NCBI GenBank assembly: GCA_947624065.1
Contig: CANQIO010000016.1
Location: 1-35,542, forward strand
Length of the DNA stretch: 35,542 nucleotides
Reading direction: 5' to 3'
DNA from: an uncultured Oscillospiraceae bacterium
GTDB lineage: Bacteria > Bacillota > Clostridia > Oscillospirales > Oscillospiraceae
The position numbers and the translations under genes were made by a program. The notes beneath the pieces are model-generated. The model did not search any database. It had not been told where the DNA came from and saw only the letters and a program-made list of their open reading frames with translations. Below are positions 1 to 35,542 of this stretch, one piece after another; positions within the stretch are counted from its first letter, which is position 1, and the number at the start of each line of letters is the position of its first letter.

Positions 1-32
1 CGCATGGGGCTTTTGCTTTGAAAGGAGAGCCT

Positions 33-236
33 ATGAACGATACCAAGACCACACGCACCGCCCCCGCCGTCCCTTTTTCTCTGCCCGTAAAGGAAGCCGG
101 GAAACCCGACCTTGTGAAAAACATTGACGGCACGACCTTTGATATTTACGTCCATTTCAGCCAGACGAGCAGGGAAACCTTTACCGACAAGGTTGTGCGC
201 CTTATCCGCAACGAACCCGACGATGTAACCGAATGA
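33..236 (+). CDS. tnpW: Transposon-encoded TnpW-like protein
   Basis: This 67-residue protein resembles the TnpW family found beside large serine recombinases in Tn4451-like and conjugative clostridial elements; its role in transposition is not established. The recognisable part is the C-terminal half, with the NIDGTTFDIYVHFSQTSRET stretch followed by a basic DKVVRLI helix. The ATG at 33 is preferred over the in-frame TTG at 18 because an AAAGGAGAG ribosome binding site ends a few bases upstream. It is the last gene before the presumed element boundary. The DNA here is more AT-rich than the rest of the window, in keeping with a horizontally acquired element. Confidence 0.75.
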   Translation: MNDTKTTRTAPAVPFSLPVKEAGKPDLVKNIDGTTFDIYVHFSQTSRETFTDKVVRLIRNEPDDVTE

Positions 237-254
237 AAAAAGATAAATTTTTTC
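235..254 (+). terminator. Weak AT-rich inverted repeat after tnpW
   Basis: A 7-bp inverted repeat (GAAAAAA at 235-241, TTTTTTC at 248-254) overlaps the tnpW stop codon, with a 6-base loop. The stem is almost all A:T, so termination would be weak. It could equally be part of the terminal DNA structure of the mobile element. Confidence 0.25.
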
Positions 255-274
255 TCAATCCCTACTTGCAAGTT

Positions 275-400
275 CCGAAAGGTCTTGTCCTTGTAAAACG
301 CGCAAAATGTACATTGATTGTGGGTGCAGCCCACGGCAACGGGCAGCAGAAACGCGCCTAGTTCCATAGGTGGGCGGCAAATAACGCCTTCATATTCCAT
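275..400 (-). pseudogene. Radical SAM protein, truncated N-terminal fragment
   Basis: Reading leftward from the ATG at 400, the first 42 residues look like the start of a radical SAM enzyme: an MEYEGVICRPP opening, then the cluster-binding stretch GCTHNQCTFC (Cys25, Cys30, Cys33) and the following FYKDKTFR. The cysteine spacing is CX4CX2C rather than the usual CX3CX2C; I recall this spacing from a family of short radical SAM proteins opening the same way. Similarity stops at about 275, where the presumed mobile element begins, and the frame continues into tnpW antisense until a stop near 146. No TIM-barrel body remains, so this is a 5' stub. A ribosome binding site (GAGGAG) precedes the start, and a good minus-strand promoter lies upstream. 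Confidence 0.65.
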
Positions 401-559
401 TGCGCTGCTCCTCTCTGCCTATGCGCTTGCTGATCTGGCCCAGTTCATATCGCCCATCCGCACAAGAAACTCTCTGCCCGCAGAAAATCAAGAAAGAGCC
501 TTCTTCGCGTTGACCGCCGCAGAGGGCTGGCCTGCCCCATGCGGTCGATCCTATGATAC
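401..559 (-). other. Leader or coding remnant upstream of the radical SAM stub
   Basis: A minus-strand reading frame crosses this stretch and ends GQISKRIGREEQRNGI. Its stop codon overlaps the ATG of the radical SAM stub (ATGGAATATGA), the arrangement expected of translationally coupled genes. Either it is the C-terminal remnant of an upstream operon gene, or it is untranslated leader of the promoter at 560-588. I cannot assign it to a family. Confidence 0.25.
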
Positions 560-588
560 AGTATAACGCTTTGCTGTCCGCGTTGCAA
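560..588 (-). promoter_or_regulatory. Sigma-A promoter for the broken radical SAM gene
   Basis: On the minus strand TTGCAA (583-588) is followed after exactly 17 bases by TATACT (560-565). It would give a leader of about 150 nt before the radical SAM stub at 400. The leader holds no riboswitch that I recognise. Confidence 0.6.
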
Positions 589-623
589 CCCAAAGCAGTT
601 TAGCGCAGGGCGATGCCTACGGC

Positions 624-791
624 CTATCGGGCCAGCAGTGCCTCCACGGCCGCCCGCTTTTCAAAGAGCACGCAGCCGCCGGAACTCTTCCCATCGCCGG
701 GGAAGGACTCGAAATAGGCCGCCAGGGTGTCGATGAAGCCGGGGCGCGAGATTTGTCGCTTCCCGTGCGACCAGATCCATCCGGGGACCGC
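624..791 (-). pseudogene. C-terminal remnant of an unidentified minus-strand gene
   Basis: Reading minus from 791 to the TAG at 624 gives 55 codons. The products WIWSHGKRQISRPGFIDTL and, further on, GGCVLFEKRAAVEALLAR look like a natural protein end with charged and hydrophobic alternation and GC-biased third positions. A stop codon (TAG, 792-794) interrupts the frame immediately upstream and there is no start codon or ribosome binding site, so this is probably the tail of a gene whose 5' part was deleted. I do not recognise the family. Confidence 0.4.
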
Positions 792-885
792 CTATACTGT
801 GATCATATCAGAAAGCGCGGATGAACTTTTTGGTTTATTCCGACAAAGTCTGCAACCTGCGTACCAAAAAACCTTTGCAGTCATC

Positions 886-891
886 TATAAT
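886..891 (+). promoter_or_regulatory. Candidate -10 box (TATAAT) of the accessory operon
   Basis: A perfect TATAAT lies 70 bases before the ATG at 961, in an AT-richer stretch following the gene remnants. No good -35 box stands 16-18 bases upstream (the bases there read ACCAAA), so the promoter is either weak or activator-dependent. It is the only convincing -10 before the eight-gene co-directional run. Confidence 0.4.
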
Positions 892-960
892 GGACGCAGG
901 GCGCTCACCAACAGGACCAAAAGGGGAGCCCCCTATCATACAGAGAAAGAAGGTACAAAG

Positions 961-1263
961 ATGAAGATCATACTGGAAGCAGGCGAGATCGATTACGCGG
1001 GCATTCTGATAAAATTCATGCCCATGATCCGGGACAAGTTAAAGGACCTGGATGGAGCGATGCCGAAAATGATAGGCGGCCTCACGGCCTTGCCCGCTCC
1101 GGTGGTGAGAGGCGCCGTCAACGCCCTGCCGCAGGACACGAAGGACCAGATGGTGGCCTATCTCATCAATCACAATGGGGAAAAGATCCTCTCCGCCGCC
1201 CAGGGCTTCGCGGAAAAGCAGGGCATTTCGATCGCCTTCAACAGCATCACGGCGGAAGAGTGA
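961..1263 (+). CDS. Small hypothetical protein, first gene of the accessory operon
   Basis: This 100-residue protein is not one I recognise. It has no signal peptide and no transmembrane segment. The N-terminal half (MKIILEAGEIDYAGILIKFM) is amphipathic, and the middle is rich in Ala, Pro and Val; the C-terminal third looks helical and ends acidic. The ATG at 961 has a GAAGG ribosome binding site 7 bases upstream. The in-frame start at 727 lies within the remnant region and lacks one, so it is rejected. The gene lies 30 bases before the HD-domain gene in the same direction, suggesting co-transcription. Confidence 0.6.
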   Translation: MKIILEAGEIDYAGILIKFMPMIRDKLKDLDGAMPKMIGGLTALPAPVVRGAVNALPQDTKDQMVAYLINHNGEKILSAAQGFAEKQGISIAFNSITAEE

Positions 1264-1293
1264 GCTGACAGCGGGGGAAAGGAGACGCCGGCG

Positions 1294-1920
1294 TTGGAAA
1301 AGACCGTATTCGATCCGGATAAGATGTATACCTATCTGCGGGGCTTTGCCTCCGGCGCGGGGATGGGACAGACCCTGAAGGCCCTGTCCTTCGCGCGGGA
1401 GAAGCACGCGGGGCAAAAGCGCAAAAGCGGCGAGCCGTATATCATCCACCCGTTGACCATGGCCTGCAACGCCGTGAGCATCGGCATCCGGGAGGACAGG
1501 GTCATCGCGGCCATACTGCTGCACGACGTGTGCGAGGACTGCGGCGTGCCGCTGTCCGAGCTGCCTGTGGACGACACAGTCCGCCATGCGGTGGACCTTC
1601 TCACCTTCCAGATCATGGAGGGGGAGACGAAGGAGACCGCCAAGATCCGGTACTACAACATGATCCTTCAGAGCCGGGAGGCCACGCTCACCAAGCTGGT
1701 GGACCGGTGCCACAATGTGTCCAGCATGGCGGGGACCTTCTCGGAGGAAAAGCTGCTGGCCTACATAGACGAAACGAGGCAGTATGTGCTGCCTCTGCTG
1801 CGCAGGGCCAAGACCGCCTATCCCGGGGACGCGGATGTGCTGTTCATCCTCAAGTACCACATCGTGAGCGTAGTGGACTCTCTGGACGCCGCCATGCAGG
1901 TCTACCGGCCCCGGCCGTGA
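1294..1920 (+). CDS. Stand-alone HD-domain (p)ppGpp hydrolase-like protein
   Basis: This 208-residue protein matches the N-terminal HD hydrolase domain of RelA/SpoT enzymes and the small alarmone hydrolases (Mesh1/SAH type), which remove the 3'-diphosphate of (p)ppGpp using Mn2+. Visible hallmarks are [13 protein letters not shown] (34-46), the metal ligand His52 in YIIHP, the HDxxED motif His77-Asp78-Val-Cys-Glu81-Asp82, and LVDRCHN (Asp137, Asn141). There is no synthetase, TGS or ACT domain. Translation is taken from a TTG at 1294, placed 9-10 bases after an AAAGGAG site; no ATG in frame is better placed. It lies 95 bases upstream of the C39 peptidase gene. Family members can act on other nucleotides, so the substrate is not certain. 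Confidence 0.75.
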
Positions 1921-2015
1921 CGGGGTGCGGCGGGCCCTGGCCGGGCGGACCGGCGGAAAAGAGCGCGGAAGGCGGAAAAACAGGGAAAGCGCGCAAAGAG
2001 AACGGAGGTTAGAAA

Positions 2016-2762
2016 ATGCTGGAGGAGACGGTCCCTGAGATTTTCAAACCGTTTGAGATGACCACAGAACTGCCTGGGACGGCCGATCCCGAGCAGGCGC
2101 TGGAAATGGATGAGTTCCAACGCTACGACGAAGCCGCCGAGCAGGGGACGGAGGCATACAGCATCTCACAGGGCGAGTACACCGAATCGGGCCTCTATGT
2201 CCCCGGTCACGTGGAGGAGATCAACCCCGAGGTCGCGGAGTTTGATCCGGAGATGCGCGAGCTGTCCTGTGAGCTGGATACCTGGATCGAGCAGAAGGAA
2301 CCGATGTCCTGCGCCGTCGCGAGCCAGACGATGGCGATCAATCAACTGGAGCATGGCGCCTATTCGGAACAGGAGCTGATCGATCTGGCGCGCGAGAACG
2401 GCTGGTATACCAGCAACGGCACGCTGCCTCGGGACGTGGGCAAGATCGCCGAGTCGATGGGCGCCGAGGTCGAGCGCCGCCGCGGTGTGGAGCCGTCCGA
2501 GCTGACGCTGGCAAACGATCCCACCGTCAAGGTCCTGGCGAATATCGACAGCACGCTGCTGCATTTTCCGGAAAGCGACAAGCGCTGCAAGCCCGACCAC
2601 TGCGTGCAGGTGCTGCGGGTGGAGAATACGACGCAGGGAGAATTCGTGATCCTCAACGACCCCGGACACGAAGGCGGCCGCGGCGCTGTCTACCCGATGG
2701 AGGTCTTTGCCAAGGCCTATCGCGGCGATATAACGACGATCAGAAAGGAGCGGGAAGTATGA
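2016..2762 (+). CDS. C39-like (papain-fold) cysteine peptidase
   Basis: This 248-residue protein has a papain-like peptidase domain of the C39/C39_2 type after an acidic N-terminal region. The expected catalytic residues are visible: Cys99 in EPMSCAVASQTMAIN, His195 in KPDHCVQVL and Asp215 (or Asn214) in VILNDPGHEGG. There is no signal peptide, transmembrane segment or fused ABC transporter, so it is probably cytoplasmic rather than a bacteriocin-processing exporter. The N-terminal region carries PEQALEMDEF (25-34), similar to the EQxEMD repeats of two proteins encoded just downstream. A GGAGG site precedes the ATG. The stop overlaps the next start (ATGA, 2759), indicating coupled translation. 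Substrate unknown; self-processing or cleavage of operon partners is conceivable. Confidence 0.7.
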   Translation: MLEETVPEIFKPFEMTTELPGTADPEQALEMDEFQRYDEAAEQGTEAYSISQGEYTESGLYVPGHVEEINPEVAEFDPEMRELSCELDTWIEQKEPMSCAVASQTMAINQLEHGAYSEQELIDLARENGWYTSNGTLPRDVGKIAESMGAEVERRRGVEPSELTLANDPTVKVLANIDSTLLHFPESDKRCKPDHCVQVLRVENTTQGEFVILNDPGHEGGRGAVYPMEVFAKAYRGDITTIRKEREV

Positions 2763-3190
2763 ACGGCGAAGATCTCATGGAGCAGCTGCTCAACTGCGAT
2801 CAGGCGATGGAGCATATCCCCCTTGAGCTGCAGGCCACGGTCCCTCTGCCCTGGGCGGGCGAGGGGCGCGCGGTGGCATGCTGGTACTACCGGCTGGACA
2901 GCCATAGCGGCGACGTAAAGATCTATTCGCCCGCTCTGCGCGTGATCTGGGATGCGGACAAGATGGCCGTCGTGCACACCCAGACGCTGCAGCCGGTGCT
3001 GCTGGGCTCCGGCCAGGACGTGCTCGGTCCGGCACACCGTCAGCGCGAGGACGCCTATCTGAACGGTCCGCTGACAGACTATTTGACCCGGGGCGCCGCG
3101 GACGGCGTCGCTGACAGCTGGCTTGCCGCCGCGCCGTCGGCCCTTCGGCCCTGGCTTTGGGAAGCGTTAAGGCAGGTGCATTATGTTTGA
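2759..3190 (+). CDS. Hypothetical protein coupled to the C39-like peptidase gene
   Basis: This 143-residue protein is not recognised. It opens with a helical acidic stretch, then VPLPWAGEGRAVACWYYRL and a strand-rich middle (DVKIYSPALRVIWDADKMAVV), suggesting a small alpha/beta domain, and ends with a Trp-rich helix. No signal peptide or membrane segment is visible. It overlaps the peptidase gene by 4 bases and the next gene by 8, so the three are almost certainly translated from one message. This position suggests a partner, inhibitor or adaptor of the peptidase, but the sequence itself does not show a function. Confidence 0.6.
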   Translation: MNGEDLMEQLLNCDQAMEHIPLELQATVPLPWAGEGRAVACWYYRLDSHSGDVKIYSPALRVIWDADKMAVVHTQTLQPVLLGSGQDVLGPAHRQREDAYLNGPLTDYLTRGAADGVADSWLAAAPSALRPWLWEALRQVHYV

Positions 3191-3701
3191 GATATTCAAA
3201 GAAGCGATGGAGGCCCCTCCCGTGCAGCGCGAGGCCGCCGAAACGCCTGAACAGCGGGAGATGGACGCCGCTGTGGAGACGGGCCAGTCCCCCGAACTCA
3301 TCGAGGAGCAGCGGGAGATGGACGCGGTCCCCTTTGGCGGGACAGCGGCCGAGGCCGCCGAACAGGAGGAGATGCTCGGCGCGAAGGAGATCAGCGGCGA
3401 AGAGCGGGCGGCCCAGTTTTTCGAGATGGCGGACCAGTCCCTGCACGAGGCGGACGTCATGTACGAGAACTTCATCCACCGGAACCCAGAGATGCGCGAC
3501 GAGGCGCTCCGCTGCGAGATGCGCGAGGACGGCGTGCGCGCCATGCTGCCGTCGGAACAGGAAGCGCTGCTCTGGTCCAAGGCGGACCTGGAGAAAGCAT
3601 ACGCGATGGTCGACGAGCTGCACGATCAGACCGTCCAGGCCAAGGAGGCCAGGGCGCAGGCGCTCATCGACCGCATCGATAAAGAGCTGGCAGGCTACTG
3701 A
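3183..3701 (+). CDS. Acidic EQxEMD-repeat protein A
   Basis: This 172-residue acidic protein has two parts. The N-terminal 65 residues carry a repeat: EQREMD at 23-28 and again at 42-47 (19 residues apart), then a decayed EQEEM at 60-64. The C-terminal 100 residues are predicted helical and probably coiled (FFEMADQSLHEADVMYENF, then long Glu/Lys/Ala runs). The ATG lies within the end of the preceding gene (8-base overlap). The neighbour at 3741 carries the same repeat with the same spacing, and the C39-like peptidase has a related single copy. No known domain is recognised. It could be an adaptor, a scaffold or a protease target. Confidence 0.65.
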   Translation: MFEIFKEAMEAPPVQREAAETPEQREMDAAVETGQSPELIEEQREMDAVPFGGTAAEAAEQEEMLGAKEISGEERAAQFFEMADQSLHEADVMYENFIHRNPEMRDEALRCEMREDGVRAMLPSEQEALLWSKADLEKAYAMVDELHDQTVQAKEARAQALIDRIDKELAGY

Positions 3702-3740
3702 AGCTATCCATGCAGATCCAATGTGAAAGGAGACCGTACG

Positions 3741-4100
3741 ATGCACAACAGCTATGAGATGACCCCCGCGGAGGCCCCGGAGCGCCTTTCCGGCGAGCTG
3801 AACGCCGCCGCCGCGCTGGAGGCGGCGGAGACCGATCAGACCGCGCTCGAGCAGCAGGAGATGGATGCCGCGGCCCAGGCCGGCGGGACGCCGGAGCTGG
3901 AGGCTGAGCAGCAGGAGATGGACGAGGGCGAGCGGCTCGGCTATTCTTCGGATTATTACAAGCACGAGATGGCGGCGGCCATCAAAAACGACAACAAGAT
4001 CGCCTATGAGAACGCCAAAAGGAATTATGCCGAAAAGGTAGCGAAGGAACAGGCCAAGGAAATGGAAAGAAAGGCTAAGAACGCGGCATCAAAGAAATAA
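3741..4100 (+). CDS. Acidic EQxEMD-repeat protein B
   Basis: This 119-residue protein repeats EQQEMD at 37-42 and 56-61, exactly 19 residues apart, with PEL before the second copy as in the protein encoded just upstream. The C-terminal half changes character: after LGYSSDYYKHEMAAAIKND it becomes a lysine-rich helix (residues 85-119) that could bind nucleic acid, acidic proteins or membrane. The ATG at 3741 is chosen because an AAAGGAG site stands about 9 bases upstream; the in-frame GTG at 3723 overlaps that site. It lies 26 bases before the Hsp70-like gene. The family is unknown to me. Confidence 0.65.
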   Translation: MHNSYEMTPAEAPERLSGELNAAAALEAAETDQTALEQQEMDAAAQAGGTPELEAEQQEMDEGERLGYSSDYYKHEMAAAIKNDNKIAYENAKRNYAEKVAKEQAKEMERKAKNAASKK

Positions 4101-4126
4101 ATAAAAACAAAAGGAGAGAAAAAACA

Positions 4127-6082
4127 ATGGCTAAGAGTTCGAAAAACGCTGGCGCCCTCCGGGGCTCCGTGGACGCCGTCGCGGCAGCGGCTGCCAAGAG
4201 AGGCGTCTCCGTCACCGGGGAAGAGATGGTGTCCCTGGTCAAGACCCATGCGGCCGGCGCCGCCGCATCCATGATAGCGGCGGGCGTCGTCCCTGGTGCT
4301 GGCGGCGCCATCGCCTTTGGCATCGTAAGCGGATTTGTCGTGTCGATGTATTACCGCATCTGCACCAGGCTGAAGATCAGCATCAAGAAAAACGTGCTCA
4401 AATCCGTGGGCTCGGCCCTCATCACCAGCCTGGGCGGCAGCATCGCCGCCGAGCTCATCGCGGGCGCGGTGCTGGGCTTCATACCTGGCATCGGGGCCCT
4501 GGGCGCGACGGCGGTGCTGGGCCTGATGGGCTACAGCATCACCTACTATGCCGGTATCGTCTTCATGAACCTGCTGGTCCGCGTGTTCAAGGCAGGCGGG
4601 TCCCTGGAGGACATGACCGAAGCGGAGATGAAGAGCGTGATGTCGGGGATCACCAAGGAGGTGAAGTTCTCCGACATCAAGGACGAGGCCAAGCAGGGCT
4701 TCAAAGACCGCAAAAAGGACGGTGTCGCTACTGTCATCGAGGACGAGGACGCCCCGGAGGTGGCCGTGTCGGCCAAACCTGAGCGCACCTACTGGCTGCA
4801 TACCGGCATCGATTTTGGCAGCACCAACTCCGTGATGGCCTGGCGGCTGTATAAGTGGACCGAAGCGAATGAGTGGCAGCTGGACGAGCAGCACAACAAG
4901 GAGAACAACATCGTCCGCTGCCCGACCATGCTGGTGTTCAAAAAGGACAACCCCGACCACAGCAACGTACAGGCCGAGGCCGAGGACGTCATCGTCGGCA
5001 AGCGCGCCGAGGATCTGGCCAACGACCAGCTGGAGCCCGCCGTTGCCAGGACCAATTTCAAGCCTGTGTTCTACGACGCGCCCATGGGCAGCGCCGAACA
5101 GAAAGAGGCGACCGACCTCATCGCCCTGTTCATGAAGCATCTGTATCAGCTCTACCAGGGCGACATCCTCGCCAGCCTGCCCAACGAGGTGCAAAAGGAC
5201 ATGTGCGCGACCGTGCATATCTCCACGCCCGTGCGCGCCGACAGCACCCACCGCAGCTGCATGGCTGAACTGGCCAAGCAGGCCGGCTTCGCCCACGACG
5301 GCAAGTACAGCTTCGTCGACACCTCCCGCAACGAGGCCGAGTGCGTCATGCACCTGACCGTCGACGCCAATATCAGCAACATGCAGCGGCTGATGAATAT
5401 CAGCCAGGGCAAGTCCGCGCTCACCATCATGTTCGTGGACGTGGGCGGCAGCACGACGGACATCGAGCTGATCAAGCAGGAGCTGCACAGCGCCGGCAAG
5501 AGCACGCAGGTGCTGGCTATGTGGCCCAGGGGGAACGTGCAGTATATGCTCGGCGGCTGCGAGGTCGACCGTGCGATCTTCGACTACCTCATCGACAAGC
5601 AGTGCCTGATCCCGCGCTACGCCGAGGAGGCCTGGGAGCATGGCACCGGCAAGACCCTGTTCCGCAAGCTCAAGGAGAACAACAACGAGAACCTGCGCGC
5701 CGGCAAACCCATCGCCAAGCTGGGCACGATAAGCTCCGCGTGCGGCGATCCCGACGAGGAGGAGAAGCCCGTCAATAAGTACGCCGACTACAAGATCACC
5801 AGCGAGGTATTTGAAAACGAGATCTGCGGCCGCTACATAAACGACCTGTGCACGGCCCTGCACGAGGTGCTCAAAAACAACGCCGGCGAGGACGAGGTGG
5901 ACGCCGTGTTTGTCACCGGCGCCGGCTCCCGGCTGTACTTTATCCATGACCTGATCCTGGGCCGCTACGGCGATAAACCGCTGCACCTGACCCAGCTGCA
6001 GCAGGACGAATCCCGCCTGTTCGACACCTACCGCGATCCCGCCACCTGCTGTGCGGAGGGCGCGATCTGCGGCGTCATGTAA
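4127..6082 (+). CDS. Membrane-anchored Hsp70/DnaK-like ATPase
   Basis: This 651-residue protein is a fusion. Residues 42-78 and 93-150 are hydrophobic and glycine-rich with two PGxG motifs (VVPGAGGAIAFG, FIPGIGALGATAV), like the membrane-associated C-terminal regions (DUF697/YcjF type) of some bacterial GTPases. From about 220 an actin-fold Hsp70 ATPase domain follows: phosphate-1 loop TGIDFGSTNS (226-235), phosphate-2 loop FVDVGGSTTD (436-445) and adenosine loop FVTGAGSR (595-602). The protein ends just after this domain, so there is no beta-sandwich substrate-binding domain or lid, unlike DnaK. An AAAGGAGAG site precedes the ATG. It probably acts at the inner membrane face as an ATP-driven switch. 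Its partner is likely the HerA-like ATPase encoded next. Confidence 0.75.
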   Translation: MAKSSKNAGALRGSVDAVAAAAAKRGVSVTGEEMVSLVKTHAAGAAASMIAAGVVPGAGGAIAFGIVSGFVVSMYYRICTRLKISIKKNVLKSVGSALITSLGGSIAAELIAGAVLGFIPGIGALGATAVLGLMGYSITYYAGIVFMNLLVRVFKAGGSLEDMTEAEMKSVMSGITKEVKFSDIKDEAKQGFKDRKKDGVATVIEDEDAPEVAVSAKPERTYWLHTGIDFGSTNSVMAWRLYKWTEANEWQLDEQHNKENNIVRCPTMLVFKKDNPDHSNVQAEAEDVIVGKRAEDLANDQLEPAVARTNFKPVFYDAPMGSAEQKEATDLIALFMKHLYQLYQGDILASLPNEVQKDMCATVHISTPVRADSTHRSCMAELAKQAGFAHDGKYSFVDTSRNEAECVMHLTVDANISNMQRLMNISQGKSALTIMFVDVGGSTTDIELIKQELHSAGKSTQVLAMWPRGNVQYMLGGCEVDRAIFDYLIDKQCLIPRYAEEAWEHGTGKTLFRKLKENNNENLRAGKPIAKLGTISSACGDPDEEEKPVNKYADYKITSEVFENEICGRYINDLCTALHEVLKNNAGEDEVDAVFVTGAGSRLYFIHDLILGRYGDKPLHLTQLQQDESRLFDTYRDPATCCAEGAICGVM

Positions 6083-6096
6083 ACGGACCGGTACGG

Positions 6097-6124
6097 GCAG
6101 GCGGCCGGGCCTCCGGCCGCCTGC
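6097..6124 (+). other. Stable stem-loop between the Hsp70-like and HerA-like genes
   Basis: A perfect 12-bp GC-only-type inverted repeat (GCAGGCGGCCGG at 6097-6108, its complement at 6113-6124) encloses a 4-base loop. No T-run follows, so it is not a standard terminator. It lies just upstream of the GGAGG site of the next gene, where it could stabilise the 3' end of the upstream message, cause partial termination or adjust the ratio of the two ATPases. Confidence 0.6.
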
Positions 6125-6148
6125 GGCGCAAATGAAGGAGGGAAGCCA

Positions 6149-8752
6149 ATGGAAAACGGTTTGATGGTGCGTCAGCCGACCAAGCAGGAGCTGACGATGG
6201 CCGAGGAGCAGATCGGCGGCAACTGGATGCCATACCTGATGGATATGCAGCTGAGCCGAAATTATCTCAACAGTATACAGAACCCCGAGCAGTGGGACAT
6301 CGCAGTTTCCGGCCTCAACGCCCCTTTTGGCTGGCTGCAGATCGACCGCCTGCCCATGGACGACGAGGACGGGTACGGCCTTCTGCAGGCGTGGCAGAGC
6401 GTTCTCAGCGCCTGCCACACGCTGGGGCTGAAGGTCGCCTTTGTCCTGCGCCGCGTCAAGGGGCAGACGAAGATCTTTCTCGGCGCCATCAATAGCGATG
6501 GGAACCGCCATGCTGCCTGCAATGTGCTGAAGCAGTGCGCCTCCGTCTATCTGCCCGGCGCGGTCATGCAGGAGCAGAGCGCCGGCTTTGACATGGCCGA
6601 GGCGCTCGTCCCCGCCGGCGAGTTTACGGGCGTGGTCACGGGCATCCCCTCCCTGAAGGGCAGGGACGATCGTCCCCTGGCGCAGACGCTCGACAAGCTC
6701 GCCAGCGGCATCACCTCCAGCGGCAGCCACAAAAACTACGCGCTGGTGGTGATCGCCGATCCGGCGAAGGACGCGGAGATCACCCAGCTGCAGCAAAAGC
6801 TGCTGCGCATCAAGAGCGAGCTGCACACCCTGGCGTCCTACAGCGAATCCTCGAGCGAGAACACAGGGACCAACGCGGGCAGCAGCAAGACCCGCCGCTC
6901 GGGCATGGCGGTCATCCTGAGCATGGTGCAGTCCGCCACGCTCATCTCCGGCATGACGGGGAATCTGCTGGGCTATGCGGGCATGTCGCTGCTGTCGACC
7001 ATGATGGGCGCTTTGGTGGGCGATAAGGGACAGAGCGAGACGCAGACCCACAGCCTCACCAGCAGTCTTACCCAAGAGCACAAGGACTTTACCATCAACT
7101 ACTGCGAGAAGCTCATCGACAAGCACATCGCCCGGATGGAGGGCGGCCGCAGCATGGGCTTCTGGCAGGTCGGCACCTATGTCCTGGGCGAGGAGCGCGA
7201 GACGGTGGACACGGTGCTGGCGCTGCTGCGGTCTGTCTATTCGGGCAGCGAGAGCTACGTCGAGCCGATCCGGGTGGTGAACACCTCGGGCAATGAGCAG
7301 ATCCACGAGATGATCAGCAGCATGCGCTTCGTGCCTCTCCCTGTCCACCCCGACCATCCCGACGGCCACTGGCACGTCCTGGGCCGTATGTACGAGAGCC
7401 TGACCACGCCCCTGACCACCCAGGAGCTGTCTCTGGCCACCAGCCTTCCCCACAGCGACGTGCCGGGCCTGCGCTTTGTGCGCAACGCGGTCCATTTCGC
7501 GGCGAACCCGGCTGTCGTGCGCCAGAAGGAGAACGCCATCGTGCTGGGGCAGCTGATGGATATGGGCGCCCAGCAGGTATCGGAGTACGCGATGGATGTG
7601 AACGCCCTTGTGCGCCACACGCTGGTCGCCGGAAGCACGGGCTCGGGCAAGTCCACCACCTGCAAGCGCATCCTGCGGGAAGTGCTCGACAAGAACATCC
7701 CGGTCATGATCATAGAGCCCGCCAAGGACGACTATGTCACCTGGGCGCTCGAGATGAACAAGACTCTGCCCAAGCAGATGCGGTTCACGATCTATATGCC
7801 CGGCGCGGACGAGTTTGACGGCGTGCCCCTGCCCCAGTTCCATCTCAACCCCTTCGAGCCGGCTGCCTATCGCAACAGCAAAGTGCGCATCCAGCAGCAC
7901 AGCGAGCATTTTGCCACCCTGCTGAACGCGTGCCTGCCGTCGGAGGACATCATCCCCATCCTGATCGACGAGTCGGTGCAGCACTGCATCCGGGTCAAGA
8001 CGGCCAACGCGGGCATCGACATCGACCAGCGGCTCAACGAGCAGATGAAGCAGTACCCGACGATGGTATCCCTGGGCTGCGCGGGCAACGCGATCATCAA
8101 ACGCAAGACCTATGCCCAGCAGACGAAGGACAGCTTTGAGGAGATTCTGCGCACCCGCTTCGAGTATTTGAAGCGCGGCACCCGCGGCAGCATCCTCAAT
8201 ACGCCCCGCTCCGTGAACTTCGACGAGCTGTTCTCCCGCCCGACGGTGATCAACCTGAGCTGCCTGGCCGGCAGCAAGGACAAGGCGCTCGTCATGTCGC
8301 TGCTACTCCTGGCGCTGTATGAGTACCGCCAGTCCCGCTATGCCAACGACCCGGCCTACCGCGCCGAGGCGAAGAAGAACCGCCTCATGCACCTGATGCT
8401 CATCGAGGAGGCGCACAACGTGCTCACCCGTCCCACCCCGACGGCGAATGGCGGCAGCCCCGAGATGGCGGCGGCGGACCTGTTCACCAACATCCTCTCG
8501 GAGATCCGCAGCTACGGCCAGGGCATGATGATCGTGGACCAGGTGCCCACACGTCTGATCGAGGACGCCGTCAAGAACACCAACTACAAGATCACCCACC
8601 GTCTCGCCGCGCCGGACGACATTGAAGTGATGGCCCGCAGCATGGGCCTCAACGATGATCAGAAGGAGATGGTCGCGTCCCTGGAGATCGGCCACGCCAT
8701 CGTCTGCGGCGACCAGGACGACGGCCCGAGCTGGGTGAAGATGAAGCGCTGA
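6149..8752 (+). CDS. HerA/VirB4-like hexameric ATPase
   Basis: This 867-residue protein has a C-terminal FtsK/HerA-superfamily ATPase (DUF87 type): Walker A AGSTGSGKST with Lys501, then MIIEPAKDDY, Walker B LMLIEEAHN (Glu753-Glu754), and the region IVDQVPTRLIEDAVKNTNYK typical of HerA and VirB4 proteins. The N-terminal 480 residues are unusual. They include a hydrophobic, glycine/methionine-rich segment (about 251-294) that could insert in or lie on the membrane. Such motors pump DNA or remodel protein-DNA complexes, often as partners of nucleases or secretion systems; here no nuclease is encoded nearby. Its GGAGG site follows the 6097-6124 hairpin. It is the last gene before the strong terminator at 8834. 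Confidence 0.8.
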   Translation: MENGLMVRQPTKQELTMAEEQIGGNWMPYLMDMQLSRNYLNSIQNPEQWDIAVSGLNAPFGWLQIDRLPMDDEDGYGLLQAWQSVLSACHTLGLKVAFVLRRVKGQTKIFLGAINSDGNRHAACNVLKQCASVYLPGAVMQEQSAGFDMAEALVPAGEFTGVVTGIPSLKGRDDRPLAQTLDKLASGITSSGSHKNYALVVIADPAKDAEITQLQQKLLRIKSELHTLASYSESSSENTGTNAGSSKTRRSGMAVILSMVQSATLISGMTGNLLGYAGMSLLSTMMGALVGDKGQSETQTHSLTSSLTQEHKDFTINYCEKLIDKHIARMEGGRSMGFWQVGTYVLGEERETVDTVLALLRSVYSGSESYVEPIRVVNTSGNEQIHEMISSMRFVPLPVHPDHPDGHWHVLGRMYESLTTPLTTQELSLATSLPHSDVPGLRFVRNAVHFAANPAVVRQKENAIVLGQLMDMGAQQVSEYAMDVNALVRHTLVAGSTGSGKSTTCKRILREVLDKNIPVMIIEPAKDDYVTWALEMNKTLPKQMRFTIYMPGADEFDGVPLPQFHLNPFEPAAYRNSKVRIQQHSEHFATLLNACLPSEDIIPILIDESVQHCIRVKTANAGIDIDQRLNEQMKQYPTMVSLGCAGNAIIKRKTYAQQTKDSFEEILRTRFEYLKRGTRGSILNTPRSVNFDELFSRPTVINLSCLAGSKDKALVMSLLLLALYEYRQSRYANDPAYRAEAKKNRLMHLMLIEEAHNVLTRPTPTANGGSPEMAAADLFTNILSEIRSYGQGMMIVDQVPTRLIEDAVKNTNYKITHRLAAPDDIEVMARSMGLNDDQKEMVASLEIGHAIVCGDQDDGPSWVKMKR

Positions 8753-8833
8753 AGCGCTTCCCTAAACGCGCACACGCCAGTCGATGAAAAAGCGCTGACC
8801 ATGCTGTGCTTTATCTGAAAGCTGGAGCCGGAA

Positions 8834-8874
8834 AGAGATCGGAACGCGATAAGCGTTCCGATCTCTGTTTTTTC
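8834..8874 (+). terminator. Strong rho-independent terminator of the accessory operon
   Basis: A perfect 14-bp stem (8834-8847 pairing with 8853-8866) with a 5-base GATAA loop is followed by GTTTTTTCTTT. It closes the operon that ends with the HerA-like gene. Confidence 0.95.
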
Positions 8875-8908
8875 TTTACCGCGGTCGTGGCGGTGTGCCG
8901 GGTGAGGA

Positions 8909-8937
8909 TGGACGCCGGCTGTGAATTGTGGTACAAT
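8909..8937 (+). promoter_or_regulatory. Promoter of the esterase gene (extended -10)
   Basis: TACAAT at 8932-8937 is preceded by TGG, forming an extended -10, with TGGACG (4 of 6 match) 17 bases upstream at 8909-8914. Confidence 0.6.
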
Positions 8938-8971
8938 CTATATAAATAACCATTTCATGGGAGGCCTTCCG

Positions 8972-9751
8972 ATGCTCATCAAGCGCGATATGCTCTTCAC
9001 CCCCGCGGGCAAAAACCGCCCGCTGCACATCTGGCTGCCGGACGGCTACGAGGATTCCTCAGAGCGCTACCCGGTCATGTACTTCTTCGACGGACACAAC
9101 CTCTTCCTCAACGAGGACGCGACCTACGGCAAGAGCTGGGGCTTGCTGGAATTCCTGCAGGCCTGGGAAAAGCCGATCATTGTCGTGGGCATCGAGTGCG
9201 GGCACGAGGGCAACGAGCGGCTGTTCGAATACTGCCCGTATCATTTCCGCGGCAGGTTCTGGGGCGATCTGCGGGGCACGGGCGCGGAGACGATGCGTTT
9301 CATGGTGGAGGAGCTGAAGCCCATGATCGACCGGGAGTACCGGACGGATGCCTCCCGGGAGGCGACGGCCATCGGCGGCTCGTCCATGGGCGGGCTGATG
9401 AGCCTGTACGCCGCCGTGAAATACAGCGGCGTCTACTCCAAGGCCGCGTGCGTCTCCAGCGCGATCTCCCCCTGCATGCCGAGCCTGCGCAAGGACATCC
9501 GGGAGGCGGCCTTCGCGCCGGACACGCGGGTCTATCTCTCCTGGGGGACGGAGGAGGCCGGCGGCATGCGCCCGGATCCGGCGGAGGACTATGAGACGCC
9601 CACCGGGAAAAACAATCTCGAGATCGCCCGGCTGATCGGGCAGAAGGGCGCCGAGACGCGCGTCGTCTGCCAGCGCGGCGGGAGCCACTGCGAGGCGAGC
9701 TGGGAAGAGCTCGTGCCCGGATTCATGGATTTTCTGTGGCTGGGGAGATAA
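8972..9751 (+). CDS. Putative esterase (esterase D / S-formylglutathione hydrolase-like fold)
   Basis: This 259-residue alpha/beta hydrolase resembles the PF00756 putative-esterase family, whose members cleave esters of siderophores, acylated sugars or small thioesters. Visible features are RYPVMYFFDGHNLF (32-45), the nucleophile elbow GGSSMGG with Ser138, and a likely catalytic His239 in GGSHCEASWEEL. No signal peptide is present, so it is cytoplasmic. The ATG at 8972 follows a GGGAGG site; the in-frame ATG at 8957 overlaps that site. It has its own promoter and is separated from the next gene by another, so it is probably monocistronic. The substrate cannot be told from sequence. Confidence 0.8.
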   Translation: MLIKRDMLFTPAGKNRPLHIWLPDGYEDSSERYPVMYFFDGHNLFLNEDATYGKSWGLLEFLQAWEKPIIVVGIECGHEGNERLFEYCPYHFRGRFWGDLRGTGAETMRFMVEELKPMIDREYRTDASREATAIGGSSMGGLMSLYAAVKYSGVYSKAACVSSAISPCMPSLRKDIREAAFAPDTRVYLSWGTEEAGGMRPDPAEDYETPTGKNNLEIARLIGQKGAETRVVCQRGGSHCEASWEELVPGFMDFLWLGR

Positions 9752-9772
9752 GAGCGCGGAAAGCGGCGCTGA

Positions 9773-9801
9773 TTGCACTTTTTTTGCCGTAGTGATACAA
9801 T
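9773..9801 (+). promoter_or_regulatory. Promoter of the ABC exporter operon
   Basis: TTGCAC (9773-9778), a 17-base spacer and TACAAT (9796-9801) with a TGA extended -10 stand upstream of the start at 9840. Confidence 0.75.
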
Positions 9802-9839
9802 AGGGCCCAAATGTCACAGAGGGGATCGGGAACAGGCGC

Positions 9840-11636
9840 ATGGGACAGCGGAAGGAGAAAAATGGCGGGCCGGCGAAGGGAGCCGGCCGCGTCAGCCTGT
9901 GGAGATACATCCGGAAATACATACACTTCATGGTCCTGGCGGGGCTGTGCATGATCGTGGAGGTCACGGTGGACCTGGCCCAGCCGCGGATCATGAGCCG
10001 CATCGTGGACGACGGCGTGCTGGGGCTCTCCAGCGGCGGCGTGGGGGACATGGACGTCATCGTGCGCCTGGGGCTCACCATGATGGGGCTGGTGGTGCTG
10101 GGCGGCGCCGGCGGGGCGCTGTGCAGCGTGTTTGCCACCACCGCCAGCGAGCATGCCGGCAATGACATGCGCAAGGACGCTTTCCGGAGGATCATGCACT
10201 TCTCCTTCCCCCAGGTGGACCGGTTCGGCACCGGCGCGCTCATCACCCGCATCACCAACGACGTGACCCAGGTGCAGAACATGGTCATGACGTTCGTCCG
10301 GGGCATGATCCGCACGTCCTATATGTTCCTGGGGAGCATCTTCTTCATGTTCAGCCTCTATCCCCGCTTTGGACTGATCGTGCTGTGCGCGCTGCCGCTG
10401 ATCGTGGGGGTCATGGCCGCGTGCCTGGCCAAGGCCAACCCCGGCTTCACGAAGATGCAGGAGCAGCTGGACGGCATCAACGCCATCATGCAGGAGGACA
10501 TCACCGGCATCAGGGTCATCAAGGCGTGCGTGCGGGAGGCCTATGAAAAGCTGCGCTTCGGCAGGGCCAACGACGCGCTCATCGGCACCCAGCTGCATGT
10601 GCTGGTGATCTTCGCGTTCATGAGCCCTATGATGAATCTGCTGATGTACCTGGTGGTCATCGCGATCCTGCTGGTGGGCTCGGTACAGGCCGGCGCGGGC
10701 GGGACCACCCCCGGCGCGGTCATGGGGGCCATCACCTATACCACCCAGCTTCTCAACAGCATTCTGGGGCTGGTGATGCTCTTTCAGAACATCTCCCGGG
10801 GCGGCGCCAGCTGGAAGCGCATCCGCCAGGTGCTGTGCACGGAGCCAGAGCTCCGCGACGGGCCTGTCAAAAGCGGGGCCGGGCCGAAGGGGAAGATCGA
10901 GTTCCGGGACGTGTCCTTTGCCTATCCCGGCACGGCGAAGCCCGTGCTGCGGCATGTGAATTTGACGGTGGAGCCCGGCCAGACCCTGGCCGTCATGGGG
11001 GCAACCGGCAGCGGCAAGACCACGCTGGTGAGCCTCATCCCCCGGTTTTACGACGTGACCGAGGGCGCGGTGCTGGTGGACGGCACAGACGTGCGGGACT
11101 GGGACCAGCAGGCCCTGCGGGAGCGGGTGTCCACCGCGCTGCAAAAGAGCGAGCTTTTCAGCGTCAGCGTCTCGGAGAATATCCTCTGGGGCGATCCGGA
11201 CGCGGACGGCGCCGCGGTCCGCGCCGCGGCGGATACCGCCCAGGCGGACGGCTTCATCGCGGCCATGCCGGAGGGGTACGATACCGCGGTGGCCGAGCGG
11301 GGCATGAGCCTGTCCGGCGGACAGAAGCAGCGGGTGTCCATCGCCCGGGCGGTGCTGAAGGGGGCGGAGACGCTGATCTTCGACGACGCCACCAGCGCCC
11401 TGGATCTGAAAACGGAGGCGGCGCTTTTCCAGGCCCTGGACCGGGAGAAGAAGGGCGTGACGCGCATCGTGGTGGCCCAGCGCATCGCCTCGGTGCGCAA
11501 TGCCGACCGCATCGCCGTGCTGGACGGCGGGACCATCGCCGCCTGCGGCACCCACGCCGAGCTTCTGGCCGGCTGCCCCATCTATCAGGATATCTACCGC
11601 TCGCAGATGGGAGAGGAGGACGACGATGAGCAATAA
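9840..11636 (+). CDS. Heterodimeric ABC exporter subunit with degenerate ATPase site
   Basis: This 598-residue half-transporter has an N-terminal membrane domain with six expected spans (about 20-310) and a C-terminal ATPase: Walker A GATGSGKTT near 390, signature LSGGQKQR, Walker B LIFDDATSALD near 515. The residue after the Walker B aspartate is Asp instead of the catalytic Glu, and the switch histidine is replaced by Gln (VVAQR). Both changes mark the non-hydrolysing subunit of heterodimeric exporters such as TM287/288 or BmrCD. The partner is encoded next, with an 11-base overlap. Such pairs export drugs, lipids or peptides; the substrate here is not evident. The ribosome binding site before 9840 is only moderate. 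Confidence 0.9.
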   Translation: MGQRKEKNGGPAKGAGRVSLWRYIRKYIHFMVLAGLCMIVEVTVDLAQPRIMSRIVDDGVLGLSSGGVGDMDVIVRLGLTMMGLVVLGGAGGALCSVFATTASEHAGNDMRKDAFRRIMHFSFPQVDRFGTGALITRITNDVTQVQNMVMTFVRGMIRTSYMFLGSIFFMFSLYPRFGLIVLCALPLIVGVMAACLAKANPGFTKMQEQLDGINAIMQEDITGIRVIKACVREAYEKLRFGRANDALIGTQLHVLVIFAFMSPMMNLLMYLVVIAILLVGSVQAGAGGTTPGAVMGAITYTTQLLNSILGLVMLFQNISRGGASWKRIRQVLCTEPELRDGPVKSGAGPKGKIEFRDVSFAYPGTAKPVLRHVNLTVEPGQTLAVMGATGSGKTTLVSLIPRFYDVTEGAVLVDGTDVRDWDQQALRERVSTALQKSELFSVSVSENILWGDPDADGAAVRAAADTAQADGFIAAMPEGYDTAVAERGMSLSGGQKQRVSIARAVLKGAETLIFDDATSALDLKTEAALFQALDREKKGVTRIVVAQRIASVRNADRIAVLDGGTIAACGTHAELLAGCPIYQDIYRSQMGEEDDDEQ

Positions 11637-13452
11637 CCCCTCCTCAGGAAAGTCCGCCTTCCAGCAGTACGGTCCCCGCCGGGGCGGCGGTCCCGGCCGG
11701 TTCGAGGGCGGAGAGCACGCCCATGACAGCCGGGGCGCGCTGCGCCGGCTGGCGGTGTATTTCGGAAAAGAGAAAAAGCTGCTGCTGACCATGGCCCTGG
11801 TGGTGCTGGCCGGCACGGCCTGCGGCGTATGGGCCCCCAGTCTGCAGAGCGACGCGGTGGACATGATCGCGGGCGGGAGCATGGACCGGTTCGGCCGGAC
11901 GCTCCTGCTGATGCTGGCGGCCTACGGGGCCTTCTCCGGCGGGCAGTTTTTGCAGGACTTCATCAGCGCCCATCTGAGCCAGCGCATCGTCCGGGCGCTG
12001 CGGCGGGAGCTGTTCGCCAAGTTTTTGGATATGCCGGTGAAATACCTGGATGACAACTCCCACGGCGACGTGATGAGCCGCATGACCAACGACGTGGAGA
12101 ACATCTCCTCCACAGTGTCCCAGTCGCTGCCGTCGCTGCTGTCCGGGGTGCTGACCGTCGCGGGCACGCTGGCGGTGATGCTCTGGTACTGCTGGCAGCT
12201 GACGCTTTTGAGCTGCGCCACCATCCTGCTGACAGTGCTGGCCACGAAGCTGGTGGGCGGCCATGTGCGCAAGTACTCCCGCAAGCGGCAGGAGTACCTG
12301 GGCATTTTGAACGGCAGCGCGGAGGAGCAGATCGCGGGATACCGCACCGTGGTGGCCTATGACCACCAGGACGCGTCGGTGGAGGACTTCTGCCGCACCT
12401 CCGACGAGCTGACACGGGCGGGCATCCGGGTCAACGCCCTGGGCGGCATCTTCGGGCCCATTATGAACTGCATCGGCAACTTCGGCTTTGTGGTGGTGGC
12501 CGCCTTCGGCGGGTACTACGCCATCCACGGCGTGATCTCCGTGGGGGTGATCTCCGCGTTCATCGTCTACGCCAAGCAGTTCAGCCGGCCCCTGAACCAG
12601 ATCGCGCAGATATACAGCCAGCTCCAGTCGGCCCTGGCGGGGGCGGAGCGGGTGTTCGCGGTGCTGGACCAGCCGGACGAGGATATGTCGGGGGAGGACC
12701 TGGCCGACAGCAGCGCTGCCGAGGTCCGCTTCGAGCATGTGGACTTTGCCTACCGGCGGTCGCAGCCGATCCTGAAGGATTTCACGCTTACCGTGCCCTC
12801 CGGCAAAAAGGTGGCGCTGGTGGGCGCCACGGGCAGCGGCAAGACAACGGTGGTGAACCTGCTCATGCGCTATTACGACGCTGGCAGCGGGACCATCTCC
12901 GTCAACGGCCAGGACCTGCGCGGCGTGTCCCGGGCCAGCCTGCGGCGGGACATGGCCATCGTCCTGCAGGACACGGTGCTTTTTACCGACACGGTGCGCA
13001 GCAACCTCAAATACGCCGACCCGGACGCCTCGGACGAGAAGATGGAGCGGGCGGCGGAGATGAGCCGGTGCGCGGAGCTGATCGGGTCGCTGCCGGAGGG
13101 GTATGACACCGTCCTGACCGGGGCGGGGGCCAACATCAGCCAGGGCCAGCGGCAGCTGCTGGCCATCGCCCGGGCCTTCGTGGCGGACCCGAAGATCCTC
13201 ATCCTGGACGAGGCTACCTCCAACGTGGACACCCGCACGGAGAAGGCCATCCAGGACGCCATGCAGCACATCATGCGCGAGCGCACCAGTATCGTCATCG
13301 CCCACCGGCTCAGCACCATCCGGGACGCGGACCTGATCGTGGTGGTGGACGACGGGCGCATCGCGGAGCAGGGGACCCATGACGAGCTCCTGGCCCGGCG
13401 GGGGAAGTATTACGAGCTCTATATGACCCAGTACGCGGGCTTCGCCACCTGA
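11626..13452 (+). CDS. Heterodimeric ABC exporter subunit with intact catalytic site
   Basis: This 608-residue half-transporter partners the preceding gene product. After a short Gly/Arg-rich N-terminus it has a six-span membrane domain (about 45-340) and an ATPase domain with Walker A GATGSGKTT, Walker B LILDEATSNVD (catalytic Glu present) and switch histidine IAHRLST. Its signature motif reads ISQGQRQ instead of LSGGQ; in the heterodimer this faces the partner's degenerate Walker site, so the atypical features of both subunits fall in the same composite site. The start at 11626 overlaps the end of the upstream gene by 11 bases and has a GAGAGGAGG site, whereas the longer frame from 11500 reads through the partner's coding sequence. 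Confidence 0.9.
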   Translation: MSNNPSSGKSAFQQYGPRRGGGPGRFEGGEHAHDSRGALRRLAVYFGKEKKLLLTMALVVLAGTACGVWAPSLQSDAVDMIAGGSMDRFGRTLLLMLAAYGAFSGGQFLQDFISAHLSQRIVRALRRELFAKFLDMPVKYLDDNSHGDVMSRMTNDVENISSTVSQSLPSLLSGVLTVAGTLAVMLWYCWQLTLLSCATILLTVLATKLVGGHVRKYSRKRQEYLGILNGSAEEQIAGYRTVVAYDHQDASVEDFCRTSDELTRAGIRVNALGGIFGPIMNCIGNFGFVVVAAFGGYYAIHGVISVGVISAFIVYAKQFSRPLNQIAQIYSQLQSALAGAERVFAVLDQPDEDMSGEDLADSSAAEVRFEHVDFAYRRSQPILKDFTLTVPSGKKVALVGATGSGKTTVVNLLMRYYDAGSGTISVNGQDLRGVSRASLRRDMAIVLQDTVLFTDTVRSNLKYADPDASDEKMERAAEMSRCAELIGSLPEGYDTVLTGAGANISQGQRQLLAIARAFVADPKILILDEATSNVDTRTEKAIQDAMQHIMRERTSIVIAHRLSTIRDADLIVVVDDGRIAEQGTHDELLARRGKYYELYMTQYAGFAT

Positions 13453-13518
13453 CGGAGGGTCCCGGCAAGCACAATAACCGCCTGCGCTGCGGGCGTGATG
13501 ATAGCAAGGGGAGAAGTT

Positions 13519-14121
13519 ATGGGCGTTTATCTTGTGATCGCGGTATGCGGTTATCTCATCGGATCGGTGAACAGCGCCATTTTGCTGGTACGGCTCATAT
13601 ACCGGAAGGACGTGCGCGCCGGCGGTAGCGGCAACGCCGGGTCCACCAATGTGACGCGCACCTACGGCCCGTGGCTGGGGGCGCTCACGCTCCTGTGCGA
13701 CATCCTGAAAGCGGCGCTGGCGAGCCTGCTGGGCCGGCACCTGGCCGGGGAAAGCGGCTATATGCTGGGAGGGCTCTTCTGCCTGATCGGCCACTGCTGG
13801 CCCCTGTACTTCCGCTTTAAGGGCGGAAAGGGCATGGCAGTGGCGGCGGGCATGCTCCTGTTTTACGACTGGAAGCTCTTTCTTGTGATCGCCGCCGTGT
13901 TCGCGGCCGTCTTTCTGATCGGGCGGCGGGTGTCCCTGAGTACCATCGTGTCCGTGCTGCTGTTCCCGCCCCTCTACTATCTGACGAGCCACCGGCTGGA
14001 CGCCGTGCTCGTCATCGGCTCTGTCATGTGTGCGCTGGTGGTCTTTCAGCACCGGACCAATATCCGCCGGCTCATCGCGGGAGAGGAGCCGCGCTTCCGG
14101 ATCGACCGGCGGAAACACTGA
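13519..14121 (+). CDS. plsY: Glycerol-3-phosphate acyltransferase PlsY
   Basis: This 200-residue membrane protein is PlsY, which transfers an acyl group from acyl-phosphate to the sn-1 position of glycerol 3-phosphate, the first step of phospholipid synthesis. Hallmarks are the N-terminal GYLIGSVNSAILL, the AGGSGNAGSTNVTRTYG loop and the FKGGKGMAVAAG loop, between about five membrane spans. The ATG at 13519 follows an AGGGGAG site; the upstream in-frame ATGs at 13495 and 13498 have none. PlsX, which makes the acyl-phosphate, is encoded separately at 24519. It is followed after 12 bases by degV. Confidence 0.92.
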   Translation: MGVYLVIAVCGYLIGSVNSAILLVRLIYRKDVRAGGSGNAGSTNVTRTYGPWLGALTLLCDILKAALASLLGRHLAGESGYMLGGLFCLIGHCWPLYFRFKGGKGMAVAAGMLLFYDWKLFLVIAAVFAAVFLIGRRVSLSTIVSVLLFPPLYYLTSHRLDAVLVIGSVMCALVVFQHRTNIRRLIAGEEPRFRIDRRKH

Positions 14122-14133
14122 GGGGGGCGGACC

Positions 14134-14973
14134 ATGACGCAGATCATCACCGACTCCGTCGCGGACTTCGAGCCGGAGGAGCTGGCCCGGCTGGACGTGG
14201 CGTGCGTGCCCATATCCGTGTCGTTCGGGGAGAAGTCCTATAAAGAAAATCTGGAGCTGTCCAAGGACGGGTTCTACCGGCTGCTGCAGGAGAGCCCGGA
14301 TTTTCCCCGCACATCCCAGCCCGCGCCGGGAGATTTCCTCCAGGCGTTCTCGCCCGCGAAGGAGCGGGGAGACGCCGCCGTTATGATCACCATGTCCCAG
14401 CGGTTCGGCGGCATTTATGAGGGGGCGCTGCTGGCCGCAAAGCTGCTGGACTACGCCGACGCCTATGTGGTGGACAGTCGGGGCGCCGCCGGAGGCGAGC
14501 GCATCCTGGTGGAGACGGCCGTGAAGCTGCGGGACGAGGGCAGGCCGGCGGCCGAGATCGCCCAGCGCGTGGAGCGGCTCCGGGACAGGATCGTGCTGTA
14601 TGCCTGCCCGGACACCATGGAGTACCTGCGCCGGGGCGGGCGGGTGCCCGCGCTGGTGGCCGCCATCGGCTCGGCCGTGCATGTGAAGCCCGTGCTGCAT
14701 ATCGCCGCGGACGGCGAGGTGGTCATCGAGGCCCGGGAGCTGGGCAAGCGGAGGGCTATGCACTTTTTCGCCCAGCAGATGCATCGGCGTCCGCCGGACC
14801 CGGCGTATCCCGTGTATGTGATGTACTCCCACATCCGGGAGAACGCGGAGCAGCTGGCGGAACTGCTCCGGCAGGAGGGGTTCGCGCCGGACGAGGGCCT
14901 CATCAACGTGGGCGTGGCCATGGGGACGCATATCGGGCCCAACGCCTTCGGACTGGCCTATGTGGCAAAATAA
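14134..14973 (+). CDS. DegV family fatty acid-binding protein
   Basis: This 279-residue cytoplasmic protein belongs to the DegV family, which binds fatty acids (as in FakB subunits of fatty acid kinase). It opens with the typical IITDSVADF, followed by VPISVSFGEKSYKE and the conserved RTSQPAPGDF loop with the Thr-Ser pair that contacts the lipid carboxylate. The C-terminal domain ends with GTHIGPNAFGLAY, also typical. It sits 12 bases after plsY, a sensible pairing with lipid synthesis. No FakA kinase gene is in the window. A GGGGGG-rich site precedes the ATG. Confidence 0.9.
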   Translation: MTQIITDSVADFEPEELARLDVACVPISVSFGEKSYKENLELSKDGFYRLLQESPDFPRTSQPAPGDFLQAFSPAKERGDAAVMITMSQRFGGIYEGALLAAKLLDYADAYVVDSRGAAGGERILVETAVKLRDEGRPAAEIAQRVERLRDRIVLYACPDTMEYLRRGGRVPALVAAIGSAVHVKPVLHIAADGEVVIEARELGKRRAMHFFAQQMHRRPPDPAYPVYVMYSHIRENAEQLAELLRQEGFAPDEGLINVGVAMGTHIGPNAFGLAYVAK

Positions 14974-14976
14974 AGG

Positions 14977-15004
14977 ACCGGCATGACCTTCGGGTCATGC
15001 CGGT
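14977..15004. terminator. UUCG-loop hairpin between convergent degV and sirtuin genes
   Basis: A perfect 12-bp stem (14977-14988 with 14993-15004) closed by a TTCG loop lies between convergent genes. A T-rich stretch (CCTTTATTTT) follows only on the minus strand, so it mainly terminates the sirtuin transcript, and may also block readthrough from degV. Confidence 0.8.
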
Positions 15005-15032
15005 TGGTGTGAAAGGACCGGGCCGCGCGCTC

Positions 15033-15890
15033 TCACAGCGCGTCCAGCACCTGCCGGATGTCCGCCTCGACGCAGATGGACCGGGAGGCGATGGGCCCGG
15101 GCGCGGCGGCGCCGCTCCGGCACACGCAGGCATATACGGCGTTTGCGTTCTTCCAGGTCATCTGCCAGAAGGGGTATTTGATGATGCCGGGGGTGTTGAA
15201 GCCCACGCCGAGCTCCCAAAAGAGGATATGCCGGCCCTGCCGGCCCTCCAGAAAGCTCTCGTATCGGGCCGCCGCGGCGTGCCAGCCCTCGTCCTCCGCG
15301 AATCGTTCGTCCGAGCGGAGGTTCATCGTCAGGGGCCTTCCGCAGCGGGGGCATACCGGCAGCAGATCGGCAGGAACGCGCATGTCCCGCTGCCGGGCCA
15401 CCATGGCGCGGATCGCGGCCTCGTTGTCATAGGTCGCCTGGGAGCACGGCTCGCTGCATTGGAACAGACCGTAATCCCCCTGGGTGTAAAACAGCCGCCG
15501 CTTTTCAAAGCCCGCCTTCTGGAAGCAGTGGTCCACGTTGGTGGTGATCACGAAATAGTCTTTGTCCCGCACCAGCGACAGCAGCTTCTCATAGACCGGC
15601 ACCGGCGGGTCCTGGTAGCGGTTGATGAAGATATAGCGGCTCCAGTAGGCCCAGAATTCCTCCGGGCTCTCAAAGGGGTAGAACCCGCCGGAATACATGT
15701 CCCGGAAGCCGTATTTGGCGGCGAAATCGGAGAAGGTCCGCTCGAACCGCTCCCCGCTGTATACGAATCCCGCCGCGGTGGACAGGCCGGAGCCCGCGCC
15801 GATGACCACCGCCTCCGCGGCGGCGAGCGCGTCCCGCAGCCGGCCGACTTCTTCTTCAAGCTTCCCGGCGGGCGCCATGCGTTTCGGCAT
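15033..15890 (-). CDS. Class-M sirtuin-like (SirTM) NAD-dependent enzyme, orphan
   Basis: This 285-residue Sir2-fold protein has the NAD-binding GAGSGLSTAAG (31-41) and ITTNVDHCF (115-123). The canonical catalytic histidine is absent: that region reads YTQGDYGLFQC. It matches SirTM sirtuins, described as protein mono-ADP-ribosyltransferases, in which Asn118, Gln137 and Arg192 matter; the equivalent residues fall at the same numbers here (Asn118, Gln137, Arg192 in MNLR). A CPRCG pair (180-184) replaces a full four-cysteine zinc site. SirTM genes usually sit with macrodomain, GcvH-like and lipoate-ligase genes, but none is nearby. The ATG at 15890 is 9 bases after AGGAGG; an ATG 9 bases upstream abuts that site, and the longer frame from 16019 overlaps the promoter. 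Confidence 0.85.
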   Translation of the reverse strand: MPKRMAPAGKLEEEVGRLRDALAAAEAVVIGAGSGLSTAAGFVYSGERFERTFSDFAAKYGFRDMYSGGFYPFESPEEFWAYWSRYIFINRYQDPPVPVYEKLLSLVRDKDYFVITTNVDHCFQKAGFEKRRLFYTQGDYGLFQCSEPCSQATYDNEAAIRAMVARQRDMRVPADLLPVCPRCGRPLTMNLRSDERFAEDEGWHAAAARYESFLEGRQGRHILFWELGVGFNTPGIIKYPFWQMTWKNANAVYACVCRSGAAAPGPIASRSICVEADIRQVLDAL

Positions 15891-15948
15891 ATGGACCATC
15901 CTCCTTCTCGCGCGCTCCGGCCCCGGCCGGAGCTTTTTCTTTCTTTCT

Positions 15949-15977
15949 ATTGTACCGCGAAAGCGCCGCCATTGCAA
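15949..15977 (-). promoter_or_regulatory. Promoter of the SirTM-like gene
   Basis: On the minus strand TTGCAA (15972-15977) and TACAAT (15949-15954) are separated by exactly 17 bases. Transcription would begin about 50 bases before the start codon at 15890. Confidence 0.75.
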
Positions 15978-16025
15978 CGGCGCGGCGGGAAAGGTGCGCT
16001 CGCGGGAACAATTTCGCAAAACCGG

Positions 16026-16054
16026 TAGACAGCCGGCGGGGGAGATGCTATAAT
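16026..16054 (+). promoter_or_regulatory. Promoter of the MATE exporter gene
   Basis: TAGACA (16026-16031; 5 of 6 matches) and TATAAT (16049-16054) are 17 bases apart, and TGC precedes the -10 (extended -10). It diverges from the sirtuin promoter about 50 bases away. Confidence 0.85.
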
Positions 16055-16103
16055 CGGGCGATATCGTAAGGCGGCGTCATTCCGCCGCGGCGAGGAAGAG
16101 GAC

Positions 16104-17537
16104 ATGGCAGTGGAACAGGAAAGACAGATCGGGGCCTCCCGGTTCCCCTGGGGCCCGTTTTTGAAGAGGCTGGCGGCCATCGGCATCCCGGTGGCGCTGC
16201 AGAACCTTCTCACCACCACCGCCAGCATGGTGGACACCATGATGGTGGCGCCCCTGGGAGAGCTCTCTGTGGGGGCGCTGGGGCTGTGCGCCCAGTTTTC
16301 CTCGCTGATGTTCTCCGGCTATTGGGGCTTTGTGGGCGGCGGGATGCTGTTCTTCTCCCAATACCACGGTGCCAGGGACGACGCGGGCATCGAGCGCAGC
16401 TACGGCATGACCTGGGTGTGCATGATGACGGTGGCGGCGGTGTTCGGCTGCGCGGCCATGTTCGCCCCGGAGCTGGTGATGCGGGTGTATACGGACAAGG
16501 CGGACATCCAGCGCATCGGCGTGCAGTATCTGCGCATCGTGGGCGTGGCCTATCTCATGCAGGTCTGGTCCATGGCCATGAGCAGCCTGCTGCGGGCCAC
16601 GGAGCGGGTGCGCATCCCCATGGCGGCGTCCGTCGCGTCGGTGGGGACGAACCTCTTCCTCAACTGGGTGTTCATCTACGGCCGCCTGGGCTGTCCGGCC
16701 ATGGGCATCCGGGGCGCGGCCCTGGCCACCACCGTGGCGGCGGCGGTGAATATGCTGGCCATCTATCTGATGGCCCGGGCCACGGGGTATCACCACCTCT
16801 TCCGGGTCCGGGAGCATTTTCGCTGGGACCGGGTCCATCTGAGGCAGTTTTTCAAAAAATGCTTCCCCATCATCTGCAACGAGGCGCTCATCGGCGTGGG
16901 GAACATGGTCATCAACGTCACCCTGGGCCGTCAGCCGGAGCAGGTGATCGCGGCGCTGGCGGTGTTCCGGACGCTGGAGGGGCTCATCATCGGCTTCTTC
17001 GCCGGGTTCTCCAACGCCTCCTCGGTACTGGTGGGCACCTGCGTGGGGGCGGGCCAGCTGGAGACGGCCTATGAGCGGGCCAAGCGGCTGGTGTATCTGT
17101 GCAGCGGCTTCATCCTGGCGGTGGGCGCGGCGCTGCTGGCCCTGCGGCGGCCGATCCTGACGGCCATGAGCCTGTCGGGTGCCTCCTATGAGGCGGGGGT
17201 GCGCATGCTGGCCATCTACGCGGCGGTGGCGGTGATCCGCATGGGCAACTGGATACAAAATGACACCTACCGTGCCAGCGGCGACGCGGTGACGGGCACG
17301 GTGCTGGAGATCGTGTTCATGTACGCGATGGTGCTGCCCTGCGTGCTGGCGGCGGGCTTCTGGCTGAAGGCGCCCTATTGGGTCATCTTCCTGTGCTGCT
17401 ATGTGGACGAGCCGGTCCGCTACTGCCTCATGCAGCGGCACCTCTATTCCGGCCGGTGGATCCGGCCCGTCACGGAGCAGGGCCTGGCGGCGCTGCCCGC
17501 CTTCCGGGCACGCCGGCCGAATGGGAAGTGGAAATAA
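16104..17537 (+). CDS. MATE family efflux transporter
   Basis: This 477-residue protein is a MATE (multidrug and toxic compound extrusion) family exporter, driven by a Na+ or H+ gradient. About twelve membrane spans are expected in two pseudo-repeated halves. The first begins with the characteristic IPVALQNLLTTTASMVDTMM (33-52 or so), and the second half starts near FFKKCFPIICNEALIG. The C-terminus is basic and cytoplasmic. An AAGAGGA-type site precedes the ATG. It stands alone with its own promoter and faces the convergent MFS gene. The substrate is not predictable. Confidence 0.9.
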   Translation: MAVEQERQIGASRFPWGPFLKRLAAIGIPVALQNLLTTTASMVDTMMVAPLGELSVGALGLCAQFSSLMFSGYWGFVGGGMLFFSQYHGARDDAGIERSYGMTWVCMMTVAAVFGCAAMFAPELVMRVYTDKADIQRIGVQYLRIVGVAYLMQVWSMAMSSLLRATERVRIPMAASVASVGTNLFLNWVFIYGRLGCPAMGIRGAALATTVAAAVNMLAIYLMARATGYHHLFRVREHFRWDRVHLRQFFKKCFPIICNEALIGVGNMVINVTLGRQPEQVIAALAVFRTLEGLIIGFFAGFSNASSVLVGTCVGAGQLETAYERAKRLVYLCSGFILAVGAALLALRRPILTAMSLSGASYEAGVRMLAIYAAVAVIRMGNWIQNDTYRASGDAVTGTVLEIVFMYAMVLPCVLAAGFWLKAPYWVIFLCCYVDEPVRYCLMQRHLYSGRWIRPVTEQGLAALPAFRARRPNGKWK

Positions 17538-17543
17538 AGAAAA

Positions 17544-17567
17544 CGCCCGGTCCTTTTGGACCGGGCG
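17544..17567 (-). terminator. Terminator of the MFS gene (convergent with the MATE gene)
   Basis: A perfect 10-bp stem (17544-17553 with 17558-17567) with a 4-base loop lies between the two convergent genes. On the minus strand it is followed by TTTTCTTTATTT, so it terminates the MFS transcript best. Confidence 0.85.
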
Positions 17568-17577
17568 GCGATGTTTT

Positions 17578-18813
17578 TCAGGCCCTCTTCCGGGCGGAGA
17601 GGATGTAAAAGGGGACGGCCGCCAGCTGCGCGGCTACGGACAGCGCCGCCATGGCCGGGATGCTCACGTCGTAAAGAAGCCCCAAAAGCCAGCTGCCCAA
17701 AAACCAGAAGATCCCAAAGGCAAACTCGAACACGCCATAGCCGGTGGCCCGGCTGGCCTTGGGCACCATGGTGGTGACGGCGGCCTTCAGGATGGACTCC
17801 TGGGCGCCCATGCCCACGCCCCACAGGGCGATGCCAGCCAGCAGGGCCGGCACCGAGTCCGCGACGAATACCAGGATGGCGAAGGGCGCCGAGAGCACCG
17901 TGGACCACACCAGGGCCCAGGGACCCTTTTTGTCATACAGCACCCCGAACACCAGCGCGGCCACCGCGTCCACCAGCATGGCCCCGGCGTACAGCAGCGG
18001 CAGAGTGCCGGTGGTGATGAGCGAGCCCGTCTCCGCCAGGCCCGCCGCCAGGTCCGTATAGGTCCGGGATACGTGCATGATGATGAGGGAGTAGTCGATG
18101 AAGCCGAAGGCGAACAGGCTGATGCCGGCGATGTAGAGCTTGAAGGGCCGCTCCAGCCGGAAGGGCACGTACTCCTTCGGCTCCGGCTCGAACTTCTCCG
18201 GATCGGGGAAGCGGCTGCGGGTGATGAGCAGCAATACCAGCGTGATGGCGCCGGGAATGGCCAGCACCGCGAAGGCGGCGGAATAGACCTCAAACGCCGT
18301 GCCGCCGGTGCGGCGCAGCATCACCAGGTACAGCAGCACCGGCCCCAGAAACGCGCCGAACTGGTCCAGCACTTCCTGGATGCCAAAGCTCCGGCCGGCC
18401 CCCTCCTGGGACGCGGCAAAGGACATGATGGTGTCCTTGGCGGGCTTTTTGATGGCCTTTCCCATCCGCTGGATCACCAGCAGGCCGCAGGCGGCGACCC
18501 AGCCGTGCTCGCCCACCAGTGCCAGCGCCGGCACCGCCGCGATGTCCAGCGCGTAGCCCAGGATGGTCATGGGCCAGTATTTCCCGGTCCTGTCGGTGAG
18601 CCGGCCGAACACGTAGCGCATGGAGTAGCCCACCAGTTCCCCCAGGCCGGAGATGAATCCGATGGTCCCGGCGGAGGCCCCCAGCAGGGCCAGATAGGCT
18701 CCCCGGATGCTGGAGGCGCCCTCGTGGGTCATGTCGGAGAACAGGCTCACCACGCCGAAGAGCAATATGAACGCCATGGCCCGGCTGACGCGCCGGGGCG
18801 GTTTTGATCGCAT
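17578..18813 (-). CDS. MFS family transporter
   Basis: This 411-residue protein is a major facilitator superfamily transporter with about twelve spans. After a basic N-terminus the first helix reads AFILLFGVVSLFSDMTHEGA, a start typical of one clostridial and archaeal MFS subgroup; the loop-2 motif is present as FGRLTDRTGKYWP. A charged central loop (DPEKFEPEPKEY) separates the two six-helix halves. A GGGAGGCG site precedes the ATG. Its promoter is divergent from that of the RNA methyltransferase gene. The substrate is unknown; drug or metabolite export is plausible. Confidence 0.88.
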   Translation of the reverse strand: MRSKPPRRVSRAMAFILLFGVVSLFSDMTHEGASSIRGAYLALLGASAGTIGFISGLGELVGYSMRYVFGRLTDRTGKYWPMTILGYALDIAAVPALALVGEHGWVAACGLLVIQRMGKAIKKPAKDTIMSFAASQEGAGRSFGIQEVLDQFGAFLGPVLLYLVMLRRTGGTAFEVYSAAFAVLAIPGAITLVLLLITRSRFPDPEKFEPEPKEYVPFRLERPFKLYIAGISLFAFGFIDYSLIIMHVSRTYTDLAAGLAETGSLITTGTLPLLYAGAMLVDAVAALVFGVLYDKKGPWALVWSTVLSAPFAILVFVADSVPALLAGIALWGVGMGAQESILKAAVTTMVPKASRATGYGVFEFAFGIFWFLGSWLLGLLYDVSIPAMAALSVAAQLAAVPFYILSARKRA

Positions 18814-18842
18814 GGGTCACGCCTCCCGGATCGGTTTGCTCT

Positions 18843-18870
18843 ATCATAGCACGGCCTGCGGCCCTGTCAA
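18843..18870 (-). promoter_or_regulatory. Promoter of the MFS gene
   Basis: On the minus strand a perfect TTGACA (18865-18870) is followed after 16 bases by TATGAT (18843-18848), preceded by TGC. Confidence 0.8.
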
Positions 18871-18885
18871 GGCCCGCGGGGCAAA

Positions 18886-18914
18886 TTGACAAAGCCGCCG
18901 GGAGGCTTTATACT
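18886..18914 (+). promoter_or_regulatory. Promoter of the RNA methyltransferase gene
   Basis: A perfect TTGACA (18886-18891), a 17-base spacer and TATACT (18909-18914). Its -35 lies only 15 bases from that of the divergent MFS promoter, so the two could compete for polymerase. Confidence 0.85.
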
Positions 18915-18948
18915 GGAGGAAAAAACGAGATGGAAAGTGCTGGAAACG

Positions 18949-19683
18949 ATGGAAGCGATACGGTCTCGACGCAATGAACTGGTGAAGCGAGTGGCGGCCC
19001 TGGGGGCGGACCCCAAGGCACGGCAGCAGGCGGGGGAGTATCTGTGCGCCGGGGCGACGCTGCTGGCCGAGGCGGTATCCTCCGGGGCGGAGATCACGTG
19101 CGTGCTGGCAACGGAGCAGCTGCCGGACCTGCCGGTGCGCCTGGTGACGCCGGAGGTGCTGCGGGCGGTGTCGCCGCTGCAAAACAGCCCCGGCCCGGTG
19201 TTCACCGTGCGCATGCGGCCTATCCCGCCGGCGGAGACCCTGCGCCGGGTGGTGGTGCTGGAGAACGTCCAGGACCCGGGGAACGTGGGCACTGTGCTGC
19301 GCACGGCGGACGCCTTCGGCGCGGACCTGGTGGTCCTTTGTGGGGCCTGCGCCGACCCCTATAACCCCAAGACTGTCCGGGCCACCATGGGGGCCATCTT
19401 CCGCCAGAGCGTGGTGAGGACCGATGTGGACGGCCTGGCGGCCGTGCTGCGGGGCCTGCCCCTGTATGGGGCCGCCCTGGCGCCGGGCGGGATGGATGTG
19501 CGCGCGCTGCCCGAGGGGCCGCTGGCGGTGGCCGTGGGCAACGAGGGCAGGGGCCTGAGCGGGGAGCTGCTGGCCAAATGCGCCGGCACGGTGCGCATCC
19601 CCATGGGCCCGAGGACCGAGAGCCTGAACGCCGCGGTGGCCGCGGCGGTGCTGATGTGGGAAATGGCGAGATCGGATATCTGA
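18949..19683 (+). CDS. TrmH/SpoU family RNA 2'-O-methyltransferase
   Basis: This 244-residue enzyme belongs to the SPOUT (TrmH/SpoU) superfamily, which methylates the ribose 2'-OH of tRNA or rRNA using S-adenosylmethionine. The N-terminal 85 residues form a substrate-binding domain. The C-terminal knot carries motif 1 VVVLENVQDPGNVGTVLRTA, motif 2 AVGNEGRGLS and motif 3 IPMGPRTESLNAAVAAAVL. Upstream in-frame starts fall in the promoter or between it and the -10, so the ATG at 18949 is chosen; a GTG at 18937 is the alternative, and the ribosome binding site is weak for either. Which RNA is modified is unclear; similar clostridial genes are labelled 23S rRNA methyltransferases. Confidence 0.85.
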   Translation: MEAIRSRRNELVKRVAALGADPKARQQAGEYLCAGATLLAEAVSSGAEITCVLATEQLPDLPVRLVTPEVLRAVSPLQNSPGPVFTVRMRPIPPAETLRRVVVLENVQDPGNVGTVLRTADAFGADLVVLCGACADPYNPKTVRATMGAIFRQSVVRTDVDGLAAVLRGLPLYGAALAPGGMDVRALPEGPLAVAVGNEGRGLSGELLAKCAGTVRIPMGPRTESLNAAVAAAVLMWEMARSDI

Positions 19684-19702
19684 TCAGGATCTGTATGGGG
19701 GA

Positions 19703-19761
19703 GCTCGAGGGGGGCGGGAGCCCCGCCTCGAATGGGAACTGACGCCCCGCGCGAAGCGCGG
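19703..19761 (+). other. Structured intergenic stretch before dprA
   Basis: Two inverted repeats occupy this short intergenic stretch: an imperfect hairpin with arms beginning CTCGAGG and ending CCTCGA (about 19703-19729), and a short perfect one, CCGCGC-GAA-GCGCGG (19747-19761). Neither is followed by a T-run, so a standard terminator is unlikely. They could be leader structures of dprA or a small repeat element. Confidence 0.4.
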
Positions 19762-19782
19762 CGAACGTATTTGGAGGCGGAT

Positions 19783-20934
19783 ATGGCAAGACTGAAATAC
19801 TGGGTGTGGCTCAGCTGCGTCACCGGTGTGCGGCCCATGATGAAATACCGCCTGGCGGAGGCCATGGGCGGGCCGGAGCGGATCTTTTTCGCCGAGCGGG
19901 AGGAACTGCTGGCGGCGGACCCGCTGCTGCAGAGCGCCGAGGCGGACAAGCTCTGCGACAAGAGCATGGAGCGGGCGGCAAAGGCGGTCAGCTTCTGCGA
20001 GGAGCACGCCATCACGGTCCTGACCATGCAGGACGCGGCGTATCCCGAGCGGCTGCGGCATATCCCTGACCCGCCGGCGGTGCTGTATGTGTGGGGAAAG
20101 CTGCCGCCGGTGGACGACACGGCCCTCATCGCCGTGGTGGGCACCCGCAAGGCCACGCCCTATGGGCTCAAGATGGCGGGGCAGATCGGCCGGGAGCTGG
20201 CCCAGGGCGGCGCCGTGGTGATCTCCGGCCTGGCGGAGGGATGCGACGCCGCAGCCATGGAGGCGGCCCTCCGGGCCGGCGGCGTGACGGTGGGCGTGCT
20301 GGGCACGGCCATCGACCAGGTCTATCCCGCCCGGCACCGGGCCCTCTTTGAAGAGGTCCGGGCCAGAGGCGCGCTGGTCAGCGAGTATCCGCCCCAGGCC
20401 AGGACCTATCCGACGGATTTCAAGCAGCGCAACCGGATCATCACCGGGCTCTCCCTGGGCGTGGTGGTCGTGGAGGCGCCGCTGCGCAGCGGCACCCGTT
20501 CCACCGCCGACCATGCCCTGGAGCAGGGGCGGGACGTGTTCGCCGTGCCCGGCAACGCGGACGCTTACGCCAGCGCCGGCTGCAACGAGCTCATCGCCCA
20601 GGGGGCCGCGCCCGTCACCGGCGGAGCCGCCGTTTTGCGGGCCTATGCGGGCCGTCCTGAGCTTTTTCAGCAGGAACCGGCACAGATACCTATTAAAAAT
20701 ACGATTGACAAGCCACGGGACATAGTTTATATTGACGTCACAGACCGGATGGACTCGCTTCCGCCGGTCCAGCGGCAGGTATTGTCGGTGATGACGCGGC
20801 CGGATATGCACGCCGACGACATCATCGCGGCGGCGGGCCTGTCCGCCCAGGAGACCCTGGCGGCCCTGACCATGCTCCAGCTGACGGGCTTCGTGGCCCA
20901 GGGAGCCGGGAAGCGGTATACCCGCAAAATTTGA
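19783..20934 (+). CDS. dprA: DNA-processing protein DprA
   Basis: This 383-residue protein is DprA, which binds single-stranded DNA and loads RecA during natural transformation, and is also common in bacteria not known to be competent. It has a helical N-terminal region, then the Rossmann-like DprA domain: VVGTRKATPYG, VISGLAEGCDAAAM, and the very conserved FKQRNRIITGLSLGVVVVEA followed by RSGTRSTADHAL and DVFAVPGN. The C-terminal 60 residues look like a winged-helix domain. The ATG at 19783 follows a TTGGAGG site; the longer frame from 19732 has no such site. It is followed after 16 bases by topA, a usual pairing in Firmicutes. Confidence 0.93.
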   Translation: MARLKYWVWLSCVTGVRPMMKYRLAEAMGGPERIFFAEREELLAADPLLQSAEADKLCDKSMERAAKAVSFCEEHAITVLTMQDAAYPERLRHIPDPPAVLYVWGKLPPVDDTALIAVVGTRKATPYGLKMAGQIGRELAQGGAVVISGLAEGCDAAAMEAALRAGGVTVGVLGTAIDQVYPARHRALFEEVRARGALVSEYPPQARTYPTDFKQRNRIITGLSLGVVVVEAPLRSGTRSTADHALEQGRDVFAVPGNADAYASAGCNELIAQGAAPVTGGAAVLRAYAGRPELFQQEPAQIPIKNTIDKPRDIVYIDVTDRMDSLPPVQRQVLSVMTRPDMHADDIIAAAGLSAQETLAALTMLQLTGFVAQGAGKRYTRKI

Positions 20935-20950
20935 ATGAGTGAGGAATACG

Positions 20951-23203
20951 ATGGCAGCAGCTAAGACCGATCTTGTGATCGTGGAGTCGCCCGCAAAGGC
21001 GAAGACCATAGAGAGATATCTGGGCAGCGGCTATAAGGTGGTGGCCTCCATGGGCCACCTGCGGGACCTGCCCAAGAGCACCATGGGCGTGGATATTGAG
21101 CACGGCTTTGAGCCGGATTACAGGCCGGTCAAGGGCCGGGAGGACGTGATCGAGCAGCTCCGCAAGGCGTCCAAAAAGGCGGGGACCGTCTATCTGGCGA
21201 CAGACCCGGACCGGGAGGGCGAGGCCATCTCCTGGCATTTGAAGGAGCTTTTGGACATCCCCGACGAGAAGGCCCGGCGGGTGACCTTCAACGAGATCAC
21301 CAAAAACGTCGTCAAGGAGGGCATCGCCCATCCCCGGGACATCGACCAGGATCTGGTGGACGCCCAGCAGGCCCGGCGCATCCTGGACCGAATCGTGGGC
21401 TATAAGCTCAGCCCCTTGCTGTGGCGGAAGATCCGAAAGGGCCTGTCCGCCGGCCGCGTCCAGTCCGTGGCCACCCGGATGGTGCTGGACAGGGAGCGGG
21501 AGATCAGCAATTTCAAGCCGGAGGAATACTGGTATCTGAACGCCCAGCTCAAGACCCGGAAGGGCGAGAGCTTCAAAGCTGTGTTCCACGGCACCGAGAA
21601 GAAAAAGATCGAGCTGAAGAGCGAGGCGGAGGTCAACGCCGTGGCGGACGCCGTGCGGGGAAAACCCTTCACCATCTCCGCCGTGACCCACGGCACCAAA
21701 AAGCGCAGCCCCTCGCCCCCCTTCATCACCTCCACCCTCCAGCAGGAGGCGTCCCGCCGGCTGGGCATGACGCCCCGGCGGACCATGTCCATCGCCCAGC
21801 AGCTGTACGAAGGCGTGGACATCGAGGGGGAGGGCACCATCGGCCTGATCACCTATATGCGTACCGACTCGCTGCGTCTTTCCGAGGACGCGCTGGCCGC
21901 CGCCGGGCAGTTCATCACCGCCCACTACGGCCAGGAGTATTACTACGGCAAGCCCCGCCGCTATAAGACCGGCTCCAACGCCCAGGACGCCCATGAGGCC
22001 ATCCGGCCCAGCGTGCCCAGCCTGACGCCCGAGCGGGTGAAAAAGAGCCTGACCGGGGAGCAGTACCGGCTCTACCGGCTGATCTGGGGCCGCTTTACCG
22101 CCAGCCAGATGGCCAACGCGGTCTATGACAACATCACCGCGGACGCGGCGTGCGAGGGGTATATCTTCCGGGCCTACCACTCCAAGATCGCCTTCCCCGG
22201 CTATACCGCCGTGTATGAGGACAACCGGGACGAGGACGAGGAAGAGGGCGGCAGAAAGCCCCTCCCGGAGCTGACCGAGGGCCAGAGCGTGGCGCTGGAA
22301 AAGCTGGACGGCGAACAGCACTTCACCGCGCCGCCCTCCCGTTATTCCGAGGCTACCCTGATCCGGGCCCTGGAAGAAAAGGGCATCGGCCGGCCCAGCA
22401 CCTATGCCCCCACCATCACCACCATCACCGCCCGGGAGTATGTGGTCAAGGAGGGGAAATACCTCAAGCCCACCCCCCTGGGGGAGACGGTCACCAAGCT
22501 CATGGAGGAGCGCTTCCCCGACATCGTGGACGTGAAGTTCACCGCCAGGATGGAGGACACCCTGGATAAGGTGGAGGAAGGACAGGCCGACTGGAAGGGC
22601 GTGCTGGGCGAGTTCTACGAGGGCTTTGCCAAGGACCTGGACCAGGCGGAGGAGGCCCTCTCCGGCACCCGCATCAAGGTCCCCGACGAGGTCTCGGCGG
22701 AGATCTGCCCCAACTGCGGGCGGAACCTGGTGGTCAAATCCGGCCGGTTCGGCCGGTTCCTGGCCTGCCCCGGCTATCCCGAGTGCAGCTTCACCATGCC
22801 CCTGGTGGTGGAGATGCCCGGCCGGTGCCCCAAGTGCGGCGGGCGCATCTTCAAGCGCACCAGCAAAAAGGGCTACACCTACTACGCCTGCGAAAAGGGC
22901 GCCGAGTGCGGCTTTATGAGCTGGGACGTGCCCACCAAGGACGACTGCCCGGTGTGCGGCAAGACCATGTTCAAGCTGGCGGGCAAGGGCCAGCGAAAGC
23001 CCTTCTGCATCAACGAGGCGTGCTCCAACTTCCTGCCGGAGGACAAGCGGGGCTACCGACGCCGGCGGACGAGTTCCGCCGCCTCCGAAGAAGAGACGGC
23101 CGAGACCGGGGCTCCGGCCAAGAAGCCGGCCGCGGCGAAAAAGACCGCCGCCAAGAAGCCGGCCGCGGCGAAAAAGACCGCCGCCAAAAAGGAGAAGGCC
23201 TGA
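20951..23203 (+). CDS. topA: DNA topoisomerase I
   Basis: This 750-residue type IA topoisomerase relaxes negatively supercoiled DNA. It starts with the Toprim domain (VIVESPAKAKTIERYLG, and TDPDREGEAISWHL), and the catalytic tyrosine is Tyr302 in ITYMRTDSLRLS. The C-terminus carries three four-cysteine zinc-ribbon modules, beginning CPNCGRNL, CPKCGGRI and CPVCGKTM. After these comes a lysine/alanine/proline tail encoded by a perfect 33-bp tandem duplication at 23117-23182. The ATG at 20951 is preferred to the GTG at 20939 because of a GAGG site between them. The stop overlaps the trmFO start (TGATG). Confidence 0.95.
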   Translation: MAAAKTDLVIVESPAKAKTIERYLGSGYKVVASMGHLRDLPKSTMGVDIEHGFEPDYRPVKGREDVIEQLRKASKKAGTVYLATDPDREGEAISWHLKELLDIPDEKARRVTFNEITKNVVKEGIAHPRDIDQDLVDAQQARRILDRIVGYKLSPLLWRKIRKGLSAGRVQSVATRMVLDREREISNFKPEEYWYLNAQLKTRKGESFKAVFHGTEKKKIELKSEAEVNAVADAVRGKPFTISAVTHGTKKRSPSPPFITSTLQQEASRRLGMTPRRTMSIAQQLYEGVDIEGEGTIGLITYMRTDSLRLSEDALAAAGQFITAHYGQEYYYGKPRRYKTGSNAQDAHEAIRPSVPSLTPERVKKSLTGEQYRLYRLIWGRFTASQMANAVYDNITADAACEGYIFRAYHSKIAFPGYTAVYEDNRDEDEEEGGRKPLPELTEGQSVALEKLDGEQHFTAPPSRYSEATLIRALEEKGIGRPSTYAPTITTITAREYVVKEGKYLKPTPLGETVTKLMEERFPDIVDVKFTARMEDTLDKVEEGQADWKGVLGEFYEGFAKDLDQAEEALSGTRIKVPDEVSAEICPNCGRNLVVKSGRFGRFLACPGYPECSFTMPLVVEMPGRCPKCGGRIFKRTSKKGYTYYACEKGAECGFMSWDVPTKDDCPVCGKTMFKLAGKGQRKPFCINEACSNFLPEDKRGYRRRRTSSAASEEETAETGAPAKKPAAAKKTAAKKPAAAKKTAAKKEKA
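23117..23191 (+). repeat. 33-bp tandem repeat encoding the topA basic tail
   Basis: Two perfect 33-bp copies (23117-23149, 23150-23182) and the start of a third encode an 11-residue unit rich in Lys, Ala and Pro (AKKPAAAKKTA). Such tails resemble histone H1-like basic tails and can vary in copy number through slippage. Confidence 0.9.
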
Positions 23204-24522
23204 TGGCGGACGTGACGGTGGTGGGCGCGGGCCTGGCGGGCAGCGAGGCCGCCTGGCAGCTGGCACAGCGGGGCTTTTCCGTTCGGCTGGTGGAGATGAA
23301 GCCCCATAAGATGACCCCGGCCCATACCTCGCCGCTGTTCTCGGAGCTGGTGTGCTCCAACTCCCTGCGGGGGGACGATCTGGCCAACGCCGTGGGCCTT
23401 TTGAAGGAGGAGCTGCGCCGGCTGGGAAGCCTGATGATGCGGAGCGCGGAGGCCCACCGGGTCCCTGCCGGCGGAGCGCTGGCGGTGGATCGGGAGGCGT
23501 TCGCCCAGACCATCACCGACGCCATCCGCTCCCATCCCAACATCGCGATCGAGGAGCGGGAGCTGACGGAGCTGCCAGACGGCGAGTGCATCATCGCCAC
23601 CGGCCCGCTGACCAGCGACGGGCTCATCCCCGCCATCGCGGACGCCTGCGGGGAGGCGGATTTTCTCCACTTCTTCGACGCCGCCGCGCCGCTCATCGCC
23701 TTTGAGAGCGTCGACATGACCAAGGCTTGGTTCGGCTCGCGCTACGGCAAGGGCACGGCGGACTACATCAACTGTCCCATGGACAAGGCGCAGTATGACG
23801 CCTTCGTCACGGAGCTGGCCGCCGCCAAGCAGGCCCCGGTCCACGGCTTTGAAGACGCGGGGGTATTCGAGGGCTGCATGCCCGTGGAGGTCATGGCCCG
23901 GCGGGGGCACGACACCCTGCGGTACGGTCCCCTGAAGCCCGTGGGGCTCAGGAACCCCGAGACGGGGGAGAACTACTACGCCGTGGTGCAGCTGCGGCGG
24001 GACAACGACGAGGGCACGGTCTATAACCTGGTGGGCTTTCAGACCCATCTGACTTTCCCGGAGCAGCGGCGGGTGTTCGGCTTGATCCCGGCGCTGGCAA
24101 ACGCGGAGTACCTGCGCTACGGGAAGATGCACCGCAACACGTTTTTGAACGGCCCGGCCCTGCTGGACCGGTATTACCGGCTGAGAAGCCGGCCCAACGT
24201 CACCTTTGCCGGCCAGGTCACCGGCGTGGAGGGCTATGTGGAGAGCTGCGCCAGCGGCATGCTGGCGGCGCTGGAGATGGCCCGCCGGCTCCGCGGCCTG
24301 CCGCCGCTGGACTTTCCCCGGACCACGGCCATCGGCGCGCTGGCGCTGTATGTGTCCGGCGGGGCGGCCAGCGGGGACTTCCAGCCCATGAACGTGAATT
24401 TCGGCATCATCGAGCGCTCGGACGAGCGCATCCGCAACAAGCGGGAGCGGTATTTGAAGGTGGCCCAGCGGGCCCTGGCCGATCTGGACAGGGTCATCGA
24501 AAGAGAGGAGAGCGGCGCATGA
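23203..24522 (+). CDS. trmFO: Folate-dependent tRNA (uracil-54) methyltransferase TrmFO
   Basis: This 439-residue flavoprotein makes 5-methyluridine at position 54 of tRNA using 5,10-methylenetetrahydrofolate and FADH2; it replaces the SAM-dependent TrmA in many Gram-positives. Features are the FAD-binding VVGAGLAGSEAAWQLA near the N-terminus, EMKPHKMTPAHTSP, and ELVCSNSLRGDDLANAVG, which contains the conserved Cys of this family, and a C-terminal GALALYVSGGAASGDFQPMN. The start at 23203 shares a base with the topA stop, and the longer frame reads through topA. Its stop overlaps plsX (ATGA), so the genes are translated together. Confidence 0.95.
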   Translation: MADVTVVGAGLAGSEAAWQLAQRGFSVRLVEMKPHKMTPAHTSPLFSELVCSNSLRGDDLANAVGLLKEELRRLGSLMMRSAEAHRVPAGGALAVDREAFAQTITDAIRSHPNIAIEERELTELPDGECIIATGPLTSDGLIPAIADACGEADFLHFFDAAAPLIAFESVDMTKAWFGSRYGKGTADYINCPMDKAQYDAFVTELAAAKQAPVHGFEDAGVFEGCMPVEVMARRGHDTLRYGPLKPVGLRNPETGENYYAVVQLRRDNDEGTVYNLVGFQTHLTFPEQRRVFGLIPALANAEYLRYGKMHRNTFLNGPALLDRYYRLRSRPNVTFAGQVTGVEGYVESCASGMLAALEMARRLRGLPPLDFPRTTAIGALALYVSGGAASGDFQPMNVNFGIIERSDERIRNKRERYLKVAQRALADLDRVIEREESGA

Positions 24523-25547
24523 GGATCATTCTGGACGCCATGGGCGGCGACAACGCCCCCCAGGCGGTGGTGGCCGGCGCGGTGCGGGCCGCACGGGAGC
24601 TGGACACGGATATCATACTGGTGGGCCGGGAGGCGGAGGTGCGCGCCTCGCTTGCCGCCTGCGGCGGGGCCGAGCTGCCCCGCATAGAGGTGGTCCACGC
24701 CCCGGACGTGATCACCATGGAGGACGAGCCGGGCATGGCCTGCTACAACAAGCGCGGCTCCTCCATGACCGTGGCGCTGAAGATGCTCAAGGACGGCCAG
24801 GGCGACGCGGTGGTGTCCGCGGGCAGCACCGGCGCGCTGCTGGGCGGGGCCACCCAGTTCGTCAAGCGGATAAAGGGCATCCGCCGGGCGGCGCTGGGCC
24901 CGGTGATCCCCAACGGGGACAGGGGCGTGCTGCTCATCGACTGCGGCGCCAACGTGGACTCTACGCCGGAATATATCTTGCAGTTCGCCTACATGGGCGC
25001 GTTTTACGCCCAGCGGATGATGGGCATCAAGCGCCCGCGGGTGGCCCAGCTGAACGTGGGCACCGAGGACACCAAGGGCGGCGCGCTGCAAAAGCAGTCC
25101 TTCGCGCTTTTGAAGGCGGCATCCGACGCCGGACAGTTCGATTTCGTGGGCAACGCCGAGGGGAGCGAGCTGTTCACCGGCCGGTTCGACGTGCTGGTGA
25201 CGGACGGCCTGGCGGGCAACGTGATGCTCAAGACCGTGGAGGGTGCGGCGAAGTTCATGTTCAGGCAGCTGAAGGGGGTCATGTATAAGAGCACCTCCAA
25301 CAAGCTGGCCGCGCTGGTCCTGAAAAAGGACCTGGCCGGCATGAAGGCCATGCTGGACCCCTCCGAGGTGGGGGGCACGGCCCTGATCGGCATCTCCAAG
25401 CCGGTCATCAAAGCCCATGGAAGCTCTGACGAGCGCGCCATATTCAACGCCGTGCGGCAGGCCGTCGCCTGCGCCCAGGCGGATGTGGCGGCCGCCATTG
25501 AAGCCAATATAGACCATATGAGATTGGAAAAGGAAAAGGAGATCTGA
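24519..25547 (+). CDS. plsX: Phosphate acyltransferase PlsX
   Basis: This 342-residue peripheral membrane enzyme converts acyl-ACP to acyl-phosphate, the donor used by PlsY. It begins RIILDAMGGDNAPQAVV, diagnostic for PlsX, and contains SAGSTGALLGGA, DCGANVD and NVGTEDTKGG. It overlaps trmFO by 4 bases and is followed by acpP after 2 bases, which fits its substrate. PlsY is encoded about 11 kb upstream. Confidence 0.95.
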   Translation: MRIILDAMGGDNAPQAVVAGAVRAARELDTDIILVGREAEVRASLAACGGAELPRIEVVHAPDVITMEDEPGMACYNKRGSSMTVALKMLKDGQGDAVVSAGSTGALLGGATQFVKRIKGIRRAALGPVIPNGDRGVLLIDCGANVDSTPEYILQFAYMGAFYAQRMMGIKRPRVAQLNVGTEDTKGGALQKQSFALLKAASDAGQFDFVGNAEGSELFTGRFDVLVTDGLAGNVMLKTVEGAAKFMFRQLKGVMYKSTSNKLAALVLKKDLAGMKAMLDPSEVGGTALIGISKPVIKAHGSSDERAIFNAVRQAVACAQADVAAAIEANIDHMRLEKEKEI

Positions 25548-25549
25548 CA

Positions 25550-25780
25550 ATGGTTTACGACAAGATCATCGAGATGATTTGCGAGCAGTTCGACATGGAG
25601 CCGGACCAGCTGAACGAGAACACCACCTTCATCGAGGACATGGGCATCGACTCCGTGGACGTGGTGGAGCTGGTGGTGGAGCTGGAGGATGAGTTCGGCC
25701 TGGACGACATCCCCGAGGAGGAGCTGCGGAACCTCCGGACCATCGGCGATCTGGCGGCGTACGTCAGCGCGCACATCTGA
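25550..25780 (+). CDS. acpP: Acyl carrier protein
   Basis: This 76-residue acidic helical protein carries acyl chains on a phosphopantetheine attached to Ser35 in GIDSVDVVEL. The residue after the serine is Val where Leu is usual (DSL), a mild variant seen in other ACPs. The high Asp/Glu content (EDMGID, ELEDEFGLDDIPEEE) is typical. It lies between plsX and rnc, with its stop sharing a base with the rnc start. Confidence 0.95.
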   Translation: MVYDKIIEMICEQFDMEPDQLNENTTFIEDMGIDSVDVVELVVELEDEFGLDDIPEEELRNLRTIGDLAAYVSAHI

Positions 25781-26454
25781 TGGAGGCACTGGAGCAGCGG
25801 CTGGGATATACGTTCACCGACCGCTCCTACCTTGAGACGGCCCTGACCCACAGCTCATACGCCAATGAGCTGCCCCAAAAGCGGCACAGCAACGAGCGCC
25901 TGGAATTTCTGGGCGACGCGGTGCTGGGCTTTTGCGTGGCCAAATCCATCTGCCGGCTCTATCCGGAGATGCCGGAGGGGGATATGACCCGCCTGCGGTC
26001 GGAGCTGGTCTGCGAGACGAGCCTGCACCAGGTGGCCCTGGCCCTGGGGCTGGGGGACTATATCCACCTGGGCCGGAACGAGCAGTGCAACGGCGGCCGC
26101 ACCCGGCCCTCCATCCTGGCGGACTGCGTGGAGGCGGTCATCGCCGCGATCTTCCTGGACGGCGGCCTGGAGCCTGCGGAGCGGTTCATCGGCGAGCGCA
26201 TCCTCGGGGACATCCGCGCCGGCCACAGGCCCGCCCGCACGGATTATAAGACCCAGCTGCAGGAGCTGATGCAGCGGGAGGGCGGCATGGCGCCCACCTA
26301 CGCCATCGTGAACGAGACCGGCCCGGACCATGACAAGACCTTCACCGCCAGCGTGGCCCTGCCGGGGGGCGAGAGCGTCCAAGGCACCGGCAAGAGCAAG
26401 AAGGAGGCGGAGCAATCCGCCGCCAGGGTCGCTCTGGAGAGGCTCGGCGGCTGA
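25780..26454 (+). CDS. rnc: Ribonuclease III
   Basis: This 224-residue endonuclease cuts double-stranded RNA during rRNA maturation and mRNA decay. The signature NERLEFLGDAVLG (38-50) supplies Glu42 and Asp46 for metal binding, and SILADCVEAVIAAIFLDGG supplies the second acidic pair. A C-terminal double-stranded RNA-binding domain follows (DYKTQLQELMQR to KKEAEQSAARVALE). It overlaps acpP and the following radical SAM gene by one base each (TGATG). Confidence 0.96.
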   Translation: MEALEQRLGYTFTDRSYLETALTHSSYANELPQKRHSNERLEFLGDAVLGFCVAKSICRLYPEMPEGDMTRLRSELVCETSLHQVALALGLGDYIHLGRNEQCNGGRTRPSILADCVEAVIAAIFLDGGLEPAERFIGERILGDIRAGHRPARTDYKTQLQELMQREGGMAPTYAIVNETGPDHDKTFTASVALPGGESVQGTGKSKKEAEQSAARVALERLGG

Positions 26455-27455
26455 TGGCCAGGGCCAGGATCATCCCCATATTCGTCCCCCATCTGGGCTG
26501 CCCGAATGAATGCGTGTTCTGCGACCAGAAGCGCATCTCCGGCAGCCCTTTGCCGGCCTCGGCCGGGGATGTGGTCCTGGCGCTGGAGCGGGCAAAGACG
26601 CTGGGCGTGACCGGCGGCGAGCTGGCCTTTTACGGCGGGAGCTTCACGGCGGTGAGCCCGGCGCTGCAACGGCAGCTGCTGGAGGCGGCCCGGCCCTATC
26701 TGGCGGACGGGACGGTCGGCGCCATCCGGCTGTCCACCCGGCCTGACGCGGTGGACGAGGGGACGCTGGCCATGCTCAGGGAGCACGGTGTGAGGACCGT
26801 GGAGCTGGGGGCCCAGTCCATGTTCGACGAGGTGCTGGCCGCCTCCGGGCGGGGGCATACGGCCGCGGATACGGTCCGGGCGGCGCACATGGTGAAGGAT
26901 GCGGGGCTGCGCCTGGTGCTGCAGATGATGACCGGTCTGCCCGGCTCCAGCCCGGAGCGGGACGTTGAGACCGCCCGGCGGATCATCGATCTGGCGCCGG
27001 ACGGGGCGCGGATCTATCCCACGGTGATCGTCCGGGGCACGGCTTTGGAGGAGCTGTGGCGCGCGGGGGCCTATGATGAGCACACGGTGTCCGACGCGGT
27101 GGCGGTGTGCGCGGACATCCTGCCGCTGTTCGAGGCGGCGGGTATCCCGGTGATCCGCCTGGGGCTCAATCCCACGGCGGAGCTCTCCGCCGGCGGAGCC
27201 GTGGCGGGAGCCTATCATCCGGCGCTGGGGGAGCTGGTCCGCTCGGAGCTGCTGCGCCGGCGGGCGGCGGCGCTGCTGGAGGGCGTGCCGGCCGGGAGCC
27301 GGGTGACGCTGCATGTGGCGCCGGAGCGGGTGTCGGCCATGACCGGCCAGCGGCGGGCCAACCTCGCCGCGCTGAAGGCGCAGTTCGCCCTGGCCGATCT
27401 GCGCGTCGAGCCGTCCGCCGCGGGGGAGGAACTATTGGTTGACGTGGAGCGCTGA
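26454..27455 (+). CDS. Radical SAM protein, Elp3-like
   Basis: This 333-residue radical SAM enzyme has its [4Fe-4S] site at GCPNECVFCDQ (CX3CX2C) close to the N-terminus, after RARIIPIFVPHL. It continues with GGELAFYGGSF and RLSTRPDAVDEG, features of the Elp3-like radical SAM group. The acetyltransferase domain of Elp3 proper is missing. A gene of this type often stands between rnc and smc in Clostridia; its reaction is not established, and tRNA modification is a guess. Its 3' end contains the promoter for smc. Confidence 0.82.
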   Translation: MARARIIPIFVPHLGCPNECVFCDQKRISGSPLPASAGDVVLALERAKTLGVTGGELAFYGGSFTAVSPALQRQLLEAARPYLADGTVGAIRLSTRPDAVDEGTLAMLREHGVRTVELGAQSMFDEVLAASGRGHTAADTVRAAHMVKDAGLRLVLQMMTGLPGSSPERDVETARRIIDLAPDGARIYPTVIVRGTALEELWRAGAYDEHTVSDAVAVCADILPLFEAAGIPVIRLGLNPTAELSAGGAVAGAYHPALGELVRSELLRRRAAALLEGVPAGSRVTLHVAPERVSAMTGQRRANLAALKAQFALADLRVEPSAAGEELLVDVER

Positions 27456-27467
27456 TTGCGGTATACT
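27439..27467 (+). promoter_or_regulatory. Internal promoter for smc
   Basis: TTGACG (27439-27444) and TATACT (27462-27467) are separated by 17 bases; the -35 lies within the last codons of the radical SAM gene. It would allow smc-ftsY and following genes to be transcribed apart from the upstream run. Confidence 0.75.
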
Positions 27468-27515
27468 ACATCTTGTGTTGCTATCGGCGCAAAACTGGTA
27501 TTGAGGTGTAAGATT

Positions 27516-30500
27516 TTGTACTTAAAGGCTCTTGAGATACAGGGCTTCAAGTCCTTCCCGGACAAGACCACCATCCTGTTTGAGAAGAACGTGACCATGA
27601 TCGTCGGACCCAACGGGTCCGGCAAGTCCAACATCTCCGACGCGGTGCTGTGGGTCATGGGGGAGCAGCGCACCCGCGCCCTCCGGGGCGGGAAGATGGA
27701 GGACGTGATCTTCGGCGGCACGGAGAAGCGGGGAAAGCTGGGTTTCGCCCAGGTGACGCTGATCCTGGACAACACCGCCCGCCTGTTCCCCATCGACAGC
27801 GAGGAGCTGTCCATCACCCGCCGGTATTACCGCAGCGGGGAGAGCGAGTATTACATCAACAAAGAAGCCGTCCGGCTGCGGGATATCAATGAGCTGCTCA
27901 TGGATACGGGCCTGGGCCGGGACGGCTACTCCATCATCGGCCAGGGGCGCATCGCGGAGATCGTCTCCGCCAAGAGCACCGACCGGCGGGAGATATTCGA
28001 GCAGGCGGCGGGCATATCCCGGTTCCGGTTCCGGAAGGAGGAGGCGGAGCGGAAGCTGGCCGCCACCGACGATACCCTGCTGCGGGTGGGGGACAAGATC
28101 GAAGAGCTGCAGCTGCAGCTGGAGCCCTTGAAAAAGCAGGCGGAGGTGGCCCGGAAATACCTGGCGCTGCAGGAGCAGCTGCGGGTGCTGGAGGTCTCCG
28201 CCTGGATGGAGAGCCTAGACAAGCTCACCGGCCAGACGGAGTCCATCAAGGCCAGCTATGAGGCCGCCAAGGCGGAGCTGGAGCGGATGCGCGCCGCTCT
28301 GACGGACGATTATCAGCGGGCCGAGGCCATCGCCCAGCGGATGCGGGAGCTGGACATCGAGGCGGAGGCCCTGCGGGAAAAGCTCACCGCCCAGGAGACC
28401 GCCGTCAGCGAGAACAAGCAGGCCGCCGCCGTGCTGGCGGCGGATAAAAAGAGCAACCTGGACAGCATGGACCGGCTGCGGGCGGACATGTCCGAGGACG
28501 CCGGGCGCATCGGCGCGCTGGACGGGCAGATCGCCCAGCTGCGGGACCGGGTGGCGGAGATCCGGGACCAGCAGACCGGGTTGGAGGCCCGGATCGGCCA
28601 GCTGTCCAACATCGTCAACGGCCACCGGATGAAGATGGCCGGGCGGGAGAGCCGGGTGACCGCGCTGCGGGACGAGGTGACCCGCCTGACGGTGGACGGC
28701 CGGAGCATGGACGGGCGCATCGGCATGCTCACGGAGATGGAAAAGGACTACGAGGGCTATAACCGGGCGGTCAAGACAGTCATGCAGGCCAGCCGCCGGG
28801 GGAACCTCCACGGCGTCCACGGACCGGTGGCCAACCTGGTCCGGGCGGAGGAGCGGTATGCCTTGGCCATCGAGACGGCCCTGGGGGCCGCCGCCCAGAA
28901 CATCGTGGTGGACGACCAGTCGGACGGCAAGGCGGCCATCGAACTGTTAAAGCGCTTTGACGGCGGCCGGGGCACGTTCCTGCCCCTGAGCGCCATCCGG
29001 GGCAGCGTGCTGCGGCAGGTGCCCGTGAACGAGGACGGCTGTCTGGGACTGGCGCTGGACCTGGTGCGGTTCGACGAGGCATACCGGAACATCTTCGAGA
29101 GCATGCTGGGCCGGACGGTGATCGCCGAGACCCTGGGCGACGCCGTGGCCATCGCCCGGCGGCATAAGAACGAATTCCGCATCGTGTCCCTGGACGGACA
29201 GATGATCCACGCCGGCGGTTCCATGACCGGCGGCAGCGCCGCCAAGGGCACCGGCGTGCTCAGCCGGGCCAACGAGCTGGACAAGCTCCGGCAGCAGCGC
29301 CAGGAGATGGCCCGGCGGCTGGAGGAAAAGTCTGCCGCTCTGGAGACGGCGGAGCGGGAGCTGGCCGCGGCCCGGTACGATATGGACGTGGCTGGCCAGG
29401 AACTGACGCAGGTCCAGACGGAGGCGGCGTCTTTGCAGGCGGAGCGCTCCGCCAAGGAGACCAGCGCCCGGCAGCTGGAGGACGTGCGATCCGCCATGGC
29501 CGCCGGCGGCGAACAGCGCCAGGCGCTCATGGCGGACTATGAGAAAAAGAACGCGCGCATCGACGAGACGCTGCGGGAGCATGAGGCCCGTGGCCAGGAG
29601 CTGGCCCAGCGGGCGGAGGATATGCGCGAGCAGCTGCGCTCCATCACCGGCCGGAGGCTGGAGCTGGAGGGCAAGCGGACCCAGGCGGACAAGGACGCCC
29701 AGCGCCGGAATGAGGAGCTTATCGCCCAGGAGCGGCTGGTGGGGTCCATCGAGCGGCAGACCCTGGCCGCCGAGATGGAGGAAAAGCAGCTGGTGGACCG
29801 GCTGTGGGACACCTACGAGCTGACCCGCACCGCCGCCCAGGCCCAGCGCCAGAGCATCGAGAGCCTCTCCGCCGCCAACCGGCGCATCGCCGAGCTGCGC
29901 CGCGCCGTCCGGGAGCTGGGCACCCCCAACCTGGGGGCCATCGAGGAGAGCCAGCGGGTGGGGGAGCGGTACGATTACCTCACCGAGCAGCGGGACGACA
30001 TCGCCAAGGCCAAGGGGGAGCTGCTCACCATCATCGCGGACATCACCCGGCAGATGGAGGAGATCTTCACCCGGGAGTTCGCCGCCATCAGCGAGAGCTT
30101 CCGGGCCACGTTCCTGGAGCTGTTCGGCGGCGGCAAGGCGTCGCTGCGGCTGGAGGACGAGAGCGATGTGCTCAATTGCGGCATCGAGATCAAGGTCCAG
30201 CCTCCCGGCAAGGCGGTCAGCAACATCAGCCTCCTGTCCGGCGGCGAGAAGGCGTTCGTGGCCATCGCGCTGTACTTCTCCATCCTGCGGCTGAAGCCCA
30301 CGCCCTTTTGCGTCATGGACGAGATCGAGGCGGCGCTGGACGAGGAGAACGTGCTGCGCTTCGCCGAGTATCTGCACCGGCTGGACAGGACCCAGTTCGT
30401 GGTCATCACCCATCGCCGGGGCACCATGGAGCAGGCGGACGTGCTGCTGGGGGTCACCATGCAGGAGAAGGGCGTCTCCCAGGTCATCGAGCTGGACCTG

Positions 30501-30530
30501 GCCGAGGCGCAAAAGACAGCGGAGAACTAA
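27516..30530 (+). CDS. smc: Chromosome segregation protein SMC (short-armed)
   Basis: This SMC ATPase of about 1004 residues organises and segregates the chromosome with ScpA/ScpB. The N-terminal head starts YLKALEIQGFKSFPDK, with Walker A GPNGSGKSN. A coiled coil leads to the hinge (about 430-575, beginning HGVHGPVANLV and ending GGSMTGGSAA), then a returning coil and the C-terminal head with LLSGGEKAF and Walker B CVMDEIEAALDEEN. The length is about 180 residues below B. subtilis SMC (1186), and the loss appears shared between the two coil arms. Translation is taken from TTG at 27516, 7 bases after GAGGTG, because it puts the family-typical start at residue 2; the longer frame overlaps the promoter. 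Confidence 0.93.
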   Translation: MYLKALEIQGFKSFPDKTTILFEKNVTMIVGPNGSGKSNISDAVLWVMGEQRTRALRGGKMEDVIFGGTEKRGKLGFAQVTLILDNTARLFPIDSEELSITRRYYRSGESEYYINKEAVRLRDINELLMDTGLGRDGYSIIGQGRIAEIVSAKSTDRREIFEQAAGISRFRFRKEEAERKLAATDDTLLRVGDKIEELQLQLEPLKKQAEVARKYLALQEQLRVLEVSAWMESLDKLTGQTESIKASYEAAKAELERMRAALTDDYQRAEAIAQRMRELDIEAEALREKLTAQETAVSENKQAAAVLAADKKSNLDSMDRLRADMSEDAGRIGALDGQIAQLRDRVAEIRDQQTGLEARIGQLSNIVNGHRMKMAGRESRVTALRDEVTRLTVDGRSMDGRIGMLTEMEKDYEGYNRAVKTVMQASRRGNLHGVHGPVANLVRAEERYALAIETALGAAAQNIVVDDQSDGKAAIELLKRFDGGRGTFLPLSAIRGSVLRQVPVNEDGCLGLALDLVRFDEAYRNIFESMLGRTVIAETLGDAVAIARRHKNEFRIVSLDGQMIHAGGSMTGGSAAKGTGVLSRANELDKLRQQRQEMARRLEEKSAALETAERELAAARYDMDVAGQELTQVQTEAASLQAERSAKETSARQLEDVRSAMAAGGEQRQALMADYEKKNARIDETLREHEARGQELAQRAEDMREQLRSITGRRLELEGKRTQADKDAQRRNEELIAQERLVGSIERQTLAAEMEEKQLVDRLWDTYELTRTAAQAQRQSIESLSAANRRIAELRRAVRELGTPNLGAIEESQRVGERYDYLTEQRDDIAKAKGELLTIIADITRQMEEIFTREFAAISESFRATFLELFGGGKASLRLEDESDVLNCGIEIKVQPPGKAVSNISLLSGGEKAFVAIALYFSILRLKPTPFCVMDEIEAALDEENVLRFAEYLHRLDRTQFVVITHRRGTMEQADVLLGVTMQEKGVSQVIELDLAEAQKTAEN

Positions 30531-30543
30531 AGGAGTTACCGAT

Positions 30544-31413
30544 ATGGCGTTGTTCAAGGAGAAGAAAAAGGGCCTGCTGGGCGGGCTGTTCGCGGCCTTT
30601 TCCCGGGTGGACGAGGACTTTTTGGAGGAGCTGGAGGAACGGCTCATCCTGGCGGACGCCGGGGTGGAGGTGGCGGAGACCGCCGTGGAGGGCCTGCGCA
30701 AGGAGAAAAAGCTGAAGGGCCCCGAGGTCCAGGCCAAGCTGGTGGACATCCTCACCGACGAGATGGAGCGGGCCGGGTCCCCGGAGCTGCATTTGGATAC
30801 CAAGCCCGCCGTGGTGATCATGGTGGGCGTCAACGGCGTGGGCAAGACCACCACCATCGGAAAGCTGGCCAAGCTCTTCGCGGGTCAGGGCAAAAAGGTG
30901 CTGCTGTGCGCGGCTGATACCTTCCGGGCCGCCGCCGCCGAGCAGCTGGGCATCTGGGCCCAGCGCACCGGCGCGGACATCGTCCGCCACGGCGAGGGCG
31001 GCGATCCCGGCGCGGTGGTGTTCGACGCCTGCGCCGCCGCCAAGGCCCGGGGGGCGGACATCGTCATCGTGGACACCGCCGGGCGGCTGCACAATAAGCA
31101 GAACCTGATGAACGAACTGACAAAGCTGACCAAGATCGTGGCCCGGGAGCTGCCTGACGCAGACTGCGAGATATTGCTGGTGCTGGACGCCACCACCGGC
31201 CAGAACGGCCTCATCCAGGCCGAGCAGTTCGCCGGGGCCGCCGGCGTCACCGGCATCGTGCTGACCAAGCTGGACGGCACCGCCAAGGGCGGCGTGGTGT
31301 TCTCCATCGCCCAGCGGCTGGGCGTGCCCGTAAAGCTGGTGGGCGTGGGCGAGGGCGCGGACGATCTGCGCATGTTCGACGCCCGGGAGTTCGCAGAGGC
31401 CATGGTGCAATGA
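30544..31413 (+). CDS. ftsY: Signal recognition particle receptor FtsY
   Basis: This 289-residue SRP GTPase receives ribosome-SRP complexes at the membrane. After a short basic N-terminus (ALFKEKKKG) it has the helical N domain and the G domain: [38 protein letters not shown] and [10 protein letters not shown]. It lacks the long acidic A region of the E. coli protein, as is normal in Firmicutes. An AAAGGAG site precedes the ATG. It lies 13 bases after smc and overlaps the next gene by 4 (ATGA). Confidence 0.96.
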
Positions 31414-32012
31414 ACCACCGGCGCTTCATCCTCGCCTCCGGCAACAAGGGCAAGCTCCGGGAGTTCCGGGAGATCCTGGAGCCCATGGGGATCGAGATCG
31501 TCTCCCAGGCGGAGGCGGGCCTCGACATGGACGTGGAGGAGACGGGGGACACCTTTGAGGAAAACGCTTGGCTGAAGGCCAGCGCTGTCTGCGCCGCCGC
31601 CGGTCTGCCCGCCGTGGCGGACGACTCGGGCCTGTGCGTGGACGCCCTGGACGGGGCGCCCGGCGTCCATTCCGCCCGGTTCGGCGGCGGCAAGAGCTGG
31701 ACCGACGCGCAGAAATACATGTACCTTCTGGAAAAGCTCGCCGGCGTCCGGGACCGGGGGGCGAAGTTCGTCAGCTGCATCTGCTGCGTGTTCCCGGACG
31801 GAGACGTGCTCCGGGCGCGGGGCGAATGTCCGGGGCATATCCTGGAGGCGCCCGTGGGCAGCGGCGGGTTCGGCTACGACCCGGTGTTCTGCCCGGAGGG
31901 CTATGCCGGCTCCTTCGCCAGCCTGGGGGAGGACGTGAAGAATCGGATATCCCACCGCGCCAGGGCGCTGGCCGCGTTTTCAAAGGAGTTGGAGAAATAT
32001 GCTGACAGGTAA
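31410..32012 (+). CDS. rdgB: XTP/dITP diphosphatase (RdgB/HAM1)
   Basis: This 200-residue enzyme removes pyrophosphate from non-canonical purine nucleotides such as dITP and XTP, keeping them out of DNA. The signature FILASGNKGKLREF is at the start, and ADDSGLCVDALDGAPGVHSARF and GSGGFGYDPVF follow; all are typical of the Ham1 fold. It overlaps ftsY by 4 bases and yhbY by 14, an indication of tight co-translation. Confidence 0.95.
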   Translation: MNHRRFILASGNKGKLREFREILEPMGIEIVSQAEAGLDMDVEETGDTFEENAWLKASAVCAAAGLPAVADDSGLCVDALDGAPGVHSARFGGGKSWTDAQKYMYLLEKLAGVRDRGAKFVSCICCVFPDGDVLRARGECPGHILEAPVGSGGFGYDPVFCPEGYAGSFASLGEDVKNRISHRARALAAFSKELEKYADR

Positions 32013-32295
32013 ACAGCGGGCCTATCTGCGCTCCCTGGCCCAGAAGGAGGACGCCATCCTCTATATCGGCAAGGCGGGCGTCACCGACCCGGTCATCGCC
32101 CAGGCGAGAGAGGCCCTGGCGGCGCGGGAGCTGGTGAAGGGCCGGGTGCAGGAAAACTGCGAGTACACCGCCAGGGAGGCCCAGCAGCTGCTGTGCCAGG
32201 CCTGCGACGCCGAGGGCGTGCAGGTCATCGGCAAGGTGTTCGTGCTGTATAAGACCCGCCCGGATGGGGCGAAAATAGTCTTGCCGAAGGACTGA
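31999..32295 (+). CDS. yhbY: CRS1/YhbY-domain RNA-binding protein
   Basis: This 98-residue protein is a single CRM (CRS1/YhbY) domain, an IF3-C-like fold associated with pre-50S ribosomes. It opens LTGKQRAYLRSLA and has the conserved GKAGVTD loop. An AAAGGAG site lies within the end of rdgB. It is followed after 3 bases by the nadD-yqeK gene, the usual Firmicutes order. Confidence 0.93.
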   Translation: MLTGKQRAYLRSLAQKEDAILYIGKAGVTDPVIAQAREALAARELVKGRVQENCEYTAREAQQLLCQACDAEGVQVIGKVFVLYKTRPDGAKIVLPKD

Positions 32296-32298
32296 GCG

Positions 32299-33510
32299 AT
32301 GCGCATCCTCATTTATGGCGGCAGCTTCAACCCGCCCCATCTGGGCCACATCCGCTCGGTGCGGACCGCCGCGGCGGTCCTGGAGCCCGAGCGCACGCTG
32401 CTCATCCCGGCGGCTCTGCCGCCCCATAAGCATCTGGCGGAGGGCAGCCCCGCGGCGGACCGGCGCATGGAGATGGCTTCCCTGGCGGCGGCGGAGATCC
32501 CCGGCTGCGAGGCGTCGGACATCGAGCTCGGCCGGGAGGGACCCAGCTACACCTCCGACACCCTGCGGCAGCTGCGGGAGCGATACCCGGCGGCGGAGCT
32601 GGTATTCTTGATGGGCACGGACATGCTGCTCACCATCGAGTCCTGGCACGAGCCGGAGGTCATCATGGCCCTGGCCAGTCTGGCCGTATTTGCACGGGAG
32701 CAGGGCCGGGAGGGGGAGATCGCTGCCCAGGCGGACCATCTGCGGGAAACGTACGGCGCGACGGTATACGTGCTGGCGGGGGAGCCGGTGACGGTGTCCT
32801 CCACCGGCGTTCGGGAGCTTCTGCCCTGGCGGCAGGGCCGGGAATATCTCACGGACAGCGTGTACGGCTGCATCATCCGGCACCGGCTCTACGGGGCCAG
32901 GCCGGACCTGGGCTGGCTGCGGGAGAAGGCGTACGCCTGTCTGAAGCCCACGCGGGTGGCCCACGTGCAGGGAGCGGAGGCCATGGCGCGGCGATTGGCT
33001 CTTCGCTGGGGCGCGGAGGAATCCGACGCGGCGGAGGCCGCGATCTTGCACGACTGCACGAAAAAACTCACAGGGGAAGAACAGTTGCGCCTGTGCGAAA
33101 AATATGGTATCATGGCGGATAAATGGGAGCTGGAAAACCCGGAGCTGCTGCACGCAAAGACCGGAGCCGCCTTTGCGGCGGACCAGTTCGGCGCGCCGGA
33201 GCATATCGAGAGCGCCATCCGCTGGCATACCACCGGCCGGCCGGGGATGACCTTGCTGGAGCAGATCGTGTTTTTAGCGGACGCCATCGAGGAAAACCGC
33301 GTGCCCTATCCGGCCCTGGAGACCATCCGAATGGCGGCTTTCGAGGACCTGGACGCGGCCACGGAGCTGTGCCTGCGCCGGACGGTGGCGTATGTGACCG
33401 AGCGGGGCCTGGCCCTGTATCCGGACACGGCCCGGACGCGGGAGTTTTATTTGAAAAAACTGGAAGATAAAGGCGCGCGGCCCATACCGTGGACGCCGCA
33501 AGATCAATAA
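32299..33510 (+). CDS. nadD: Nicotinate-nucleotide adenylyltransferase fused to YqeK-like HD hydrolase
   Basis: This 403-residue protein joins two enzymes usually encoded by adjacent genes. Residues 1-200 are NadD, which makes deamido-NAD from nicotinate mononucleotide and ATP: YGGSFNPPHLGH, LIPAALPPHK, FLMGTDMLL and the SSTGVREL loop. From about 205 a YqeK-like HD domain follows (RVAHVQGAEAMA, AAILHDCTKK, HAKTGAAFA, RWHTTGRPGM, LADAIEEN), a family shown to cleave Ap4A symmetrically. There is no stop or internal ribosome binding site between the two parts. It lies between yhbY and rsfS, as the separate genes do in Bacillus. Confidence 0.93.
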   Translation: MRILIYGGSFNPPHLGHIRSVRTAAAVLEPERTLLIPAALPPHKHLAEGSPAADRRMEMASLAAAEIPGCEASDIELGREGPSYTSDTLRQLRERYPAAELVFLMGTDMLLTIESWHEPEVIMALASLAVFAREQGREGEIAAQADHLRETYGATVYVLAGEPVTVSSTGVRELLPWRQGREYLTDSVYGCIIRHRLYGARPDLGWLREKAYACLKPTRVAHVQGAEAMARRLALRWGAEESDAAEAAILHDCTKKLTGEEQLRLCEKYGIMADKWELENPELLHAKTGAAFAADQFGAPEHIESAIRWHTTGRPGMTLLEQIVFLADAIEENRVPYPALETIRMAAFEDLDAATELCLRRTVAYVTERGLALYPDTARTREFYLKKLEDKGARPIPWTPQDQ

Positions 33511-33526
33511 ACGGGGAGAGAAAAAT

Positions 33527-33883
33527 ATGGAACCTTTTGAAGCGGCAAAGCTGGCGGTGAAGGCCCTTTCCGACAAGCAGGCCACGGACATCCGCCTGCT
33601 CAAGACCACCGATCTGACCGTGCTGGCGGACTATTTTTGCATCTGCACGGCCAACTCCACGCCCCATGTGCGCACCCTGTACGACGAGGTGGACAAGCGC
33701 CTGTCCGAGGCCGGCATGTCTCCGCTGCGCCGGGAGGGGAGCCGCAACAGCACCTGGCTGCTGCTGGACTTCGGCTGCCTGGTGGTGCACATCTTCCAGC
33801 GGGAGGCCCGGGAGTTTTACAGCCTGGAGCGGCTCTGGAACGACGCTCTGGACGTGGACATCAAGGAGATTGTAGAGGCGTAA
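33527..33883 (+). CDS. rsfS: Ribosomal silencing factor RsfS
   Basis: This 118-residue protein (Iojap family) binds the large-subunit protein L14 and blocks subunit joining when nutrients are scarce. The core [20 protein letters not shown] and the C-terminal [20 protein letters not shown] are typical. A GGGGAGAG site precedes the ATG. It is followed after 4 bases by leuS. Confidence 0.95.
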
Positions 33884-33887
33884 GATC

Positions 33888-35542
33888 ATGGCATACGAAT
33901 TTGACCGCATCGAGAGGAAGTGGCAGGGCATCTGGGAGAAGGAGAAGCCCTATGCCGCCGTGACCGGAGACCCCCGTCCCAAATGGTACGGGCTCATCGA
34001 GTTCCCCTATCCCTCCGGCCAGGGGCTGCATGTGGGCCATCCCCGGCCCTATACCGCCATGGACATCGTGGCCCGCAAGCGCCGCATGCAGGGCTATAAC
34101 GTGCTGTTCCCCATCGGCTACGACGCCTTCGGCCTGCCCACGGAGAACTATGCCATCAAGAACCATATGCACCCCCGCACCGTCACGGAGCGGAACGTGG
34201 CCAACTTCACGGCGCAGCTGAAAATGCTGGGCTTCGGCTTCGATTGGGACCGCATGGTGGACACCACGGATCCTACATACTATAAGTGGACCCAGTGGAT
34301 CTTCCTGCAGCTGTGGAAAAAGGGCCTGGCCTACAAGGCCACCATGCCCGTCAACTGGTGCACCTCCTGCAAGTGCGTGCTGGCCAACGAGGAGGTCGTG
34401 GAGGGCGTGTGCGAGCGGTGCGGCTCGCCGGTGGTGCAGCGGGAGAAGAGCCAGTGGATGCTGCGCATCACCGCCTATGCCCAGCGGCTCATCGACGATC
34501 TGGACGACGTGGACTTCATCGAGCGGGTCAAGATCCAGCAGCGCAACTGGATCGGCCGCAGCGAGGGCGCGGAGGTGGACTTCGCCACCACCGCCGGGGA
34601 CAAGATGCGCATCTTCACCACCCGGTGCGACACCCTCTTCGGCGTGACCTACATGGTCATGAGCCCGGAGCACGCGCTGCTGACCAAGTGGATGCCCATG
34701 CTCAAAAACGCCGACGCGGTGAAGGCCTATCAGGACGCCGCGGCCCATAAGTCCGAGCTGGAGCGCACCGAGCTTTCCAAGGAGAAGACCGGCGTGCGCC
34801 TGGAGGGCGTGGCCGCCATCAACCCCGTGAACGGCCAGGAGATACCCATCTTCATCTCCGACTACGTGCTGGCTACCTACGGCACCGGCGCCATCATGGC
34901 CGTGCCCGGCCACGACAGCCGCGACTGGGATTTCGCCCGGGCCTTCGATCTGCCCATCATCGAGGTGGTCAAGGGCGGCAACGTGGACGAGGCCGCCTAC
35001 ACCGACTGCGAGACCGGCGAGCTCGTCAACTCCGGGTTCCTCAACGGCCTGCCCGTGGAGGAGGCCAAGGAGAAGATGATCGCCTGGCTGGAGGAAAAGG
35101 GCGTAGGCGAGCGGAAGGTCAACTACAAGCTCCGGGACTGGGTCTTTTCCCGCCAGCGGTATTGGGGCGAGCCCATCCCCATGGTGAACTGCCCCAAGTG
35201 CGGGTGGGTGCCCGTGCCGGAGGAGGAGCTGCCCGTGCTGCTGCCGGAGGTGGAGAGCTACGAGCCCACCGACACCGGCGAGAGCCCCCTTTCCAAGATG
35301 ACGGACTGGGTGCGCTGCAAGTGCCCCAAGTGCGGCGGCGAGGCCCAGCGGGAGACGGACACCATGCCCCAGTGGGCCGGGTCCAGCTGGTACTTCCTGC
35401 GCTATACGGACCCCCACAACGCGGACGCTCTGGCCTCGCCCGAGGCGCTGAAGTACTGGACCCCCGTGGACTGGTACAACGGCGGCATGGAGCACACCAC
35501 GCTGCACCTTCTCTATTCCCGGTTCTGGCACAAGTTCCTCTA
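33888..35542 (+). CDS. leuS: Leucyl-tRNA synthetase (partial, 3' end outside window)
   Basis: The first 551 codons of leuS are present; the frame is open at the window edge. The start [17 protein letters not shown] is typical. The ATP-binding HIGH motif appears as HVGH in [16 protein letters not shown], followed by [14 protein letters not shown] zinc-ribbon-like pair (WCTSCKC, CERCG) and the editing domain follow ([26 protein letters not shown] with the editing Asp). A second cysteine cluster (CPKCGW, CPKCGG) precedes the [11 protein letters not shown] stretch. The KMSKS loop lies beyond the end. No T-box leader precedes it: it follows rsfS by 4 bases. Confidence 0.96.

What the first reader, a model, noticed from the sequence alone, without database searches (positions are those of the whole stretch)
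961..8874. Undescribed-looking operon: C39-like peptidase, repeat proteins, membrane Hsp70-like ATPase and HerA-like ATPase
Seen: eight co-directional genes, some overlapping, ending in one strong terminator, next to mobile-element debris. Known: HerA-like ATPases partner with nucleases or SIR2 in defence, Hsp70 nucleotide-binding domains act as ATP switches, and C39/papain peptidases process proteins. I recognise no named system combining these with small EQxEMD-repeat proteins. Inference: an ATP-powered membrane complex that activates or feeds a protease, perhaps in phage or stress response or in export of the small proteins.
Basis: partly seen in the sequence, partly recalled or inferred. 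Interest (0 to 1): 0.88.

Follow-up and report, generated by a model that had tools for sequence, protein, structure and literature searches.

The report
Gut bacteria's likely toxin export locus
This conserved gene set in gut Clostridia pairs a secretion-type motor ATPase and an Hsp70-like switch with an exchangeable protein-cutting enzyme and its own partner protein, and it looks like an undescribed machine for exporting antibacterial toxins.

Summary
The operon is real and conserved. Its core is window 2016-8752 (C39-like peptidase, small partner, two repeat/hairpin proteins, Hsp70-like ATPase, 'HerA-like' ATPase), closed by a strong terminator. Of 39 loci, mostly from named Clostridia, the 25 with more than 5 kb on both sides all carry the Hsp70 gene and a peptidase directly followed by a partner gene. 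The first two genes (961-1920) are accessory.

Best reading: a toxin/immunity cassette plus a dedicated export machine, not phage defence. Export itself is inferred, not shown. The ATPase type was noted once, in CoCoNuT operons (PMC11090510). Ten searches of the held papers found no description of this locus.

The parts
961..1263 (+). g1, 100 aa, no Pfam match; accessory, not core
   Evidence: its cluster C12 is found in 5 of 39 loci, window included
1294..1920 (+). g2, SpoT/RelA-type HD protein; accessory gene
   Evidence: HD_4 7.6e-10, spoT_relA 5.3e-22 but below its cut-off; 7 of 35 genus genomes
2016..2762 (+). g3, C39-like papain-fold peptidase with acidic N-terminus; likely toxin/effector
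   Evidence: Cys99/His195/Asn214-Asp215 kept; in 27 of 29 locus-bearing genomes, strong matches only inside the locus
2759..3190 (+). g4, partner directly after the peptidase; likely immunity protein (or inhibitor/chaperone)
   Evidence: 33-member alignment; model pLDDT 92.6; no clear PDB relative
3183..3701 (+). g5, EQxEMD-repeat protein, 172 aa
   Evidence: three motifs at residues 23, 42, 60; homologues in L050, L051, L054
3741..4100 (+). g6, EQxEMD repeats plus C-terminal helical-hairpin module; possible adaptor or secreted helper
   Evidence: two motifs; hairpin alignment A4; helical hairpin is my reading of the sequence, not modelled
4127..6082 (+). g7, Hsp70-like nucleotide-binding domain (residues ~219-651), no substrate-binding domain in this copy, hydrophobic N-terminal region (~40-175)
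   Evidence: Pfam HSP70; family profile to DnaK 5.2e-53; hydrophobic segments 46-64 and 98-116
6149..8752 (+). g8, VirB4-like N-terminal domain fused to a HerA-type ATPase
6845..7078 (+). insert in g8 (residues 233-310), low model confidence, glycine-rich and hydrophobic; possible membrane hairpin
   Evidence: pLDDT under 50; glycine-zipper 2TM 9.4e-4 in 1 of 26 members; no segment called in the window's copy
7631..7654 (+). Walker A motif GSTGSGKS of g8
   Evidence: sequence
8834..8866 (+). intrinsic terminator

Best explanation
The operon is a toxin/immunity cassette with its own export machine. The peptidase g3 is the toxin cargo and g4 is the immunity protein that keeps it in check in the producer. 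g8 forms a membrane-associated ring motor (VirB4-like base plus HerA-type ATPase) that pushes cargo out of the cell. The Hsp70-like g7, probably anchored in the membrane in this subtype, gates or loads the motor. The small repeat/hairpin proteins g5 and g6 act as adaptors or co-exported helpers. Shown: gene content, conservation, exchange of cargo types together with their partner, the VirB4-like fold (by model), and toxin/immunity neighbours of related ATPases. Inferred: ring formation, membrane position, secretion, direction of transport, toxicity, immunity, and the roles of the Hsp70 and hairpin proteins.
Against: No experiment shows export or toxicity. No channel component is identified; the membrane insert of g8 is not called by hydropathy in the window's own copy, and in 13 of 39 members overall. 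The g8 model is only moderate (mean pLDDT 67, 126 of 466 residues under 50) and Foldseek TM-scores are low (0.30-0.38 by query). The three C39 members scanned match only C39 peptidase families, no toxin family, and g4 matches no immunity family. Locus-bearing genomes carry one C39 locus, not an array of effectors. The toxins of distant relatives do not share the acidic N-terminus of the C39 family (median net charge -1 against -11; not different from other flanking genes, p 0.15), and motif sharing between peptidase and repeat protein of one locus is not convincing (permutation p 0.03, uncorrected for relatedness). Repeat/hairpin genes were recognised in only 19 of 39 loci. The dead C39 copies are full length, which may mean a structural role.
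Confidence: 0.6

Rival explanations
1. An intracellular defence or suicide system: the ATPase and Hsp70 sense invasion or stress and release the peptidase from its bound inhibitor g4, and the cell stops growing.
For: The motor domain matches PADLOC HerA models (5.8e-19); patchy distribution (9 of 60 relatives, own genome included); Hsp70-like proteins occur in described conflict systems (PMC11090510, passages).
Against: VirB4-like N-terminal fold; toxins of the interbacterial type, some with SUKH immunity genes, beside related ATPases; in 85 genes sampled further out no defence model matched more than 3, those being HTH-type models, with single matches to PglZ, mad6 and PD-T4-6 among the rest (25 of 66 matched families printed).
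Confidence: 0.22
2. The C39 peptidase is a processing enzyme that trims the small repeat proteins, which are the exported product.
For: C39 domains trim leader peptides in bacteriocin exporters (recalled); repeat proteins neighbour the peptidase in the window.
Against: The corresponding slot is filled in relatives by HExxH proteins, deamidases and DNases, which cannot share one processing role; a C39 itself carries the hairpin module in L062 (iE 1.8e-4 with that protein left out of the model); catalytically dead C39 copies exist.
Confidence: 0.1
3. A fragment of a conjugation or DNA-transfer system.
For: VirB4-like domain.
Against: TrbL/VirB6 found in only 3 of 24 locus-bearing genomes; two of these matches are on other contigs than the locus, the third (G446) on a contig that I could not tie to the locus; no conjugation gene recognised among the conserved clusters; cargo-type toxins beside relatives.
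Confidence: 0.05

Closest known systems
EccE3-HerA / VirB4-like ATPase of extended Type III-A CoCoNuT operons (PMC11090510, section 10 read)
   Same: FtsK/HerA-superfamily ATPase with an EccE3-like domain fused to a VirB4-like motor, a variable insertion, and a small helical protein in the operon; authors suggest secretion or conjugation
   Different: There it lies mostly between VWA genes in a McrBC-type restriction operon; here it is a stand-alone locus with Hsp70 and peptidase/partner, and relatives carry toxin/immunity pairs
Type VII (ESX/Ess) secretion with polymorphic toxins
   Same: FtsK/HerA-superfamily motor, small helical proteins, toxin/immunity cargo in Gram-positives; ESX chains are the second-best fold match
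   Different: WXG100 matches absent from 17 of 24 locus-bearing genomes and, in the other 7, on other contigs than the locus; an Hsp70-like protein is constant here
Type IV secretion ATPase VirB4/TrwK
   Different: No other T4SS part recognised at the locus; TrbL/VirB6 in 3 of 24 genomes
Polymorphic toxin systems (PMC3482391, passages read)
   Same: Exchangeable toxin domains followed by immunity genes, SUKH included
   Different: The passages seen list T7SS, T6SS, PVC and other routes, not a VirB4-HerA/Hsp70 machine; the term Hsp70 does not occur in the held part of the text
HerA-nuclease / HerA-SIR2 defence
   Same: HerA-type motor domain
   Different: No SIR2/nuclease partner matched in the operon; VirB4-like N-terminal fold

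Membership tests
Type IV secretion system | VirB4-type ATPase | tested here: met
Type IV secretion system | VirB6/TrbL inner-membrane protein | tested here: not met
   PF04610 in 3 of 24 genomes, 2 above cut-off; the own genome is only 75% complete
Type IV secretion system | VirB8, VirD4 coupling protein, relaxase | not tested
   no family search run for these
Type VII secretion system | WXG100 substrates | tested here: not met
   PF06013: 7 of 24 genomes (5 above cut-off), each on another contig than the locus
Type VII secretion system | EccE-like domain | tested here: inconclusive
HerA defence systems | SIR2 or nuclease partner gene | tested here: not met
   no such match in the eight genes
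HerA defence systems | HAS-barrel N-terminal domain (recalled) | tested here: inconclusive
   VirB4 fold found instead; no HerA chain among the rows printed
Polymorphic toxin/immunity system | toxin gene directly followed by immunity gene | tested here: inconclusive
   window: peptidase and partner overlap by 4 bp, functions unknown; relatives: 17 of 34 distant loci with a Pfam toxin, five of them with a tested SUKH gene behind
Polymorphic toxin/immunity system | exchangeable toxin domains on a constant delivery apparatus | tested here: met
   C39, HExxH, papain deamidase and several nuclease types beside one ATPase family; that the apparatus delivers is not shown
C39 bacteriocin exporter (PCAT) | C39 peptidase fused to an ABC transporter | tested here: not met
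   g3 is a stand-alone 248 aa protein
CoCoNuT | McrB GTPase and McrC | tested here: not met
   no such match among nine window proteins; no such cluster recognised in 39 loci, most clusters not searched by Pfam
Hsp70 chaperone | nucleotide-binding plus substrate-binding domain | tested here: not met
   window copy only: Pfam match 431-628 of 651 covers NBD positions 185-362 of 599; other family members are longer and their tails were not tested

The most novel reading that the evidence does not exclude
A previously undescribed class of protein secretion system in Clostridia: one VirB4-HerA fusion ATPase, switched by an Hsp70-like or dynamin-like NTPase, exports exchangeable toxins (peptidases, deamidases, nucleases), each with its own immunity protein, with short helical-hairpin proteins as adaptors.
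Probability: 0.45. Interest if true: 0.92.

Novelty: new variant of a known kind. Interest (0 to 1): 0.8.

Why it matters
Gut Clostridia are abundant, yet few antagonism systems of theirs are understood (general knowledge). If this locus exports toxins, it adds a compact machine, driven by a VirB4-related motor and an Hsp70 or dynamin switch, to the known ways Gram-positive bacteria attack neighbours. It would also suggest a function for an ATPase type that I found described only as an unexplained part of CoCoNuT operons, and perhaps for the related NCBI 'serine-rich protein' family NF033849 (only the window protein was scanned against it, and scored below its cut-off). Carriers named as isolates exist (Blautia schinkii DSM 10518, Diplocloster strains), so it can be tested directly.

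Tried and rejected
Shared short motif as a secretion tag: g3 carries EQALEMD, like the repeats, but gives no match to the strict motif, and same-locus similarity between peptidase and repeat-protein N-termini over 20 loci is only marginal (p 0.03 without correction for relatedness). A tag-like N-terminus shared by two DNase toxins (54% identity) was sought in 99 genomes: 2 matched, the query's own and one weak match (E 0.0038) that on inspection lies among housekeeping genes.

Limits: genes were called with my own simple caller, which missed g4-g6 in the window, so the window's partner was counted by hand. The 39 loci were found through the ATPase, include near-duplicates (L056/L057/L075, L058/L067, L074/L085), and L146 is the L069 contig again. 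L057_14 and L068_06 were left out of alignment A2, L057_15 and L061_06 out of A3; L076_04 was added to A3 by eye. Cargo genes for Pfam were hand-picked: 22 tested in 21 of 34 distant loci, 17 above cut-off, 5 not (L148_10, L145_11, L147_03, L152_09, L161_09). Hsp70 was not found in 4 of 39 loci, all cut short by contig ends. C22 has an HExxH motif in 4 of 4 members, but Pfam gave nothing significant for the one scanned.

Papers: ten searches; most subscription journals and bioRxiv preprints are not held.
Full report
What is there. The window carries eight co-directional genes (961-8752, + strand) closed by a strong terminator at 8834-8866. Domain searches give: g2 RelA/SpoT-type HD, g3 C39 below cut-off, g7 Hsp70 (7.6e-5), g8 DUF87/HerA (2.2e-11); g1, g4 and g5 have no match and g6 no significant one. 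g5 carries three and g6 two EQxEM motifs.

Conservation. In 60 related genomes (own included) the Hsp70-like nucleotide-binding domain was found nine times in seven genomes, each time beside a HerA-like gene; an eighth genome (G043) matched only the hydrophobic N-terminal region. A profile of the HerA-like protein (A1) brought 38 named loci, mostly Clostridia, among them Blautia schinkii, Lachnoclostridium, [Clostridium] citroniae and Diplocloster; six of the 38 are the relatives already found. With the window these are 39 loci. The 25 with more than 5 kb on both sides all carry the Hsp70 gene and a peptidase, and in all of them the peptidase is followed directly by a partner gene (the window's partner counted by hand). 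Over all 39: Hsp70 35, peptidase 36, C4 (predicted N-terminal membrane segment in 18 of 25 members) 25, LytTR-cluster regulator 20, recognised repeat/hairpin gene 19. The four loci without Hsp70 are cut short by contig ends. The genes g1-g2 are not part of this set.

The peptidase. Of 32 aligned members, 30 keep Cys99, His195 and Asp215, and all keep Asn214. In 29 locus-bearing genomes the family occurs in 27; all 29 strong matches lie in the loci (these had built the profile) and only two weak matches (1.2e-4, 7.2e-4) lie elsewhere. The two genomes without it (L069, L073) have an HExxH protein in its place. So the peptidase belongs to this locus. The two members that lost the catalytic residues (L068_10, L080_04) each sit in a locus with a second copy that looks intact, and L061 has an intact-looking copy plus a second partner gene with at most a weak remnant of a peptidase at its start (profile E 0.0037).

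The partner. g4 belongs to a divergent family (33 aligned members). Its model is confident (pLDDT 92.6) but no solved structure stands out. Each cargo type has its own partner type: C39 with the g4 family, HExxH C22 with C23, papain-fold deamidase with a 74-82 aa protein (resemblance of the latter by eye). This pairing is what toxin/immunity cassettes show; an inhibitor or chaperone role is also possible.

Repeat and hairpin proteins. g6 ends in a ~40-residue module, read as a helical hairpin, that recurs in type B repeat proteins. With the fused proteins left out of the model, it is still found twice in L055_09 (1.4e-15, 1.3e-12), once at the end of the L062 peptidase (1.8e-4) and of L071_10 (3.4e-4), and weakly in the L055 partner (0.017), in a search of 674 proteins. 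The module therefore belongs with the cargo pair. Peptidases and repeat proteins both have acidic N-termini (median net charge -11 over 50 residues; other flanking genes 0), but the distant toxins do not (-1). A locus-specific shared tag was not established.

Relatives with recognised cargo. Thirty-four more distant loci (35 ATPase genes; L146 repeats the L069 contig) came from relatives, order and class scans. Many have the order dynamin-like GTPase (cluster D1 in 10 loci, D11 in 4; one member of each checked as Dynamin_N) or, less often, Hsp70, then the ATPase, then a cargo gene, then a small gene. Twenty-two hand-picked neighbour genes in 21 loci were scanned; 17, in 17 loci, pass Pfam cut-offs: Colicin-DNase/WHH in ten (L132, L133, L135, L137, L138, L139, L140, L145, L155, L156), LHH in L134 and L159, GH-E in L157, Endonuclea_NS_2 in L136 and L150, Gln_amidase in L143 and L160. 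Fifteen of these lie directly after the ATPase gene; in L145 one gene lies between, and in L135 the toxin lies upstream with one gene between. Six hand-picked partner genes all match SUKH families: five directly behind such a toxin (L133, L134, L139, L155, L159) and one behind an unidentified gene (L154). One distant locus, L031, has ATPase, Hsp70 (2e-5) and C39 (2e-5) together, which ties the two groups.

What it is not. WXG100 matches are absent from 17 of 24 locus-bearing genomes and lie on other contigs than the locus in the other 7. TrbL/VirB6 is found in 3 of 24, two on other contigs and one on a contig not tied to the locus. So it is neither a type VII nor a type IV system in the usual sense. 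Among 85 genes sampled further from the core, the printed Pfam matches are mostly housekeeping (25 of 117 families shown); PADLOC matches are HTH-type models in 2-3 members and single matches such as PglZ and mad6 (25 of 66 shown).

Mechanism proposed. A membrane-associated ring of g8 drives peptidase cargo out; the Hsp70-like protein gates it; g4 protects the producer; hairpin proteins help loading. Shown are linkage, modelled fold, catalytic residues, pairing and the cargo of relatives. Ring formation, export, toxicity and immunity are inferred.

Known relatives. PMC11090510 (section 10 read; other passages) describes an 'EccE3-HerA' ATPase with VirB4-like motor and a small helical protein in extended Type III-A CoCoNuT operons and suggests secretion or conjugation. 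The passages seen of PMC3482391 and PMC7159879 describe polymorphic toxins and NTPase conflict systems but not this set. Ten searches found no paper on the locus.

Noticed in passing
window 1294-1920; G003, G033, G007: A SpoT-type HD gene 93-94% identical between genomes whose neighbouring ATPases are only about 35-50% identical to the window's lies within a few kb of the locus in all four genus genomes that have both, on either side of it; it may mark a shared insertion site or an exchanged accessory gene.
   Followed up: partly
L056, L057, L060, L061, L064, L065, L067, L069, L070, L074, L081, L085: Two to four Hsp70-like paralogues in one locus (12 of 39 loci); in L065 two share a near-identical nucleotide-binding domain but have different C-terminal regions, as if the tail were being exchanged (by eye).
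   Followed up: no
L051, L054, L055, L060, L067, L072, L079, L082 (C8); L063, L065 (NADAR-like); L056, L057 (macro-like): ADP-ribose-related genes seem to recur in the flanks: an ADP-ribosylglycohydrolase-like cluster (C8, 8 loci), NADAR-like and macro-domain-like genes (names by eye, apart from single NADAR and Macro matches).
   Followed up: no
L056, L057, L059, L071: Dynamin-like GTPases (cluster C9, named by eye) lie near Hsp70-type loci too, linking the Hsp70 and dynamin variants.
   Followed up: no
L068 13231-14010, L080 2779-3432: Full-length C39 paralogues that lost Cys, His and Asp together, each in a locus with a second copy that looks intact; possible pseudo-enzymes with a structural role.
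   Followed up: partly
L034 8137-9282 (G043): A GTPase-like protein whose C-terminal membrane region resembles the hydrophobic N-terminal region of the window's Hsp70-like protein (2.7e-4).
   Followed up: no
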